This document shows positions 1-64,000 of a stretch of DNA of 64,000 nucleotides, in pieces. Numbering within the stretch: the first letter of the stretch is position 1; every line of letters starts with the position of its first letter. The translations under genes were made by a program, and so were the position numbers. The stretch comes from Halobacillus halophilus DSM 2266 (GTDB lineage Bacteria > Bacillota > Bacilli > Bacillales > Halobacillaceae): contig NC_017668.1 in assembly GCF_000284515.1 (NCBI RefSeq), positions 3,472,001-3,536,000 on the forward strand, read 5' to 3'. Below the pieces are notes generated by a model. That model had not been told where the DNA came from, did no database searches, and saw only the letters and a list, made by a program, of their open reading frames with translations.

Positions 1-1847
1 TCAGACTTTTCCTCTTCACTCAGCTGTGAGGGGTCTAATTCGTAACCAAACGTCCCGAAATACGCGACATCTCCTCTAAATTTGAGTGGCGTTTCCCGAA
101 GCGTCTGATGGTTCGGGACAGCTGAAACGTGAGAGCCAATCGTAGCGAGCGGATACCCCAGCGAAGTGCCATACTGAATTTTCAGCCGTTCAGCAGCATC
201 GGTATCGTCACTCGCCCACGCCTGCGGAGCGTAGTACATCATTCCAAGATCAAACCGGCCGCCTCCGCCTGCACAGGATTCAAATAATACATTCGGATAT
301 TGGGTGGTTAGACGCTCATATAAGTCGTAACCCCCAAGGATGTAACGATGATAAAATTCTCCCTGGTTCTGGAGGTGCTGAGAGAAAGGCTCCGTAATAT
401 TACGGTTCATGTCCCACTTAATATAATCCAGATCTGCTTCTTCAATCAAAAGGCTCATTCTCTCGTATAAATAATGGACGACCTCAGGATTGGAGAAATC
501 AAGAACCATCTGATTCCTTCCCAGCGTCTGATGACGACCAGGTGAACCAATAACCCAGTCCGGCCGTTCTTTTATCAGTTCACTCTTAGGACTGATCATT
601 TCCGGTTCAAACCATAATCCAAACTGCAGACCTTTCTGTTTCACCGTACGCGAAAGCGCACCAATTCCATTCGGCAATTTCCTCTTATCGACAAACCAGT
701 CTCCTAAAGAACTCGTATCATCGTCCCGCTTTCCGAACCATCCATCATCCAGAACGAAGAGTTCTATTCCTAATTTTCCAGCTTCCGTCGTAAAGGCATC
801 CAGCTTCTCTTCATTAAAGTCAAAGTAAGTAGCTTCCCAGTTATTAATGAGAATTGGACGCTCTTTGTCTATCCATCTGGAAGGGATTAAATGCCTCCGC
901 TGCCAATCATGCAGCGCCTGGCTCATGCCATTTAATCCTTTTTCTGAAAATGACAGCACTGCTTCAGGGCTTTGAAAGCTTTCCCCTTTTTCCAGTGTCC
1001 ACTGAAATGACCCCGGATGAATACCCATGGATAATCGCGTTTGATTAAAATGGTCCACCTCTGCCTGCGCAAGAAAGTTTCCGCTGTAGATAAACTGGAG
1101 ACCGATCGCTTCTCCCTGATGTTCTGTGGCAGTGGGTCTTTTCAACATGAGATACGGATTATGCAGGTGTGAACTTGCTCCTCTGTTACTGGAGATCGAT
1201 TGAATTCCCTGCTCCAGCTTTCGCTTTTTAACATGTCGTTCACGTGCCCAGGCTCCGGAAAGATGCATCAGTTCATAATCCGCATCCGGCAGATCCAGCG
1301 TTAAGGACATTAGACGCTTTATTTCCAGCGTTGATTCAAAACCATTTTTAATCATATGACTTCGGGTTAAAATCGGCAGGTTCTCAAATATGGTATAGAA
1401 CAGATGAATTTCTGCTCCGGTTACCTTATCCATTAATCGGATAGTCAGCGTCTCTGCTTCCGTTTCCTGGGCAAAGGAAACGGGAAGACCTTGTAGCTTC
1501 GGCTTCCCTTTTCCTATTTCATATCCCTGGAAAGAAAAATCAGATACTTGGATTTGTTGATCGTCTTCAATTTGAAGAGCGGCCTCCCTGAAGTCTCCTT
1601 TTCCATAAAGGGGAAATTCCTGTTTCACTGTTTCCAATGAAAAATCAGCATCATCCGCGAATGTATGAGTGGTGTACGGAACGGTATTTTCATAGGTTTG
1701 AAAGTGTGTGAAGTCCTCGCGATCCGTCAACGCCCGGCCATAATACAGATGCCCTAACTGCCCATTTTTCATCACATGAAAGATGTAACTGATTTGACCA
1801 TTTGTAAGATGAAATTGCTGTCTTTCTTCATTAATATATATCGACAC
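1..1847 (-). CDS. Alpha-galactosidase, GH36 family (3' end cut by window edge)
   Basis: Hydrolyses terminal alpha-1,6-galactosides (melibiose, raffinose, stachyose) after import. About 615 residues are visible and the C-terminus lies outside the window; Bacillus GH36 enzymes are usually about 730 aa. Family motifs are clear: WFEPEM, then YIKWDMNR with the nucleophile Asp near residue 478, and a Gly-rich SCAGGGGRFD followed by ASDDTDA with the acid/base Asp near 546. I chose the GTG at 1847 because AGGTGG lies 7 bases upstream. It follows the importer permease gene by 26 bp, so it is the distal gene of that operon. No signal peptide is seen, so it acts in the cytoplasm. Confidence 0.93.
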   Translation of the reverse strand, partial: MSIYINEERQQFHLTNGQISYIFHVMKNGQLGHLYYGRALTDREDFTHFQTYENTVPYTTHTFADDADFSLETVKQEFPLYGKGDFREAALQIEDDQQIQVSDFSFQGYEIGKGKPKLQGLPVSFAQETEAETLTIRLMDKVTGAEIHLFYTIFENLPILTRSHMIKNGFESTLEIKRLMSLTLDLPDADYELMHLSGAWARERHVKKRKLEQGIQSISSNRGASSHLHNPYLMLKRPTATEHQGEAIGLQFIYSGNFLAQAEVDHFNQTRLSMGIHPGSFQWTLEKGESFQSPEAVLSFSEKGLNGMSQALHDWQRRHLIPSRWIDKERPILINNWEATYFDFNEEKLDAFTTEAGKLGIELFVLDDGWFGKRDDDTSSLGDWFVDKRKLPNGIGALSRTVKQKGLQFGLWFEPEMISPKSELIKERPDWVIGSPGRHQTLGRNQMVLDFSNPEVVHYLYERMSLLIEEADLDYIKWDMNRNITEPFSQHLQNQGEFYHRYILGGYDLYERLTTQYPNVLFESCAGGGGRFDLGMMYYAPQAWASDDTDAAERLKIQYGTSLGYPLATIGSHVSAVPNHQTLRETPLKFRGDVAYFGTFGYELDPSQLSEEEKS

Positions 1848-1873
1848 AACGACACCACCTGTCTATTCGTTCT

Positions 1874-2701
1874 TTATTCTTTAACAGATCCACCAAGAAT
1901 ACCGGAGATGAACTGTTTTTGCAGTAGTAAGAAGAAAATCATAATTGGCAAGGTGGAGAGCGTGGTCCCCATCATAACCTGTCCGTAGTCTATACGGGAC
2001 ATCCCTACCAGACTGGATAAAGCTACCGGTAAGGTGTACATATCCTGTGACTGCAGTACAACAAGCGGCCAAATAAAGTTGTTCCACTGGAACATAAATA
2101 AGAAAATACCGACGGCAGCGAGTGCTGGTCTCATGACCGGAAGTACAATCCGGAAAAAGATATGGAATTCTCCAGCCCCGTCCACACGTGCCGCTTCCAG
2201 TAGAGAATCCGGAATGGCCTGCATGTTTTGACGCATTAAGAAAATCGCGAATGGATAGGCAGCCTGTGGCAGAATTACTGCCTGGAACGTATTCAGCCAG
2301 CCGACATTAGAGAAAATTTCAAACAAAGGAATTAACGTAACATGGTACGGAATCATAATCGCCACTAGCAGCATAAAGAAGATCTGATTTCTTCCTTTAA
2401 ACTGAAACTTAGCAAAAGCGTAACCGGCTGCTGTACAGATGATGGCAGCTAAAGCGGTGAAAGTGAGTGTAATCAGCAAGGAGTTGCCCAGTACTCTAAT
2501 AATGCCGACATTTTCATTTAGATTCTTAAAATTTTCCCACCCATGAGTGCCTGGAAAGAAGTTAGGCGGCACTTTGAAGATTTCACCCGATGGATTCGTT
2601 GCGCCTACAAACATCCAATAGAATGGAAAAACGGAAACAATAACCCCTACAAATAGAAAGAAGTATAATAGAGTCTTTTTTAAAGGACTGACGTTTTTCA
2701 T
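1874..2701 (-). CDS. Sugar ABC transporter permease, MalG/MsmG type
   Basis: Second membrane subunit of a carbohydrate ABC importer, 275 aa with six predicted membrane segments. The EAA loop that contacts the ATPase is seen at about residues 165-185 (EAARVDGAGEFHIFFRIVLP). Its ATG overlaps the TAA of the upstream permease by one base, which implies translational coupling. The alpha-galactosidase gene follows, so the likely substrates are raffinose-family or melibiose-type galactosides; this is inferred from context. No ATPase gene is present, so a shared MsmX-like ATPase is probable. Confidence 0.93.
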   Translation of the reverse strand: MKNVSPLKKTLLYFFLFVGVIVSVFPFYWMFVGATNPSGEIFKVPPNFFPGTHGWENFKNLNENVGIIRVLGNSLLITLTFTALAAIICTAAGYAFAKFQFKGRNQIFFMLLVAIMIPYHVTLIPLFEIFSNVGWLNTFQAVILPQAAYPFAIFLMRQNMQAIPDSLLEAARVDGAGEFHIFFRIVLPVMRPALAAVGIFLFMFQWNNFIWPLVVLQSQDMYTLPVALSSLVGMSRIDYGQVMMGTTLSTLPIMIFFLLLQKQFISGILGGSVKE

Positions 2702-3615
2702 TATTTATCTTCACCTGCCCATTTCATTTGTGCCCAGGATAGAACACCAATGATTAGTACGAGTACATATGCAATAGCGGAGGCATAACCAAAGTCAAAA
2801 TATCTAAAGCCATTCTGATATAAGTACAAAGTAATGGTTAAAGTAGAGTTATTCGGTCCGCCTTCGGTAAGGATGTATGGTTCATCAAATAATTGCAGAG
2901 TACCAATGGTAGAAAGTACGAAAGTAAATAAGAAGATAGGTTTCAGCTGAGGGATCGTTATATAAAAGAACTGCTTCAGCTTGCTTGCCCCATCCATTTC
3001 CGCAGCTTCATAAAGGGACCCAGGAATATTCTGAAGACCTGCCAGGAAGATAACCATGTTATAGCCCGTCCACCGCCAGGTAATCGCAACCATAAGAGCT
3101 ACTTTCGCCCAAAATGGGTCAGACAGCCAGGCGATAGGCTCCACGCCCACAAAAGATAGCAGATAGTTAATCAGACCATAGTTTTCATCAAGCATAATCA
3201 TGAAAATAATTGACGAAGCCACGAGCGCTGTAATGGCTGGCATGAAAAAGGCAATCCGGAAAAAGCTCTTCATTTTTACCAGTTGGGAATTCAATGCTAC
3301 AGCGATGATCACGGCAAGAAATAACTGAATCGGCACTTGTATGAGTAGAATCAAGAACGTATTGCCAAGCGCTTTATAGAAAAGTCCGTCCTGAAACAAC
3401 CGTATATAGTTTTCAAGACCCGCAAATACATAGCCGGAACCTTCACGCTTTTGGAAACTTAATAGTAATGAAGAAATAACAGGATAAACCGTGAAGATTA
3501 GAAAAAAGGTGACAGCCGGCAGAATGAATAAATAAGGGACATTCTTGGGCGTAATCCAGCGCTTACGTTTCTTAGGTTGATTGGATTTTGCTGGTTCAGC
3601 ATTGCTTTGACTCAA
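2701..3615 (-). CDS. Sugar ABC transporter permease, MalF/MsmF type
   Basis: First membrane subunit of the importer, 304 aa, with a basic cytoplasmic N-terminus (KKRKRW) before six membrane segments and an EAA motif (EAAEMDGASKLKQFFYITIP). The start is a TTG at 3615 preceded by AAGGAGG; no in-frame ATG fits better. It lies 222 bp downstream of the binding-protein gene, and that gap holds a hairpin and operator-like sequences, so it may be expressed below the level of the binding protein. Confidence 0.92.
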   Translation of the reverse strand: MSQSNAEPAKSNQPKKRKRWITPKNVPYLFILPAVTFFLIFTVYPVISSLLLSFQKREGSGYVFAGLENYIRLFQDGLFYKALGNTFLILLIQVPIQLFLAVIIAVALNSQLVKMKSFFRIAFFMPAITALVASSIIFMIMLDENYGLINYLLSFVGVEPIAWLSDPFWAKVALMVAITWRWTGYNMVIFLAGLQNIPGSLYEAAEMDGASKLKQFFYITIPQLKPIFLFTFVLSTIGTLQLFDEPYILTEGGPNNSTLTITLYLYQNGFRYFDFGYASAIAYVLVLIIGVLSWAQMKWAGEDK

Positions 3616-3654
3616 ATGAATTCTACCTCCTTAATTAAAGTACCCGCGCCTTAT

Positions 3655-3674
3655 ATATAAGCGCTTTCAAAACC
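3655..3674 (-). promoter_or_regulatory. cre-like (CcpA) site upstream of permease genes
   Basis: On the minus strand the sequence TGAAAGCGCTTATA matches the CcpA cre consensus TGWNANCGNTNWCA except near its 3' end. It lies about 45 bp before the MalF-type start, in the gap that also contains a ROK-operator-like element. This is sequence similarity only. Confidence 0.4.
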
Positions 3675-3682
3675 GGATGACT

Positions 3683-3707
3683 TTATTAATTAATTTAATT
3701 TACTTAA
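3683..3707. promoter_or_regulatory. AT-rich ROK-operator-like element (copy 1)
   Basis: The minus strand contains TTAAGTAAATTAAATTAATTAATAA split around an AAATTAA core. It resembles two other elements between the binding-protein and ROK regulator genes (5199-5223 and 5334-5360). ROK/XylR repressors bind AT-rich operators of this kind. Assignment to the neighbouring ROK protein is inference. Confidence 0.4.
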
Positions 3708-3745
3708 TGATAACACAACGTTTTTTATATGTCTGCTTTAATTCC

Positions 3746-3796
3746 AAAAAATCTAAAAAGTCGGTCAATCTCCTTATGTGAAGGAGACTGACCGAC
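3746..3796 (-). terminator. Intra-operon hairpin after the binding-protein gene
   Basis: Arms of 16 bases at 3760-3775 and 3781-3796 pair with one mismatch around a 5-base loop, followed on the minus strand by TTTTTAGATTTTTT. It sits 42 bp after the binding-protein stop and before the permeases. A partial terminator or RNA stabiliser here would make binding protein in excess of permeases, as in many importers. Confidence 0.75.
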
Positions 3797-3837
3797 CATT
3801 TCTTACTATACAAATACATGCAGGAAGATCATAAGGA

Positions 3838-5157
3838 TTACTCGGTCACTTCACGACCTGTCTCACTTTTCAGCTTTTCAGCTGCATTTTGTAACGCGTC
3901 TTCAATTTTCGTACCATCAAGCAAAATAGAAGCTTGAGTATCAGACATTGTATCAAATGCACGAGCATAGTCAGCTGTATAGTTGGCTACAGGAATATCA
4001 GCCACTTCTTCAGAGAACAGTTTATAGATCTGTTGATTAGAGAAGTATTCAGACTCCTGGCTAAAGAACTCTTCTTCATAAGTAGAGCTCAAGGATGGGA
4101 AGATTCCTTTTTCTTTAAGAGCTTTCATTTGAGGATCTACTTCTGTCGTGAAATATTCTACGAAAGCATAAGCTGCACCTTGATTATCCGTTGAAGATGG
4201 AATGACAAGATCTGATCCGCCTAAGTTAGCCGCACGGTTGCCGCCCTCTTCAAAAGCTGGCAGTTGAAAGACTCCCCATTGCCCATCTTGATCAGGGGCC
4301 TGGTCTTTAATGGTACCTGAATACCATACACCAAATGGAACGGTTGCTACTTCCCCGTTTACTGTGGCAGATACTACACCATTCCAGCCATCGTTGTTCA
4401 GCACAAGCTCTTCATTTTCCAGCTGCTGAATCACTTCAAATGCTTTTTTAGATTCTTCTGAAGTCACATCAATATTTCCTTCTTCATCATAATAATACGC
4501 GCCCTGCTGGTTCAGCATCATGCGGTACAAGGCATCATCTTTTGCGATATCGATCGGTACCATCTGCGTACCTGTTTTCTCTTTAATTGTGTTTCCTGCT
4601 TCAATGTAATCATCCCATGTTTTAATATCTTCGGGATTTACTCCTGCTTCCTCAAAGATGTCGGTACGATAGAAAACGCCTGTCGGTCCAACATCCCACG
4701 GAGCCGCGAAAAATTCTCCGTCGGCATTCTGAGTAACAGATTTCTTATATTCACCGAACTTATCCTTATGGTCATCATACCCAAGTTCTGAAAGGTTAGT
4801 AAGGGCATCAGGGAATTGGTCATAATAGTTAGCCAGGCGATCTGACTCTACCATAACTACATCGGGTAAACCATTACCTCCTGAAGCTAGTCCTACCGTC
4901 AGCTTTTCATAAACATCCAATCGTCCGATATCCTCTACCTTCACTTCAACATCAGGATATTGCTCTTTAAATCCATCAACCGCAAGTTCCATCGACTCAG
5001 CTGCTACGTTCCAGCCCCAAACCGTTATTTCACCGGATGGTTCTCCACCCTCATCACCTGAAGATTCATCTCCACCACTTCCACTATTGCCTGAACAGGC
5101 AGCCAGAACCCCAGCAACAAGGCCCACTACCAGAAACATTTTCCACCAGTTTTTCAT
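3838..5157 (-). CDS. Sugar ABC transporter substrate-binding lipoprotein
   Basis: Extracellular solute-binding protein family 1, 439 aa. The N-terminus is a lipoprotein signal with lipobox LAAC (cysteine about residue 21), then a Gly/Ser/Glu-rich acidic linker, then the binding fold (ITVWGWNVAAESMELAVDGF). It captures the sugar at the cell surface and hands it to the permeases encoded downstream. Start ATG has GGGGGAG upstream. It is the promoter-proximal gene, and a cre site and ROK-operator-like element lie just upstream. The acidic composition suits a halophile. Confidence 0.94.
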   Translation of the reverse strand: MKNWWKMFLVVGLVAGVLAACSGNSGSGGDESSGDEGGEPSGEITVWGWNVAAESMELAVDGFKEQYPDVEVKVEDIGRLDVYEKLTVGLASGGNGLPDVVMVESDRLANYYDQFPDALTNLSELGYDDHKDKFGEYKKSVTQNADGEFFAAPWDVGPTGVFYRTDIFEEAGVNPEDIKTWDDYIEAGNTIKEKTGTQMVPIDIAKDDALYRMMLNQQGAYYYDEEGNIDVTSEESKKAFEVIQQLENEELVLNNDGWNGVVSATVNGEVATVPFGVWYSGTIKDQAPDQDGQWGVFQLPAFEEGGNRAANLGGSDLVIPSSTDNQGAAYAFVEYFTTEVDPQMKALKEKGIFPSLSSTYEEEFFSQESEYFSNQQIYKLFSEEVADIPVANYTADYARAFDTMSDTQASILLDGTKIEDALQNAAEKLKSETGREVTE

Positions 5158-5180
5158 AATTATCTTGCTCCCCCTTTTTT

Positions 5181-5194
5181 TGATAGCGTTTTCA
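5181..5194. promoter_or_regulatory. Catabolite-responsive element (cre)
   Basis: TGATAGCGTTTTCA fully matches the CcpA consensus TGWNANCGNTNWCA. It lies 24 bp upstream of the binding-protein start, where bound CcpA would block transcription of the galactoside operon when preferred sugar is present. Confidence 0.65.
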
Positions 5195-5198
5195 AAAC

Positions 5199-5223
5199 TT
5201 ACTAAAATAAATTAATTAACTAG
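5199..5223. promoter_or_regulatory. AT-rich ROK-operator-like element (copy 2)
   Basis: TTACTAAAATAAATTAATTA followed by ACTAG shares the spaced core TTAnTnAAATAAATTAA with the element at 5334-5360. It lies between the cre site and the divergent ROK gene, on the importer side. Likely target of the adjacent ROK repressor (inference). Confidence 0.45.
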
Positions 5224-5333
5224 TTATAAGTTAGCATACTAAACGTAAAATTAAAAGAGTTTTTTCAAAATTACCAAAATAGTTTATAGGGCGAAAGAGA
5301 TACTTTATCATGCTTTTGCTGGTAATCTTTTTA

Positions 5334-5360
5334 CTTAGTTAAATAAATTAAATTAGTAAG
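5334..5360. promoter_or_regulatory. Palindromic ROK-operator-like element (copy 3)
   Basis: A 27-bp imperfect palindrome starts CTTAGTTAAATAAATTAA and ends ATTAGTAAG; nine of thirteen position pairs are complementary around a central A. It lies just before a TATGAT -10-like sequence for the ROK gene, so it probably mediates autoregulation. Confidence 0.5.
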
Positions 5361-5405
5361 ATTTATGATATGATAGGGTAAGATAGAAATGCTGGAGGAG
5401 ATGAA

Positions 5406-6617
5406 ATGACTACAAAGTACACACGAGGCAGTTTCCAATTAATGAAATCCATGAACAGATCCATCATTTTAAATATGATACGTGAAGAAGGACCTATATC
5501 TAGAGCGGAAATCGCTAAACAAACCCGTCTTACTCCCCCCACAGTCAGTAACATTGTGAAGGAACTGATTAATACACAGTTTGTTATAGAGACTACCCAG
5601 GGAATGTCTAAGGGCGGCCGTAAGCCTACACTTCTGGAAATTAATGCTGACCAATTTTATACTCTTGGCATAGATGTAGGAACTTTCCATATGAAATTCG
5701 TAGTAACCAACCTGTTCGGAGATTTAAAAGATGTAACCAGCCTGCCCATCGGTAACTATCCAGGGAATGAAGATATCTTATCCATTATGAAACAAGGAAT
5801 TCAGGATCTTCTTTATTCAGGAAAAAACGATCCAGATAAGTTTCTGGGAATAGGGGTGGGGATGCACGGCATTGTCGATCCCGAAGAAGGTATTTCCCTT
5901 TTTGCTCCCTCTTTTCAACTTCGAAATATTCCTATAAAAGAAGAACTGGAAAAAGACTTCAATATGATTGTAAAAGTCGAAAATGATGCGCGTACCATGA
6001 CGTTAGGTGAATACTGGTTCGGTAATGGAAACGATGCGGACAACATGGTTGGAGTAAATGTCGGGAACGGAATCGGTGCAGGAATGATGATTAAGGGAAG
6101 ACTTTTTCACGGGGAAAACAGTATAGCTGGTGAAATTGGCCACGTAACCATTGATCTATCCGGACCAAAATGCACATGCGGTAATTACGGCTGTCTGCAA
6201 ACCCTGGCTGCCGGACCAGCCATTGCCGAACGGGCTCGAAAAGAATTAAAAACCGGAAAACCTTCGATCATACATGAGCTGGTTGATGGAGATTTTGAGA
6301 AGGTAGATGGTCAGGTAGTCTATCAGGCGGCGTGTGAAGGTGATGAGTTCAGTATTGATCTATTAAATCAGACGGGACGATATTTGGGCATTGGATTGAC
6401 CAATTTAATACACACGATTAATCCCAAGCGAATCATTGTGGGCGGTGGTGTATCGAATGCAGGAGATTTCCTGATGAAAGGAATAGAAGAAACGATACAG
6501 TCCAGAGGATTAACCGATAAAGCGAAAGAAACGTCTATCGTTCTATCCAAGCTTGGCGAACACGCTTCCGCCATAGGAGCCTGCGTCCTTGTACTGGAAG
6601 AGTTCTTCGTCAGGTAA
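5406..6617 (+). CDS. ROK family transcriptional repressor (XylR/NagC-like)
   Basis: 403 aa. An N-terminal winged helix-turn-helix (ISRAEIAKQTRLTPPTVSNI, about residues 31-50) is followed by a ROK sugar-binding domain with GIDVGTFHMKFV (phosphate-1-like), VENDARTMTLGEYWFG, and the zinc-binding ROK signature GHVTIDLSGPKCTCGNYGCLQ. GGAGGAG lies upstream of the ATG. It is divergent from the galactoside importer and is the probable sugar-responsive repressor of that operon and of itself through the AT-rich elements between them. Confidence 0.93.
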   Translation: MTTKYTRGSFQLMKSMNRSIILNMIREEGPISRAEIAKQTRLTPPTVSNIVKELINTQFVIETTQGMSKGGRKPTLLEINADQFYTLGIDVGTFHMKFVVTNLFGDLKDVTSLPIGNYPGNEDILSIMKQGIQDLLYSGKNDPDKFLGIGVGMHGIVDPEEGISLFAPSFQLRNIPIKEELEKDFNMIVKVENDARTMTLGEYWFGNGNDADNMVGVNVGNGIGAGMMIKGRLFHGENSIAGEIGHVTIDLSGPKCTCGNYGCLQTLAAGPAIAERARKELKTGKPSIIHELVDGDFEKVDGQVVYQAACEGDEFSIDLLNQTGRYLGIGLTNLIHTINPKRIIVGGGVSNAGDFLMKGIEETIQSRGLTDKAKETSIVLSKLGEHASAIGACVLVLEEFFVR

Positions 6618-6624
6618 CGATAAC

Positions 6625-6683
6625 CCAAAAACCCCCACCTCAGGTCATCCAAATATTGGATGACCTGAGGTGGGGGTTTTTGG
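6625..6683. terminator. Bidirectional terminator; GGATGACCTGAGGT hairpin family, copy 1
   Basis: Two perfectly complementary 28-base arms (6625-6652 and 6656-6683) flank a 3-base loop. The core is ACCTCAGGTCATCC on the left and its complement on the right. It lies between the convergent ROK and lipoprotein genes and gives a T-rich tail on both strands. Confidence 0.9.
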
Positions 6684-6691
6684 TAAAGCTG

Positions 6692-7051
6692 CTAATTGAG
6701 CTGAAGCACCATTCCTTCCAGTACTTCTGGACTTCTTGCTTTCAGGCGCACTCCTTTGTAATCAAAGACAACGATTTGTTTAGGCTCTACCTGCAGCAGT
6801 TCACGATAATTTTTCGGGTCCTCTATTTGTTGATAACTGATCTTGGCTGCAATATTTTTTCTTGCCAGAAACACTTTAATTCCATTTAGCGATGATTGAT
6901 AGGCTTCTTCGGGCGGATCATTCTCATAAAACACGACAATGTGCCATTCATTATCCTTAGAGGGTTTAAATTCCTCGATGGCTCGCCCTGAAGCATCAGC
7001 GCATCCCGCCATAAAGAAAGCAACGAACAGCATAGATAACATCTTCTTCAT
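6692..7051 (-). CDS. Small lipoprotein of unknown function
   Basis: 119 aa. The N-terminus MKKMLSMLFVAFFMAGC is a lipoprotein signal with lipobox MAGC, so the mature protein is anchored to the outer face of the membrane. The mature part is about 100 aa with a mixed alpha/beta pattern (HIVVFYENDP, KQIVVFDYKGV) and no catalytic motif I recognise. GGAGG precedes the ATG. It stands alone between two members of the same hairpin-terminator family. Confidence 0.8.
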   Translation of the reverse strand: MKKMLSMLFVAFFMAGCADASGRAIEEFKPSKDNEWHIVVFYENDPPEEAYQSSLNGIKVFLARKNIAAKISYQQIEDPKNYRELLQVEPKQIVVFDYKGVRLKARSPEVLEGMVLQLN

Positions 7052-7125
7052 GTTTTCATTCCTCCAAAAGATTAACCTATTCTACTGTACGCTTGCTTTA
7101 TGCCATTTATCCCTGAAAGGGAAAA

Positions 7126-7174
7126 AAAAGGGACCTCAGGTCACCCAGAATCTGGATGACCTGAGGTCCCTTTT
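7126..7174. terminator. Terminator; GGATGACCTGAGGT hairpin family, copy 2
   Basis: Arms of 24 bases at 7126-7149 and 7151-7174 with one A-C mismatch; on the minus strand it ends in AAAAGGGACC and a run of T. It terminates the sugar kinase transcript. Confidence 0.88.
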
Positions 7175-7182
7175 ATTGGGTA

Positions 7183-8076
7183 TTACCGGGTGAGCAGGGA
7201 GGCTCCTATTACGCCGGCATCTCCGCTTAGGGAAGACGGCTGGAGATTAATATGAGGAACCAGCTCTTCATAGACGTATCCTTTTACTTTTTCTCTAAGA
7301 GGTGTCCACACCAGATCACCGGCGTTCATCACCCCACCGCCAATAACAAACACATCAGGATTTACGACGTGCGTCACATTTGCAATGCCTACAGCTAAAT
7401 AATCAACCGCGTCATCGACAATCTGCCATGCTTCTTCATTTCCTTCTCTGACAAGATCGAATACGGCTTCCGCTCCTCCTTCTATGTCATGAAGCTCCTT
7501 TGCCCGATTTCCAATCGCCGTTCCGCTTGCGTACCCTTCAAGTGCCCCTTTATTTAAATTACTGTACTGAGTACCACCGCGCTGGACAATCATATTTCCG
7601 ATTTCACCTGCGAACCCTTGAGCCCCATGAAAGACTTGTCCATTAGTCACCAGACCGCCGCCTACCCCTGTGCTTACCGTTACATAGTAGACACTTTCAT
7701 AGCCCTTTCCGCTGCCGTAAGTGGCTTCAGCAAGAGCCGCAGCATTTGCATCGTTCGTTAAATAAACGTTTGCAGAGAAATGCTGGCTGATTTCATCAAC
7801 CAGATAAACTTCGTCCCAGCCCGGTAAATTCGGTGGACCTAAAATCACTCCACGCTTCGGGTCGAGTGGTCCCGGGGCTCCAATACCAATTCCGTCGATA
7901 CGTTTCTTTCCTTCAGAAATGGTGTGGATCATGTTCACCATTTTTTTTATGGTATGAAGATGTCCTTTTTCTACTTCTGTCGGTTCTTGTAACAGTTCCT
8001 CTACCAGCCCGTTCTTATTTACAATAGCAACACGAACGTTGGTACCGCCTAAGTCAATTCCTATATTAATTCCCAT
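7183..8076 (-). CDS. ROK family sugar kinase (glucokinase-like)
   Basis: 297 aa, cytoplasmic, predicted to phosphorylate glucose or a related hexose with ATP. Motifs: GIDLGGTNVRVAIV (phosphate-1, residues 5-18), GIGAPGPLD, TNDANAAALAEATYG with the catalytic Asp, and a Gly-rich adenosine loop (VIGGGVMNAG). Unusually the zinc-binding ROK signature is absent: where GHxxxxxxxxCxCGxxGCxE is expected the sequence reads GNMIVQRGGTQYSNLNKGAL, with no Cys or His. Only a few ROK kinases lack this site. It may phosphorylate hexose released by the alpha-galactosidase. Confidence 0.85.
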   Translation of the reverse strand: MGINIGIDLGGTNVRVAIVNKNGLVEELLQEPTEVEKGHLHTIKKMVNMIHTISEGKKRIDGIGIGAPGPLDPKRGVILGPPNLPGWDEVYLVDEISQHFSANVYLTNDANAAALAEATYGSGKGYESVYYVTVSTGVGGGLVTNGQVFHGAQGFAGEIGNMIVQRGGTQYSNLNKGALEGYASGTAIGNRAKELHDIEGGAEAVFDLVREGNEEAWQIVDDAVDYLAVGIANVTHVVNPDVFVIGGGVMNAGDLVWTPLREKVKGYVYEELVPHINLQPSSLSGDAGVIGASLLTR

Positions 8077-8159
8077 AGCTAACTACGCTCCTTTTAGTAG
8101 AACTCTCTTTCTTCTATTGTACTGGTTTTTCTAATGCCATTAAAACGTTGTCTACTATT

Positions 8160-8188
8160 TTTACAGAATTCTGCAAAAAAAGTATAAT
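8160..8188 (+). promoter_or_regulatory. SigA-type promoter for the LCP gene
   Basis: TTTACA (8160-8165) and TATAAT (8183-8188) are separated by 17 bp, 33 bp before the start codon. Confidence 0.6.
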
Positions 8189-8221
8189 AGAAGAGAACTC
8201 CTTAAAAAAAGAGGTGGACGT

Positions 8222-9157
8222 ATGGGTCGGAGTGAACGTTATAAAAAGAAGCGTAAAAGGAAAAGAGCTTTGAAAATCCTTCTCGCCGCATTAGCCGTCT
8301 TTCTAATCGCAGGCGGTATCTTCATTTTTAAACTCTTTAATGATGTCCGAACGACAATCAATGATGATCTTCATGAAGATGTATCTACCATTGATACAGA
8401 TGAAACGAAAGAAAAAGTGGATAAGAAAGAACCTATTAATATACTGCTTCTAGGTGTGGACGAGCGTGAGAATGACGTTGGAAGATCCGACACTATGATT
8501 GTGATGACGCTTGATCCGAACAACAATCAAATGCAGATGGTCAGTATCCCCCGTGATACGAGAGTAGAGATTGCCGGAGACGGGCGAACTACCCGGATTA
8601 ACCATGCCTACGCCTATGGCGGAAGCGATATGGCCGTGGACACCGTTGAGAACTTTTTAGATATCGATCTTGATTATTATATAAAGGTGAACATGGAAGG
8701 TCTTTCTCAACTGGTTAATGCGGTGAACGGCGTAACCGTTCAGAACGATCGTGCTTTCAGTGCTGGCGGACACAGCTTTAAGGAAGGAACGATTGAATTA
8801 AACGGTGAAGAAGCACTAGCGTTTGTGAGAATGCGCAAAAATGATCCAAGTGGCGACCTTGGCCGTAACGAACGTCAGCGTCAGGTCATTCAGGGAATTA
8901 TTGATAAAGGAGCAAGTATCGGGGTGGTTAATAAAATTGGCGATATCCTGGATGTCCTCGGTGATAATGTAAACACCAACATGCAATTTGAGGACATGCG
9001 CCGGCTTGCGGCTAACTATCGCAGTGCCCGCCAAAACACCTCCTCTTATCAGATGAGTGGTGAAGGAAGAATGATTAATGGAATGTATCTCATGATTATG
9101 TCCGATCAGGAAATACAAAAAACACACGATATGATTGTTGATTTTGGTTCTAATTAA
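8222..9157 (+). CDS. LytR-CpsA-Psr (LCP) family cell-wall glycopolymer ligase
   Basis: 311 aa. A basic N-terminus (KKKRKRKRALK) and a single membrane anchor (about residues 19-38) precede an extracytoplasmic LCP domain. Conserved features: NILLLGVDER, GRSDTMIVMTLDP, VSIPRDTRVEI with the pyrophosphate-binding Arg residues, and RMRKNDPSGDLGRNERQRQV. LCP proteins move teichoic acid or capsule precursors from undecaprenyl pyrophosphate onto peptidoglycan. Start ATG has AGAGGTGG upstream and a good SigA promoter. Monocistronic, closed by a strong terminator. Which of the paralogues (TagT/U/V) it matches cannot be told here. Confidence 0.93.
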   Translation: MGRSERYKKKRKRKRALKILLAALAVFLIAGGIFIFKLFNDVRTTINDDLHEDVSTIDTDETKEKVDKKEPINILLLGVDERENDVGRSDTMIVMTLDPNNNQMQMVSIPRDTRVEIAGDGRTTRINHAYAYGGSDMAVDTVENFLDIDLDYYIKVNMEGLSQLVNAVNGVTVQNDRAFSAGGHSFKEGTIELNGEEALAFVRMRKNDPSGDLGRNERQRQVIQGIIDKGASIGVVNKIGDILDVLGDNVNTNMQFEDMRRLAANYRSARQNTSSYQMSGEGRMINGMYLMIMSDQEIQKTHDMIVDFGSN

Positions 9158-9159
9158 GA

Positions 9160-9188
9160 AAACCGCCTCGATTTTTTCGAGGCGGTTT
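9160..9188 (+). terminator. Terminator after the LCP gene
   Basis: Perfect 11-bp arms AAACCGCCTCG / CGAGGCGGTTT around a T-rich loop. Confidence 0.85.
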
Positions 9189-9286
9189 ATTTTCATGTTT
9201 ATAAAATGGGCAAGCAGCCTATTAGACCAGGGTTTATCGAATGAAAGCTCTGGTATTGTAAACTCTCCCTTATGAAAAACAATGAT

Positions 9287-9688
9287 CTATGAAGTCGGTT
9301 GTTTCCGACGGGAAGCCTGCACCCATCTCCAAAGCAGACGAATAACAAAATAGACGCCGCAAAAAACGAGAAACCCGAATATACTTGCTGCTGCATCTCC
9401 GAATTCCATATTTCCTCTTCCCGTAATCTTCTGCTGGATTTCTACAGCGAATACGAAAACAAGAACCATAGAAAAGGTGAACAAAAATGAAATCGCTGAG
9501 ATACTTAACTTAGATAAGGCATGAAAAATAGAATCCACAAATAATAGCGCGATAAATCCTAGTATACCAATTACCCAAAAGTGGAGGTCTTTGTCAGACA
9601 AATCCCATCCAAGTACCCTCGTTAGGTCCAAGAGAACATCGTGCCAGATATTCACCAATTCAGCCACAATTAAAATAATTTCCTTCAT
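9287..9688 (-). CDS. Small integral membrane protein of unknown function
   Basis: 133 aa with three hydrophobic segments (about residues 37-53, 62-84 and 100-119) and a basic C-terminus (RWVQASRRKQ). No family recognised. GAAGGGG lies 5 bases before the ATG, which supports it being a real gene. One of the large composite repeats lies 220 bp upstream. Confidence 0.65.
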   Translation of the reverse strand: MKEIILIVAELVNIWHDVLLDLTRVLGWDLSDKDLHFWVIGILGFIALLFVDSIFHALSKLSISAISFLFTFSMVLVFVFAVEIQQKITGRGNMEFGDAAASIFGFLVFCGVYFVIRLLWRWVQASRRKQPTS

Positions 9689-9908
9689 ATAAACCCCTTC
9701 TCATTCCTAAACTTTCCATTTTGTTCATTTTAAAATACCTTATCATATTTGTATGTAATTGAATATATAAATATGGGACGTTTTCAGGACAATCGTCCGG
9801 AGTAATAAAGAAGCTAAAGAAGCTTGCACTGGCTTTAAAAAAGCTCAGGTAAACGCTGTTATTGATTTTTTCAGCAGAGGTTTATTAAGCTATAGGACCG
9901 GTTACTGT
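9689..9908. other. Gene-free stretch with possible coding remnant
   Basis: The plus strand of 9802-9930 is open and reads like protein (NKEAKEACTGFKKAQVNAVI and on), but has no start codon or ribosome site and runs into the repeat that begins at 9909. It could be a gene fragment cut off by insertion of the repeat. GGACG / CGTCC at 9777-9800 forms a weak hairpin. Confidence 0.25.
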
Positions 9909-10605
9909 AAGACTCAGTTTCGAGATGTTTGATTATGCTGAAGGTCCTGCGGGGGACGATTCGCTTTCCGTGGGCATGGGGTAAGCTTCCTCAGGCTTCA
10001 CCTTCCGGGATCTTACCGATCATGTTTATCCCACAGGAATCTTCATCGTCCCCCTCCGGACCTGGCCAAATCAGAAGCTCGAAACCACTTAAAACATCAC
10101 CTGGCGTGGTGAGGAATTAGACCGTGTGGTTTTGTACCTATTTAAGGATGTAACGATCCGCAATAGCCTGGCATAAAAGCATTTAATACAGATTAAGGAG
10201 GAGAACCTTTCTCTTCAAGAAGGATCCGTTTACCTAATTAGAGTTGGGATGGTGGGGAAATGGAGAGACTCCCATGGGAGAAGGGACTAGGTGAGATCCC
10301 GCAGGGAGTGAAACGAGTGAGGAAGCTCTTGGCAAAAAGGAGGATCGACTAAAGTCGCCACGTCCTGTGGCAACGTCGATCGACCCTACATCGTGTAGGG
10401 CCATAGGAAAGTGTTCAAATGTGGAATCACCCCGATAGACACGACCAGCATAAGCCGACCATCAAAAGGATGGCGGTTTTTCCATCCGTTGATGAGCGGC
10501 TTATGACTCGAGTGTCTATCGGGGTGATGGAACAAGACGAGTTATTTCCCCACCAACCCTTATCCATCTAACGTAACGGACCCATTTATCTCGAAACTGA
10601 GTCTT
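9909..10605. repeat. Composite palindromic repeat, copy 1 (697 bp)
   Basis: Bounded by AAGACTCAGTTTCGAGAT at 9909-9926 and its exact inverted complement at 10588-10605. A left module is itself bracketed by GGTCC..GGGGGACGAT / ATCGTCCCC..GGACC; a right module by GGATCCGTT / AACGGACC. The right module is the inverted, diverged relative of the left one. Copies 2 and 3 are at 14379-14997 and 46607-47282. It carries an extra cassette (10331-10402) and a nested 103-bp hairpin (10426-10528). No convincing ORF lies within it. Confidence 0.9.
10426..10528. repeat. Nested 103-bp inverted-repeat element inside copy 1
   Basis: Outer arms ATCACCCCGATAGACAC and its exact complement (17 bp) enclose a second perfect pair CATAAGCCG / CGGCTTATG and an inner CCATC/GATGG stem. 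The flanking repeat sequence (AAAGYG / ACGAGTT) is continuous in copies 2 and 3, so this is an insertion or expansion unique to copy 1. Confidence 0.75.
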
Positions 10606-10656
10606 AAACAATCGGGAGCCTTCCTGTAAGATCAACACTGGGATTTAAGATATCCT

Positions 10657-10705
10657 AAAAAGACCAGGCGCACCGGGCTAATGTCCCGATGCGCCTGGTC
10701 TTTTT
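10657..10705. terminator. Terminator of the thioesterase transcript
   Basis: Perfect 15-bp arms (10657-10671 and 10691-10705) containing GACCAGGCGC, with an inner GGG/CCC stem, and T-runs on both strands. Confidence 0.88.
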
Positions 10706-10714
10706 GAAAAATGG

Positions 10715-11089
10715 TTATTTAAAAATCGTCGAACCTTTCAACATTTCCGGCTTTGCCCCTAAGATAAGTAAGAATAATTTAGGATAGCCGATCTCACGGT
10801 GCTTCTTTAACGTCTGTCTCACGACTTCCACGTCCTGGTGATCGGTCAGCTTTTGAACCTCTTTTTGATAAAGGGTAAGGATCGAGTCCTTTATATATTC
10901 CGGTTCATATACCGTGATGTCTTCATCCATAAGCAGACTGCCCATATAGCCATATTTCATTTGAAGCTGTCGGGTCAGACTTACTACATGAAGAAGCTGT
11001 TCATAAACTTCCGGATACTGAATTCTCAACTCCCCAAAGTCTTCTTTAGCTGCATACAGATCACCCAAACTGGCTAATGTTTTCACCAT
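10715..11089 (-). CDS. Hypothetical cytoplasmic protein
   Basis: 124 aa from the ATG at 11089, which has AAAGGAGAA 7 bases upstream; a longer reading frame to 11122 lacks a ribosome site. Mostly helical with no membrane segment and no recognised family (VKTLASLGDLYAAKEDFGEL at the start, LFLLILGAKPEML near the end). Its start lies 29 bp inside the end of the thioesterase gene, so the two are probably translationally coupled and may act together, but I cannot name a function. Confidence 0.7.
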   Translation of the reverse strand: MVKTLASLGDLYAAKEDFGELRIQYPEVYEQLLHVVSLTRQLQMKYGYMGSLLMDEDITVYEPEYIKDSILTLYQKEVQKLTDHQDVEVVRQTLKKHREIGYPKLFLLILGAKPEMLKGSTIFK

Positions 11090-11675
11090 ATAAATATTCT
11101 CCTTTCTCCCAGGGCTTTTCAAGGCCGATAATATCCGTCAATTGCTTGCTGTGCTTACGGCGTACTCTTCGGGTCTGAGCCCTTTCTTCACCGGACTCAT
11201 AGAGAAACTTCTCCTCTTCAGTCTGAGGAATTACATCCGGAACCGGCACCGCCTGCTTATTCTCATCCAGCGCCACGAACGTTAGAAACGCTGTTGCTGC
11301 CATTCTTCTTCTCCCGGTAATCATATCTTCTGCGATTACTTTACAGAAAATCTCCATGGAACGGTTACCCGTATACGATACAAACGACTCTACACAAACC
11401 GAATCCGACTGATGAACCGGGTTCAGGAAATCGATCGAGTCTGTTGAAGCCGTTACACATTCTTTCACACGGGCATGACGCCTCGCTGATAATGTGGCAC
11501 TATTATCTAATTTTTTCATTAAAACGCCGCCGAACAGCGTATTATAGTTATTTAAATCATTCACAAGCACTTGGTCCGTGCTGATAATTAAACTTTCCTT
11601 TGGTTTTTTGGCATCCATCGCTTTATCTATCCTCTCTGTAAAAAATTCTTCATAAGCGCTTATTCGTAAAGACAT
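11061..11675 (-). CDS. ykhA: Acyl-CoA thioesterase, YkhA/hotdog family
   Basis: Hydrolyses acyl-CoA thioesters in the cytoplasm. The hotdog core is clear: NTLFGGVLMKKLDNSATLSA (the conserved N..FGG..M..D helix), ASTDSIDFLNPVHQSD, MAATAFLTFVALD. The frame opens at 11675, but the conserved part begins at the internal ATG at 11618 (MDAKKPKES); neither start has a strong Shine-Dalgarno, so the true N-terminus is uncertain. A C-terminal basic tail (RRVRRKHSKQLTD) precedes the coupled downstream gene. Confidence 0.88.
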   Translation of the reverse strand: MSLRISAYEEFFTERIDKAMDAKKPKESLIISTDQVLVNDLNNYNTLFGGVLMKKLDNSATLSARRHARVKECVTASTDSIDFLNPVHQSDSVCVESFVSYTGNRSMEIFCKVIAEDMITGRRRMAATAFLTFVALDENKQAVPVPDVIPQTEEEKFLYESGEERAQTRRVRRKHSKQLTDIIGLEKPWEKGEYLYGENISQFG

Positions 11676-11803
11676 GCCTCTACAAAAAGGAGTATAAATA
11701 TAGTGTAAGAGCCATTTCCAAGAAAGTGAAATAGTTATTCATCATGCTTTAGATAGACATTGTCTATGTAAATGTTTTCATCGATTCAATCCTGGCATAA
11801 AAA

Positions 11804-11833
11804 AACAGCCCGCTTATTTATTAAGGGGCTGTT
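11804..11833 (-). terminator. Terminator overlapping the LysR gene end
   Basis: AACAGCCC / GGGGCTGTT stem; on the minus strand it is followed by TTTTTTT. The stop codon of the LysR gene lies in its loop. Confidence 0.75.
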
Positions 11834-12725
11834 CCTTCCCGGCCTGTGTGGCTATACGATCCTGAGTAAACTTCAGCCATTCTTTCGTGGCGTAAGCTAA
11901 ATAACGATCCTTCGGCCATATAATCGCTAAGTCCCATTCAAGGACAGGCTGGACAACTTTTATGATTCTGACATCTTCTTTTAATAAATGTGCGACACTA
12001 TTTGGAAGAATCGAGATTCCAAGATTCGCGGTAATCATTTTCCCTATAAAATCCCACTGCGAACTCTCCGAAACGACTTGAGGCAGAAAACCTGCTTCCT
12101 TACAGGCGGATACAATTCGGTCATTCAATACGAAATCTTTGTTAAACAGGATAAACGATTCCTCTTCCAATTCTTTCAAATTAATTTGTTTACGTCTGGA
12201 AAGCTTGTGAGAAGGTGGAAGTACAACGCTCAACTCCTCACTCATAAGGAAGAAGTAATCAAACCTTTCTTCTTCCGTAGGCAGTACCGTGATCCCGACA
12301 TCGAGCTCTTCCTGAATGATATTGTCTTCTATTTTTTTGGCTCCATTTTCCAGAAGCTGAAATGTAATATGAGGGTATTGATCGTGAAACCCTCCGAGTG
12401 CTTTAATAAACTGATCCGCATCCATAATTGGAGGAAGACCAATCCGGATGTGCCCTTTTTGAAGGCCGAGAAGATCATCAAGTTCCGTCTGGAGGTTGTT
12501 GAAAGCTTTATCAATGACTTCAGCCTGAGCTAAAATGACTCTCCCTGCGTCGGTAAGGGTGATTTTCTTACGGGAACGCTCAAATAATTCTACCCCCAGA
12601 TCCGCTTCCAGATTCTTAATCATTTTACTAATCGTCGGCTGGCTGATGAATAAATGATCGGCCGCTTTTGTAAAACTGCTGAATCTCGCAACCTCAATAA
12701 AATACTGCAAATGACGAATATCCAT
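11814..12725 (-). CDS. LysR family regulator, CidR/YwbI-like
   Basis: 303 aa. N-terminal winged HTH (FTKAADHLFISQPTISKMIK, about residues 18-37) and a C-terminal periplasmic-binding-like effector domain beginning near HIRIGLPPIMDADQFI. The overall sequence resembles the Bacillus CidR/YwbI group that responds to acetate or pyruvate overflow and controls holin-like cidAB genes; those targets are not in the window. I chose the ATG at 12725 because GGAGG sits 8 bases upstream; the in-frame GTG at 12731 touches that site. Transcribed divergently from ktrB. Confidence 0.85.
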   Translation of the reverse strand: MDIRHLQYFIEVARFSSFTKAADHLFISQPTISKMIKNLEADLGVELFERSRKKITLTDAGRVILAQAEVIDKAFNNLQTELDDLLGLQKGHIRIGLPPIMDADQFIKALGGFHDQYPHITFQLLENGAKKIEDNIIQEELDVGITVLPTEEERFDYFFLMSEELSVVLPPSHKLSRRKQINLKELEEESFILFNKDFVLNDRIVSACKEAGFLPQVVSESSQWDFIGKMITANLGISILPNSVAHLLKEDVRIIKVVQPVLEWDLAIIWPKDRYLAYATKEWLKFTQDRIATQAGKEQPLNK

Positions 12726-12796
12726 ACGCACTTCCTCCCTCCAACACTCTTCCTCCCATCATAGACAACCCCCGCTTCCCCCGCAACCATAAATTC

Positions 12797-12813
12797 CCAC
12801 CTCGGGTCATCCA
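12797..12813 (+). repeat. Half copy of the GGATGACCTGAGGT hairpin family
   Basis: CACCTCGGGTCATCCATTT matches one arm of the hairpin family (one substitution), with no complementary arm nearby. Looks like a decayed member. Confidence 0.5.
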
Positions 12814-12913
12814 TTTTCTCCCATGAGTTACTCTTGCTAAGTTCTTTAAATATGTATAAAATCCATAGGTACAGACGATATAGCATCTATCCTATTTTAA
12901 GGAGTACTTAATC

Positions 12914-14275
12914 ATGGCCCATGCATTTAAAACTCCACATTTTTTTGACAAGCTTTCTCCCTTTCAAATTATTGTATTATTCTATATATCCGCAGCCTTA
13001 CTATCTACCCTGCTGATCAGCCTGCCTTTTCTTCACCGGGAAGGTGTACATCTAAGCTTTATTGACAGTTTGTTTACTGCCGTAAGTGCCATCAGCGTGA
13101 CAGGGTTGACCGTGGTCTCTACAGCTGACACCTTTAATACGCCTGGTTACTTCGTATTAATGTTTATTCTGCAATTTGGCGGGATCGGTGTAATGACGCT
13201 TGGAACGTTTATCTGGCTGCTGCTCGGCCAAAAAATCGGTTTAAAAAGACGGCAGCTCATTAAAACGGATCAAAACCGCTCAACCTTCGCTGGAATGGTC
13301 CAGCTGATCCGGCAGATTTTACTGATTATCGTCATTATCGAAATCATAGGCGCCCTTATTCTTGGAGTTTACTTTACCCAATATTTCCCCACCACAAGCG
13401 AAGCATTCATCCAGGGGGCTTTTGCTTCTGTCAGTGCAACGACGAATGCTGGATTCGATATCACAGGATCCTCGCTGGTCATGTTCGAAAGCGATTATTT
13501 TGTACAGTTCATTAATATTTTGCTGCTGACGCTTGGAGCGATTGGATTCCCTGTACTGATCGAAGTGAAAGATTACCTTACGAGAAGAAACGAAGACTTT
13601 TTCAACTTTTCTTTATTTACGAAGCTTACTTCGGTAACTTTCGGGCTGCTCGTTCTGATCGGAACCGTGCTTATTTATCTCTTTGACCGCACTCATTTTT
13701 TTCAAAATAAATCCTGGCACGAATCCTTTTTCTATGCTTTTTTCCAATCGGTAACGACAAGGAATGGCGGTCTTGCAACGATGGATGTAAGTGAATTTAC
13801 CCCCTCTACGTTGTTAGTCATTTGTGTACTAATGTTTATCGGAGCCTCACCAAGCAGTGTGGGTGGCGGCATAAGGACCACTACGTTCGCAATCACGCTG
13901 CTTGCGATTTTTGCCTATGCGCGAGGTAGAAGTCATGTACGCATCTTTCATAGAGAAATTGATCAGGAGGATATTTTCCGTTCGTTCATTGTTATCAGCA
14001 CGGCCATTATGATTACAAGCGGCGCCGTCATTTTACTCTCCCTGTTTGAGCCTGAATTTTCACTGCTTGAAGTCATGTTTGAAGCTTGCTCTGCTTTTGG
14101 TACGACCGGTCTATCAATGGGCATTACTTCAGACCTTCATTCCATTGGAAAAATCATTATCATTGGGCTCATGTTTATCGGTCGAATCGGTATCTTTTCT
14201 TTCTTATTTATTTTAAGAGGAAGAGTGACTCCTGAAAATTACCGCTATCCTCGAGAGCCGATGATCATCGGCTGA
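12914..14275 (+). CDS. ktrB: Potassium uptake channel subunit, KtrB/TrkH family
   Basis: 453 aa membrane protein that forms the ion-translocating part of a Ktr system. Four P-loop repeats are visible, each with the filter Gly: SVTGLTVV (about 60-67), TTNAGFDI (about 177-184), TTRNGGLA (about 288-295), GTTGLSMG (about 396-403). The length fits KtrB/KtrD. It needs a KtrA/KtrC RCK regulator, and none is nearby, as for B. subtilis ktrD. Potassium uptake is the first response to osmotic up-shift, so it fits a salt-tolerant host. AAGGAG lies upstream of the ATG. Confidence 0.93.
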   Translation: MAHAFKTPHFFDKLSPFQIIVLFYISAALLSTLLISLPFLHREGVHLSFIDSLFTAVSAISVTGLTVVSTADTFNTPGYFVLMFILQFGGIGVMTLGTFIWLLLGQKIGLKRRQLIKTDQNRSTFAGMVQLIRQILLIIVIIEIIGALILGVYFTQYFPTTSEAFIQGAFASVSATTNAGFDITGSSLVMFESDYFVQFINILLLTLGAIGFPVLIEVKDYLTRRNEDFFNFSLFTKLTSVTFGLLVLIGTVLIYLFDRTHFFQNKSWHESFFYAFFQSVTTRNGGLATMDVSEFTPSTLLVICVLMFIGASPSSVGGGIRTTTFAITLLAIFAYARGRSHVRIFHREIDQEDIFRSFIVISTAIMITSGAVILLSLFEPEFSLLEVMFEACSAFGTTGLSMGITSDLHSIGKIIIIGLMFIGRIGIFSFLFILRGRVTPENYRYPREPMIIG

Positions 14276-14284
14276 TTTACCATA

Positions 14285-14322
14285 AAAAAGAGCAAGGCCC
14301 CCACCGGGTTCCTTGCTCTTTT
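14285..14322 (+). terminator. Terminator after ktrB
   Basis: AAAAGAGCAAGG / CCTTGCTCTTTT stem with T-run. Confidence 0.85.
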
Positions 14323-14378
14323 ATTAGTTGGCTTTGTTAAACTTCCGTGTTTTATTAAGGTAAAGTTCCCGTTTGTGC

Positions 14379-14997
14379 AAGACCCAGTTTCGAGATAAAT
14401 GGGTTATAAGGAAGGTCCTCCGGGGGACGATTTCGCTTTCCGGCCCTGCACGACGCAGGGTCGTTCGACGTTGCCACACGATGTGGCGTTCTTAGTCGAA
14501 CCTCATTTGTGGTAAGCTTCCTCATGCTTCGCCTTCCGGGATCTTACCGATCATGTTCATCCCACAGGAGTCTTCTATCGTCCCCCTTTGGACCTTGCGA
14601 TACAGAGAGCTCGAAATCATGTATGAAACGCTCTAAATTATGGTGGGGATAAACCTATAACAGTGAGCGTGTTCGTTGAATAATCCTTACTGTAGAAGCA
14701 TTAAAGGCAAATTCAGGATGATGAATTTGCCTTTAGAAAGGTCCGTTCACCCTTCCATCATAGGATGGCGGAGGAAACGACGAGACTCCCGCCGGAGAAG
14801 GAGCTAGGCGAGACCCCACAAGGAGTGTTAACGACTGAGGAGGCTTATGGTAAAAGGAGGATCGACTAAGATCGCCACGTCCTGTGGCAACGTCGATCGA
14901 CCCCACTTCGTGTAGGGCCGCAGGAAAGCGAGTTGTTTCCGCAACCAACCCCTCTCTATATTAGCAACGGACCAAAAACACCTCGAAATCGAGTCTT
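14379..14997. repeat. Composite palindromic repeat, copy 2 (619 bp)
   Basis: Begins AAGACCCAGTTTCGAGAT and ends with the inverted ACCTCGAAATCGAGTCTT. Contains the left module (GGTCCTCCGGGGGACGAT at 14414-14431; complement about 14578-14595) and the right module (GGTCCGTT at 14741 to AACGGACC at 14976). The 72-bp optional cassette is present in both modules (14441-14512 and 14849-14920) in inverted orientation. It fills the gap between ktrB and the convergent 34-codon gene. Confidence 0.9.
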
Positions 14998-15067
14998 TAA
15001 CTATACGGCCCTATTACGTAATAAGTCTTATGAAAAAGCAACAATAAACAATAACAGAGCCTTTAAG

Positions 15068-15172
15068 TTAAGATTTAAAAAGTTTCCACGCGGATAGGAA
15101 AGCGATCAGCCATAAAGGGAAGGAAATCAGTGTCCCCCATAGACATCCTTTAAAAAACTTTTGTTCTTCCAA
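15068..15172 (-). CDS. 34-aa single-membrane-segment protein
   Basis: Reads (M)EEQKFFKGCLWGTLISFP, then a hydrophobic stretch LWLIAFLSAW and the basic end KLFKS. It starts with TTG at 15172, with AGGAG 7 bases upstream, and a TATAAT lies about 30 bp before it on the same strand. The amphipathic start, central membrane helix and basic tail are typical of small membrane proteins of Bacillus. Function unknown. Confidence 0.55.
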   Translation of the reverse strand: MEEQKFFKGCLWGTLISFPLWLIAFLSAWKLFKS

Positions 15173-15403
15173 AGAACCCTCTCCTCTTCTTCTATAATTA
15201 TATAAGCCTGCTTATCCATCCACACCCTGCACATCAACAAGGGGGAGGTGCTGTGTTATCATCGAAGTGCACGTTTTCCTGGATTGATCCTTAATCCCTT
15301 GGGTTTATCCTACTCCATAGGAAACTAGAAATCTGTTGAAATATCTGCTATATTTATGAAGTTATCCAATTTACAAGTCGAGATTAGAGACAAAGGAGTT
15401 TTT

Positions 15404-16351
15404 ATGTTGAGAATCGCCGTTCTCCTGCCTTGTTACAATGAAGAGCAAACCATTGGCGCTGTCATTGAAGATTTTAGAAAAGAACTGCCAGACGCTGATA
15501 TTTACGTATACGATAATAACTCTAAAGACCGAACATCCGAGGTAGCCCGTGAGCACGGGGCTATTGTTAAGAAAGAATTCAGGCAAGGTAAAGGACACGT
15601 GGTACGCTCTATGTTCCGGGACATTGACGCCGATTATTATGTCATGGCAGACGGGGACCGGACGTACCCGGCTCGATTTGTCCATCAGCTCCTTGAACCT
15701 CTAAAAAATCAGGAAGCGAATATCGTCATCGGCGACCGCTTATCTAATGGAACCTACGTGGAAGAAAACAAACGGAAGTTTCATAATTTAGGAAACAATA
15801 TGGTACGAGGATTAATTAACTTCTTGTATAAAAGCGACCTGAAAGATATTATGACCGGTTACCGTGCATTTGACCGTTTATTTGTAAAATCGATGCCGGT
15901 CATGAGCCCGGGCTTTGAAATCGAAACCGAAATGACGATTCACACGCTTGATAAACGTTTTATGATTAAAGAAATCCCGATCGAATATAAAGACCGTCCG
16001 GAAGGAAGCGAATCCAAGCTTAATACCTTAAGTGACGGTTATAAAGTACTTAATAAGATCTTCACCTTGTTCAAAGAGTATAAACCCATGTTGTTCTTCT
16101 CTTTCTGGTCCATTCTGTTTCTGGTGTTTGGGCTGATTGCCGGCGTCCCCGTGATCATAGAATTTTTGGAAACGGGATTTATTGATAAAATTCCATCGGC
16201 CATCTTAGCGGTTGGACTCGTAATTCTGTCCGTTTTATCGTTCGCTTGCGGCTTGATTCTGGATACCGTCGCGGCCAACTTTAAGAAACAATTTGAATGG
16301 GAACTGAACAAAATTAAGCAGGATATGAAGGAACAAGATTATGAATCGTAA
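15404..16351 (+). CDS. Family 2 glycosyltransferase (polyprenyl-phosphate sugar transferase type)
   Basis: 315 aa from the ATG at 15404 (AAGGAG 5 bases upstream; an ATG at 15356 has no ribosome site). GT-A fold: VLLPCYNEEQTIGAVIEDF, YDNNSKDRTSEVA (about 36-48), and the metal-binding DGD at 83-85. Two C-terminal membrane helices (about 230-250 and 265-290) follow. This domain order is that of DPM1/CsbB/GtrB enzymes, which load a nucleotide sugar onto undecaprenyl phosphate on the inner face of the membrane. First gene of a four-gene operon; it overlaps the next gene by 11 bp. Confidence 0.9.
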   Translation: MLRIAVLLPCYNEEQTIGAVIEDFRKELPDADIYVYDNNSKDRTSEVAREHGAIVKKEFRQGKGHVVRSMFRDIDADYYVMADGDRTYPARFVHQLLEPLKNQEANIVIGDRLSNGTYVEENKRKFHNLGNNMVRGLINFLYKSDLKDIMTGYRAFDRLFVKSMPVMSPGFEIETEMTIHTLDKRFMIKEIPIEYKDRPEGSESKLNTLSDGYKVLNKIFTLFKEYKPMLFFSFWSILFLVFGLIAGVPVIIEFLETGFIDKIPSAILAVGLVILSVLSFACGLILDTVAANFKKQFEWELNKIKQDMKEQDYES

Positions 16352-18089
16352 GACCAGCCTCTGGTTAATCAGTATCTTAGCCAGTGTAGTAAGTACAATA
16401 GCTTTAGTGTCCCTTTACCAGAAATTCGGCGAAACACATTGGGTGGTCATTGGATTCACATTTGTCTTTTTCACCGTGATCCATAAATTAATCCTGACAT
16501 CCTTTTTGAACCAGAAGCATTCATATATTCGTTTTACAATGCGCCCTCCGGTGCTGGTCTTCTTACTCTTATTTTCATTTATCCTGATGTGGAGTTTGAA
16601 AACGTCATCCGGGTATTTAGCTGCTTCTTCGTGGCTGTTCGCTGCCTATGTTTTTCTTATTTCCTATGTAACCTTATTCGTCTCTGTCGCATGGCTGCTC
16701 TATCTACTGGTCCACCATTCGGTCTCCCTTCACTGGAAAACCGTTTCGCGGTGGAAAATCTGCATTTACGCAATTTTTCCTATTCTAGTCTGGTCTATGT
16801 ATTTAGTAGCCTACTATCCGGGAACGATGACACCGGATTCTCTATCGCATTGGGAGCAGATCCATACGCTTGACTTTAGCAACTGGCACCCGGTCGTTTA
16901 TACGTGGTATATCATGGCATTAACCACTATATGGAAAACACCGGCGATTATAGCCTTTTCCCAAATTGTCATTCTTGCCCTCTTTGGAGGGTATGCGGCG
17001 TACAGCCTTGAAAAACGTGGAATAGCTTCTAAGTGGGTTTGGATCGGTGTGCTTTTATTCGGTCTCTATCCATTAAACGGAATCTTTCCGATTGCCATCT
17101 GGAAAGACATATTCTTTAGCGGCTTCCTCTTTTTGTTCACGATATTTACTTATAACATCGTTTCCAGCAAAGGCGCCTGGCTTGCTTCGAACTGGCATCA
17201 GTTTATGCTCGGGATTAATGCTTTAGCCATCAGTTTAATGCGCAGCAACGGCCTGCCCATTTTCGTGGTTATGGCCATTCTCCTGCTGATTGCTTACCGG
17301 ACCTATTTCAAGCGTCTGATAACCACGCTTGTGCTCGTCGGACTTGCCTACTTCCTCATCTCCGGGCCCTTCTTTAACTATATGGATGTTCGTGCAACGA
17401 GCCCGAATGAAGCGTTAAGTATTCCTACGCAGCAGTTCGCGCACATCGTTGAAGAGAACGGTGAATTAACGGAAGAACAGAGGAATTACCTTGATTCCAT
17501 TCTGCCTCTGGAAACCTGGAAAGAGAATTATAATCCTTATCTGACGGATAAGATTAAGTTTGCCGGGGAGTATGACCAGAATGTTATTTTCGATGATTTC
17601 GGCTACTATTTAAGTACATGGGCCGCTGTCGTTTCCAATAACTTCGGCCTTGCTGTAGAAGCTTATTTGGATCAGACATCGATTATCTGGCAGATCAACC
17701 AGCCTGAAGATGGCTACACAAGTACGTATGCAAGAAACGTATATCTTTATAATGACTACGATTTAAAAACGTCTCCTCTGAGCAGCACCGTTTATCAAAT
17801 TATCAACGACAATTTAGTAAGGGTTGAAATGTACTTGCTGGAAGTGGTCTTAAGACCTGCTGTCTACACGGCCATCATCCTGCTGACAGGAGTAGCGCTG
17901 GCTCTTAAAACGGGAGTTCGTTCCCTGCTCATCCTGTTACCCGTTCTTCTCAATTCGGGAACGATGCTGCTCGCTACCCCAGCCCAGGATTTCCGTTACC
18001 AATTTGCTAATGTACTGGTAACATTCCTTATGGCGGCTGTCGTATTCATTACGTTCGATTCTAAACAAAAGAAGGTTCAGCATGAGTAA
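16341..18089 (+). CDS. Large polytopic membrane protein, DUF6020/GT-C-like glycosyltransferase
   Basis: 582 aa with about 12 membrane segments. After four N-terminal helices the loop YYPGTMTPDSLSHWEQI (about 155-171) carries acidic residues in the position of the catalytic loop of GT-C transferases, followed by NWHPVVYTWYI and IAIWKDIFFSG. The region of about residues 350-470 is a soluble extracytoplasmic segment. In context (lipid-sugar synthase upstream, flippase-like proteins downstream) it probably transfers the flipped sugar onto a wall polymer or protein. Family name from recognition; activity is inferred. Confidence 0.75.
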   Translation: MNRKTSLWLISILASVVSTIALVSLYQKFGETHWVVIGFTFVFFTVIHKLILTSFLNQKHSYIRFTMRPPVLVFLLLFSFILMWSLKTSSGYLAASSWLFAAYVFLISYVTLFVSVAWLLYLLVHHSVSLHWKTVSRWKICIYAIFPILVWSMYLVAYYPGTMTPDSLSHWEQIHTLDFSNWHPVVYTWYIMALTTIWKTPAIIAFSQIVILALFGGYAAYSLEKRGIASKWVWIGVLLFGLYPLNGIFPIAIWKDIFFSGFLFLFTIFTYNIVSSKGAWLASNWHQFMLGINALAISLMRSNGLPIFVVMAILLLIAYRTYFKRLITTLVLVGLAYFLISGPFFNYMDVRATSPNEALSIPTQQFAHIVEENGELTEEQRNYLDSILPLETWKENYNPYLTDKIKFAGEYDQNVIFDDFGYYLSTWAAVVSNNFGLAVEAYLDQTSIIWQINQPEDGYTSTYARNVYLYNDYDLKTSPLSSTVYQIINDNLVRVEMYLLEVVLRPAVYTAIILLTGVALALKTGVRSLLILLPVLLNSGTMLLATPAQDFRYQFANVLVTFLMAAVVFITFDSKQKKVQHE

Positions 18090-18429
18090 TTTTACGAAAT
18101 CTTTGAAAGAAAACCGAATCGGCATCCTGTTCATGGTTCTCGCTTCCCTGCAAACTGCCCTGGGTCAGATGTTCTGGAAAATGTCAGATGGAGGAATAAA
18201 CTTTTTCTTAATCATAGGCTTTTTCCTTTATTTCCTGGGTGCCGTTATGATGATCGTTTCCTTCCGTTTTGGAAGTCTATCCGTACTCCATCCTCTGCTC
18301 AGCATTGGGTACGTTTTTGCCTTATTTTTCGGAAGTATCATTTTGCAGGAAACCATTACCGAAAGTAATTTGATCGGTACCTTTCTCATCATTGTAGGGG
18401 CCGCACTTATTGGGGGTGGCGACAATTAG
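18082..18429 (+). CDS. Small EamA/EmrE-like membrane protein (first of pair)
   Basis: 115 aa, four membrane helices: one EamA/SMR unit rather than the ten-helix full exporter. The conserved LHPLLSIGYVFALFFGSIIL and ITESNLIGTFLIIVGAALIG are typical of ArnE/ArnF-like half units. It overlaps the gene before by 8 bp and the next by 20 bp. In this operon a heterodimer with the next protein could flip undecaprenyl-phosphate-sugar, in the role usually played by GtrA. Confidence 0.85.
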   Translation: MSNFTKSLKENRIGILFMVLASLQTALGQMFWKMSDGGINFFLIIGFFLYFLGAVMMIVSFRFGSLSVLHPLLSIGYVFALFFGSIILQETITESNLIGTFLIIVGAALIGGGDN

Positions 18430-18751
18430 CTGGCTGCTTGTCGTGCTCCTGTTTACGCTGCTAGGGGCTGTAGGCGGGTACTTTTTTAAAAAAGCCACCA
18501 GCCATGGATTTGCCTTAAACACGTATTTCTTTAAACATTTATTCGTGGGCTGCAGTTTTTACGGCGCAGGAGCCATACTGAATATCATTACACTAAACTA
18601 TCTGCCATACACAATCGTGTTCCCGCTTACGTCAATCACTTATGTGTGGACACTTGTTATTTCCTACTTTCTTCTTAAAGAAGTCATTACACTAAAGAAA
18701 GTGATCGGTGTTACTCTAATTATCGCAGGATCCTTCTTTCTAATTCTGTAA
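18410..18751 (+). CDS. Small EamA/EmrE-like membrane protein (second of pair)
   Basis: 113 aa, four membrane helices, same fold as the preceding gene (TIVFPLTSITYVWTLVISYF near the middle, ITLKKVIGVTLIIAGSFF at the end). The first codon is TTG at 18410 or GTG at 18416; both lie inside the preceding gene. The tandem arrangement matches the obligate ArnE-ArnF heterodimer that flips aminoarabinose-undecaprenyl phosphate. Confidence 0.82.
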   Translation: MGVATISWLLVVLLFTLLGAVGGYFFKKATSHGFALNTYFFKHLFVGCSFYGAGAILNIITLNYLPYTIVFPLTSITYVWTLVISYFLLKEVITLKKVIGVTLIIAGSFFLIL

Positions 18752-18768
18752 GATAAATACTATTTAAC

Positions 18769-18814
18769 AAAAAATGGATGACCTGAGGTGAATACCTCAG
18801 GTCATCCATTTTTT
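18769..18814. terminator. Bidirectional terminator; hairpin family copy 3 with arm order swapped
   Basis: Perfect 21-base arms (18769-18789 and 18794-18814) with a 4-base loop. Here GGATGACCTGAGGT is the left arm and its complement the right, opposite to the other copies. The TGA stop of the convergent YesL-like gene lies inside the right arm. Confidence 0.9.
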
Positions 18815-19497
18815 TCCTTATGATTTAACTTTAAGAACAGCCTGTAGAAGGATGAGAAGGAGAGAAATGCGATGATTGATCCTGTAAAGATCGGAATCAT
18901 CAGCGGAAAGACATAAACACTGATATAAAGCATAATCGCCGATGTAATCGCAACCGTTACGAATGACAAAGGACTCACGATCGTCACAAGAAATGCTTTT
19001 TTAAACGCTGGTCTTGCTTTAAGATCGAAATGCACCGTTACAGAGAAGAAGTTGACCGTGAATACATATAAAATGATCCCCACGATAAAGAAAACATTCA
19101 TGATCAGCTCATTAACCGTAGAGAAATAATAAATATCCCCAAGTAAGATGCCCCATAAAATCGTAAAGACGATTCCTGCTTGTACACTCACTTTATAATT
19201 TTCCTTATAATAGCTGATATAAGATCGCTCTGGCCTATCGTCCAGATCTTTTCTCACCCATTCCCTCGCTTTAGCAAACAATGCCGTCGTCGCTGGAAAG
19301 AACAAAATCGGCATCAATACGACCAATGTAGGGGTCAGGTAATAGATATCCTCTACCTTTTCCGCATATATCATGCTGATAACGAGTAAAGCAATCGGCA
19401 GGTTGAATACTGCCCATTGTAAATTGTTGAGTGAAAACTTGGCAATCCACTCACTTACTGCATATAGTCCGCCTCTAATTCCTGATGTCCGGCCCAT
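18802..19497 (-). CDS. DUF624 membrane protein, YesL-like
   Basis: 231 aa with five or six membrane segments; the N-terminal GLYAVSEWIAKFSLNNLQW and the motif FPATTALFAKAREWVR are characteristic of the YesL/YteU group often found with oligosaccharide ABC importers and polysaccharide-use loci. It lies just downstream of the LacI-controlled cluster but is separated from it by a terminator. Its last codons (K-N-G-stop) are encoded by an arm of a hairpin-family repeat. Confidence 0.85.
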   Translation of the reverse strand: MGRTSGIRGGLYAVSEWIAKFSLNNLQWAVFNLPIALLVISMIYAEKVEDIYYLTPTLVVLMPILFFPATTALFAKAREWVRKDLDDRPERSYISYYKENYKVSVQAGIVFTILWGILLGDIYYFSTVNELIMNVFFIVGIILYVFTVNFFSVTVHFDLKARPAFKKAFLVTIVSPLSFVTVAITSAIMLYISVYVFPLMIPIFTGSIIAFLSFSSFYRLFLKLNHKEKNG

Positions 19498-19521
19498 CTG
19501 TCTCCCCTTCCTATCTGAAGA

Positions 19522-19548
19522 AAACCCCTTTTGCTGGAAAAGGGGTTT
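19522..19548 (-). terminator. Terminator of the LacI-cluster operon
   Basis: Perfect AAACCCCTTTT / AAAAGGGGTTT stem around GCTGG, 20 bp after the isomerase stop on the minus strand. Confidence 0.85.
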
Positions 19549-19567
19549 AGAACTATTTATTTAAGAC

Positions 19568-20536
19568 TTAAGCCCACCACATTTCACCTGGTGGTTCCTC
19601 AATCAATACAGATCTCAGGTTTTTCACTGCCTGACTGAAACCTTCGTTGATCGACATGATCGGGTCTTCATGCTCGATGCTGACCACATGATCGTAGCCG
19701 TAGGTTCGTAAAGCACTTATAATATTCGACCATTCCTGCGTCCCGTGACCATAACCTACAGAACGGAAGGTCCAGGCACGAGTTCTCACATTCCCATAAG
19801 GCTGCATATCCGTTAGACCGTACATGTTTACATTTTCCTGATCAATATACGTATCTTTCGCATGGAAATGGTGAATGGCATCTGCATTTCCAAGAATTTT
19901 AATCGCAGCTACCGGTTGAATACCCTGCCACCAGAGGTGACTTGGATCAAGGTTCGCACCAATGGCATCATTGGTAGCTTCGCGGAGCTTAAGCATTGTA
20001 TAAGGCGTATGCACAAGAAAGCCTGCGTGCAGCTCAAGGCCTACTTTAACTCCATGTTCTTTCGCAAATTCTCCTTGCTCTTTCCAATAAGGAATCAGCT
20101 TTTCGTTCCATTGCCATTCTAACACATTTGAGTACTCCGCGGGCCAGGGTGTGACCGGCCAGTTTGGTGCCGTATCGTTTTCATGGCCGCCCGATGTACC
20201 AGAAAAAGTGTTTACAACTGGAACATCCATCAGGCTTGCCAGTTTAACCGATTTCACAAAAGCTTCGTGTGATTCTTCTGCAAATTTCTGATCAGGTGAA
20301 ATTGGATTCCCATGGCAGCTGAAGGCACTGATCGTTAATCCGCGGGAATGTACTTTTTCTAAGTATTCGTTACGCTTTTCTTCACTTTCAAGCAGCTCAT
20401 CTACATTACAGTGAGCGTTTCCCGGGTAGCCGCCCGTACCAATCTCAACTGCCTTAAGTCCAGAAGCTTTTACGTGATCAAGCATGTCTTCAAAAGATTT
20501 ATCGGAAAATAATACTGTAAATACACCTAGTTTCAT
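19568..20536 (-). CDS. Sugar phosphate isomerase/epimerase, TIM barrel (IolE/xylose isomerase-like)
   Basis: 322 aa, AP endonuclease-2/xylose isomerase-like barrel. Metal ligands are visible in order: GLELHAGF (Glu and His), ANLDPSHLWW (Asp and His), HFHAKDTYID (His), and SIEHEDP (Glu). These bind a divalent metal for isomerisation, epimerisation or elimination on a keto-sugar. GGAGGAG precedes the ATG. It is the last gene of the operon with two Gfo/Idh/MocA dehydrogenases, consistent with processing a 3-keto glycoside or inositol-like intermediate. Confidence 0.9.
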   Translation of the reverse strand: MKLGVFTVLFSDKSFEDMLDHVKASGLKAVEIGTGGYPGNAHCNVDELLESEEKRNEYLEKVHSRGLTISAFSCHGNPISPDQKFAEESHEAFVKSVKLASLMDVPVVNTFSGTSGGHENDTAPNWPVTPWPAEYSNVLEWQWNEKLIPYWKEQGEFAKEHGVKVGLELHAGFLVHTPYTMLKLREATNDAIGANLDPSHLWWQGIQPVAAIKILGNADAIHHFHAKDTYIDQENVNMYGLTDMQPYGNVRTRAWTFRSVGYGHGTQEWSNIISALRTYGYDHVVSIEHEDPIMSINEGFSQAVKNLRSVLIEEPPGEMWWA

Positions 20537-20560
20537 ATCCTGACTCCTCCATTCATTCGT

Positions 20561-21601
20561 TTAGTCGAGCTTCACACTTGTGCCGGTTTCACTGCTTAAA
20601 TAAATAGCTTCCATTAACTTCGTCACCTGGAGAGCCTGCTCAGGCTTGACGATTAATTCATCCTGACCAAGACAGCTGTCGACAAAGTTTTTGGCCTGAT
20701 ACAGACCTGGTTTCGGCTCTCCTTCACGGATCTTCGCTGAACTGTCCCAGAGAGCTCCATATTTAGCCTGGTACAATTCAAAAGGATATACGCTTAAGCC
20801 GCCATCTACTCCAGAGATGCTTAATTTCGTATCATCATCTTTAATATTTGCGGCCCAGGAACATTCAAATTGTAAGGAAAGTCCGTTATCAAACGTAATA
20901 TAACTGGTTACATGATCATCTACGTCAAACGTCTCGTGATCGAACGCTCCCCAATCGTTCACCTGGCCCGGGGTCTTACTCAAACGATCATATGTTTTGC
21001 CCATAACCTCCACAGGTTTCGGATCATCAAGCAGCCAAAGGGCAAGATCAAGAAGATGACAGCCAAAGTCAATCAGGCTTCCACCGCCCTGCAAATCTTT
21101 ATTGGTGAACACGCCCCAGCCCGGAACTTTACGTCTTCTCATCGCCTGCACACGTGTGACCAATGGGTCGCCAATCTCCTGGTTATCCATAGCTTTTTTC
21201 GCAAGCTGGGCTTCAGGGGTGAATCGGTAGTGATAGCCAATGGACAGCAGGCGGTCATTTTTCTTAGCTGCAGCGATCATGCGGGTACATTCTTCCGTTG
21301 TAATCGCCATTGGCTTTTCGCAGAGCACATGAACTCCTGCGTTCAAAGCAGCAATCGCGATTTCCGCATGGAACTTATTTGGGGTGCATATTGTCACTGC
21401 ATCCACCTTTTGAAAAAGGTCTTCGTAATTCTCAAATACATGAGGGATATCGAATAGACGAGCCGCTTCTTCAGCCCGGTCCTTATTTAGATCCTGTACA
21501 GCCGTCAGTACTACGGAATCCTCTAATTGTCGAAAAGAGGGGATATGCCTCCCCTGGGCAATCCCCCCTGCTCCGATGATCCCCATCTTCAAACGTGTCA
21601 C
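20561..21601 (-). CDS. Gfo/Idh/MocA family oxidoreductase (second)
   Basis: 346 aa NAD(P)-dependent dehydrogenase. Rossmann start MGIIGAGGIAQGRHIPS, then VDAVTICTPNKFHAEIAIAAL and CEKPMAIT with the conserved Lys, then a catalytic-domain GGSLIDFGCHLLDLALWLL with the Asp-x3-His. The start is a GTG at 21601 that overlaps the TGA of the preceding gene (GTGA), so translation is coupled. It likely works on the same substrate as its neighbour, which has the same length. Confidence 0.92.
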   Translation of the reverse strand: MTRLKMGIIGAGGIAQGRHIPSFRQLEDSVVLTAVQDLNKDRAEEAARLFDIPHVFENYEDLFQKVDAVTICTPNKFHAEIAIAALNAGVHVLCEKPMAITTEECTRMIAAAKKNDRLLSIGYHYRFTPEAQLAKKAMDNQEIGDPLVTRVQAMRRRKVPGWGVFTNKDLQGGGSLIDFGCHLLDLALWLLDDPKPVEVMGKTYDRLSKTPGQVNDWGAFDHETFDVDDHVTSYITFDNGLSLQFECSWAANIKDDDTKLSISGVDGGLSVYPFELYQAKYGALWDSSAKIREGEPKPGLYQAKNFVDSCLGQDELIVKPEQALQVTKLMEAIYLSSETGTSVKLD

Positions 21602-22638
21602 TTCTTGACCCGCTCCAAACTGCTGATTTGTCTTGTTTCTCCAGAGCGAAGGGCTCCCAATATAACGTCCAGGGATTTCATTCCTTCTTCCCCTGTGATC
21701 AACGGCTCTGTATCATTTTGAATACTTTCTACAAAATGATCGACCACATGAGAATTGCTCTGTCCGCCTTCATCATTGGACTGGATCTTGCCAAGCTGAT
21801 AGTTTACGATATCTCCATTGGTGTACTGGGCAATTAAGGAGTAAACTGGATCATCCTCCAGACGCAAGGTTCCTTTTTCACCATAAATAACGGTTGAATT
21901 ATCTTCTCCCGGTTGGTACGCCCAGCTTGCTGTCATGGTCCCTACCACGCCTTCTTCGCTGCGCAGAATGCAAACAGCATTATCATCTACGGTAATATTT
22001 TCTTTGGCATTGTTTTCGATAAACCCTGCTACATCGACGAACTCTTGTCCAAGTATGTAACGAAGTAAATCTGTCTTATGTACTCCGAGGTCTCCCATCG
22101 CACCTATAAAGGCTTGATCTTTTTTGAAGAACCAGCTGTCTTTTCCTTCCGCACTCCAGCCTTCAGGGCCGCCGTGTCCAAATGTCGTACGGAAACTGTA
22201 CACTTTTCCAAGAGCTCCAGAAGCAATTAGTTCTTTCGCCTTTACATGAGAAGGAACGAAGCGCTGATTGTGAGCAATCATCAGTTTTTTGTTATTGTTC
22301 TCAGCCGTTTGAATCATTTCTTCCGCTTCTTCTCTGGAAGTCGCCATCGGTTTTTCACACAACACATGACAGCCGGCTTTTAAAGCTGCAATGGATACAG
22401 GTGCGTGAAGATAGTTCGGGAGACACACACTGACGGCATCCACATTCTCTTTAGCCAAAAGATCTTCATAACTCGTGTAAGCGTTGGCTCCATACTCTTC
22501 AGCTACTTCTTTAACTCTTTCTTCAACAATGTCACATACAGCTGTGATCTCTACATGTTCATTCGCATCATATTCTAATAAATGCCGATTTTGAGCAATG
22601 CTTCCACATCCAAGGACAGCAATCTTCAGTTTAGACAT
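21598..22638 (-). CDS. Gfo/Idh/MocA family oxidoreductase (first)
   Basis: 346 aa. NAD-binding LKIAVLGCGSIAQNRHLLEY, CEKPMATSREEAEEMI with catalytic Lys, and GAMGDLGVHKTDLLRYILG with Asp and His in the active-site helix. AGGAGG precedes the ATG. Enzymes of this family oxidise or reduce sugar ring hydroxyls, for example glucose or trehalose C3, or inositol. Two members side by side suggest an oxidation/reduction cycle around the isomerase step. Confidence 0.92.
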   Translation of the reverse strand: MSKLKIAVLGCGSIAQNRHLLEYDANEHVEITAVCDIVEERVKEVAEEYGANAYTSYEDLLAKENVDAVSVCLPNYLHAPVSIAALKAGCHVLCEKPMATSREEAEEMIQTAENNNKKLMIAHNQRFVPSHVKAKELIASGALGKVYSFRTTFGHGGPEGWSAEGKDSWFFKKDQAFIGAMGDLGVHKTDLLRYILGQEFVDVAGFIENNAKENITVDDNAVCILRSEEGVVGTMTASWAYQPGEDNSTVIYGEKGTLRLEDDPVYSLIAQYTNGDIVNYQLGKIQSNDEGGQSNSHVVDHFVESIQNDTEPLITGEEGMKSLDVILGALRSGETRQISSLERVKK

Positions 22639-22653
22639 AGCGAAAACCTCCTG

Positions 22654-23373
22654 TTATTTAGTAGAAATTTCTTCTAAAGGCTGGGCGTTCCCATAAACGT
22701 GTTTCGGAGTATTCGTGTTATTCACCCATTTTACACCATTTTTGATAACATTTTGTATTTCTTTGTTGTGATAAGTTGGATAAGTTTCATGACCGGGGCG
22801 GAAATAGAAGACTTTACCTCTGCCACGTCGGAAAGTTGCTCCGCTCCTGAACACTTCTCCCCCTTCAAACCAGCTTAAGAAAATCAGTTCTTCCGGTGTC
22901 GGAATATCAAAATGTTCACCGTACATCTCTTCTTTTTCAAGCTCGATATACTCTCCTACACCTTCAGTAATCGGATGAGTTGGATCCACAACCCATAAAC
23001 GTTCTTTCTCGTCAGCTTCTCTCCATTTCAAATCGCAGGTCGTGCCCATGAGTTTCTTAAACACTTTAGAAAAGTGGGCCGAATGTAAAACGACAAGACC
23101 CATACCTTCCAAAACACGCTGCTTTACCTTTTCAGCAATTTCATCTTTTACGTCTTCGTGTGCTTTATGTCCCCACCAGATCAGTACGTCCGTTTCCGCT
23201 AAAACTTCATCGGTCAGGCCGTGTTCTTCCTCATCCAGCGTGGCTGTTTTTACATTTTCGTGATCTTCTCCAAGAAAGCCGGCAATAGCTCCGTGAATTC
23301 CTTCTGGGTAAATGTCACTGACTACTTTGTTTTCTTTTTCATGGCGATTTTCATTCCAAACTAATACGTTCAT
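22654..23373 (-). CDS. ThuA-like domain protein
   Basis: 239 aa, type-1 glutamine-amidotransferase-like fold. [13 protein letters not shown] at the start, [33 protein letters not shown] (the position of the nucleophile elbow holds no Cys), and [18 protein letters not shown]. ThuA proteins accompany ThuB dehydrogenases in trehalose/palatinose pathways that pass through 3-keto sugars. Found here directly before two ThuB-like genes. Confidence 0.88.
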
Positions 23374-23402
23374 GATTTCCTCTCCCTTTCTTTATCTTTT
23401 TT

Positions 23403-24464
23403 TTAATGTGGTGTCCGGTCTTGTTCTGGGTCTGTATCTTGAACCTCAAGTCTTATGCAGGATTCTCTTTCGACAATAACAGTCGGGATAATAATGCTCT
23501 TTTTCATCATATCCGGATGATTCAGTAATTCGATCAAACTCCTCGCCGATTCGTGACCGAGCTGGAAGGACTGCGTATCGACTGTTGTAAGCGGCGGTTT
23601 GGACAACCTGGCAATCATCGTATTGTTAAACCCGACAATGCTCATTTCATCCGGCAAACGAATTCCTTTGTCCTCCAAGGCCCTCATCACCTTCATCGAG
23701 TTGTAATCATCTGTAATCACAATCCCGGTCGGAGGTTCAGTCAACTGCAATATCTCTTCCACCACGGTCTCAGCATCCGCTTTCCCGGATTGGATATTCT
23801 TCAAGTAATCCCCCGGCAGCTCCAGACCTTGCTCGCTCAGAGATAATTTGAATCCTGACAAACGGTCACGTGCCACCTCATAGTGGGAGTCTCCGCCGAT
23901 AAAACCGATTTTTTGGTGCCCCAGACCAATGAGATAATCGGTAACCTCTTTACTGGCCTGTACATTATCATTATCCACAAACATGGTATCACTCGTATGA
24001 GAGACAGGTTTACCAATCATCACAAATGGAAAATTACACTCCCTTAAGTAAGGAACAACGTTGTCATCTTCTCTTGAGTAAAGAACGATCACCCCGTCCA
24101 CTCGTTTCCCCTGAACCATCTTCACCACTTCTCGGTAGATCGATTCTTCCGTGTTACCAGTGGTTAAGTAGATACTGTAATCCTTCTCATGACAGGCATC
24201 GCTGATTCCTCTGAGCAATTCCGAAAAGAAAGGATTATCAAAAGAATGGACAGAAGCCACCTTTGTCACAATCCCAATTGTTTGCGTGGACTGGCTGACA
24301 AGAACCCGGCCATTGTAATTCAGGTGATAGCCGAGCTCATCCATAACTTTCCGAACCCGGCGCTTCGTTTTTTCACTGATCCTTGGGCTGTCAGAAATGA
24401 CACGGGATACAGTGGACGGGGCAACATTTGCTTTTTTTGCTACATCTTTAATAGTGACAGACAC
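23403..24464 (-). CDS. LacI family transcriptional repressor
   Basis: About 353 aa. HTH plus hinge: TIKDVAKKANVAPSTVSRVI at the start, then SEKTKRRVRKVMDELGYHLN. The effector domain is of the periplasmic-binding type (IGFIGGDSHYEVARDRLSGF). I prefer the GTG at 24464, 9 bases after AGAGGAG; the ATG at 24470 is only 3 bases from it. It is embedded in the operon it probably controls, with two matching operators (TGCATACGTTTGCA and TGAATACGTTTGCA) before the binding-protein gene. Confidence 0.93.
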   Translation of the reverse strand: MSVTIKDVAKKANVAPSTVSRVISDSPRISEKTKRRVRKVMDELGYHLNYNGRVLVSQSTQTIGIVTKVASVHSFDNPFFSELLRGISDACHEKDYSIYLTTGNTEESIYREVVKMVQGKRVDGVIVLYSREDDNVVPYLRECNFPFVMIGKPVSHTSDTMFVDNDNVQASKEVTDYLIGLGHQKIGFIGGDSHYEVARDRLSGFKLSLSEQGLELPGDYLKNIQSGKADAETVVEEILQLTEPPTGIVITDDYNSMKVMRALEDKGIRLPDEMSIVGFNNTMIARLSKPPLTTVDTQSFQLGHESARSLIELLNHPDMMKKSIIIPTVIVERESCIRLEVQDTDPEQDRTPH

Positions 24465-24484
24465 GTGCATCTACTCCTCTGACT

Positions 24485-25309
24485 CTATTTCACAGCACCT
24501 TCAGAAACGCCATTGATGATTTGTTTCTGTGCGAAGAAGTATCCGATAATAACCGGAAGAATCGCAATCGTCAGCCCTGCCAGAGCTAAGTGCCATTGTT
24601 TCGTGTACTGCCCGAAGAAATAGAACATTTTAAGTGGAATGGTTGCATTTGCTTCACTTAGTACTAAAGAAGGCAGCAAGTAGTCATTCCAAATCCAGAT
24701 TGTGTTCAGAATCCCAACAGTCACGGATATAGGTTTTAACAGTGGGAAAATAATATACCAGAACAACTGGAAGCGGTTCGCCCCATCAATAATCGCGGCC
24801 TCATCCATAGATTTAGAAACACCCGTCATCGCCCCGTGATAAAGGAAGATCGACAAGCTGCAACCGAAACCAAGATACATGAAGATTAACCCGCCTGCAT
24901 TCAGCATGTCCGCTTGTCCAAATATAGACACGAGCGGAATCATAACAGACTGGAATGGGATAAGCATCGCAGCAACGAATATGAAGAAAATGAACCCGCT
25001 TAATTTACTTTTATTACGAGCAAGAGCATAGCCGGCCATGGAAGAAAACAGAATGATGATAGCTATACTGCATCCGGTGACAAGCACCGAATTAAACAAT
25101 GATTTAAGAAAAGCTAAGTCGACAAAGGCCTGTGCAAAGTTATCAAAGGCGAGTTCCGATGGGAAACCTAAAACCCCGCCGAAAATATCACGCTTTGTCT
25201 TAAAAGCATTGACGACCATTAAGTAGAAAGGAGCGATCCACAATAAACCAAGCAGAAGGCCGAGAATTTCAATGGAAAATAAATTGCGTTTTTCCTGATT
25301 CTTTTTCAT
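24485..25309 (-). CDS. Sugar ABC transporter permease, MalG type
   Basis: 274 aa, six membrane segments, EAA loop DEAAIIDGANRFQLFWYIIF near residues 165-185. The ATG overlaps the stop of the MalF-type gene by one base. Second membrane subunit of the LacI-controlled importer. Confidence 0.93.
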   Translation of the reverse strand: MKKNQEKRNLFSIEILGLLLGLLWIAPFYLMVVNAFKTKRDIFGGVLGFPSELAFDNFAQAFVDLAFLKSLFNSVLVTGCSIAIIILFSSMAGYALARNKSKLSGFIFFIFVAAMLIPFQSVMIPLVSIFGQADMLNAGGLIFMYLGFGCSLSIFLYHGAMTGVSKSMDEAAIIDGANRFQLFWYIIFPLLKPISVTVGILNTIWIWNDYLLPSLVLSEANATIPLKMFYFFGQYTKQWHLALAGLTIAILPVIIGYFFAQKQIINGVSEGAVK

Positions 25310-26169
25310 TACATCTCAACCTCCCGTTTCTTGTTGTAATACACTTGGGTTAATGCAACGACGGCCACAATTAAGAAGAAAATAACCGCCTTTGCCTGCG
25401 CATAGGCCATTTGATTGTCAGAGAACGCCGTACGGACAATTTCCATGGACACCATTTGTGTCGAGTTAAAAGGTCCGCCGTTCGTGAGTGACAAGTTCTG
25501 ATCATAAATCTTAAAGGACATAGACAGCGTTAAGAACATGCTGATCGTGAAAGCTGGAGCAACAAGCGGAAACGTAATGTTTTTGAATCGCTGGAAACTG
25601 CTCGCGCCATCGATTTTAGCCGCTTCGATTAAGTCTTTAGGAATGTTCTCAAGATAAGCAATGTAGATGATCATGATGTACCCGGCCATCTGCCAGGCTG
25701 TTAAAATGACCAGACCCCAGAAACCTGTATTTGTCGTGGATAGCCAGCCATTCAAACCTTCAATACCCGTTAAGTTTGCTATGTCGCCAAACACACTAAT
25801 GAAGATAAACTGCCAAATAAAACCTAGAATCAATCCACCAATCAGGTTCGGCATAAAGAATACGGTACGCAATAAATTATTGGACTTAATGTTACGTGTC
25901 ACAATCAAAGCCAGTGCCATTCCAAAAACATTGAGAAGAATAACCGTGACGACAGCAAATTTGATTGTAAACCAAATCGACTGCATGAACTCGTCTTCCT
26001 GGAACAAATTAATGTAGTTTTGGAATCCTAAGAATTCCGTAGCTGTAAGTCCATTCCAGTTTGTGAATGAATAAATAAAACCATAGATGAACGGAATAAC
26101 GACAACAATTCCCAACCCGAGGATCACGGGAGTTAAGAATAACCAAAAGGCAAGACTGCGGTTTTTCAT
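25309..26169 (-). CDS. Sugar ABC transporter permease, MalF type
   Basis: 286 aa from the ATG at 26169, which has GGAGGAGG 5 bases upstream; the in-frame TTG at 26184 lies in that ribosome site. Six membrane segments, EAA loop EAAKIDGASSFQRFKNITFP. First membrane subunit of the importer. No ATPase gene is in the operon, so it must share one encoded elsewhere. Confidence 0.93.
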   Translation of the reverse strand: MKNRSLAFWLFLTPVILGLGIVVVIPFIYGFIYSFTNWNGLTATEFLGFQNYINLFQEDEFMQSIWFTIKFAVVTVILLNVFGMALALIVTRNIKSNNLLRTVFFMPNLIGGLILGFIWQFIFISVFGDIANLTGIEGLNGWLSTTNTGFWGLVILTAWQMAGYIMIIYIAYLENIPKDLIEAAKIDGASSFQRFKNITFPLVAPAFTISMFLTLSMSFKIYDQNLSLTNGGPFNSTQMVSMEIVRTAFSDNQMAYAQAKAVIFFLIVAVVALTQVYYNKKREVEM

Positions 26170-26225
26170 GTAAACCTCCTCCAATACTTTACACGTGCAC
26201 TTTTATGTAAAAAGTCCGTGGTTTA

Positions 26226-26242
26226 TCGATATGATATCGATT
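26226..26242. promoter_or_regulatory. 17-bp perfect palindrome between importer genes
   Basis: ATCGATATGATATCGAT is symmetric about one G. It lies 57 bp upstream of the MalF-type start. It could be a protein-binding site or a small hairpin; nothing assigns it. Confidence 0.35.
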
Positions 26243-26263
26243 TCATAATCTGATAAAATAAAC

Positions 26264-26356
26264 ATCTCTCCTATTAGACTACCTATACGTCTAAATATCC
26301 TAATAGAGGAGATATTTATATGTACCGGCAGGATCGTATAGAAGCGATCCTGCCGG
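26264..26356 (-). terminator. Two intra-operon hairpins after the binding-protein gene
   Basis: A perfect 12-bp stem (26325-26336 / 26345-26356, CCGGCAGGATCG) lies just after the binding-protein stop; a second, imperfect stem pairs 26264-26277 with 26300-26313. The strong stem has no T-run on the minus strand, so it fits an mRNA-protecting stem or leaky stop that raises binding protein over permease. Confidence 0.7.
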
Positions 26357-26371
26357 CTGCTTAGTTAATGA

Positions 26372-27682
26372 CTACTGACGAGCATCTTCCCAGGCTTTCG
26401 TTGCCTGCTGTTCAACTTCTTCCCAAGTAATGTCACCTGCGATGTATTCCTGCATAGCTACACCAAGAGCATCTTCTGTCCAAGCTGTTGGAGCACCAAG
26501 GAAGACCCAGCCCAGTGTATTTCCTTCTTTCGCATAGTTATAGATTTCCTGAGAAATCGGATCCGCAATTTCCTGATCTTCATAACCTTCATATGCCGGA
26601 ATAAACTTGAATTCTTCTGTTACGAACTTCTTACCTGTTTCAGAAGTGTACATCCAGTCTAAGAAATCTTTACTTGCCTGCACGACTTCCTCTTCAGACT
26701 CTTTATTTACTACCCAGTAGTTAGGAACGCCAACTGGAATACTTCCTTCATATCCTTCTACAGGAATCGGAAGAAGTCCAACGTTGTTTTGAGCGAACTC
26801 TTCATCCATGGAGGCAATGGTGTTATACACCCAGTTCCCCTGTTGAATCATCGCTACATTCCCAAGTGAGAAATGCTCCTCAACCTGTTGAGAATAGTCA
26901 AGGCTTAAGGTTGGTTGAATAGAATTATCATTTTGCAAGTCTGTGAATTGCTTCATTTGGTCACCCATAGCGAATTCCACCGTCTCAGCTTCATAAGCTT
27001 CCATCACATCATGGTTGAACTCATCTGCAAGATAAGCATTAGCCAAGTGGTTACCCATTACCCATTTCTCTTTGGCAGGGAATGCAAATGGCGCTTCAAT
27101 ACCCAGCTCGTCCTTTTTACTTTCAAGAGTTTCTACTGCTGCTTCTAAATCATCCATTGTTTTAATATCATCTGGATTGATTCCTGCTTCTTCAAAAACT
27201 TTCTTGTTATATAGAAGGCCATAACCTTCCTGGTTGAATGGAAGTCCAAGCACCTGGTCATTCCGCTTAACACTTGACAGGGTACCTTCAAGAGCAGCAC
27301 CTGCAGCATCTGTATCAGATAAATCCGCTAAATATTTCTCATATTCATCTACATCTGTCGGACCGCCAACGTTAAAGATATCTGGTTCTTCACCTGAAGA
27401 GAAGGAAGTTTTCAGTGACGCACCATAATCGTTTCCTCCGCCAACCGTTTTAACATTAATATTCACGTCAGGATTTTCTTCTTCATACATGGAAACCAGT
27501 TCTTCAAACTGATCTTTAAATTCAACTTTAAATTGGAAAACATCCACCGTTACCGCATCTCCAGAAGCTTCCTCCCCTGAATCTCCACCGCTGTCGCCTG
27601 AGGAGAAGGAGCAGCCTGTTAATGCGATACTAGAAGCTAGAAGTGCAGTAGCAATACCCGAGTAAAATTTTATACCTTTCAT
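26372..27682 (-). CDS. Sugar ABC transporter substrate-binding lipoprotein
   Basis: 436 aa from the ATG at 27682 (GGGGTGG 4-5 bases upstream); the frame runs open to 27757 but has no ribosome site there. Lipoprotein signal with ALTGC lipobox, a Gly/Ser/Asp-rich linker, then a family-1 binding fold (TVDVFQFKVEFKDQFEELVS; DIFNVGGPTDVDEY). Head gene of the LacI-cluster operon. A cre-like site and two LacI-type operators lie upstream. Confidence 0.93.
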   Translation of the reverse strand: MKGIKFYSGIATALLASSIALTGCSFSSGDSGGDSGEEASGDAVTVDVFQFKVEFKDQFEELVSMYEEENPDVNINVKTVGGGNDYGASLKTSFSSGEEPDIFNVGGPTDVDEYEKYLADLSDTDAAGAALEGTLSSVKRNDQVLGLPFNQEGYGLLYNKKVFEEAGINPDDIKTMDDLEAAVETLESKKDELGIEAPFAFPAKEKWVMGNHLANAYLADEFNHDVMEAYEAETVEFAMGDQMKQFTDLQNDNSIQPTLSLDYSQQVEEHFSLGNVAMIQQGNWVYNTIASMDEEFAQNNVGLLPIPVEGYEGSIPVGVPNYWVVNKESEEEVVQASKDFLDWMYTSETGKKFVTEEFKFIPAYEGYEDQEIADPISQEIYNYAKEGNTLGWVFLGAPTAWTEDALGVAMQEYIAGDITWEEVEQQATKAWEDARQ

Positions 27683-27709
27683 TTTTCCACCCCTATTTTT
27701 CCGAATTAT

Positions 27710-27723
27710 TGAATCCGCTTTCA
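27710..27723. promoter_or_regulatory. cre-like (CcpA) site
   Basis: TGAATCCGCTTTCA differs from the consensus TGWNANCGNTNWCA at one position. It lies 28 bp upstream of the binding-protein start and overlaps the proposed promoter spacer. Confidence 0.5.
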
Positions 27724-27774
27724 ATACGTGACAAAAAAATAATTGACCTTGCCACACCCTAACTATGAGGAGCG

Positions 27775-27788
27775 TGCATACGTTTGCA
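27775..27788. promoter_or_regulatory. LacI-family operator, proximal
   Basis: TGCATACGTTTGCA has the central CG of LacI/CcpA-family operators and is within an extended symmetric context GTGCATACGTTTGCAC. It matches the distal site in 13 of 14 positions. Confidence 0.65.
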
Positions 27789-27867
27789 CTTTTGTTATGT
27801 AAAAAAACTCATCTACCAGATTAAAATCTCCTAATTCAATGAGTTTTTTTACCAATGAGCAATTTTG

Positions 27868-27881
27868 TGAATACGTTTGCA
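27868..27881. promoter_or_regulatory. LacI-family operator, distal
   Basis: TGAATACGTTTGCA inside TTTTGTG...CACAAAA. It lies 93 bp (about nine helical turns) from the proximal operator, which would allow looping by a tetrameric or paired repressor. Confidence 0.6.
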
Positions 27882-27960
27882 CAAAATTCAATAACTCTTA
27901 AGTTAAGTAAATCGTAACATGGTCATTTTATAAACACAACAAATAATTTTTAAAAAATTC

Positions 27961-27988
27961 TCCAAATTGGAAGCGATACCAATTTGGA
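27961..27988. promoter_or_regulatory. Perfect interrupted palindrome
   Basis: TCCAAATTGG and CCAATTTGGA flank the 8-base centre AAGCGATA. TTGACA follows at once (27990-27995). Could be an operator for a plus-strand transcript, but no good -10 follows at 17 bp. Confidence 0.35.
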
Positions 27989-28243
27989 TTTGACAAGCAC
28001 TTATGTGACTTAAACGAAAAAGAGGTTATTAACCTTGCATTCTACGAGGCTTAAAACCGCTTTTTTATAAAAGAGGTTTATGGCCAGGCTTAGTAACGAA
28101 CTCAGTCGAAAAATGATTTAGATCAATGAGATCGTCTATCTCTTGAATACTTATTTTTCGAAAGACTAAAACACCCATTGTAAATGATTCTAGCATCATG
28201 ATTTCAGGGTGGTTCTCATAAACTAAAACAGCGGGGTGAGCTT

Positions 28244-28669
28244 ATGAATAATAAGAACGGAAAATTAAACTGGAATGCTTTTTCTGAAAATGTTGAGAAA
28301 GTTCTGGGTGAAGATTTTTGGAACGATATGCACCATGTCATTCCGAAGAGAGGGCCTTCTTATGATTATTATGAGACTGAGAAAGAAGGCGTTATTATTG
28401 TAGATCTCCCCGGTTATCATTCCAATGATCCACTTCACTTATCCCAGGAGGGTACTCAATTAATTATTAAGGGGCAAATCTCCTATCCGTATCCGGTTCC
28501 TGAAGAAAGATTACTACACAGTGAAAGATTGAAGGGTGAATTCAAGCGAGTCATCCCCGTCCCCTTTCATTTCACGTATGAAGACGTGCAAACGTCCTAC
28601 AAAGACGGGGTTGTGCTTATCAAAATTACAAAGAACTCTTCGGCAAATGAAATAGAAATCCAGTTTTAA
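28244..28669 (+). CDS. Hsp20/alpha-crystallin-like protein (spore-coat CotM/CotP type)
   Basis: 141 aa. The C-terminal half has the alpha-crystallin core: VIIVDLPGYHSNDPLHLSQE, then GEFKRVIPVPFHFTYEDVQT and YKDGVVLIKITKN, the usual A-x-x-x-n-G-v-L strand pattern. GGGGTGAG precedes the ATG. CATAAACTA upstream (28217-28225) resembles the SigK -10 consensus CATAnnnTA but sits very near the ribosome site. It ends 4 bp inside the convergent Hsp20-like gene. The cluster context suggests a spore coat or inner coat role. Confidence 0.75.
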   Translation: MNNKNGKLNWNAFSENVEKVLGEDFWNDMHHVIPKRGPSYDYYETEKEGVIIVDLPGYHSNDPLHLSQEGTQLIIKGQISYPYPVPEERLLHSERLKGEFKRVIPVPFHFTYEDVQTSYKDGVVLIKITKNSSANEIEIQF

Positions 28670-29130
28670 TAAAAAACGTGGATTTCTTTTTCATAATCCT
28701 CTCTCTTTTTATGGAGACGTACTTCAATCATCCCATCGCTGTATTGAGCGGATATATTTCGCCGGCTGGGCTGTCCGGGCAAAGGAATCGTTTTTTTACC
28801 ATCCCCGATGCCTCCCACATATAATTTACAGTTACCAAGAGTAAGACGCAGTGCATCCATATCTGTTTCTTTGGGCAGTCGAATTTGAACAATATAATAA
28901 AGCATTAACTCTACTACCTCATAATCAAAACCTGTGTGTTCCTTGGGATCAGAGGTCGAATGAGGCGAATTAAACATATGCTGGGTTGGTTTAAGGGCAT
29001 CTTCAATCGATTGCTGCACATATTTATTGATATTTGCCATATCAAACATTGAATTTGAAAAAGGGAGTCCCGGCTTGCCGTCCTTTTGATCACGGTCCGA
29101 TTGATTGAACCACTTCATAAACTCTTTCAT
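28666..29130 (-). CDS. Diverged Hsp20-like protein
   Basis: 154 aa. An N-terminal helical part (MKEFMKWFNQSDRDQKDGKP) is followed by a degenerate alpha-crystallin domain: YYIVQIRLPKETDMDALRLT, KTIPLPGQPSRRNISAQYSD and GMIEVRLHKK. AAGGAT lies before the ATG. Convergent with the preceding gene with a 4-bp overlap and divergent from the small-paralogue genes. Confidence 0.65.
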   Translation of the reverse strand: MKEFMKWFNQSDRDQKDGKPGLPFSNSMFDMANINKYVQQSIEDALKPTQHMFNSPHSTSDPKEHTGFDYEVVELMLYYIVQIRLPKETDMDALRLTLGNCKLYVGGIGDGKKTIPLPGQPSRRNISAQYSDGMIEVRLHKKREDYEKEIHVFY

Positions 29131-29146
29131 GCTTACAAAATCCTTT

Positions 29147-29155
29147 CATACCTTA
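29147..29155 (+). promoter_or_regulatory. SigK-like -10 element
   Basis: CATACCTTA matches the SigK -10 consensus CATAnnnTA, 20 bp before the start of the first plus-strand paralogue. No clear -35 AC at the right distance, so this is suggestive only. Confidence 0.3.
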
Positions 29156-29174
29156 ATGACAGGAGGTGGATACT

Positions 29175-29375
29175 ATGACTCGTATATCTTTTCATAACCT
29201 CAACATTGATCAAGTCTCCAACTCTTCAGGAATTTACTCTGGTACGAATGTTCAGTCCAGGTTCTCTGCTTATCACCAGAAAAATGAAGGCAGCGGAATG
29301 ATTATAGGAAATAAAAATGTCCTGCAGCAGAACAGACATCTCATTATTAAAAAGCCAAATCCTCAGGGAGAGTAG
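29175..29375 (+). CDS. Small GerP-cluster-like protein, paralogue 1
   Basis: 66 aa from the ATG at 29175 with AGGAGG 8 bases upstream. Pattern: ISFHNLNIDQVSNSSGIYSG, then SAYHQKNEGSGMIIGNKNVL. The layout (I-x-[VI]-x-x-[VI] strand, SSGI..G.N.Q, [AS]-[YH]-x-K-N, G-x-G-x-[IV]-x-G-x-x-N) is shared with three more proteins of this cluster. Distantly reminiscent of GerPA/GerPF-type spore proteins; homology not proven. Confidence 0.7.
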   Translation: MTRISFHNLNIDQVSNSSGIYSGTNVQSRFSAYHQKNEGSGMIIGNKNVLQQNRHLIIKKPNPQGE

Positions 29376-29380
29376 CTGTC

Positions 29381-29701
29381 ATGTTTTTTGGCAGACGAAA
29401 CAAACCACCTCAAGATACCGAACATCTCTACAAAGAGATCTTAAAACTCCAGAAAGCCATATTGGAAAATCAGGGTAAAACTGTAGAGTACCATTTTCAT
29501 TTTGACAAAGTGGATATCCACGACCCTAAACTGGAGCAGTTAAGCTTTCAACTGGACCATCTAGATATCGAAGATTTAAGTGGGGCTTTAAATCTAGGCA
29601 ATAACTTTGGCGTTCATGTGAAACCATCTTACAAAGAAAAACCTAAATTGGAAAAAACAAAAGATGGTTTAAAATTTACATTCAAAGAAAAGGAGGAGTA
29701 A
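29381..29701 (+). CDS. GerPC-like protein
   Basis: 106 aa. An N-terminal coiled-coil region (DTEHLYKEILKLQKAILENQ) is followed by repeated beta-type segments VEYHFHFDKVDIHDPKLEQL and FQLDHLDIEDLSGALNLGNN. GerPC proteins have the same layout, a coiled coil then a segment ending in LEGTLNIG-like sequence. It sits between two members of the small-paralogue family with 5-bp and 1-bp gaps, as one operon. In Bacillus, GerP proteins make the spore coat permeable to germinants. Confidence 0.55.
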   Translation: MFFGRRNKPPQDTEHLYKEILKLQKAILENQGKTVEYHFHFDKVDIHDPKLEQLSFQLDHLDIEDLSGALNLGNNFGVHVKPSYKEKPKLEKTKDGLKFTFKEKEE

Positions 29702-29702
29702 C

Positions 29703-29999
29703 TTGAACTTTCTTTCTCCTAATTTCTTCATTCGCAATATTCATATTGGAACAGTAGAAGACGCTTCGTGTGTCAATCTCGGAAATAATGCCCCCAGCGG
29801 GTTTGAAAGCCACAAAAAACATAACCAGGGATTTGGCAATGTTTATGGTGACGGGAATTCTCTCAAAGGCTTGCGTTCGATCTTAAGTGATTCAGCGATT
29901 CTTGATATGATGGTGAACAGCAAAGATCAAGAAGTACCGGAATGGATTCAAACGATGGTAAAGAATGAGATGGAAAAGGATATTCACGCGTCCTCATAG
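29703..29999 (+). CDS. Small GerP-cluster-like protein, paralogue 2
   Basis: 98 aa, TTG start at 29703 with AAAGGAGGAG just upstream. The first 55 residues follow the family pattern (FFIRNIHIGTVEDASCVNLG; SHKKHNQGFGNVYGDGNSL); a C-terminal extension of about 40 residues is predicted helical (VPEWIQTMVKNEMEKDI). It overlaps the convergent paralogue 3 by 16 bp. Confidence 0.68.
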   Translation: MNFLSPNFFIRNIHIGTVEDASCVNLGNNAPSGFESHKKHNQGFGNVYGDGNSLKGLRSILSDSAILDMMVNSKDQEVPEWIQTMVKNEMEKDIHASS

Positions 30000-30232
30000 C
30001 CTTTTCCATGGGAATTCTTTATCGTTTCTTTTTTAATAGGCATATCCACCATATCTTCATCATGGATTACATTGATATTCTGGTGCACCACGTTACCGTT
30101 TCCAACAATGGTACCTAAAGCCGAATTTTCTTTTTTATGAGCAGACCAGTTGTTTTGACTATTAGGACCCACGAAAATTCCAGAACTCATTTTAATCTGA
30201 TTAACGTTAATGCAATCGAATTGTATCTCCAT
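29984..30232 (-). CDS. Small GerP-cluster-like protein, paralogue 3
   Basis: 82 aa. IQFDCINVNQIKMSSGIFVG, then SAHKKENSALGTIVGNGNVV and the tail VIHDEDMVDMPI. The tail resembles the D-x-D-x-x-D-x-P-I ending of GerPA/GerPF proteins. GGGGCTGG precedes the ATG. Second gene of a minus-strand group with paralogue 4. Confidence 0.7.
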   Translation of the reverse strand: MEIQFDCINVNQIKMSSGIFVGPNSQNNWSAHKKENSALGTIVGNGNVVHQNINVIHDEDMVDMPIKKETIKNSHGKGYEDA

Positions 30233-30244
30233 CGAACCAGCCCC

Positions 30245-30490
30245 TTAGTATTGAACGTTAGGCTGCGGGTTGTTAACAGTCGGGTTGTTAAGCGGCAGAT
30301 CTACAAAATCATTATCGAATACTGTATTCACGTTGTTGGTCGCAATCATGAACCCTACAGGGACGCCGGCAGCGTTATTGTTTTTTCCCTGCCAGGTCCA
30401 GTCGGGCTGATTGTTCTGCCCAGTGGAAATGGTCGAGTTATCATTAAGTGCATTAACTGCAATCTGGTTAAATACTACGGAAACAGGCAT
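30245..30490 (-). CDS. Small GerP-cluster-like protein, paralogue 4
   Basis: 81 aa. VVFNQIAVNALNDNSTISTG, then QGKNNNAAGVPVGFMIATNN and VFDNDFVDLPL. The D-N-D-F-V-D-L-P tail matches paralogue 3. GAGGTGAGGTG lies before the ATG. Gap of 12 bp to paralogue 3, so co-transcribed. Confidence 0.68.
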   Translation of the reverse strand: MPVSVVFNQIAVNALNDNSTISTGQNNQPDWTWQGKNNNAAGVPVGFMIATNNVNTVFDNDFVDLPLNNPTVNNPQPNVQY

Positions 30491-30550
30491 TTATTTCACC
30501 TCACCTCATTGTTAAAATATCCTATTCCAGGCCGCAGGGGAACGTGTCAG

Positions 30551-30751
30551 TCACCCAGGTGTTTGATTACCCCCAGCGGCTCCTTTCTCTCCTTTCCACC
30601 TATCCTCATAGCAATCTATACACAATTGGATATGGACTTTCCAATCGTCTTCCGGTATGACCAGGTCATCCTCACTTACTTCCCTTTGACAATTCCAGCA
30701 GATTTTATTTCTTCGATTTATGTCGCGGAGGAACTCGTCGAATCTCCCCAT
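30551..30751 (-). CDS. Small zinc-ribbon-like protein
   Basis: 66 aa. Two CxxC knuckles, CWNC (about 18-21) and CIDC (about 43-46), in a basic/acidic context (GRFDEFLRDINRRNKI; DDWKVHIQL). Likely binds one zinc ion. GGGGAG precedes the ATG. Probably first gene of the minus-strand group of the cluster. Confidence 0.6.
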   Translation of the reverse strand: MGRFDEFLRDINRRNKICWNCQREVSEDDLVIPEDDWKVHIQLCIDCYEDRWKGEKGAAGGNQTPG

Positions 30752-30821
30752 GTGTTTCTCCCCTTTTCCATGTTTTGATATCTTAAGTGTTGTTATTTTT
30801 TATAAAGATTTTTCGCCGTAT

Positions 30822-30837
30822 AGTCGAATACTCGACT
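30822..30837. promoter_or_regulatory. Small palindrome AGTCGA-atac-TCGACT region
   Basis: Perfect 6-bp arms around 4 bases, 71 bp upstream of the zinc-ribbon gene. Function unknown. The remaining gap to 31045 holds a weak GAATTGA/TCAATTTTTT stem near 30927-30955 and no gene. Confidence 0.3.
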
Positions 30838-31045
30838 GTGGAGTAGGTTGGGGGTGGATCTCAATAATCAAAGTATAAGATACTGCTTACTCTTCTACTA
30901 ATGAGGAAGTTATTATCTTTAAAAGGAATTGAACACTGGTTATTCAATTTTTTATAAACAAATACCTGATTTTTAAAGGGGTTTTTCTCTCAAATATCTA
31001 ATGTTGTATAAAGGGAGATAATTATTTAGAAATGGGGATTTACAA

Positions 31046-31795
31046 ATGAAAACAATACCAGTTGCCGCACAAATGTACACACTAAGAGAAGAAGCTCAAA
31101 AAGACTTTGCCGGTACAGTCAGAAAAGTAGCCGATTTAGGATTTGATGCTGTAGAGTTTGCCGGGTTCGGCGGATTATCAGCAAGGGAAATTAAAAGTTT
31201 ACTTGAAGAAACAGGATTACAGGCGGCTTCCTGCCATGTTCCGCTGGAAGATTTAAAAAATAACCTGGAACAAGTCATTAACGACCAGAAAACAATCGGA
31301 AGCTCTTATATCGTCTGTCCTTACATAGATGAACGTGAGGAAGAAGATTATCAGCAGTTAATTCCTCTTTTAGATCGTCTGGGTGAACAGTGCCGTCAGG
31401 AAGGGATCACGTTGTGTTACCACAACCACGATTTTGAGTTGAAGAAGCTGTCGGATGGCCGTACAGCTCTTGAGACCATCTTCGATGATACTCAAAATGA
31501 GAACTTAAAAACGGAATTTGATATCTACTGGCTAAAAAAAGCAGGGGAACAGCCGGAGCAATGGCTAAAACGATATCAGGGCAGAAGCCCTCTTTTGCAT
31601 TTGAAGGACATGACGGTGGATGACGAATCATTTTTTGCAGAGCTCGGTACGGGTGGTGTAGACCTGGATGCTGTATTCCAAGCAGGTGAGGAAGCAGGAG
31701 TACAGTGGTGGATTATTGAGCAGGATGAGAGCCGCCGTTCTCCTTTAGAGAGCCTCGCGATCAGTATGGATTATATTAAGCAGAAATTTAAATAA
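31046..31795 (+). CDS. Sugar phosphate isomerase/epimerase, TIM barrel
   Basis: 249 aa, xylose isomerase-like barrel of the short type. VAAQMYTLREEAQKDFAGTV at the start, LGFDAVEFAGFGG, CYHNHDFE (His and Glu), LKTEFDIYWLKKAG (Asp), LLHLKDMTVDD (His), and WWIIEQDES (Glu) supply metal ligands. AAATGGGG precedes the ATG. Monocistronic with its own terminator; substrate unknown. Confidence 0.9.
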   Translation: MKTIPVAAQMYTLREEAQKDFAGTVRKVADLGFDAVEFAGFGGLSAREIKSLLEETGLQAASCHVPLEDLKNNLEQVINDQKTIGSSYIVCPYIDEREEEDYQQLIPLLDRLGEQCRQEGITLCYHNHDFELKKLSDGRTALETIFDDTQNENLKTEFDIYWLKKAGEQPEQWLKRYQGRSPLLHLKDMTVDDESFFAELGTGGVDLDAVFQAGEEAGVQWWIIEQDESRRSPLESLAISMDYIKQKFK

Positions 31796-31798
31796 AAA

Positions 31799-31836
31799 TA
31801 AGGCGCAGGCTTTTAAAAAAAAGTCTGCGCCTTTTC
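31799..31836 (+). terminator. Terminator after the isomerase
   Basis: AAGGCGCAG / CTGCGCCTT stem with TTTT. Confidence 0.85.
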
Positions 31837-31845
31837 TCGGTATGC

Positions 31846-31880
31846 AAAAAAGCCTGGGTTCACTTGTGGAACCAGGCCTG
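31846..31880 (-). terminator. Terminator after sinR
   Basis: GCCTGGgTTC / GGAACCAGGC stem; on the minus strand it ends in TTTTTT. Confidence 0.82.
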
Positions 31881-31881
31881 A

Positions 31882-32211
31882 TTATTTACTTTGATGGATC
31901 TTCCATTTATTAAATTCCAGATATTCGCGAAATTGGTCTTTAGACACTCCTGAGTTCATTGCTTCATGAACGAGTTCCAGCCAGTCATCATCCAGCGTTT
32001 CATCTTTTGCATCTGATTCTCCATGGAGAAGAAAATTAATAGAGACATCCAATTCTTTTGATATTTTTTCTAAGAATTGAATCGATGGATTGGTCTGGAT
32101 ATTACGTTCAATGGAGCTCAGGTACGACTTTGCAACCCCAGCTCTCTCAGCTAATTCAGACAGCGACATATGACGGGCTTTGCGAATTTGTTTGATGCGT
32201 TCACCGATCAT
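31882..32211 (-). CDS. sinR: Biofilm/motility master regulator SinR
   Basis: 109 aa, very close to B. subtilis SinR. N-terminal HTH: MIGERIKQIRKARHMSLSEL then ERAGVAKSYLSSIERN and TNPSIQFLEKISKELDV. C-terminal tetramerisation/anti-repressor helices: WLELVHEAMNSGVSKDQFRE and YLEFNKWK. SinR represses matrix genes in Bacillus. No sinI is adjacent, unlike the B. subtilis sinIR pair, so the antagonist must lie elsewhere or be replaced. GTTCTAT upstream (32262-32268) resembles the SinR site GTTCTYT. Confidence 0.93.
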   Translation of the reverse strand: MIGERIKQIRKARHMSLSELAERAGVAKSYLSSIERNIQTNPSIQFLEKISKELDVSINFLLHGESDAKDETLDDDWLELVHEAMNSGVSKDQFREYLEFNKWKIHQSK

Positions 32212-32500
32212 ATTTTCACCTACTTTCTTACCTAGTATGAGTATAGCATATTTTATGAGTGCGTTCTATTTAAAGCACAAAAATCAGTAAGTAGACCTAT
32301 TCTTGAACATTATAACTCATTCTTTTGTATCTTATAACATAATAGTTATCCAAAATGCCTATGTAATCCATTCCTATTATATTCATCGGCTAAGAAGTCA
32401 TTTATTTAAGCTTTTTATTCCGAAATATCCGTGTTTTGAGGTGTGAGACTTTGTTCAATCAGATATAATAAAGATAAATAAAAAATAACAGGTGATTGCT

Positions 32501-33220
32501 ATGAACGATCTTGTTGAACGTTTCGAGGTAGCCTTTAACCAAATCCATCAGCACCTTAAGGAGTTTAATGGGTATCCGAAAAATGATAACTTCGTTGAAT
32601 TATTACAGCGAAGCAAATTGAAGCACAGTGTGATCCGTGTCCACTTTGATCTTTTAAAACAATATGCAAAACTTCGAAATGCACTTGTCCACGAGAGGAT
32701 ACGTGATGATTATTATATTGCCACCCCTCATTTGGAAGTAGTCGAGAGCTTGGAGCATATTAAACAAACGCTTGATCAACCTCCTGAAGCGCTTGAATTT
32801 GCTACTCATCCGGTCATTTTCTTTAAAGACACCAGCTTATTGACCGAAATTATGACCGCCTTTGATCAGCAGGGGGTTTCGCAATTTCCTATCTATAGCA
32901 AGGACAATGAGTTCCTTGGTTTACTAACGAATGATGGAATCGTTCGCTGGATTGCCCGGTCAGTGGACAACAACGTTGTAAATTTGGCGGGTGTTACTGC
33001 TAAGGATGTTCTACAAGACGGATTAAACCCTAGTATAGAATTTTTATCCTCTCACGGAACGGTGTATGAATTAGAGGAACGATTTGAAAGAAGTCTGGAA
33101 GAGGAACGTAAATTAAAAGCTGTGATTCTCACTGAATCTGGTAAAGCTAATGACGCTCCTTTAGGAATCGTAACCACCTGGGATTTAATCAAGGTGGATC
33201 GGAGGAATGAGGATGAGTGA
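32501..33220 (+). CDS. HEPN-like N-terminal domain fused to a CBS-domain pair
   Basis: 239 aa from the ATG at 32501 (AACAGGTGA upstream; an in-frame GTG at 32492 lies in the ribosome site). Residues 1-90 are all-helical and contain R59-N-A-L-V-H64, the R-x4-H motif of HEPN ribonucleases. Residues about 98-160 and 165-235 are two CBS domains (VSQFPIYSKDNEFLGLLTND; APLGIVTTWDLIKV), which bind adenine nucleotides. It overlaps the ABC exporter gene by 8 bp. A nucleotide-regulated RNase or RNA-binding sensor is possible; function is inferred. Confidence 0.75.
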   Translation: MNDLVERFEVAFNQIHQHLKEFNGYPKNDNFVELLQRSKLKHSVIRVHFDLLKQYAKLRNALVHERIRDDYYIATPHLEVVESLEHIKQTLDQPPEALEFATHPVIFFKDTSLLTEIMTAFDQQGVSQFPIYSKDNEFLGLLTNDGIVRWIARSVDNNVVNLAGVTAKDVLQDGLNPSIEFLSSHGTVYELEERFERSLEEERKLKAVILTESGKANDAPLGIVTTWDLIKVDRRNEDE

Positions 33221-34937
33221 AGAAAAAACGACGGTTAGCGACTTCTTCAGGTTTATTAAGGGTGGGATTCCTTCTAAATGGATTCTTACCCTCGCCATTG
33301 TCCTCAGTCTTTTTGAAACAGCCGCTAGCCTGGTTGTTCCATTATTCACCAGGAATTTAGTAGACGGACTGTCTACAGGTTCTTTGAGCACCGGACTTAT
33401 TACCTTTCTTATCATAACCTTTGTGATCCAAACCGTTTCCAGCGGCTTTTCATATTACTTGCTTGCCTATATTGGAGAACACATCGTTTCATACATAAGA
33501 AGACAGTTGTGGGAAAGGGTTCTACATCTGCCGGTAGCTTATTTTGATGAACATGAATCCGGTGAAACAATGAGCCGGATCACGCAGGATACCAATACTG
33601 TTAAAAATTTAATTACCAATCATCTGGTTACTTTTTTTACAGGGATTATCTCCATTATTGGGGCTGTGGTCATTTTGTTAACCATTGATTGGAGAATGAC
33701 GGTCATCATGCTTGCCGCGGTTCCCCTTTCTTTTCTTATCATTCTTCCACTGGGGCGCATGATGTACCGTGTATCTAAAAAAATGCAGGATGAAATGGCC
33801 GACTTCAGTGCAAATCTGGGTCGAGTTCTAAGTGAAATCAGACTTGTAAAATCTTCTAATGCTGAAGACGCAGAAGAGGCTAAGGGACGGGGAGGAATTA
33901 ACCGTCTTTTTACTTACGGATTGAAGGAAGCCCGAATTCAGTCCGTCATTTCTCCATTTATGACGACAATTATTATGGTCGTCCTCGTCATACTTATAGG
34001 ATATGGAGGTGTCCGTGTCGCTTCTGGTGAGCTGAGTGCGGGCTCTCTTGTAGCCATTATTATCTATATGTTTCAAATTATTGTTCCCTTCAGCCAGATG
34101 GCTACATTCATGACAGCTTTTCAAAAGGCTATGGGGGCTACGGAGCGAATTCAGGCTCTTTTAAAAACGCCCGCTGAAATGAATACACAGCCCAGTACAT
34201 TTAAAATGAAGCCTCTTCAGTTCCATCACGTTTCCTTCTCCTATGCTGAAAACCAGATGGTTTTATATGATTTGAATTTTACAGTTCAACCTGGGGAAAC
34301 CGTCGCTCTTGTTGGTCCGAGCGGGGCCGGAAAGACTACTGTATTTTCTTTAATCGAACGTTTCTATGCCCCCGTCTCAGGTGAAATCAGAATGGGTGAG
34401 ACGCCCATCGAATCGATTAACCTTGCTGTGTGGCGGCAGTCCATTGGTTACGTTTCACAGGAAAGCCCTATTATGGCAGGGTCTATCCGTGACAATGTGT
34501 GCTATGGTCTTGACCGGAGCGTAACACATTCAGAAATTGAACATGCCCTGAACCAGGCTAATGCTTATGAATTCGTCCAAGCCTTACCCGAACAGTTAGA
34601 AACTATGGTCGGTGAACGTGGAATCAAACTCTCTGGAGGTCAAAGGCAGCGTATAGCCATTGCTCGAGCCTTACTGCGCAATCCTGCTATCCTGCTATTG
34701 GATGAAGCGACCTCGAACCTTGACTCAGAATCCGAAGCTGCTGTGCAGACCGCTCTAAAGGCTCTTATGAAAGGCCGCACTACATTTATCATTGCACACC
34801 GGTTGTCTACAGTGGTTGAAGCGGATCATATGCTTGTATTTGAAAAAGGACAGGTAACCGGGCAAGGTACCCACAAAGAACTTTATGATCAAAATATTCT
34901 TTACCGGCAGCTTGTTGATCAACAGGTCATTTCTTAA
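33213..34937 (+). CDS. ABC exporter, fused membrane and ATPase domains (BmrA-like)
   Basis: 574 aa from the ATG at 33213 (GGAGG 7 bases upstream). Six membrane helices in residues about 20-300, then the nucleotide-binding domain: GPSGAGKTT (about 366-374), LSGGQRQRIAIARALL (about 472-487), ILLLDEATSNLD (about 492-503) and a switch His (IIAHRLST). It works as a homodimer that exports lipids or drugs; B. subtilis BmrA is the nearest type. The overlap with the HEPN-CBS gene implies co-translation. Confidence 0.93.
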   Translation: MSEEKTTVSDFFRFIKGGIPSKWILTLAIVLSLFETAASLVVPLFTRNLVDGLSTGSLSTGLITFLIITFVIQTVSSGFSYYLLAYIGEHIVSYIRRQLWERVLHLPVAYFDEHESGETMSRITQDTNTVKNLITNHLVTFFTGIISIIGAVVILLTIDWRMTVIMLAAVPLSFLIILPLGRMMYRVSKKMQDEMADFSANLGRVLSEIRLVKSSNAEDAEEAKGRGGINRLFTYGLKEARIQSVISPFMTTIIMVVLVILIGYGGVRVASGELSAGSLVAIIIYMFQIIVPFSQMATFMTAFQKAMGATERIQALLKTPAEMNTQPSTFKMKPLQFHHVSFSYAENQMVLYDLNFTVQPGETVALVGPSGAGKTTVFSLIERFYAPVSGEIRMGETPIESINLAVWRQSIGYVSQESPIMAGSIRDNVCYGLDRSVTHSEIEHALNQANAYEFVQALPEQLETMVGERGIKLSGGQRQRIAIARALLRNPAILLLDEATSNLDSESEAAVQTALKALMKGRTTFIIAHRLSTVVEADHMLVFEKGQVTGQGTHKELYDQNILYRQLVDQQVIS

Positions 34938-35049
34938 GAAGACTGGGCGTTTATTGAATATTTTTGTTATGCAGCATATCTTATTGTTGTACCATAACTT
35001 AATGAAGTATATCATTAGATTAACTACACTTAAGTAAAGGGGTTTGGTT

Positions 35050-35406
35050 ATGGCAGATGAACGAAGAATTGAACCATTCCGCTACTCATTTAATGAACCG
35101 CTGCCAGGGTTTTATAATAAAAAATTAAGCCCGAATATCTCCGGACCGCTGCAAGTGAAAGACATCAGCTTGAATGGCCTGCGCTTCTCTTGTGATGAGA
35201 ACCCGGATCTTTCCATGAAAGATGAGGTTCTTCTTTCGTTTATTTATCATAAAGAAACGTACTCAGCAGAAGGACGGATTATCTGGATCAGCTCAGATAA
35301 TCGTACGATGACTTGCGGGGTTAACGTATTTATGTTCCCTGAATCTCTCCGCAATGAAATTTACCGATTAGGTGAGTCCCTGAACAAAAATAAAAACTTC
35401 ATATAA
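35050..35406 (+). CDS. PilZ domain protein (cyclic-di-GMP receptor)
   Basis: 118 aa, a single PilZ domain. RRIEPFR near the start approximates the RxxxR motif, and DISLNG (about 41-46) matches (D/N)xSxxG; together these bind cyclic-di-GMP. AAAGGGG precedes the ATG at 35050. A free-standing PilZ protein often tunes flagellar motion or exopolysaccharide; sinR lies 3 kb away. Confidence 0.88.
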   Translation: MADERRIEPFRYSFNEPLPGFYNKKLSPNISGPLQVKDISLNGLRFSCDENPDLSMKDEVLLSFIYHKETYSAEGRIIWISSDNRTMTCGVNVFMFPESLRNEIYRLGESLNKNKNFI

Positions 35407-35410
35407 TTTA

Positions 35411-35438
35411 AAGCCTCCCACACGGGGAGGCTTTTTTT
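35411..35438 (+). terminator. Terminator after the PilZ gene
   Basis: AAGCCTCCC / GGGGAGGCTT stem then seven T. Confidence 0.88.
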
Positions 35439-35449
35439 GGATATAAATA

Positions 35450-35492
35450 TACCACCTCAAGTCATCCAATATTTGGATGACTTGAGGTGGTA
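35450..35492. terminator. Hairpin family copy 4, with a compensatory pair
   Basis: Perfect 20-base arms (35450-35469 and 35473-35492). The core reads CCTCAAGTCATCC / GGATGACTTGAGG: a G-C pair of the family has become A-T on both arms. No T-run follows on either strand, so termination is less certain than for the other copies. Confidence 0.8.
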
Positions 35493-35529
35493 AATGTTGG
35501 TTGTGGGTGTCAGGTGATGATAGCTTGTG

Positions 35530-36516
35530 TTATTTTGATGAAGCCGTTTTGGATGGTTCTGATTCATTTCCTTCTAAATCCACCGTGGTTACATAATACA
35601 TATATTGAGAAGCTTCGGGATCTGCATACGCTTTTCTCTCATGATTCGAGATACTGGCAACTTTCTCAAATTCCTCTCCATCCCTACTCCTGTATACTCT
35701 ATAGCCCGCTACATAATCTTTACGAACGGCGTACCATGTAACAAGACTGCCGTTAACTTCGATATTCGTAGGAGCTTTAATATCCGACTTTTCCTTTTCA
35801 GTCTCTTTCAGGGTGGAATAAACGACCAGACGATCCTGGTGACCTCCTTGATCCCTCACAAACTCTCCCGTACAAGTGATAAGGTTCAGCCTCTTTTCAT
35901 CAGTGGGACCAAAAATCCGTCCGATTGGGGACTCTTTCTCTGGATAACTTTCCAATTTCTGAACGACGTATGTTTTCTTTTCGCCGTTTTGATCGGTGAC
36001 TGTAATTTCATCCCCTTTTTCAAGCTTATCCAAGTCATAGAAAACCGCAGGACCTGTACGACTGTCCACGTGCCCGGCAATAACTGAATTCCCTGTATTC
36101 CCAGGTTCCGTACCAGGTTCAAACCACCCCGCTTTATCCGGATCTTCAGGCACGCCCATTTGTCCATTATCAAGGACGCCAACCGATTCAATGTCAGAAT
36201 TAACATCAATAGCAGGGATTTGAATATTGGCAGGAACAATTCCAGTTTCTTTCTGCTTTTCTTCTTTGACCACTTCCGATGAATTCATATCTTTATTTTT
36301 ATTAATTACGGTGAACTCTCCGCCAGCAACCTGTTCCTTGAGCTTTTCCTCAGGAGGTGTGATATCTGAGGCTTCGACTTCTGGTGTTTCAATTTTTTCT
36401 ACTTGAGTTTCCGACTCCGAACTGGTCAGATTCGCCCATACATTCGTTTCATACCCAACCATGAGAAGGGCTACTATTCCTACGACTGTAAAGTAAATCT
36501 TCCACTTCATCTCCAT
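35530..36516 (-). CDS. Class D/F-like sortase with C-terminal fibronectin-III-like domain
   Basis: 328 aa. An N-terminal membrane anchor (about 6-27), an acidic linker, then the sortase barrel: IQIPAIDVNSDIESVGV, SVIAGHVDS (catalytic His), NLITCTGEF (catalytic Cys), DRLVVYS (catalytic Arg). After residue about 245 a Fn3-like domain (VTWYAVRKDYVAGYRVYRS) is appended, which is unusual for a sortase. It attaches proteins to the cell wall; the next gene upstream encodes a likely substrate. AAAGGTGA precedes the ATG. Confidence 0.88.
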   Translation of the reverse strand: MEMKWKIYFTVVGIVALLMVGYETNVWANLTSSESETQVEKIETPEVEASDITPPEEKLKEQVAGGEFTVINKNKDMNSSEVVKEEKQKETGIVPANIQIPAIDVNSDIESVGVLDNGQMGVPEDPDKAGWFEPGTEPGNTGNSVIAGHVDSRTGPAVFYDLDKLEKGDEITVTDQNGEKKTYVVQKLESYPEKESPIGRIFGPTDEKRLNLITCTGEFVRDQGGHQDRLVVYSTLKETEKEKSDIKAPTNIEVNGSLVTWYAVRKDYVAGYRVYRSRDGEEFEKVASISNHERKAYADPEASQYMYYVTTVDLEGNESEPSKTASSK

Positions 36517-36562
36517 AACCCATCACCTTTTTCGTTTATTGGTTATCCATTCTTTAAAACAA

Positions 36563-36594
36563 CTAAGAAGAGAGGTATGGCCTCTCTTCTTAGT
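36563..36594 (-). terminator. Terminator after the sortase-substrate gene
   Basis: Perfect CTAAGAAGAGAGG / CCTCTCTTCTTAG stem. Confidence 0.85.
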
Positions 36595-36622
36595 CTAACG
36601 AACCGAAACTTGCGAAGCGAAT

Positions 36623-37966
36623 TTATTGATTCGATTTCTTTCTGTAAAGCAATCCACCTGATAGAAGAGCAAGAATTCCAAATGCTGCCCAGGCCCATAC
36701 AGATAATGAACCAGCTTCACTCATGCCGCCCATTCCTGTATCAGGCATTTCTTCAGGCATTAGATCGTTACCGAATTGATCTGGCATTTGTTTAGCTATC
36801 GCATCTCCAAGCGTTTCACCGATACCAAACATAAAGCCATAGCCTTCACGGAAGCTGTTATAAGCAGCTTCATAATCTTCCGCTGCATAGTGATCGAACG
36901 TTTCAAGTACATCTTCTTCATGTGTCCATACCGCTTCCGTTGCGGCTTCTTGAGGAAGGTTGCCTTCCGTTGCTGAAGCTAAGAAAGCACCGAAATCTTC
37001 TGCAAACATTTTCAAGCTTTCTTCTGCATCCATACGAGCTTCTTCATTGTTTTCCAAAGCTGCTGTTACAATATCAGATTGAGCTGTGATATGATCCTGC
37101 TGCCATACTTTCTCAAATTGCTCTGCCCCTTGTTCTCCATAAAGAGAGTCGATTGTTGCCGCAAACTCTTTTGTATGTTCATTTTCTGCCCAGGTTACAA
37201 AATCATAATCTGGAGCCTGGTTGAATCCTTTTTGCATTTCAAGGGTAGCCAATGCAAAGTGCTCAGATGCGAGCGCATTTAAGTTAGAACGAAGATCTGC
37301 TGCCTTAGAATCTGCTGCAGTCTGCTCAAATTTGTCTGGCATTTGGGTTGTAATGGCCGTTGACAGGGCTTTACTAATATCAAACATGCGATGGAACCCA
37401 TCGCGGAATGATTGGTAGGCCTTCTGGTATTCTTCATTTACATAGTGGTCAAAAACGTTTATTACGTCCTCTTCGTGAGCAGTCAGTACTTTTTTTGCTG
37501 CTTCTTCAGACAGATTTCCCTCTGTTGCTTTTGATAAAAATGCTCCAAATTCATTCACAAATTCTTCTACTTCTTGTTCAGCCGCTTCGCGGGCTTCCGG
37601 TTCATCATTCTTTGCCGCTTTCACAAACTCGTCGGAGTAATCATTATGACCTCTGAATATGTCCTCAAACTGCGACGCTGCTTCTTCACCGTAGACAGAA
37701 GCGATAGCCGGTGTCATATCCTGTGCATTTTGATCCAGCTTATTCCAAACCTGATCGGTGTCTTCAGCGTCCTCATAGGATTTCATCATAAATGTAGTAG
37801 CCAGAACAAAGTGTTCCGATAACAATTTGTCCAAGTCTGCTCTTAAATCCGCGGCGGGAGTTTTAACTGTCGCCATCGTGTCCCCGTGGTTATCAGCCAA
37901 TGCTGCGGATGGCGCTAACAGCAGGATCGCCATCATCACGACAAAAATTTTCTTGAATGTTTTCAT
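36623..37966 (-). CDS. Secreted wall-anchored protein with duplicated helical domain
   Basis: 447 aa. Signal peptide (cleavage near ALADN, residue 25), two homologous helical repeats of about 190 aa (residues about 37-215 and 223-400), then a sorting-type end MPDTGMGGMSEAG, a membrane segment and RKKSNQ. Shared repeat motifs are SEHFxLAT, GAFLxxATEGNL, HEEDVxxxFDHY, FRxGxxxMF and QMPDxF, with conserved His and Met that could bind metal or heme (guess). AAAAGGAG precedes the ATG. Next to the sortase gene, it is probably that enzyme's substrate. Confidence 0.8.
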   Translation of the reverse strand: MKTFKKIFVVMMAILLLAPSAALADNHGDTMATVKTPAADLRADLDKLLSEHFVLATTFMMKSYEDAEDTDQVWNKLDQNAQDMTPAIASVYGEEAASQFEDIFRGHNDYSDEFVKAAKNDEPEAREAAEQEVEEFVNEFGAFLSKATEGNLSEEAAKKVLTAHEEDVINVFDHYVNEEYQKAYQSFRDGFHRMFDISKALSTAITTQMPDKFEQTAADSKAADLRSNLNALASEHFALATLEMQKGFNQAPDYDFVTWAENEHTKEFAATIDSLYGEQGAEQFEKVWQQDHITAQSDIVTAALENNEEARMDAEESLKMFAEDFGAFLASATEGNLPQEAATEAVWTHEEDVLETFDHYAAEDYEAAYNSFREGYGFMFGIGETLGDAIAKQMPDQFGNDLMPEEMPDTGMGGMSEAGSLSVWAWAAFGILALLSGGLLYRKKSNQ

Positions 37967-38099
37967 GTTCTCATCTCTCCTTTTAATTTTTTATTTTCTC
38001 TCATTGATTGGTTTGCCTTTTCACATAGCTATCGTCTAGTAAAATGAATTGGATCACTTTTTAATAGAATTTTTTTAAGATTTTTTTTGAAATAAAAAA

Positions 38100-38136
38100 C
38101 ACCTCAGGTCATCCAAATTATGGATGACCTGAGGTG
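38100..38136. terminator. Terminator; hairpin family copy 5
   Basis: Perfect 16-base arms (38100-38115 and 38121-38136), 5-base loop, with a T-run on the minus strand. It ends the RND efflux transcript. Confidence 0.88.
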
Positions 38137-38152
38137 GCAGTAAATAGGAGCC

Positions 38153-41100
38153 TTATTCTGTTGTTTCTTCTGTTTTGTTTTTACGAAACTTTCCGGTGAT
38201 CTTCTTGGATAAATCGTCAAAGTACGTATAAACCACTGGAATTAAAACAAGTGTAAAGAAACTGGACACCGTTAAACCGAAAATAATTGTAACGGCAAGC
38301 GGCTGCTGAGCTTCCGCACCGCGGCCGATCCCTATAGCCAGCGGCACCATTCCAAGGACCGTAGTCAGCGTGGTCATGAGGATAGGGCGCAGGCGATTAG
38401 GTCCAGCTTCAAGGATCGCTTCGTAACGATCGTAAGACTTCCTTCGCAGGATATTAATGTAGTCAACCAGGACAATGGCGTTGTTGACTACAATACCGGC
38501 GAGCATGATAATACCTACAAATGCTGGCAGACTGAACGGTAAATTCGTAATAAACAGCCCGCCGGTTATACCGATTAGCGTTGCAGGTAATGAGAACATA
38601 ATGATAAATGGAAACAAGAAGTTTTCAAACTGAATGGCCATCACGGCGTAGACCAGAAAGAGGGAGAAGATTAACGCTAAGGAGAGATCCCCAAAGGCTT
38701 CCTGCATATCCTGCGCCTGCCCTCCAATTTCGAAGGAATAGCCATCTGGCATATTCAAACTCTCCAATTCAGCGCGAACATCTTCTGTCACGCTTCCGAG
38801 GTCCCGGCCTGTCACTTCCGATTCAACATTGACTTGCGGCTGCTGGTCCTGGCGAAGCAGTGTAACAGGACCCTGGACTTGTTCAAGATCAGCAATAGAT
38901 GCCAGCGGAACAAGTCCTCCATTAGGTGTTTGTACCGTCATTCCTTCCAAATCAGAAATCGTCTGTCTCTCATCTTCCGGTAAAATCAACCGCACATCAA
39001 GTTCGTCGCCACCCTGGCGATATCGGGTAGCAATTTGGCCGTTAAACGCAAGCTGAGTCTGGCCAATCACTTGCTGATAAGAAAGACCATACTGCGCAGC
39101 TTTTTCACGGTTAACATTTATCCGCATTTCCGGACGCCCTTCCTCCGTAGAAGAAGTGGCATTACTCACCCCATCGACTTGATTCATAACATAAGAAACT
39201 TGATTGGCTAACTCGGAAAGTACTTCAAAATCATCACCGTTAAGCTGTACTTGAAGCGGGGCTCCTGTGCCCAGTCCTGCATTCAATTCACTTACTTGAA
39301 CTTCAGCACCAGCCAGGCCGCTCAGCGATTCATCCAGCTGTTCCATTACTCGTTGTGTGGTCCTTTCCCGTTCATCGGGATCCACCAGTTGTATCGTGTA
39401 AGAAGCCTGATCAGAGGAGCCATTTCCAACGCTCCCCATGCCGCCTCCACCAACAGATAAGTAGCTCACGTCAATAACGTCTCCGAACTCTTCTATTCGT
39501 GAATCAATTTGGTTTGTAAACTCTTCTGTATCTTCAATGGACGTACCGGCCGGCATTTCCACACTCACTTCAATTTGACCCTGATCAGAAGGAGGTATAA
39601 ATTCCGTTCCAATGAGAGGTACTAAGGCCGCACTTCCTGCTATTAGAGCCACAGTAATGGCTACGGTTGTCTTTCTGAACTTTAATACCCTTCGCAGTAA
39701 AGAGCGATATTTATCATTTACTTTATCAAGGAAGCGATCAAACCAGTAACGCCTTCCACTCTCCTTCAATGATTTCGTCAACAATTTCGAGGAAAGCATT
39801 GGGATTAAGGTTACTGATACAGCCAGCGATGCAATTAAGGCAAACATAATAGTCAACGCTAAAGGTGTAAACAGCTCGGAAGCAATTCCCTCAACAAATA
39901 TAATAGGCAAAAATACGACAAGCGTTGTAGTAGCTGAAGCCACTACTGCTGGAGCCAGTTCAGAAGCTCCCTCTTTCGCAGCTTCCACCATCGAGTAACC
40001 CCGCTGTCGGTAGCTGACGATATTTTCTAGTATGACGATGGAACTATCCACCATCATCCCTATGCCTAAAGCAAGTCCACCCATCGTTAATACATTCAAT
40101 GTTTCCCCTGTAAAATACATAAGGGTAAACGTTGAAATAATCGCAATCGGAATCGAGATACCAATTACAAGAGTGGCCCTGATACTTTTCAGGAACAGTA
40201 GTAAAACAAGAATAGAGAAAATTCCCCCGAGAATAATGTTCAGCACAACACTATTAATTGAAATCTTAATAAATTCAGAAGTGTCCAGCACAATCTCAGA
40301 ACTCACATTTTCCGGAAGGTCCGCACTTCCTTCATTCAATGCTTCTCGGACGTTATCAGCCGCTTCTACGGTATTCGCATCGGTTTTCTTAAGAACGGAA
40401 AGTACAACTGAAGAAGAACCATTTACTTTCGCGACTGAATTAGAATTGGTTAGCTTTTCTTCCACCTCAGCTATTTGATCCAAGGTTACCTGCGCACCGG
40501 ATGGCGATTGTAAAATCGTACTGCGCACATCTTCAATTGACTCAAACTCGCCATCAATTCTAATTTGCAAATCTTTTTGTCCTTTATCTACAGCACCTGC
40601 AGAGGCCGACTGATTGGAAGCATTTAACGTTTGAACAATGGTTTGGGAATCAAGTCCATACTGAGCCATCTGAGCACGATCTACCAATACTTGTACTTCC
40701 CGTACCTTGCCGCCTTCAATACTTACAGACGCCACACCTTCCTGTCTTTCCAGGAAAGGAACAAGCCGGTTCTCAGCCACTTGCTGTAATTCTTCCGGAT
40801 CATCACCTGATAAGCCAACGGTCATGATCGGGAGCTGCTGGGGATCAAAGCGGAGAACACTAGGTTCTCCTGCTCCATCTGGAAGAGCAGCCCGGGCCTG
40901 GTCTACGTTTTCCCTCACCTGAAGCAAGGTACTATCCAAATCAATCCCCGTATTAAATTGCAAAAGAACGAGTGAAGCCCCAGCCTGCGATTGGGACTGG
41001 AGCACTTCAAGACCTTCAATCGAACTTACGGATGATTCGACGGGCCGGCTGACCAGTTCCTCTACCTCTTGCGGCGCTGCTCCTTCATAGGAAGTGGAAA

Positions 41101-41239
41101 CTACGGCAATGGGCAAGTCAATTTCCGGATAGAGATCAATCGTCAAGCTCCGTAATGAAACAAATCCTAAAGCAAGAATAGCTGCGACAATCATGATAAC
41201 CCCAACGGGGCGCTTGACAGACAGATTAACTAGCTTCAC
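38153..41239 (-). CDS. RND efflux pump permease (AcrB/SwrC type)
   Basis: 1028 aa. Twelve membrane helices in the usual 1+5+1+5 order with two large extracytoplasmic loops. The first helix is followed by [34 protein letters not shown] (helix 4, with Asp residues of the proton relay) and [20 protein letters not shown] are signatures. Gram-positive members such as B. subtilis SwrC export surfactin or fatty-acid-like compounds. Its start overlaps the adaptor gene by 14 bp. Confidence 0.93.
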
Positions 41240-42569
41240 TCTGTTCGTCCTCCTCCATGATCGTCACTTTCCCGCCATCTGTCAGCGTCAACTGACCCGT
41301 AGTAATCACTTGAGCATCTTCTGGAAGTTCAGCATTTATGGCTGTACGTTCGGTTTGAGCTTCTATGACTTCAACATTTACACGTACAGCTTTCCCATCC
41401 ACTACGTGGTAAATATAAGATTCGTTACCTTCTTCCATTACAGCATCCGTTGGTACAACCAAACTGTTTTCCACTACCGTTTCAGGAAGTAAAAAAGTCG
41501 CCATCATGCCTGGTTTGATACTCTCTTCGTCATTTTCAACTGCGGCTTCAACAGGATAAAGACCCGTATCGTCAGGAATAGAAGAAACGGATTCCACAGT
41601 AGAAGTTATTTTCTCATCCAACGTACTAATCTCTACTTCCAGTTCATCTCCATTATTAAATAGAGAAAGCTGCTCAGCTGTAATCGATGCTGTTACCGTC
41701 ATAGGGTTTAGCCCCACAATGGTAGCAAAGGGCTGCTGATTCGTTACGAGTGCGCCTTCAGTTGCTTCAAGGGAAGCAATCTCACCGGTAGCCGGGGATT
41801 TAATAATTTTGTTCGAGGTTTGATCCTGCGTTTGGTTCAGCTGGACGTTCGCCTGCTCCACCTGCAGTTCAGCCTGATCGACAGCAATCCTCGCTTGTTC
41901 CAGCTGCTGACGAGCCTGATCCACCTGTGCTTCAGCTTGAGCTACACCTGAAGATTGCTGCGCCCCTCCCTGCAACTGCTTAAGCTGAGCCTGGGCCTGA
42001 TCCGCACGGCTTTGAGCCTGCTGATAGAGAACTTCAGGAATGATTCCTTCTTCAAAAAGTGATTTCGTCTGATCAGCAAGCCCCTGGGCTTGCTCATATT
42101 GCTGCTCAGCCATCTCTTTCGCCTGCTCATTTTGATTTTCCTGGGCATCTTCGGCCTCTTCAGCTACTTCCAGCTGATCCTGCGCATTCTCAAGGCCACT
42201 TTCCGCCTGCTCTTTAGAAATCTGCGCATTTTCGAGCTGTTTTTCTGCTTGGCGTACTGCGATTTGCTGGAGTTCAACCTGGCTTTCACCATCTCCAGGA
42301 TCTACCACACCTATTTGCTGTCCTTCTTCAATCCGATCTCCCTTGGAAACGTTCAGCGTAACCAGCTCTCCTGGCGTTTCAGAAATAACGGGAGTCGTAT
42401 CAGAGGTTGTGGTTCGTCCAATTATTTCGCGATTTATGACAAAATCCTCTGTCTGAACTTGTTCAACTTCTACCGGTGTTTCTCTTTCCTCTGTTTCTTC
42501 TTCCGTGTCGTCGTTTGAACAGGCGGCCAGAAAAATTATTAGAAATATCAGCACGGCTATTCTTTTCAT
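41226..42569 (-). CDS. RND/HlyD-type periplasmic adaptor lipoprotein
   Basis: 447 aa. Lipobox FLAAC, acidic linker, then ETPGELVTLNVSKGDRIEEG (biotinyl-lipoyl half), a long Gln/Glu/Ala-rich coiled-coil hairpin (about residues 100-250), the second lipoyl half (IIKSPATGEIASLEATEGAL), then beta-barrel and membrane-proximal domains. It links the RND permease to the wall side. AAGGAGAGG precedes the ATG. Confidence 0.92.
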   Translation of the reverse strand: MKRIAVLIFLIIFLAACSNDDTEEETEERETPVEVEQVQTEDFVINREIIGRTTTSDTTPVISETPGELVTLNVSKGDRIEEGQQIGVVDPGDGESQVELQQIAVRQAEKQLENAQISKEQAESGLENAQDQLEVAEEAEDAQENQNEQAKEMAEQQYEQAQGLADQTKSLFEEGIIPEVLYQQAQSRADQAQAQLKQLQGGAQQSSGVAQAEAQVDQARQQLEQARIAVDQAELQVEQANVQLNQTQDQTSNKIIKSPATGEIASLEATEGALVTNQQPFATIVGLNPMTVTASITAEQLSLFNNGDELEVEISTLDEKITSTVESVSSIPDDTGLYPVEAAVENDEESIKPGMMATFLLPETVVENSLVVPTDAVMEEGNESYIYHVVDGKAVRVNVEVIEAQTERTAINAELPEDAQVITTGQLTLTDGGKVTIMEEDEQSEAS

Positions 42570-42857
42570 CTAAGACTTCCTCTCCTTCTATATCTAAGCA
42601 GCTCATTTAACAAACCATAAAACTAGTGTACGAGGGCGATTATGTAACCTTTTCATTTCCGTAGTGTCTCCTCTAGGACAACTTCCATTCCTTCACTCAC
42701 GTTCCATTTCATTCTGACCAAGTAGTCATAATTATGAATAATGTTACTAAAGTACGGTTTGTAATGCAACTTGTACAAAACACTCTAAAATGACAATATT
42801 GTGTCACTTTTTCTGGAAAATAGATTAAATTGTGAATTTAAAAAAGTACTCATAAAA
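42570..42857. other. Gene-free stretch upstream of the RND operon
   Basis: No ORF with a ribosome site. It presumably holds the promoter of the efflux operon on the minus strand, but no clear -35/-10 pair was found. Confidence 0.5.
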
Positions 42858-42890
42858 AAAGCCGGACCCTGGGCCGGATCCGGTTATTTT
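42858..42890 (-). terminator. Terminator after the 206-aa gene
   Basis: GCCGGA / TCCGGT stem with TTTTTTT on the minus strand. Confidence 0.75.
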
Positions 42891-43510
42891 TATTGAATAA
42901 TATTTCCGAGCTGTGCTGTCATTAAGTCCAACTTTTTGATCTTTGGAAGATTGTAATCGCGAAAGCGTTCATCAAAGTGCTTGAACATGGGCTCCATAGC
43001 TTCATCATCGATTAATTCAGTATAAGTTCTGTAAGCATGCTGATATTGTTTCATGTAACGCTTCATCTTCTTCTCAAAACCGGACAAGTGATAAGTGGAA
43101 GAAAAGTCGAATGCTTTCACAATATCACTATCGTATGTTGGGAATTGAGGATTGATCGCATGCAGCATGGAAGCCGCTAATGGGAACTGCATGGTCGGGT
43201 TGCCTTTGTGGTTCTTAATCTCGTACAAGCTCTTTGTAATTTGTACAATGTTCGGTCTTTCTTCTTTTCTCTGCTCTTCCATCAACTTAAAATAAGATGT
43301 TTCGAACTCATTCGTTAAGCTCGGGTTGTCTAAACGGAAAAAATAACGAAAGATAAATTGATATAAACTATCATCCGGTACGTAAGTATTCTGGAACTCT
43401 CTATGAAGATAGAGGTAAACGTCCAGTTTTTCCTGTGGAATTTTGTTGACTACATTTTCAAAGTCTTCTAAAAGTAAGTCCTTTAAATCGCTTGCCGTTC
43501 TGTATTTCAT
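42890..43510 (-). CDS. Hypothetical protein, conserved-looking helical
   Basis: 206 aa, no signal or membrane segment. The segment MQFPLAASMLHAINPQFPTYDSDIV resembles the L-H-x-x-N-P-x-x-[FY]-P-x-x-D motif seen in a family of uncharacterised bacterial proteins with a helix-hairpin-helix-like fold; this is weak. AGAGGTGA precedes the ATG. Stands alone. Confidence 0.7.
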   Translation of the reverse strand: MKYRTASDLKDLLLEDFENVVNKIPQEKLDVYLYLHREFQNTYVPDDSLYQFIFRYFFRLDNPSLTNEFETSYFKLMEEQRKEERPNIVQITKSLYEIKNHKGNPTMQFPLAASMLHAINPQFPTYDSDIVKAFDFSSTYHLSGFEKKMKRYMKQYQHAYRTYTELIDDEAMEPMFKHFDERFRDYNLPKIKKLDLMTAQLGNIIQ

Positions 43511-43816
43511 TAATAATCACCTCTATTCGCTTATTCCACACTAATAAAACCAAGAAACGTAAAATTGTAAAGGAATTATTAATGTGTATCTTACCTCTAT
43601 TCTACATAAGCGAAACGGATTTTCCAATCAATTTCAAATAGTCGGACTTAGTTTTAAAGAGTCCGGAAAATTGTTTATATTTCCTTTTCTTAACCGATAT
43701 AACTGTAAAGCAGAATATTATATGTCGTTAACTCCTCCGCACACTAGCAGCAAACTATGTTCCATAAATAAAGCCTGCGCCATGCACTTATTTCTTTTAG
43801 AAAGCGGGGAACTTAT
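43511..43816. other. Gene-free stretch
   Basis: An open frame at 43584-43820 is present on the plus strand, but it lacks a ribosome site and looks non-coding. Promoters for the divergent neighbours are expected here; none is distinct. Confidence 0.4.
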
Positions 43817-44005
43817 GTGAATCAGAAGGGAAAAACGTTGGCGGTCAGTGGATTTATTTCGTTCCTTACGGGAGTTGGATTGCTTTTACTCGATTATTTG
43901 TCAGCCTTTCATTTTCTTATTCCCCTTCTAACCCTGGGAGGAATATGTATGGTGGTCACTTCAGTATTTTTATCCTATAATAACAAACACAATAAAAGCC
44001 GCTAA
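43817..44005 (+). CDS. Small two-helix membrane protein
   Basis: 62 aa, GTG start at 43817 with GCGGGGA upstream. Two membrane helices (about 8-27 and 32-52) and a basic end (NNKHNKSR). Its last three residues and stop are encoded by an arm of the terminator. Unknown function. Confidence 0.6.
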   Translation: MNQKGKTLAVSGFISFLTGVGLLLLDYLSAFHFLIPLLTLGGICMVVTSVFLSYNNKHNKSR

Positions 44006-44017
44006 GTTTAGCGGCTT
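43993..44017. terminator. Bidirectional terminator
   Basis: AAAAGCCGCTAA / TTAGCGGCTTTT stem shared by two convergent genes; overlaps the stop codon of the plus-strand gene. Confidence 0.85.
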
Positions 44018-44022
44018 TTCTG

Positions 44023-44328
44023 TTATTGATTGTCTTTACTATCATTTTCGTTCTCTGTCATGTCATTCTCCATGGTATCTTCGTTCGTCATATCTTCTTC
44101 CGTAGCATCATTTTCCCCATCTGTCATATCTTCTTGATCCATATTTTCTTCATCGTCCTCATTCATACCGTCTTCATTCATTTGATCCTCTTCTTTGTTC
44201 TCTTCCTCATTCATGTTCTGTTCCGTGTCATTTTCTTCTTTACCCATTGGATCTTCATCCGTACCACAGGCACCTAGAAGGGAAACCATCAGCATAGCAA
44301 TTAGCAACTTAATTGATAGAGATTTCAT
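44023..44328 (-). CDS. Highly acidic low-complexity lipoprotein
   Basis: 101 aa. Lipobox LLGAC (Cys about 21), then about 80 residues built almost wholly of Glu, Asp, Asn, Met and Gln in imperfect repeats (MNEDGMNEDDEEN; DMTDGEN; DMTNEDTMENDMTEN). AAAGGAGG precedes the ATG. Probably an unstructured surface protein; extreme acidity suits high salt. Function unknown. Confidence 0.75.
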   Translation of the reverse strand: MKSLSIKLLIAMLMVSLLGACGTDEDPMGKEENDTEQNMNEEENKEEDQMNEDGMNEDDEENMDQEDMTDGENDATEEDMTNEDTMENDMTENENDSKDNQ

Positions 44329-44407
44329 TTGTATTCCTCCTTTTTAATGATTACGACCCGTAGTATGTCCCCGCTGGTAAAAATCATCCATTTTTCCCCA
44401 AAAAAAT

Positions 44408-44423
44408 TCCGGCCGAAGCCGGA
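44408..44423 (-). terminator. Terminator after the transglycosylase gene
   Basis: TCCGGC-CGAA-GCCGGA stem, then TTTTTTT on the minus strand. Confidence 0.82.
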
Positions 44424-44439
44424 GTAATTTGATGAGACT

Positions 44440-45921
44440 TTAATTATTCTTCTGATATTCAATGGATCGGATCAAAAAGGCAGCAAACTGCTCTCGTGTC
44501 ACCGTTTCTGATGGACCGTACTGGTCAGCACTCACACCAGAAGTTATCCCTGCATGATAAAGGCGGTTTACGGATTCGTCATACCATATGTCATCTTTTA
44601 CATCCACAAATGGATGCTCTTTCGATGACTTTTCAAAATTATAGACATTTTGCAGCAGGACGGCCATTTCGCTCCGCTTCAAGTCATCTTCTATATGGAA
44701 GTTTCCTTTCTCATCTCCGTTAAAAATACCTTCATCAGCAACAGCAGATACAGTATCAAAATAACGGCTCTCCGGTGATACATCCACAAAACCAGGGTCC
44801 GGACGACCAGTCAATGAAAGATTCTCAGCACGCACGAAAAGCATAGCGGCATGAATACGAATTAAATTCTCCTTCATCCCGAAAGTATCTTCATTATGGC
44901 CTCTAAGTATGTTCATATCGAATAATTGATCAATACTCTCTTCAGCATAATGATTAGCAGGAACATCTTTAAATTTATTTCTTAAATAATTCGATGCTAC
45001 GTATCCCTTAGTGCCGTTCTCTTTTTCAACTTTATACCATACAAATGGATTTAAACTTTCCTGACTTTTTTCATACGTATAGGAACCTTCAATCGTCAGG
45101 TGTTCCCCCTGTTTCACTTTTCCTATTACGTTCGGGTTGGAGGTTGTCGGCTGGGAGCGCAAATTAACTTCTTGAACGACCCCGACGGTTTGGCCCTTTT
45201 TATAAAAATAGTTGGAAGATGTAAATGGCTCCAGGAAACGATACTCCATGGTTACAAACCGAATGTTATCTCTTTTTGCAGGGTCGTAGTCAAAATCATC
45301 CCTTGAAAAATCTAATTCTCCAAGTTCGCGATCCATGTTTCTTTCGATGATCTCGAACACTTCTTCTTGATAAGCTTCTTTATTCTCGTCACCATTTTCC
45401 TGTATAACCGGACTATTTACTGGTTTAATGCCATTATAAGCCATTACAGCGAAATACCAGTTTTCTATATAATTTCTTTGGTAAGTGTTAACAGATCCTT
45501 CACTTTTATTGATGGATGGCAGGTCGTTTCGATCATACATTTTGTTTAAAATCTCGACACCAGCTTCAATATTATACCCAATATCCTGCTTTAAGCGTGT
45601 ATCATCATAGTTATCCTTCTGTGTCACCTGCATGATCCCAATTCCGCCATCTTCTGAGATAAGCGGCTTGTTGTCTTCAAACTGTTTCCCGGCACTCTCT
45701 TTTTCAGCAACCGCTTTAACAATTTCAGGAGGTATATCATACTTAACAGCAGCCTCTGTTAAAAGACAATTGATGGTTTGCGGGTCGGGGTTCACGCCCT
45801 CTGACTGTTCAAAGCTGCATTTATCTGCAATTTGCGTTTCTGCGTGTACACTTGGAATGAGAAAAATGTTCACAACGACCAGGAAAGCCAAAACTCCAAA
45901 GGCTTTAAGATAATTTTTAAT
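44440..45921 (-). CDS. Secreted lytic transglycosylase with SH3b and SLH domains; likely ATT start
   Basis: 493 aa if started at the ATT at 45921, which follows AAGGAG by 9 bases and gives the signal peptide (M)KNYLKAFGVLAFLVVVNIFL...SVHA. No ATG, GTG or TTG lies between the upstream in-frame TAG and a TTG at 45891; that TTG has no ribosome site and would remove the positive n-region. Domains: SLT-like (VKAVAEKESAGKQF with catalytic Glu, GIGIMQVT; about 50-170), SH3b (VVQEVNLRSQPTTSNPNVIG; about 245-315), then three SLH repeats (FKDVPANHYAEESIDQLF; FVDVSPESRYFDTV; FVDVKDDIWYDESV). SLH domains bind pyruvylated wall polymer. Confidence 0.85.
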   Translation of the reverse strand: MKNYLKAFGVLAFLVVVNIFLIPSVHAETQIADKCSFEQSEGVNPDPQTINCLLTEAAVKYDIPPEIVKAVAEKESAGKQFEDNKPLISEDGGIGIMQVTQKDNYDDTRLKQDIGYNIEAGVEILNKMYDRNDLPSINKSEGSVNTYQRNYIENWYFAVMAYNGIKPVNSPVIQENGDENKEAYQEEVFEIIERNMDRELGELDFSRDDFDYDPAKRDNIRFVTMEYRFLEPFTSSNYFYKKGQTVGVVQEVNLRSQPTTSNPNVIGKVKQGEHLTIEGSYTYEKSQESLNPFVWYKVEKENGTKGYVASNYLRNKFKDVPANHYAEESIDQLFDMNILRGHNEDTFGMKENLIRIHAAMLFVRAENLSLTGRPDPGFVDVSPESRYFDTVSAVADEGIFNGDEKGNFHIEDDLKRSEMAVLLQNVYNFEKSSKEHPFVDVKDDIWYDESVNRLYHAGITSGVSADQYGPSETVTREQFAAFLIRSIEYQKNN

Positions 45922-46005
45922 GCGAAGCCACTCCTTCTGCTAGATTCATAGATTTATTCTTTCAATGCTAGAATTATACCATTTTTTACCTTAAAACCCC
46001 ATAAA

Positions 46006-46037
46006 AAATGACCCGGACCTTATGATCCGAGTCATTT
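46006..46037 (-). terminator. Terminator after fabZ
   Basis: AAATGACcCGGA / TCCGaGTCATTT stem, T-rich on the minus strand. Confidence 0.8.
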
Positions 46038-46040
46038 AAA

Positions 46041-46463
46041 TTATTTCAAAGCGAACATAATTTCAGCTTCGCAGGCTACTTCACCATCTACGGTTGCTTT
46101 CGCTTTTCCTTTCCCCATCGGTCCTTTCAGTCTTACAATGTCCACTTCAAGTTTTAGTCGGTCGCCTGGTTTTACCTGGCGCTTAAAGCGGCACTTATCA
46201 ATACCTGTAAAAAAGGCCAGTTTCCCCTGGTTTTCTTCTTTTTTAAGCATAGCTACCGCTCCCATTTGAGCTAGGGCTTCCGTAATTAACACCCCTGGCA
46301 TCACCGGGTAATCAGGAAAGTGTCCCTGAAAAAACGGTTCATTCATCGTTACATTTTTGTATCCAACAGCGCGTTCTCCTTCTACAATTTCTTCGACTTG
46401 ATCAATGAGCAGAAACGGATACCTGTGTGGAATAATTTCTTTAATTTCTTGGATATCTAACAT
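46041..46463 (-). CDS. fabZ: 3-hydroxyacyl-ACP dehydratase FabZ
   Basis: 140 aa, full length. Dehydrates 3-hydroxyacyl-ACP to trans-2-enoyl-ACP in fatty acid elongation. Catalytic His48 in [16 protein letters not shown] and Glu62 in [10 protein letters not shown] are present. In B. subtilis fabZ lies close to flhP/flhO/mbl; here a composite repeat and a methyltransferase/monooxygenase pair intervene. AAAGGAG is 13 bases from the ATG, rather far. Confidence 0.95.
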
Positions 46464-46606
46464 ACATGCATGCAGCTCCTTTTGTTCATTCTACCCTTAT
46501 TATATAGATGGATGTCCTTCTCGACAAAAGATAATTAAGACATCCCTTCAAAAACGGGCCAATAAAATCATAATAATGATTGTTAAATATAAGCTCCCAT
46601 TACTTG

Positions 46607-47282
46607 AAGACTCAGTTTCGAGATATTTGTTGACGAGTAAGGTCCTCCGGGGGACGATTTCGCTTTCCGTGGGAATGCGCGGAGCCTCCTCAGGCTTCGC
46701 CTTCCGGGGTCTCCCCTGTCATTTTCATGAGGCCGCTGAAAACCCTGCTAATTTCTCCCTGCGGAAAATGGATTCCCAAATTTCATCCGAAAAATCATAT
46801 GAAAGAGGGGAGTGGACGTCGAATTTTGGTCATTTTCAGATATAAATGTAGGAGAAATAATTTCCAAAATATGTTTTTAAGTGGCCTGATTTTCATCCCA
46901 CAGGAGTCTTCATCGTCCCCCTCCGGACCTTGCGAAATAGGGAGCTCGAAATGCACTTCGAAGATGCCTGTTCGACAAAGATAATGAACCCTAGAAGCTA
47001 AAGAGTATCTAGCTTATTTAAGTGTATAAATCCCGCTTTATAAACATTTAAGCCTGCTTCAGGATTATTACCCCTCTTATGAAAGGGGCCGTTTTACGTT
47101 TCAGGCTGGGTGGCGAAGGAAACGACGAGACTCCCGCGGGAGAAGGAGCGAGGCGAGACCCCACAGGGAGTGACAGCGACCGAGGAGGCTTGCCAGTTCC
47201 CCCGCAGGAAAGCGAGTTGTTTCCGCAGCCATCCCTCCTCTATATTAAGTAACGGACCTAAGATATCTTGAAACTGAGTCTT
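46607..47282. repeat. Composite palindromic repeat, copy 3 (676 bp)
   Basis: Starts AAGACTCAGTTTCGAGAT and ends ATCTTGAAACTGAGTCTT. Left module from GGTCCTCCGGGGGACGAT (46641-46658) to ATCGTCCCCCTCCGGACC (46912-46929); right module from GGGGCCGTT (about 47088) to AACGGACC (about 47251). It lacks the 72-bp cassette of the other copies but carries a 160-bp MITE-like insertion in the left module. Short ORFs across it have no ribosome sites. Confidence 0.9.
46729..46888. mobile_element. 160-bp MITE-like insertion with 8-bp target duplication
   Basis: Flanked by direct repeats ATTTTCAT at 46721-46728 and 46889-46896. Ends GAGGCCGCTGAAAA and the inverted TTTTTAAGTGGCCTG agree at 11 of 14 positions, with a second inner pair (TAATTTCTCC / GGAGAAATAA). 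Removing it with one duplicate restores CTGTCATTTTCATCCCACAGG-type sequence aligned with copies 1 and 2 (TCATGTTCATCCCACAGG in copy 2). No ORF; non-autonomous. Confidence 0.8.
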
Positions 47283-47380
47283 CCACAATCCGGCCGTTTG
47301 TGCAAAAACGCTTATCTTACAATTCATCACTATTTATCAGTTTGCACTAAAAAAATCACAAAAGTCTTCTAGAAAATTAT

Positions 47381-47413
47381 AAACCGCTGTGACTGAAGTG
47401 GTCACAGCGGTTT
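47381..47413 (-). terminator. Terminator after the methyltransferase gene
   Basis: Perfect 13-bp arms AAACCGCTGTGAC / GTCACAGCGGTTT. Confidence 0.88.
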
Positions 47414-47416
47414 ATT

Positions 47417-48511
47417 TTATGACGAACGAGTTAACTCCTTGTTATCTTCCTGCTTGGAAGAAAACGAACGTTCTCCGTCGTTCATCTCCTGAGTTTGTAC
47501 CCATTCTTTCACTGGAGAAGATGGACTCATCCAGAAAGTGTACCAGGAACCTTCTTTAACAATCGGATCTAAATCATACATATCAAAATTAGAATGAGCC
47601 GTAACCTCTTTTAACTCTTTCTTATCCGGCAGCGCAAAAAGATTCGAGTGAGCTACAAAGAAACTGTTAAACGCTGAAGAAAAAGCTTCCCCATGCTCGG
47701 TTTCATTAATAGGTGTGATAACAGAAACGACTCCTTGAGCTTCCACATAACTATACATTTGCTCTAGAAGATCAGGGCGCGAATCCGGATGAACATAATG
47801 AAAGATATTATGAAGCAGTACAACGTCCACTTTCCTTCCATCTTCCGGCTCCCATTCATTTATATCTCCTACTTCAAACTTTATATTAGAGAAATCGTCA
47901 GATAATTCTCGTGCATGATCGATGACCTTTTGGTTCAGATCTACCCCAATCATCTGGACATCAGGAAATTCTTCGGCTAACTTTCGTAAGTATCCGCCAT
48001 GGCCGCAGCCAAGGTCCACAATGGTATCTACATTTCTTGCGCGTATCATCTTCTTAATCTTTTTAATCGCAAAGTGTTCAAGCAGGGCTGAAGTTTCAGC
48101 TACAACTTCTCCATGCCGCTCATGGTCGAACAGGGCACGCTCATGAGACTTTAGTATAGAGGGATATTGCAGCATTGTAGGAATATGAAGCTCCATCATC
48201 TCTTTCAGCAATGCTTTAACACCAGGCGACTGCTCCTGCCCCATAAGAGCAGAGCATCTTCTTTTTGACGTACGGTAACGTTCATTTGGACGCTTCTTCA
48301 GATGCTTAACTGCGACTCCTACTTTAACCCAGGAAGCTAATAAATCATAGGAGTACCCTGTTTTTTCACTGACCGCTTCTACTGTCCTGGCTGATTTGAA
48401 TTCATCAAACAGTCCTAACTCAGATCCCACATAAGCATGCCAGCTTGGCAGAAACGATTCATTCTTTTTCATCCACTTTCTAGCCTGCATAGCCGTTACC
48501 CATTCATTCAT
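47417..48511 (-). CDS. SAM-dependent methyltransferase with N-terminal winged-helix domain
   Basis: 364 aa from the ATG at 48511 (AGGGG 9 bases upstream; the ATG at 48520 touches the ribosome site). Residues about 20-110 form a dimerisation/winged-helix part as in small-molecule O-methyltransferases. The SAM site is VDLGCGHGGYLRKLAEEF (about 168-185), followed by VQMIGVDLNQKVIDHA, FEVGDINEWEP and VDVVLLHNIFHYVHPD. It is 16 bp downstream of a FAD monooxygenase gene and probably modifies the same small molecule. Confidence 0.88.
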   Translation of the reverse strand: MNEWVTAMQARKWMKKNESFLPSWHAYVGSELGLFDEFKSARTVEAVSEKTGYSYDLLASWVKVGVAVKHLKKRPNERYRTSKRRCSALMGQEQSPGVKALLKEMMELHIPTMLQYPSILKSHERALFDHERHGEVVAETSALLEHFAIKKIKKMIRARNVDTIVDLGCGHGGYLRKLAEEFPDVQMIGVDLNQKVIDHARELSDDFSNIKFEVGDINEWEPEDGRKVDVVLLHNIFHYVHPDSRPDLLEQMYSYVEAQGVVSVITPINETEHGEAFSSAFNSFFVAHSNLFALPDKKELKEVTAHSNFDMYDLDPIVKEGSWYTFWMSPSSPVKEWVQTQEMNDGERSFSSKQEDNKELTRSS

Positions 48512-48526
48512 ATGATTCATCCCCTC

Positions 48527-49843
48527 CTAGTTCTCTTTTTCCCATGGATAATCTTCTGATTCTGAAAATAAGTATTTCCACTGTGTCTTATCTTTTATCT
48601 TTTTACTGCGTGCTGGAAGAACACTTCCCTGGATTGCCCGATCGAGTAAGTTGAAATTCCATGATCCCAATCCGGATATATTGAGCATTTGTTTCACGTG
48701 AAGCTGATCATCATCATAAATCCGCTGGACAGCCCTCATACGGATTTTTCTCCACCATTCGAAACGGAAAGAATAGACGAGTGCTGACAGGTGACTTAAA
48801 TGAAGAAGGGAGGAAACACGAGGCTTCCTTACATCTTCATAGTAATGTAAATGCTCATGATAATTTTTATTATTTTCTTTACACCATGCAAGCAGTTCTC
48901 CAAGGACATCTGCATCCTGTACGGCCAGGTTCATTCCTTCCCCTGCCATGGGATGGACGGTGTGAGCAGCGTCACCTATAATGGCAAGATTTCCAGAATA
49001 ATATTTGTCTACGTGATAGGTATAGGGAATCATAAGCTGAACCTTTTTCCAATCGTCGATGGTACGCACTCCCTCTGACAACTCTGGTTCAAGTTCGCTG
49101 TAGGCTTGGTAGAGGTACTCAAGACCCTTTTCTTTAATGGTCTTGTATTCTCCAGCTTTTATCAGATAAACGGTTCTCACTTCATTGTCAGGTAGAGGAA
49201 ACAAGCCTAGAAAGCGGTCGGCTGTGGTTATAATTTTTCCTTTGGTGTAAGATGCTGGTCTAGGCATTGTAACTGTTAGAAAATGGTGATTGTAGTCTTT
49301 ACGCTTCACATCAGCATTCATAGCTTTTCGAGTAGGGGAACTGCGCCCTTCTGCGCCGATATATACCTTGGCTTCTATATGGAAAGTCTCCTTCTTCTGC
49401 TTCACCTTTGCCATTCCTTTTTCAAAACCTAAAAATCGAGCGCCACCTAAATAGTGAAAATGTTCTTCGAAGGTTTGTCCCTTATCCCGTATAATGGATT
49501 TCGTTCTCTCATGCGGCACCATTAAGGCATGGTCATATTTACTTGCCACTCGGCTATAATTCAGCTCCGTTAAATTAATCTCTTCAGGGGATTTCCCTTC
49601 ACGACGGTGAATTTCCTGAAATCTAAGCTGGTCAATCACGTGACCGCATCCTTCTATTTCATCGATGACTCCAAGTCTTTCCAGTATCGCAATGGTTTTT
49701 GGCTGAAGCAGTTCTCCTTTATATACGGGTGACTCCTTCGTCAGCTGTTCAGCAATCGTGACATGAACGCCTCGACTGGCCAGTTTGGCTGCCAGTGTTA
49801 AACCTCCAACACCTCCACCAGCGATAAATACGTCGGTTCTCAA
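48527..49843 (-). CDS. FAD-dependent monooxygenase (UbiH/PheA-TfdB-like)
   Basis: 438 aa from the TTG at 49843, 9 bases after GGGGAGG; the GTG at 49861 overlaps that site. The start DVFIAGGGVGGLTLAAKLAS is the GxGxxG FAD site; a DG-like region is replaced by VYIGAEGRSSPTRKAM; and IIGDAAHTVHPMAGEGMNLA is the GD motif. Such enzymes hydroxylate aromatic or polyketide rings with NAD(P)H and O2. With the methyltransferase it forms a two-gene tailoring operon that interrupts the flhP-fabZ neighbourhood. Confidence 0.9.
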   Translation of the reverse strand: MRTDVFIAGGGVGGLTLAAKLASRGVHVTIAEQLTKESPVYKGELLQPKTIAILERLGVIDEIEGCGHVIDQLRFQEIHRREGKSPEEINLTELNYSRVASKYDHALMVPHERTKSIIRDKGQTFEEHFHYLGGARFLGFEKGMAKVKQKKETFHIEAKVYIGAEGRSSPTRKAMNADVKRKDYNHHFLTVTMPRPASYTKGKIITTADRFLGLFPLPDNEVRTVYLIKAGEYKTIKEKGLEYLYQAYSELEPELSEGVRTIDDWKKVQLMIPYTYHVDKYYSGNLAIIGDAAHTVHPMAGEGMNLAVQDADVLGELLAWCKENNKNYHEHLHYYEDVRKPRVSSLLHLSHLSALVYSFRFEWWRKIRMRAVQRIYDDDQLHVKQMLNISGLGSWNFNLLDRAIQGSVLPARSKKIKDKTQWKYLFSESEDYPWEKEN

Positions 49844-49955
49844 AGCTTGCGGCCTCCCCACTAAATAAATGATTAGATTTAAGATTTATTCCCTAAATAA
49901 CGGTTTCAGAAACAACTTGATGTGCCAGACATTTCCTTTATACCTTAGACATAAA

Positions 49956-49982
49956 AAAACACGAGTCGTTGAGACCCGTGTA
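49956..49982 (-). terminator. Terminator after the EpuA-like gene
   Basis: ACACGaGTC / GAcCCGTGT-type stem with one mismatch, then TTTTTTT on the minus strand. Confidence 0.75.
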
Positions 49983-49996
49983 GAATTCTTCTCATG

Positions 49997-50338
49997 CTAT
50001 TCAGTTTTTGTAACAATATCCCAGATGTGCTGCCAAGTATCCCAACTGAGAGCATCCATAGGTTTTCCGTCTCCGATCACTCCGTATCCGACCATTAACC
50101 CAATAAACAAAGCCACGATGCTTAAGACCAGAACAATGATAATACGCAACCAAATAGGAAGAACACGGATACGGCTTTTATGTCCCGTCTTTTCATTGAA
50201 GGTCTTTTTCAGCTTCTGCCAATACCCTTGTTTTTTTGTATGATCTTGTTTAGTCGCTTCGTCTAAAGCTTTACGTTTCTTCTGTCTATCCTGCTCACGT
50301 TTATGGTTTTTGTCATTTTTATTAGGATCTGTTGCCAT
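49997..50338 (-). CDS. EpuA-like small membrane protein (DNA-directed RNA polymerase subunit beta family label)
   Basis: 113 aa from the ATG at 50338 (AAGGAG 10 bases upstream). A long charged N-terminus (NKNDKNHKREQDRQKKRKAL) is followed by IRVLPIWLRIIIVLVLSIVA, one membrane helix, and GYGVIGDGKPMDALSWDTWQ. This matches the EpuA/PF11772 family often placed after flhO-flhP or near murA; role unknown, despite the RNA polymerase label in databases. Confidence 0.8.
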   Translation of the reverse strand: MATDPNKNDKNHKREQDRQKKRKALDEATKQDHTKKQGYWQKLKKTFNEKTGHKSRIRVLPIWLRIIIVLVLSIVALFIGLMVGYGVIGDGKPMDALSWDTWQHIWDIVTKTE

Positions 50339-50358
50339 GGTCGTCAAACTCCTTACGT

Positions 50359-51183
50359 TTATGATCTGAGCTGATTGATCAGACCCATCATCTGATCACC
50401 CGTGGAAATCGATTTTGCATTAAATTGGTAAGCTCGCTGAGCATTAAGCATATCCGTCATTTGCTTGGAAATATTAACGTTGGAAGATTCAAGTGTTCGG
50501 TTCTGTATTCGTGTTTCATTTTGGGGAACTTCTGAAGTTATTCCTGTTCCTTCCATACCATCAGGAACTTTAAAACGGTTGCCGCCTACCGCCTCAAGCA
50601 TTCTTGGTCTTACGGCCTCCACCACCTCAAGCTGCCCTTCCACGGACGACTGACCGTCGCGTGTTACCACCACTGAACCTACTTCATTAATCTTCAATTC
50701 CGTGAATCCATTTTCAAGTACAAGAGGATCCCCCGCGTCTCCAATTACAGGATACCCTTCCGAGTCTGTGAGCATTACTTCATTGTCGTTTACCGGATTT
50801 AAATAAAAATTCCCTGCCCGAGTGTACTGTGTCTCTAAGCCCGCTTTTGTAGGAATTTGTAATTGAAATAAATGACTCTTCTCTAACAAGGCAAGGTCCA
50901 GTTCTCTACCTGTATTCTGAAGGCTTCCCTGGCTAAGGTCAACATTTGTGTGACCAAGACTTGCCCCTGACCCTATTCTTACTCCATCAGGTGTCTGACG
51001 GCTTCCAGGAGCTGGTTCGGAGGATAAATTGTCGATTTGCTGATATAACAATGAAGAAAAGTCAGCCTGCCGACTTTTGTAACCAGTCGTGTTCCCATTA
51101 GCAAGATTATTCCCTATTAAATCAAGCTTACTCTGCAGCTGTCCCATTGTAACAGAAGCCTGAATCATCGAACGGTTAATCAA
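50359..51183 (-). CDS. flhP: Flagellar basal-body/hook-type protein FlhP
   Basis: 274 aa, FlgF/FlgG-like rod protein. N-terminal rod motif (LQSKLDLIGNNLANGNTTGY), central FlgG-type domain, and C-terminal ESSNVNISKQMTDMLNAQRA with YQFNAKSISTGDQMM. TTG start at 51183 with AAGGAG upstream. With FlhO it forms the distal rod in Bacillus. 14 bp after flhO, so co-transcribed. Confidence 0.92.
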   Translation of the reverse strand: MINRSMIQASVTMGQLQSKLDLIGNNLANGNTTGYKSRQADFSSLLYQQIDNLSSEPAPGSRQTPDGVRIGSGASLGHTNVDLSQGSLQNTGRELDLALLEKSHLFQLQIPTKAGLETQYTRAGNFYLNPVNDNEVMLTDSEGYPVIGDAGDPLVLENGFTELKINEVGSVVVTRDGQSSVEGQLEVVEAVRPRMLEAVGGNRFKVPDGMEGTGITSEVPQNETRIQNRTLESSNVNISKQMTDMLNAQRAYQFNAKSISTGDQMMGLINQLRS

Positions 51184-51197
51184 TAGTCCTCCACTCC

Positions 51198-52025
51198 TTA
51201 TCGCAGTCTGGCAATCTCAGTGACTGTTTTCTGCATACTTTGGTCGTAAGCTTTAAGTACTCTTTGGTTCATTTCAAAAGACCGATATGTATTCATCATT
51301 TCCGTCATTGTACGGGCACTGTTTACATTGGAACTTTCAAGAAAGTTCTGTTTTACATCGACTTCAACTGTGTTATCTCCCCGGGCCTCTATGAGCTGAG
51401 TGCCGTCTTCCCCAAGCCTGTATAAACCTTCGCCTTCCTTCACCATATCTTCCGCTGCCGAACTATAAGATAAGCCTAAAGGGATATCTTGTCCATCTAC
51501 CGTGATTATACCTTCCTCAGAGACGTCAAATTCCATCCGGTTCGTTTCAATCGGATTTCCTGATTGATCCAATACATAGTTCCCTTGATTCGTAGTTAAG
51601 AACCCTTCCCCGTCCACGGTGAAATTGCCATTTCTCGTGTAGCGCGGCTCTCCTGCCTCATTTTGAACATCAAAAAAAACAGAGCCCGACTCGTCGGGCA
51701 CGTTTCTTTGAAGGAGAGCTAAATCCGTAGCAACTCCCGTTTCTCTTAAATCACCTTGAGTGAAAGCGGGCACAGCCTCCTGCATATAAACACCTGTATT
51801 AAGGGATCCGACAGGGTGCTGTACAGGAATATTCCTGCTACTTGCAGAACCAGGCAATTTGCGGCTTCCCATTTGTTCAATCAGCAATTCTGGAAAAGCA
51901 CGCATCGTCCCCTGATCAGCTTTGTATCCTGGTGTATTCACATTGGACATATTATTCGATAATGTTTCCTGCATGCGTTGGTTAGCAAGCATTCCTGAGG
52001 CGGCTGTGTAGAATCCTCTTAACAA
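51198..52025 (-). CDS. flhO: Flagellar basal-body/hook-type protein FlhO
   Basis: 275 aa. MLRGFYTAASGMLANQRMQE then NNMSNVNTPGYK is the rod-protein start; ESSNVNSARTMTEMMNTYRS and RVLKAYDQSMQK close it. TTG start at 52025, 8 bases from AAAGGAG. Sits directly after mbl as in B. subtilis, indicating an intact flagellar programme. Confidence 0.92.
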   Translation of the reverse strand: MLRGFYTAASGMLANQRMQETLSNNMSNVNTPGYKADQGTMRAFPELLIEQMGSRKLPGSASSRNIPVQHPVGSLNTGVYMQEAVPAFTQGDLRETGVATDLALLQRNVPDESGSVFFDVQNEAGEPRYTRNGNFTVDGEGFLTTNQGNYVLDQSGNPIETNRMEFDVSEEGIITVDGQDIPLGLSYSSAAEDMVKEGEGLYRLGEDGTQLIEARGDNTVEVDVKQNFLESSNVNSARTMTEMMNTYRSFEMNQRVLKAYDQSMQKTVTEIARLR

Positions 52026-52058
52026 GGTGATCGCTCCTTTATTAAAAATTAACGAAAG

Positions 52059-53057
52059 CTATAAAACTATTTTACTGCGTTTATCCATGTTTTCCAGTAT
52101 CATTCCTGTTCCAGCAGCTACACAATCCATCGGAGAGTCAGCAATCATCACAGGGACTTTCAATTCTTCGAAAAGAAGCTGATCCACACCGTGAAGAAGA
52201 GCACCTCCACCCGTCAGGGTAACCCCGCGTTCAATTATATCAGCAGAGAGCTCTGGAGGCGTCCGCTCTAATACTTTTCTAGCCGTTTGAACGATAACCT
52301 GAACAGGCTCGCGAAGCGCCTTCTCTATTTCTTCCGAACTGACTGAAATCGTACGGGGGAGCCCAGTAATCCTATCACGGCCTCTAATATCAACTACTTC
52401 TGTCCGAGTCGCTGGAAATACAGTACCCACATTAATTTTTATATTCTCAGCCGTCCGTTCACCAATTAATAATTGGTATTCTTTCTTAATATATTGAAGT
52501 ATTTCCTGGTCCAATCGATTTCCTGCTATTTTGATCGACGAAGCTGTAACAATTTCCCCCATCGAAAGGACCGCTATATCAGTCGTTCCTCCCCCAATAT
52601 CCACAATCATATTTCCATATGGCTCGTAAATTTCCATACCTGCACCTATCGCAGCCACTTTTGGTTCTTCTTCTAAAAAAACTTTCTTACCGCCTGCTTT
52701 TTCAGCTGCTTGCTTTATTGCCTGCTGTTCCACTTTGGTTATATTCGTTGGACAGCAGATCAGCATCCGTGGTCTGGATAGAAAGCTTCGAACATTTATT
52801 TTTTGGATAAAGTACTTGAGCATAGCTTCTGTTGCATCGAAGTCTGCAATAATGCCATCCTTCAATGGACGGGTAGCTTCAATATTCTCAGGTGTGCGTC
52901 CCACCATCCGCTGAGCATCTTCTCCTACTTCCAGTACTTTTCCAGTATTACGGTCCATTGCCACGACGGTTGGTTGATTTAATACGATCCCTTTACCCTT
53001 AACATGAATGAGCACGTTAGCTGTACCAAGGTCTATCCCGATATCTCTTGCAAACAT
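52059..53057 (-). CDS. mbl: Rod-shape actin homologue Mbl
   Basis: 332 aa from the ATG at 53057 (MFARDIGIDLGTANVLIHVK), which matches the start of B. subtilis Mbl; the frame extends to 53168 but the extra part is not conserved. Actin-fold ATP motifs: GIDLGTANVL, VDIGGGTTDIAV, TGGGALLHGVDQL. It directs lateral wall synthesis. Lies between spoIIID and flhO in the ancestral order. Confidence 0.95.
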   Translation of the reverse strand: MFARDIGIDLGTANVLIHVKGKGIVLNQPTVVAMDRNTGKVLEVGEDAQRMVGRTPENIEATRPLKDGIIADFDATEAMLKYFIQKINVRSFLSRPRMLICCPTNITKVEQQAIKQAAEKAGGKKVFLEEEPKVAAIGAGMEIYEPYGNMIVDIGGGTTDIAVLSMGEIVTASSIKIAGNRLDQEILQYIKKEYQLLIGERTAENIKINVGTVFPATRTEVVDIRGRDRITGLPRTISVSSEEIEKALREPVQVIVQTARKVLERTPPELSADIIERGVTLTGGGALLHGVDQLLFEELKVPVMIADSPMDCVAAGTGMILENMDKRSKIVL

Positions 53058-53289
53058 GTCCTGTAGATCCTCCCTATTGAAAGCATCCATGCCCGTAAAC
53101 ACACAAAAATCGCCGTAACCCTTCCGGTTAAGTGAGAGGTCCATAGTATTCAACCATGTTCTGGGCATTCAACCTGCGTTTTGAAATTTTACATCACTTA
53201 AAAAAATAACGTTCATTGCCTGTGTACCATAGTACACATCTAATTCTATATTCTATCATAAAATTATGACAATCGTCGCATTCGGGATG

Positions 53290-53320
53290 AAAAAATCACC
53301 TTATACGCAGGGGATTTTTC
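53290..53320 (-). terminator. Terminator after spoIIID
   Basis: AAAAATCaCC / GGgGATTTTT stem between spoIIID and mbl. Confidence 0.75.
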
Positions 53321-53343
53321 TTTAGGGAGGATGACAAAGGAAG

Positions 53344-53625
53344 TCAGGCAAGAGGCTGCACAGGTCCTTCTTCAAGCAGTTGGGCTTTATACTTTCTTCG
53401 AGTTGCTTCTCCTCCGCGGAGGTGTCTGATCTCCTTATGATAATCTAGTATTTTTTTAACTTCTTTAGCAAGCTCCGGATTCACTTCCGGGAGTCTTTCT
53501 GTAAGATCTTTATGCACCGTACTTTTAGAAACGCCAAATTCCTTGGCGATCACTCTGACCGTTTTTTTAGTTTCAATGAGGTGCTCTCCAATCCTGATGG
53601 TCCTTTCTTTGATGTAATCATGCAC
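53344..53625 (-). CDS. spoIIID: Mother-cell transcription factor SpoIIID
   Basis: 93 aa from the GTG at 53625, 8 bases after AGGAGG. (M)HDYIKERTIRIGEHLIETK, then the HTH TVRVIAKEFGVSKSTVHKDL, and the basic C-terminal part HKEIRHLRGGEATRRKYK. DNA-binding protein that switches on and off many SigE-dependent genes in the mother cell. Small and full length, with a slightly longer tail (AQLLEEGPVQPLA). Confidence 0.95.
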   Translation of the reverse strand: MHDYIKERTIRIGEHLIETKKTVRVIAKEFGVSKSTVHKDLTERLPEVNPELAKEVKKILDYHKEIRHLRGGEATRRKYKAQLLEEGPVQPLA

Positions 53626-53870
53626 TCCACTCGCCTCCTGTGATTGTCTATCCAAGGGGGTGGTTTCAAAGGAAAGCGCTTATGCTGTTAGTATGAGGGG
53701 GGTACTCTAGGTGTAAGTCATGGTGTTCCTCCCTGGACGTTACCGAGTGCTCGGTTATCCTCATTGTATTATTAAAAAAGGTGAGTTATGCCACAGGGAT
53801 AAGGATGGGGCTTGCTTTACAGGAGTTTTTTATGTAAATGCTTTTTGCTAGTTTATGATACAGCATAAAA

Positions 53871-53896
53871 AAATGAGGGGGCTGGCCCCTCATTTA
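53871..53896 (-). terminator. Terminator at the end of spoIIQ
   Basis: AAATGAGGGG / CCCCTCATTT stem, overlapping the stop codon. Confidence 0.82.
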
Positions 53897-54811
53897 GGTT
53901 TGAGTTGTAGAAATGGATGATGCACTATCCTCATCAGGAGTTTGTTCTCCTTCTGTGTTATCTGCAGGATCTTCATCCGTATTTAGTTCCTCATCATTTG
54001 GCTCATCAGATACTTCTGGTTCTTCTGCGGAGTCTTCGGCAGGAGCACTGTCATCTTCAGCAGAAGGTACTTCTGTTTCTTTCTCAGCCTCTGCTTCTTC
54101 TTTCACTTCTTCGCTGATCTTACTGGAAGGTTGTCCGAAAAAGCTTTCTGGATTTACAGGCTGCCCTTCATTTCGTAATTCGAAATGAACGTGGACGCCA
54201 CTTGCCTGGCCGAAGGAATTCTGTCCAGCAGAACCTAGCACATCACCTTGAGTAACTTCAGAACCAGCTTGGACTTTAATGTCAGCTAGACTAGCATAGA
54301 CCGTTGATACGTCTTCATCATGTGTAATTTCAATGACATTGCCATAAAGCGGATCTTCTTTTACTTCTGTGACTGTTCCTGATAGAGCTGCTGTTACTTC
54401 AAAAGCTTCTCCATCTTCTCTCGTTATATCGACGCCTTCACTCTGATAGTACTTATTGTTGTATAGGACCAGTGCACTTTCTTGATCTTCCTGAGACGCA
54501 TTGTAATCATAGAACTTAGTAACGATAGACGCGGCTTCTTCATCAACGACTGGCATTTGTAAGTTTTCGTTTTGCTCCATGACTGGAACTGAAGCCTCTC
54601 CAGAATCCTGAGTAGTGAACTCATCCTGGACTTCCGTTTCTGATTGATTAGCTAACTGGTTTTCTACTTCCTTACCACTTTGCTGATACCAGAACACCCC
54701 TACTAGAACTAATGCTGCTACGGACAAATACAAAGCTGGATACAACCATTTCTTGCGCATTAAGCGTTTAAACTTTAATTTAGTCACGCTTTTCTTTCCT
54801 TCCTCTCTCAT
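53894..54811 (-). CDS. spoIIQ: Forespore engulfment protein SpoIIQ (LytM domain)
   Basis: 305 aa from the ATG at 54811 (GAGGTG 6 bases upstream). One membrane helix (about 21-40), a linker, and a LytM/M23 domain (about 110-225): SEGVDITREDGEAFEV, GNVIEITHDEDVSTVYASLA, SGVHVHFEL. The HxH pair is present but the first zinc His is replaced by Ser (SEGVD), as expected of SpoIIQ, which is a zipper partner of SpoIIIAH rather than an active peptidase. The last 80 residues are an acidic E/D/S/P tail longer than in B. subtilis. Confidence 0.92.
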   Translation of the reverse strand: MREEGKKSVTKLKFKRLMRKKWLYPALYLSVAALVLVGVFWYQQSGKEVENQLANQSETEVQDEFTTQDSGEASVPVMEQNENLQMPVVDEEAASIVTKFYDYNASQEDQESALVLYNNKYYQSEGVDITREDGEAFEVTAALSGTVTEVKEDPLYGNVIEITHDEDVSTVYASLADIKVQAGSEVTQGDVLGSAGQNSFGQASGVHVHFELRNEGQPVNPESFFGQPSSKISEEVKEEAEAEKETEVPSAEDDSAPAEDSAEEPEVSDEPNDEELNTDEDPADNTEGEQTPDEDSASSISTTQT

Positions 54812-54970
54812 GTTCATCACCTCAAAAATCATTCTGAACACTTCTGAGGAATTATATACATGAAGAGGGAATTTTTTCTTAAAAGTATTTATCATTTCAA
54901 GATAGAAATAAAGATCGCATCGAACGAACTAGTTTGTCCAAATTGCAACCGCCCGTCTTATGAAATGGAA

Positions 54971-54996
54971 ACAGGACCCTTAGCTTCAGGTCCTGT
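54971..54996 (-). terminator. Terminator after spoIID
   Basis: ACAGGACC / GGTCCTGT stem, then TTTCC on the minus strand. Confidence 0.7.
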
Positions 54997-55011
54997 CTTA
55001 ATCATATTCCA

Positions 55012-56046
55012 TCAGTTGACAGGCTTATCATTTCTTGAAGTTAACAATGCCGTCTGTTTATTGATAGAAGATACTTCTGTATCGTGATAATAATGAGTAA
55101 CTATGTCTTTATAACTGCTGCCGCTCTTTGCCATTCCATTTGCTCCATATTGACTCATTCCTACACCGTGGCCATACCCTTTCGTCGTAAAAATGACGTG
55201 GTCACCTTTTTGCTCCATAGAAAAATCACTTGAAGGCAGCTCGAAGGTTTCCCTTATCTGTCGTCCTGAGAAGCTCTGGTCCCCAACTTGAACCTTATCT
55301 ACACGATTTCCCTCTGTCTTTGTCATGGTCATGTTTTGCACATTCCCTTTAAAATTTACGCCAAGGGCTGTTTGTACTTGAGTAATCGGAATAATTTTCT
55401 GATCTGCGAATTTAGGTGACTGTTGATCCCAGGGACTTTCCACACTTTTCAAATAAGGAATCTCGTTCTCCCAGTAGTCTTCAGCATTTTCCGTGTATCC
55501 ATTGCTCGTTGAAAAGAAAGCGGCCGTTATCGGCTCCTGGTTATACGTGATTATTTCTCCTGCTGTCTCACTGACAGCTGTGCTAATTTTCTCCATATTG
55601 CTCGTATATTGATCATGCCACTGAGCTCTGAGTTCTTCATCATTCTTATACACCTGGTGATTAACGGTGTCCGTCACATCAGCTTCCTGCGATACACCCT
55701 CTTCTTCAAGCAAATGCCTAGTTATATACGTTCGCGCTGCTAAAGCCTGCGCTTTTAGTGCTTCCAGCTCAAACTCAGCAGGCATCTCAGATGCAACCAC
55801 CCTTGCCACATATGTCTCCAGTGGGACTTCTTCTATCTTCCCTGATTGGCTTCGTTCCACTCTGACCGCTATCGGAGAGAGGTCTTTTGATGCATCAGCG
55901 GCTTTTTCAATCGGATTTGGAGTCTCCGGGACTTCATGTGAAGCACTGGAACCTGTAAAAGGCACCACAATTAGAGTGGGTAGTATAAGTATAGCCCCGA
56001 ACAGGCCACCTGTTATGAAGAATGCCATCCAATTTTTTCTTTTCAT
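55012..56046 (-). CDS. spoIID: Stage II sporulation protein D (SpoIID)
   Basis: About 344 aa from the ATG at 56046 (AGGAGG about 6 bases upstream; the GTG at 56052 touches it). One N-terminal membrane anchor (about 8-30), then the SpoIID lytic transglycosylase domain: VPLETYVARVVASEMPAEFE (catalytic Glu), LEALKAQALAARTYITRHLL, AAFFSTSNGYTENAEDYW, and GYGHGVGMSQYGANGMAKSG. It trims septal glycan during engulfment with SpoIIM/SpoIIP. Gene order murA-spoIID-spoIIQ is that of B. subtilis. Confidence 0.95.
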   Translation of the reverse strand: MKRKNWMAFFITGGLFGAILILPTLIVVPFTGSSASHEVPETPNPIEKAADASKDLSPIAVRVERSQSGKIEEVPLETYVARVVASEMPAEFELEALKAQALAARTYITRHLLEEEGVSQEADVTDTVNHQVYKNDEELRAQWHDQYTSNMEKISTAVSETAGEIITYNQEPITAAFFSTSNGYTENAEDYWENEIPYLKSVESPWDQQSPKFADQKIIPITQVQTALGVNFKGNVQNMTMTKTEGNRVDKVQVGDQSFSGRQIRETFELPSSDFSMEQKGDHVIFTTKGYGHGVGMSQYGANGMAKSGSSYKDIVTHYYHDTEVSSINKQTALLTSRNDKPVN

Positions 56047-56121
56047 TCTCACCCTCCTGATTACATTGTAGATCTCTCTACTAAAATGTATCCCTGATAC
56101 AAGGATGATAGAACCAAAAAA

Positions 56122-56161
56122 AAGCTTGGCTGTTTCAAAAAATTATGAAACAACCAAGCTA
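56122..56161 (-). terminator. Terminator after murA
   Basis: AAGCTTGGcTGTTTC / GAAACAaCCAAGCT stem with one mismatch, then TTTTTTT on the minus strand. Confidence 0.85.
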
Positions 56162-56175
56162 TAAGGATATATACA

Positions 56176-57486
56176 TTATAAGGTCGACAAAGATTCGTTA
56201 GCTTCTTGTTCTTCAGAGTAAGATTCTTGTTCGTTAATTCTTTCTATATCCGCACCGAGTCCCGCAAGTTTGTTGGCGAAATCCACATACCCACGGTCCA
56301 GATGCTTAAGTTCTGTTACGCGCGTGTACCCATCGGCAACAAGACCAGCCAGAATAAGAGCTGCTCCCGCTCGTAAATCAGTCGCGGCTACTTCCGCTCC
56401 TTGTAAAGATGAAGGTCCCTCCACAATAACGTTGCGGCCTTCAATCTTAAGGTGAGCATTCATCCGGCGGAATTCTTCCACATGCATGAAACGATTTTCG
56501 AATACGGTTTCCGTAATTACGCTTGTGCCTTTGGCGTTTAACATCAATGCCATCATTTGAGACTGCATATCAGTAGGAAAACCTGGATGTGGCATCGTTT
56601 TAATGTCTGTGGCCTTCAGCTGTTCAGGGCCAATAACTCGAAGTCCATCCTCTTCTTCTTCAATGGTAACGCCCATTTCTTCCATTTTTGAAATAACAGA
56701 ACGAAGGTGTTCACGCATAGCACCTTTAACTAATACATTACCTCCAGTAATAGCAGCCGCAACCATAAATGTTCCAGCTTCTACGCGGTCAGGGATAATG
56801 GTATGAGTCGCGCCTATAAGCTTGTCGACTCCTTCGATACGGATGGTCTCCGTACCAGCTCCAATAACCTTGCCGCCCATTTGATTGAGATAATTGGCTA
56901 AATCTACAATTTCCGGTTCTTTCGCACAGTTTTCAAGGATGGTCGTTCCTTCAGCTAGGGCAGCAGCCATCATAACGTTTTCTGTAGCCCCTACACTTGG
57001 AACATCAAAGTAAACCTTGGCACCCTGCAAACGACCTTTGACTTCTGCCTCAATGTATCCATTTCCTACGGTAACTTCAGCACCCATAGCTTCAAAGCCT
57101 TTTAAGTGCTGATCAATAGGACGTGATCCTATCGCACAACCACCAGGCAGGGCAACCTTAGCATGACCATACCGGGCCAAAAGTGGTCCCAACACGAGGA
57201 CAGAAGCTCGCATTTTCCTCACGTATTCAATTGGTGCTTCTGTTTCGAGATCTCCAGAAGCATCTACAGTAACTGTGTTGCCTTCCACTTTAACATCAGC
57301 ATTCATATGTCGAATCACTTCATTGATAGTCGTAACATCTGCTAAAGCAGGAACTTCGTGTAAAACACTTTTTCCTTCACTGGCAATTATACTTGCTGCG
57401 ATGACAGGCAGTACGGCATTCTTGGCGCCTTCTGCTTTTACAGTGCCATTCAGCTGCCTCCCACCACGGACGATGATTTTTTCCAA
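56176..57486 (-). CDS. murA: UDP-N-acetylglucosamine 1-carboxyvinyltransferase MurA
   Basis: 436 aa, first committed enzyme of peptidoglycan synthesis. Catalytic Cys117 in [16 protein letters not shown] (fosfomycin target), [17 protein letters not shown] near the start, and [20 protein letters not shown]. Placed next to ywmB and spoIID, as murAA is in B. subtilis. A short extra acidic tail ([19 protein letters not shown]) is present. Confidence 0.95.
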
Positions 57487-57520
57487 ATTTCATTCTCCTC
57501 CGCGTCCATATTCATTATTA

Positions 57521-58225
57521 TTAATATTCAGCAGTAATAATGGGTGTGCCAATAGTGATGTTTGTCCGCCCGCCCAAAGTTCTTGTAGCGAACTGAACAT
57601 TCATCTTTCCACTGGCTGTCGGGATTGCTTGTCCCCATTTTTCCGTATATCCGGAGCTGCTAGTCCAATCTTTTTCTGCAACTTGATCTAATGGTTTAAT
57701 GTCGAATGTTTGTTTGAATTTTTTATACACTAAAACATCATCTATAATACCACTAGACTCTGCCTTAAGACAAGAGAAAAATAGGACGTTTTTTGAGAAA
57801 TAACGTTTCTCAGTTTCTCGTATCCGATCTTTTACTTCTGGTGTCAGGGAAAATGTACCCTTACCAGCTATATAGTAAACCAATTCCGCCTTTTCATCTT
57901 TATTTTTCGGCAGAATAATACTATAACTTTCGTCAAATTCCCTATTAATAAGACCGTCTTTTAGAATGATTTTATTTGAGTTCTCTTGATCTTCATTAGA
58001 TACTTCAGCATTTCGATAGGATTCGGAAATCTTTTTTTTCAATAATAATGAATCAGATCTCGATATCGTCTCTTTGAGGGTGATCGACCATTCCTTGACG
58101 TCCAGCTGCTCATTCTCAGCAAATGCTGCAAAATTTTCAATAGGTGTCTCCGCAGTCAGTTCCTGTGAATAAGCACCTGTACATACCATAATCAATACCG
58201 TAATCCCTGCTAGTAAACTTTTCAT
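57521..58225 (-). CDS. ywmB: YwmB family secreted protein (TATA-box-binding-like fold)
   Basis: 234 aa from the ATG at 58225 (GGGGAGG 9 bases upstream; the longer frame is not supported). Signal peptide MKSLLAGITVLIMVCTGAYS; the mature part shows NFAAFAENEQLDVKEWSITL and the conserved end GKMNVQFATRTLGGRTNITI. Function unknown; conserved position between ywzB and murA in Bacillus. Confidence 0.88.
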   Translation of the reverse strand: MKSLLAGITVLIMVCTGAYSQELTAETPIENFAAFAENEQLDVKEWSITLKETISRSDSLLLKKKISESYRNAEVSNEDQENSNKIILKDGLINREFDESYSIILPKNKDEKAELVYYIAGKGTFSLTPEVKDRIRETEKRYFSKNVLFFSCLKAESSGIIDDVLVYKKFKQTFDIKPLDQVAEKDWTSSSGYTEKWGQAIPTASGKMNVQFATRTLGGRTNITIGTPIITAEY

Positions 58226-58340
58226 TTTCTGATGCCTCCCCGAGCATAGACTTACTATAAGTCTGACCGGAGAAGACAACAATCATACTGGACATTTTCT
58301 GACAAACTATTCATTTATTCATAGTTTCATGGATTTACGT

Positions 58341-58574
58341 TTAAAATAAGTAGACCAGACTATTAGACCATGCAATAAAATCAAGAAAAAATCGGCTGAC
58401 CGTTGTTCCAATTGCAATGGTAATAAATATGAGTAAAACTCTTGCTTCAAAAACACGATGTTTCCTGAAAAACGCATCGAAGTTGACTGACTGAAGGACT
58501 CTCCACGTTATGATAATGAAGATAATGTGTGAGGTCATACTCAGAATGGCTTCTTCAGCAAAATATTGATCCAT
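58341..58574 (-). CDS. ywzB: DUF1146 membrane protein (YwzB)
   Basis: 77 aa with two membrane helices. HIIFIIITWRVLQSVNFDAF and KHRVFEARVLLIFITIAIGT match DUF1146, found just after atpC in many Bacilli. Possible link to ATP synthase by position only. Confidence 0.85.
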   Translation of the reverse strand: MDQYFAEEAILSMTSHIIFIIITWRVLQSVNFDAFFRKHRVFEARVLLIFITIAIGTTVSRFFLDFIAWSNSLVYLF

Positions 58575-58822
58575 ACTAACTCCTCTCTTTCGTCACTATT
58601 TTTAGGAACATCATTCATCTACACAGAAATACCTTTTTATACAATTGGCTAAACCCAATTAAAACAGAAGATGACAAAGAAAATATTTCTCTCTCATTTC
58701 CCGGGCAATAATGACAAATATTTCTGCCAGTTTAATTCATTATATGAACCGCCTTGCTGCTCCTTGAATGATGACTGGACTGAAAATAAACATCAGGATT
58801 ATTTACGATTTCTTTAATAAAA

Positions 58823-58847
58823 AAACTGCTCTCAATATGAAAGCAGT

Positions 58848-58849
<2 letters not shown>
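58823..58849 (-). terminator. Terminator of the atp operon
   Basis: AAACTGCT / AGCAGTTT stem at the atpC stop, then TTTTTTT on the minus strand. Confidence 0.8.
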
Positions 58850-59309
<460 letters not shown>

Positions 59310-59330
59310 TTATCACTTGTGTTGACAGGT

Positions 59331-61654
<2,324 letters not shown>

Positions 61655-61681
61655 TCACCACCCTTTCCAGCTGTGTTTTAT

Positions 61682-63196
<1,515 letters not shown>

Positions 63197-63205
63197 TCAC
63201 CCCTA

Positions 63206-63754
63206 TCATCTTTTGTTAGCAGAAACTAGCTTGCGCTCCATGCGGCTAAGCTTTCCACTGACGGAACCATCAAATATCCGATTTCCAATTCGCACACGAA
63301 TTCCTCCGAGAATGCTTGGATCAACAATATTGTTCAGGTTCAATGAACGTTTGCCTACTTTTGGTGCAAATGTTTCTGAAATCCGCTTTTTTTCAGATTT
63401 CGAAAGTTCACGTACGGAGTAAACATCCGCTTCTGCTACTCCTTTTGCATCGCTCATCATCGTTAAGAAATGAGTGATCATTTCAGAAATAATGTCTTCT
63501 CTATGCCTGTCTACCAACAACTTAAGGGTGTTCACAACTTCTGCTGAATACGACAGAAATGATTTATGAATGAGTTGTTTCTTTTGGTCGACGGAAATAC
63601 GTGGATGCTTAAGGAATGTATAAAGCTGCTCATTATTACGGAACACCTTTTGCAGTTCTCGTAATTCTGTTTCAAATTGCTCTAATTTTAAATGTTCTTG
63701 TCCGAGTTGAAAAAGCGCGTTAGCATAACGTCTCGCAATGATTGTCTGGCTCAT
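63206..63754 (-). CDS. atpH: ATP synthase delta subunit
   Basis: 182 aa. N-terminal helical bundle ([20 protein letters not shown]) and the C-terminal [20 protein letters not shown]. Joins the F1 head to the b-subunit stator. Its ATG overlaps the atpF stop by 4 bases (ATGA). Confidence 0.95.
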
Positions 63755-64000
63755 CGCTCTTCTCCTGCCTCATCAATGTATTGATGAATCAATTTCTCCT
63801 GATCCTTCTCCGAAAGTTCTTTTTCAATAACTTTGGATGCAATCATGACAGACATAGAAGCCACTTGATCTTTAAGGACTTGTACGGCTTTTTCTTTCTC
63901 TTGTTCAATTTCCTGACGAGCTGATTCTTTCATTCTTTCAGATTCAGCGCGAGCGGACTCAATAATATCGCGTTCCTGCTGACCAGCCGTTTTGCGTGCA
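63751..64000 (-). CDS. atpF: ATP synthase F0 b subunit (5' end cut by window edge)
   Basis: Only the C-terminal 82 or so residues are visible: a long charged helix ([37 protein letters not shown]) ending [20 protein letters not shown]. This is the stator stalk that contacts delta. The start and the membrane helix lie beyond position 64000. Confidence 0.93.

Follow-up and report, generated by a model that had tools for sequence, protein, structure and literature searches.

Halobacillus halophilus DSM 2266, a salt-loving, spore-forming bacterium, possesses, in addition to its normal gerP operon, a further cluster of small genes related to GerP and interspersed with small heat-shock-like ones. 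The cluster occupies positions 28244-30751 of the window, the whole stretch of 64,000 nucleotides analysed here, and all eight small open reading frames (ORFs) of which it had been predicted to consist were found at their predicted coordinates. The gene of an Hsp20/alpha-crystallin small heat-shock-like protein (Hsp20 1; 28244-28669, plus strand, 141 aa) converges with that of a divergent Hsp20-like protein (Hsp20 2; 28666-29130, minus strand, 154 aa). Three genes on the plus strand encode the GerPA/GerPF-like paralogue 1 (29175-29375, 66 aa), a GerPC-like protein (29381-29701, 106 aa) and paralogue 2 (29703-29999, 98 aa, TTG start); they are met by minus-strand genes for paralogue 3 (29984-30232, 82 aa, tail DEDMVDMP), paralogue 4 (30245-30490, 81 aa, tail DNDFVDLP) and a CxxC...CxxC zinc-ribbon-like protein (30551-30751, 66 aa). 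The two convergent overlaps measure exactly the predicted 4 bp and 16 bp: the first, between the Hsp20 genes, could be measured in 13 relatives and amounts there to 4, 7 or 14 bp, and the second is kept in 15 of 16 cluster relatives, the remaining one having 4 bp. Seven of the eight ORFs, namely the two Hsp20-like genes, those of the four homologous small proteins and that of the coiled-coil protein, make up the conserved module. In comparisons with at most three relatives each, non-synonymous differences per site are fewer than synonymous ones in all eight ORFs (pN/pS 0.04-0.64), the zinc ribbon having the highest ratio (0.64).

The four small proteins had been described as paralogues with a common layout. 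Their homology holds: profile comparisons of three pairs, each against paralogue 3, gave E-values of 7.5e-15 (paralogue 1), 5.8e-12 (paralogue 4) and 1.1e-11 (paralogue 2). The literal SSGI motif of that layout does not hold for two of them, reading ASCVN in paralogue 2 and NSTIS in paralogue 4. Paralogue 4 is 69-99% identical to its 14 aligned relatives. As to the tails said to resemble those of GerPA/GerPF, the D-x-D-x-x-D spacing is common to both and the final proline is not, the GerPF of the same genome ending in DPDVNDQN.

None of the window proteins passes the cut-off of PF10676, the best being paralogue 3 (15.3 bits vs 27.3, E 0.024), and shallow profiles built from single paralogues compare weakly or not at all with GerPF (E 0.003-0.35). 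Such scores are what would be expected if the likeness to GerP were an effect of composition in short, Gly/Asn/Asp-rich proteins and not homology. Deeper alignments were needed because the shallow profiles alone would not support homology to GerPF: from named loci, 286 distinct ORFs were reduced to 218 non-redundant ones, 98 of which were aligned with the four window paralogues (alignment A9). The resulting profile of 102 members matches GerPF with an E-value of 1.5e-6 (probability 90) over residues 4-66, nearly the full length, with the motifs in the same order. At E 0.05, 53 of the 102 members pick PF10676 out of the 24,736 families of Pfam (best 9.4e-8); only two other families were matched, by one member each, and one of these is GerPB. 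The extent and motif order of the alignment, this near-exclusive choice of family and a neighbour that is independently GerPC-like make a composition effect improbable. The homology to GerPA/GerPF, originally guessed by eye, is thus upheld by deep profile comparison with GerPF, on which basis the four paralogues are homologous to this family. Structural comparison was less informative: the model of paralogue 3 is of low confidence (pLDDT 69.5), and a Foldseek search with it yielded no match in the PDB and two meaningless ones in the viral set (E 6.3 and 8.1). For neither the paralogue nor the GerPC-like family was a solved structure related by sequence found, and neither the small proteins nor the GerPC-like protein matched an entry of NCBIfam.

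In the GerPC-like protein (29381-29701), an N-terminal coiled coil precedes a segment of the form LDxLDIexLSGxLNLG. The original prediction had likened it to GerPC on account of a coiled coil followed by beta segments, and profile homology bears this out, with a coiled coil ahead of an LxGxLxIG segment as in GerPC: two profile comparisons with GerPC gave E-values of 1.2e-6 over 26 columns and 1.2e-5 over 28 columns. Alignment A10 joins the window protein to 51 of the 54 sequences kept from 61 ORFs. At E 0.05, 22 of 52 members match PF10737 (best 2.6e-5), and one relative, in locus L063, reaches 22.2 bits where the cut-off is 22.4. The window protein itself stays below this cut-off (14.3 bits, E 0.043), and its match is not one to the full-length GerPC family, only profile positions 25-50 of 174 being aligned in a protein of 106 aa. 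Its predicted structure is of low confidence (pLDDT 61.9).

Likeness to Hsp20 is real for both proteins to which it had been ascribed, at different levels: Hsp20 1 lies above the cut-off of PF00011 (36.8 bits vs 20.8, E 4.3e-9), Hsp20 2 below it (18 bits vs 20.8, E 0.0031). Hsp20 1 is present in all 16 cluster relatives examined; Hsp20 2 gives a tblastn match in 14 of 16, being split over two frames in one of them (L049). The zinc ribbon gene exists as a CxxC...CxxC ORF, as predicted, and occurs in 14 of 16 cluster relatives; it has no significant family match in Pfam, NCBIfam or PHROGs. Among the best 80 of 178 named loci, it is found in ten, all from Halobacillus, and it was dropped from the conserved module as an accessory at genus level.

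Two leader genes are preceded by conserved promoter-like elements. Upstream of Hsp20 1, a mother-cell-type element spans 28197-28225 (plus strand) and reads CATGAT-N14-CATAAACTA, its CATGA part having been read by eye. CATANNNT occurs there in 16 of 17 regions (shuffles: mean 1.24, maximum 5) and the stricter CATANNNTA in 6 of 17 (shuffles: 0.21, maximum 2). In the divergent gap of 44 bp between Hsp20 2 and paralogue 1 (28666-29130, minus strand, to 29175, plus strand), the -10-like CATACCTTA at 29147-29155 (plus strand) fits CATANNNTA; ahead of paralogue 1, CATANNNT is seen in 11 of 14 regions and CATANNNTA in 10 of 14 distinct regions (shuffles: mean 0.29, maximum 3). This gap measures 43-44 bp in 12 of 13 relatives and 35 bp in L046, which has another start codon. 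A different conserved element, AATAGGATA, lies upstream of paralogue 4 (30518-30526, minus strand) in 13 of 15 distinct regions (shuffles: mean 0.02, maximum 1). Elements of the form CATANNNT(A) are conserved for the two leader genes and missing for others; CATANNNTA is absent upstream of Hsp20 2 (0 of 14), paralogue 4 (0 of 15) and the zinc ribbon (0 of 15). Across diverse loci, with leader starts taken from the profile starts, CATANNNTA is found in 46 of 271 leader regions vs 9.8 in shuffles and 7 on the reverse strand; for control genes, which are long ORFs found by pattern and not called genes, the count is 6 of 231 vs 6.5 in shuffles. This pattern suggests that the CATANNNT elements before Hsp20 1 and paralogue 1 are mother-cell promoters; their -35 parts do not discriminate sigma-E from sigma-K.

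Of 44 genomes of the host's family, 17 carry the cluster complete or almost so. Within the order, the paralogue family is matched in 143 of 382 genomes that bear SpoIVA vs 0 of 15 that lack it, the latter being compared by eye and spanning only six genera. At E 1e-3, 254 of 397 order genomes are without a match; some of the 143 matched ones have no more than one or two weak matches, and about 90 (hand count) have three or more. Phylum-wide, SpoIVA is frequent even where the family is missing (16 of 19 genomes tested). Together, the promoter-like elements and the genome distribution point to sporulation. Another explanation would be a vegetative chaperone cluster for salt or heat stress, unrelated to spores, in which the Hsp20s act with small client-binding proteins. 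Two Hsp20-like genes in a Halobacillus would fit it; the homology to GerPA/F and GerPC, the promoter-like elements, the lack of matches in the 15 genomes without SpoIVA and related loci in Cytobacillus, Paenibacillus, Alicyclobacillus and Bacillus argue against it, and we regard it as unlikely, if marginally less so than a composition effect. These four genera, which are mostly not halophilic, are examples of many spore-forming ones with related loci, and the cluster is therefore no speciality of halophiles; nor is it confined to the halophilic Bacillaceae, in which a survey had originally been proposed. Likewise, the combination of genes, unfamiliar when the cluster was first described, is not unique, related Hsp20/GerP/GerPC-like loci being found in many genera. 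Among the best 80 of 178 named loci, 63 contain an Hsp20-like gene, 66 a GerPC-like gene and 61 both, with 17 lacking an Hsp20-like and 14 a GerPC-like match; these loci were chosen by paralogue 2, and the counts are therefore conditional on it.

Within the genus, the canonical gerP genes are present in 22 of 22 genomes and paralogue 3 is without a match in five of the 22; the cluster is therefore dispensable. This accessory distribution, and the compact arrangement of small genes on both strands, would also befit a phage or mobile-element cassette. However, the sole significant match in PHROGs is that of Hsp20 1 (phrog_432, 4.3e-7); the paralogues reach at best 0.017 (paralogue 3) and 0.12 (paralogue 2), with none for paralogues 1 and 4. 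Searches of 50,697 phage and 72,556 plasmid records with paralogue 2, and of the plasmid records with the GerPC-like protein, found nothing, and at least three of five flanking genes tested are retained in 14 of 16 relatives (none in L048 and L061). Placement of the paralogues in a phage family, which the original prediction had named as counterevidence, was not seen in PHROGs or, for paralogue 2, in phage records. An origin from phages or plasmids was rejected on these searches, and a mobile cassette is extremely improbable.

The canonical operon gerPABCDEF, located elsewhere in the same genome (G000:C1:1276125-1278031), resembles the cluster in combining several small proteins of the GerPA/GerPF family with one coiled-coil protein of the GerPC type, and in its promoter elements of mother-cell type, the cluster's being promoter-like as judged from sequence. 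In contrast to its single-operon layout of six genes, the cluster stands at a locus of its own alongside the operon, has four diverged paralogues on two strands, carries two Hsp20-like genes and has no GerPB or GerPE match in the window. A linking locus is found in the same genus (L212), in which two members of PF10676 (1.1e-20 and 1e-18) and an Hsp20 (3.9e-12) adjoin a coiled-coil protein that has no PF10737 match. Relatives of all four L212 genes are present in L214 and L215; the coiled-coil member in L215 shows a match (1e-4) to the cluster's GerPC-like profile. As in the cluster, Hsp20, GerP-family and coiled-coil genes adjoin in these loci; the small proteins are full PF10676 members, as tested in L212, whereas the cluster has double their number, in diverged form. 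The cotP-ydgA-ydgB neighbourhood of B. subtilis is presumably of the same kind. CotM and CotP are small heat-shock-like coat proteins; they have the Hsp20/alpha-crystallin family in common with the cluster, a likeness at family level, and the second Hsp20 of the cluster lies below the Pfam cut-off.

GerP proteins are reported to reside in the inner coat, where they are believed to make up channels for germinants (PMC11841064), and the sigma-K regulon includes gerPA and cotM (PMC517825). According to the accessible part of PMC2817736, a gerPF defect became visible only after extra-operon gerPF-like genes were also removed; these genes are, like the cluster, additions of the GerPF family, and are partly redundant with gerPF. 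In contrast to the make-up of the cluster, Hsp20 is not mentioned for them (0 occurrences in that text), and no GerPC-like partners were seen there. A literature search over titles and abstract openings, covering few subscription journals, found no such cluster named.

The locus is best read as a GerP/small-heat-shock module of the spore coat that has expanded and diverged. We consider it likely that it serves sporulation as a GerP-type module, expressed in the mother cell, located in the coat and acting beside gerP. It could function in the following manner: The four Gly/Asn-rich proteins of the GerPA/GerPF family, the GerPC-like protein and the two Hsp20-like proteins would be made together in the mother cell, transcribed from promoters of the sigma-E/sigma-K type, and built into the coat. 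The GerPC-like protein may serve as a coiled-coil scaffold on which the small GerP-like proteins assemble into oligomers, and the Hsp20-like proteins may keep these subunits soluble or themselves become coat subunits. Beside canonical gerP, the product would make the coat passable for germinants and other small molecules or set its selectivity. The cluster probably contributes to building the spore coat and probably affects its permeability.

A structural module of the coat or outermost layer, in which a fibrous or filling layer would consist of the paralogues and Hsp20-like proteins and have no role in permeability, is the most credible alternative, although the less favoured one; likeness to GerP would then reflect ancestry and not task. 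Its odds overlap with those of the best reading because the coat part is common to both. The small paralogues have been expanded and shuffled, with up to 14 matches of their type in a single order genome, and their distribution is accessory within the genus; moreover, cotM and cotP are given as coat genes in the accessible part of PMC3533761. A purely structural role is at odds with the GerPC-like partner in 66 of the best 80 of 178 loci, as in gerP, and with published tests of extra GerPF-like genes, which act in germination as far as the available text of PMC2817736 goes.

The passage of germinants across the spore coat is an old question, and GerP is, to our knowledge, the only dedicated system for it. 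More speculatively, and with somewhat less probability than a structural layer, spore-forming Bacillales may possess, in parallel to gerP, a second system for coat permeability: a modular, species-tuned kit of Hsp20-like subunits, a GerPC-like scaffold and GerP-like parts. A variable number of GerP-like subunits would co-assemble through small heat-shock proteins, their number and type being set per species to the uptake by the spore, for example of germinants at high salt in halophiles. Widespread extra GerP-like genes tied to small heat-shock genes offer a natural series of variants, the Hsp20-like and GerPC-like proteins are testable partners for GerP protein assembly, and the extra GerP-like genes could explain masked gerP phenotypes through redundancy.

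All eight ORFs of the original prediction are present between 28244 and 30751. They run in the order Hsp20-like 1 (28244-28669, +), Hsp20-like 2 (28666-29130, -), the GerPA/GerPF-like paralogue 1 (29175, +), the GerPC-like gene (29381-29701, +), paralogues 2 (29703, +), 3 (29984, -) and 4 (30245, -), and a zinc ribbon gene (30551-30751, -), within the largest of three contigs of the 4.17-Mb genome. Sixteen further genomes have a whole or near-whole cluster; 15 belong to the same genus and one to a different genus of the family. The closest named relatives among the best 80 of 178 loci, judged by paralogue 2 identity, are Halobacillus alkaliphilus FP5 (96%) and H. halophilus AcN7-4 (94%). Differences from up to three relatives show a synonymous bias in all eight ORFs, weakest for the zinc ribbon. 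Paralogues 2 and 3 overlap by 16 bp, as originally noted, and 15 of the 16 relatives retain this overlap; Hsp20-like 2 and paralogue 1 diverge across a gap that measures 43-44 bp in 12 of 13 relatives. The cluster goes beyond chance. Hsp20-like 2 and the zinc ribbon are both missing at two loci (L048 and L061), and in one relative Hsp20-like 2 is broken across two frames (L049:6880-7199), meaning either that the gene is dispensable or that the sequence contains an error.

Paralogue 3 was matched in 19 of the 44 family genomes, the window's own counted, and two of these 19 (G018 and G034) have a different arrangement; within the genus, 5 of 22 genomes (G007, G013, G016, G019 and G022) gave no match. 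At the loci of G018 and G034 (L062 and L063), genomes without the full cluster, the order is GerPC-like (-), GerP-like (+), Hsp20 (-) and two GerP-like genes (+). The cluster is adjoined by a SinR-type regulator (31882-32211; HTH_3 2.4e-17 and SinI domain 6.6e-15, each exceeding its Pfam cut-off), kept close to it in 14/16 relatives, and flanked by a sugar ABC transporter (25309-27757), whose permease and binding protein are both nearby in 13/16.

In profile-profile comparison, paralogue 3 matches paralogues 1, 2 and 4 with E 7.5e-15 to 1.1e-11. Shallow paralogue profiles match GerPF weakly (E 0.003 to 0.35), and the predicted likeness to GerPA/GerPF emerges from a deep alignment of small paralogues (102 sequences), which matches GerPF at E 1.5e-6 across almost all of the domain; individually, none of the window's paralogues passes the cut-off of the GerPA/GerPF family PF10676. 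This family was matched by 53/102 members of the alignment in a Pfam scan at E 0.05 (best 9.4e-8), and just two other families appeared, with one member each, one being GerPB. The PF10676 model itself is above cut-off in 40/44 family genomes and, in many cluster-bearing genomes, reaches the cluster genes too (E about 1e-3 to 0.1). The monomer model of paralogue 3 has a pLDDT of 69.5, with no secondary structure reported; speculatively, this would be consistent with folding that depends on oligomer formation.

The coiled-coil neighbour predicted to be GerPC-like does match GerPC in one segment, LDxLDIexLSGxLNLG (profile E 1.2e-6 and 1.2e-5). PF10737 (GerPC) is matched by 22 of 52 GerPC-like members at E 0.05, followed by the coiled coil HSBP1 with 6/52; the protein is far shorter than GerPC, 106 aa versus a 174-position model. 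Two Hsp20-like genes had been proposed: Hsp20-like 1 is a clear member of PF00011 (Hsp20), whereas Hsp20-like 2 stays under the cut-off.

Hsp20 is found beside GerP-family genes again, this time with members whose family assignment is unambiguous, at L212, a locus of the same genus (G020): two full PF10676 members (1.1e-20 and 1e-18) are adjoined there by genes for an Hsp20 (3.9e-12) and a coiled-coil protein. The latter has no PF10737 match, its GerPC-like segment being read by eye; its relative at L215 (38% identity) gives a match of 1e-4 to the GerPC-like profile of the cluster, and relatives of all four genes occur at L214 and L215. This second module is sporadic: L212, L214 (G034) and L215 (G027) carry it, and at L213 (G006) the GerPF-like pair alone was matched in the 7 kb covered, with one frame flagged for a stop. 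Presumably, B. subtilis cotP-ydgA-ydgB is a place of the same kind; a literature search found no paper naming these three together. Elsewhere in the window's own genome, a GerPC-like match (G000:C1:2451876-2452238, L216; 24.2 bits, E 7e-5) has three internal stops and is perhaps a gene remnant; no match to L212-type genes was found within 4 kb around it.

The cluster is not halophile-specific. A superfamily profile of 26 sequences found matches (E 1e-3) in 143/397 genomes of the order and 64/135 genera. Among the best 80 of 178 loci from named organisms, selected by paralogue 2, this gene is close to an Hsp20-like gene in 63, to a GerPC-like gene in 66 and to both in 61, and at least three small paralogues, itself included, are present in 68; there is no Hsp20-like match in 17 and no GerPC-like match in 14, and 11 loci, including some from Priestia and Metabacillus, share a common alternative order made up of five small paralogues and neither of these genes. 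All three gene classes are found in Cytobacillus, Paenibacillus, Alicyclobacillus, Neobacillus and Bacillus tequilensis, among others. The B. tequilensis locus (L207) consists of a 156-aa ORF in which two stretches resemble PF10676 (27.1 bits versus a cut-off of 27.3), a second small paralogue, Hsp20 (3.2e-16), paralogue 1, the GerPC-like gene and paralogue 2. Its neighbours on either side we take to be yybH and yybO/ppaC of B. subtilis. As a lead, the locus may correspond to the yybI-yybN region; yybI is among the coat genes listed in one account (PMC3533761).

Upstream of Hsp20-like 1, CATANNNT occurs in 16/17 distinct regions (1.24 in shuffles) and the stricter CATANNNTA, the core of sigma-K promoters, in 6/17 (0.21). 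In the divergent gap, CATANNNTA is directed toward paralogue 1 in 10/14 regions (0.29); in the direction of Hsp20-like 2 it occurs in 0/14, and CATANNNT in 8/14 (1.51, maximum 6). Neither element was found upstream of the zinc ribbon (0/15 regions), and upstream of paralogue 4 there were 0/15 for CATANNNTA and 1/15 for CATANNNT. A conserved AATAGGATA lies 5' of paralogue 4 (30518-30526, -) in 13/15 regions; some 16 bp upstream of it, ACAC/CACA was seen by eye. In the more remote of the named loci (at most 66 from the best 80 of 178), CATANNNTA is present in 46/271 leader regions, where shuffles predict 9.8; the count was 7 versus 10.3 expected on the reverse strand of these regions, and 6/231 versus 6.5 in control genes. 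The -35 part, CATGA about 14 bp before CATA (by eye), does not discriminate between sigma-E and sigma-K. For sigma-K promoters, the best spacing has been described as 15 plus or minus 1 bp, and their regulon includes gerPA and cotM (PMC517825).

SpoIVA is found in 382/397 order genomes, and superfamily matches, present in 143 genomes overall, occur in 0 of the 15 without it; since these 15 represent six genera, this co-occurrence is supportive of, not decisive for, a link between the family and sporulation. At the phylum level, the deep alignment finds matches (E 1e-4) in 13/199 genomes, 11 of them outside the order; 10 of the 11 have SpoIVA and the remaining one is 72% complete, but SpoIVA is also present in 16/19 tested genomes without matches, so that this test does not discriminate.

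No sign was seen of a phage origin, the family assignment that the original prediction had named as counting against it, and literature searches turned up no prior description of such a cluster. GerP proteins have been placed in the inner coat, where they are believed to form germinant channels (PMC11841064), and gerP defects are relieved by coat removal (PMC2817736). By homology, the paralogues would be coat proteins of the GerP kind, for which the GerPC-like protein may provide a coiled-coil scaffold, with the Hsp20-like proteins acting as chaperones or subunits. A role in permeability is inferred, the main rival being a purely structural one. The cluster is a genuine and conserved variant of the GerP/coat kind; it is accessory and occurs together with a separate canonical gerP operon in the same genome.
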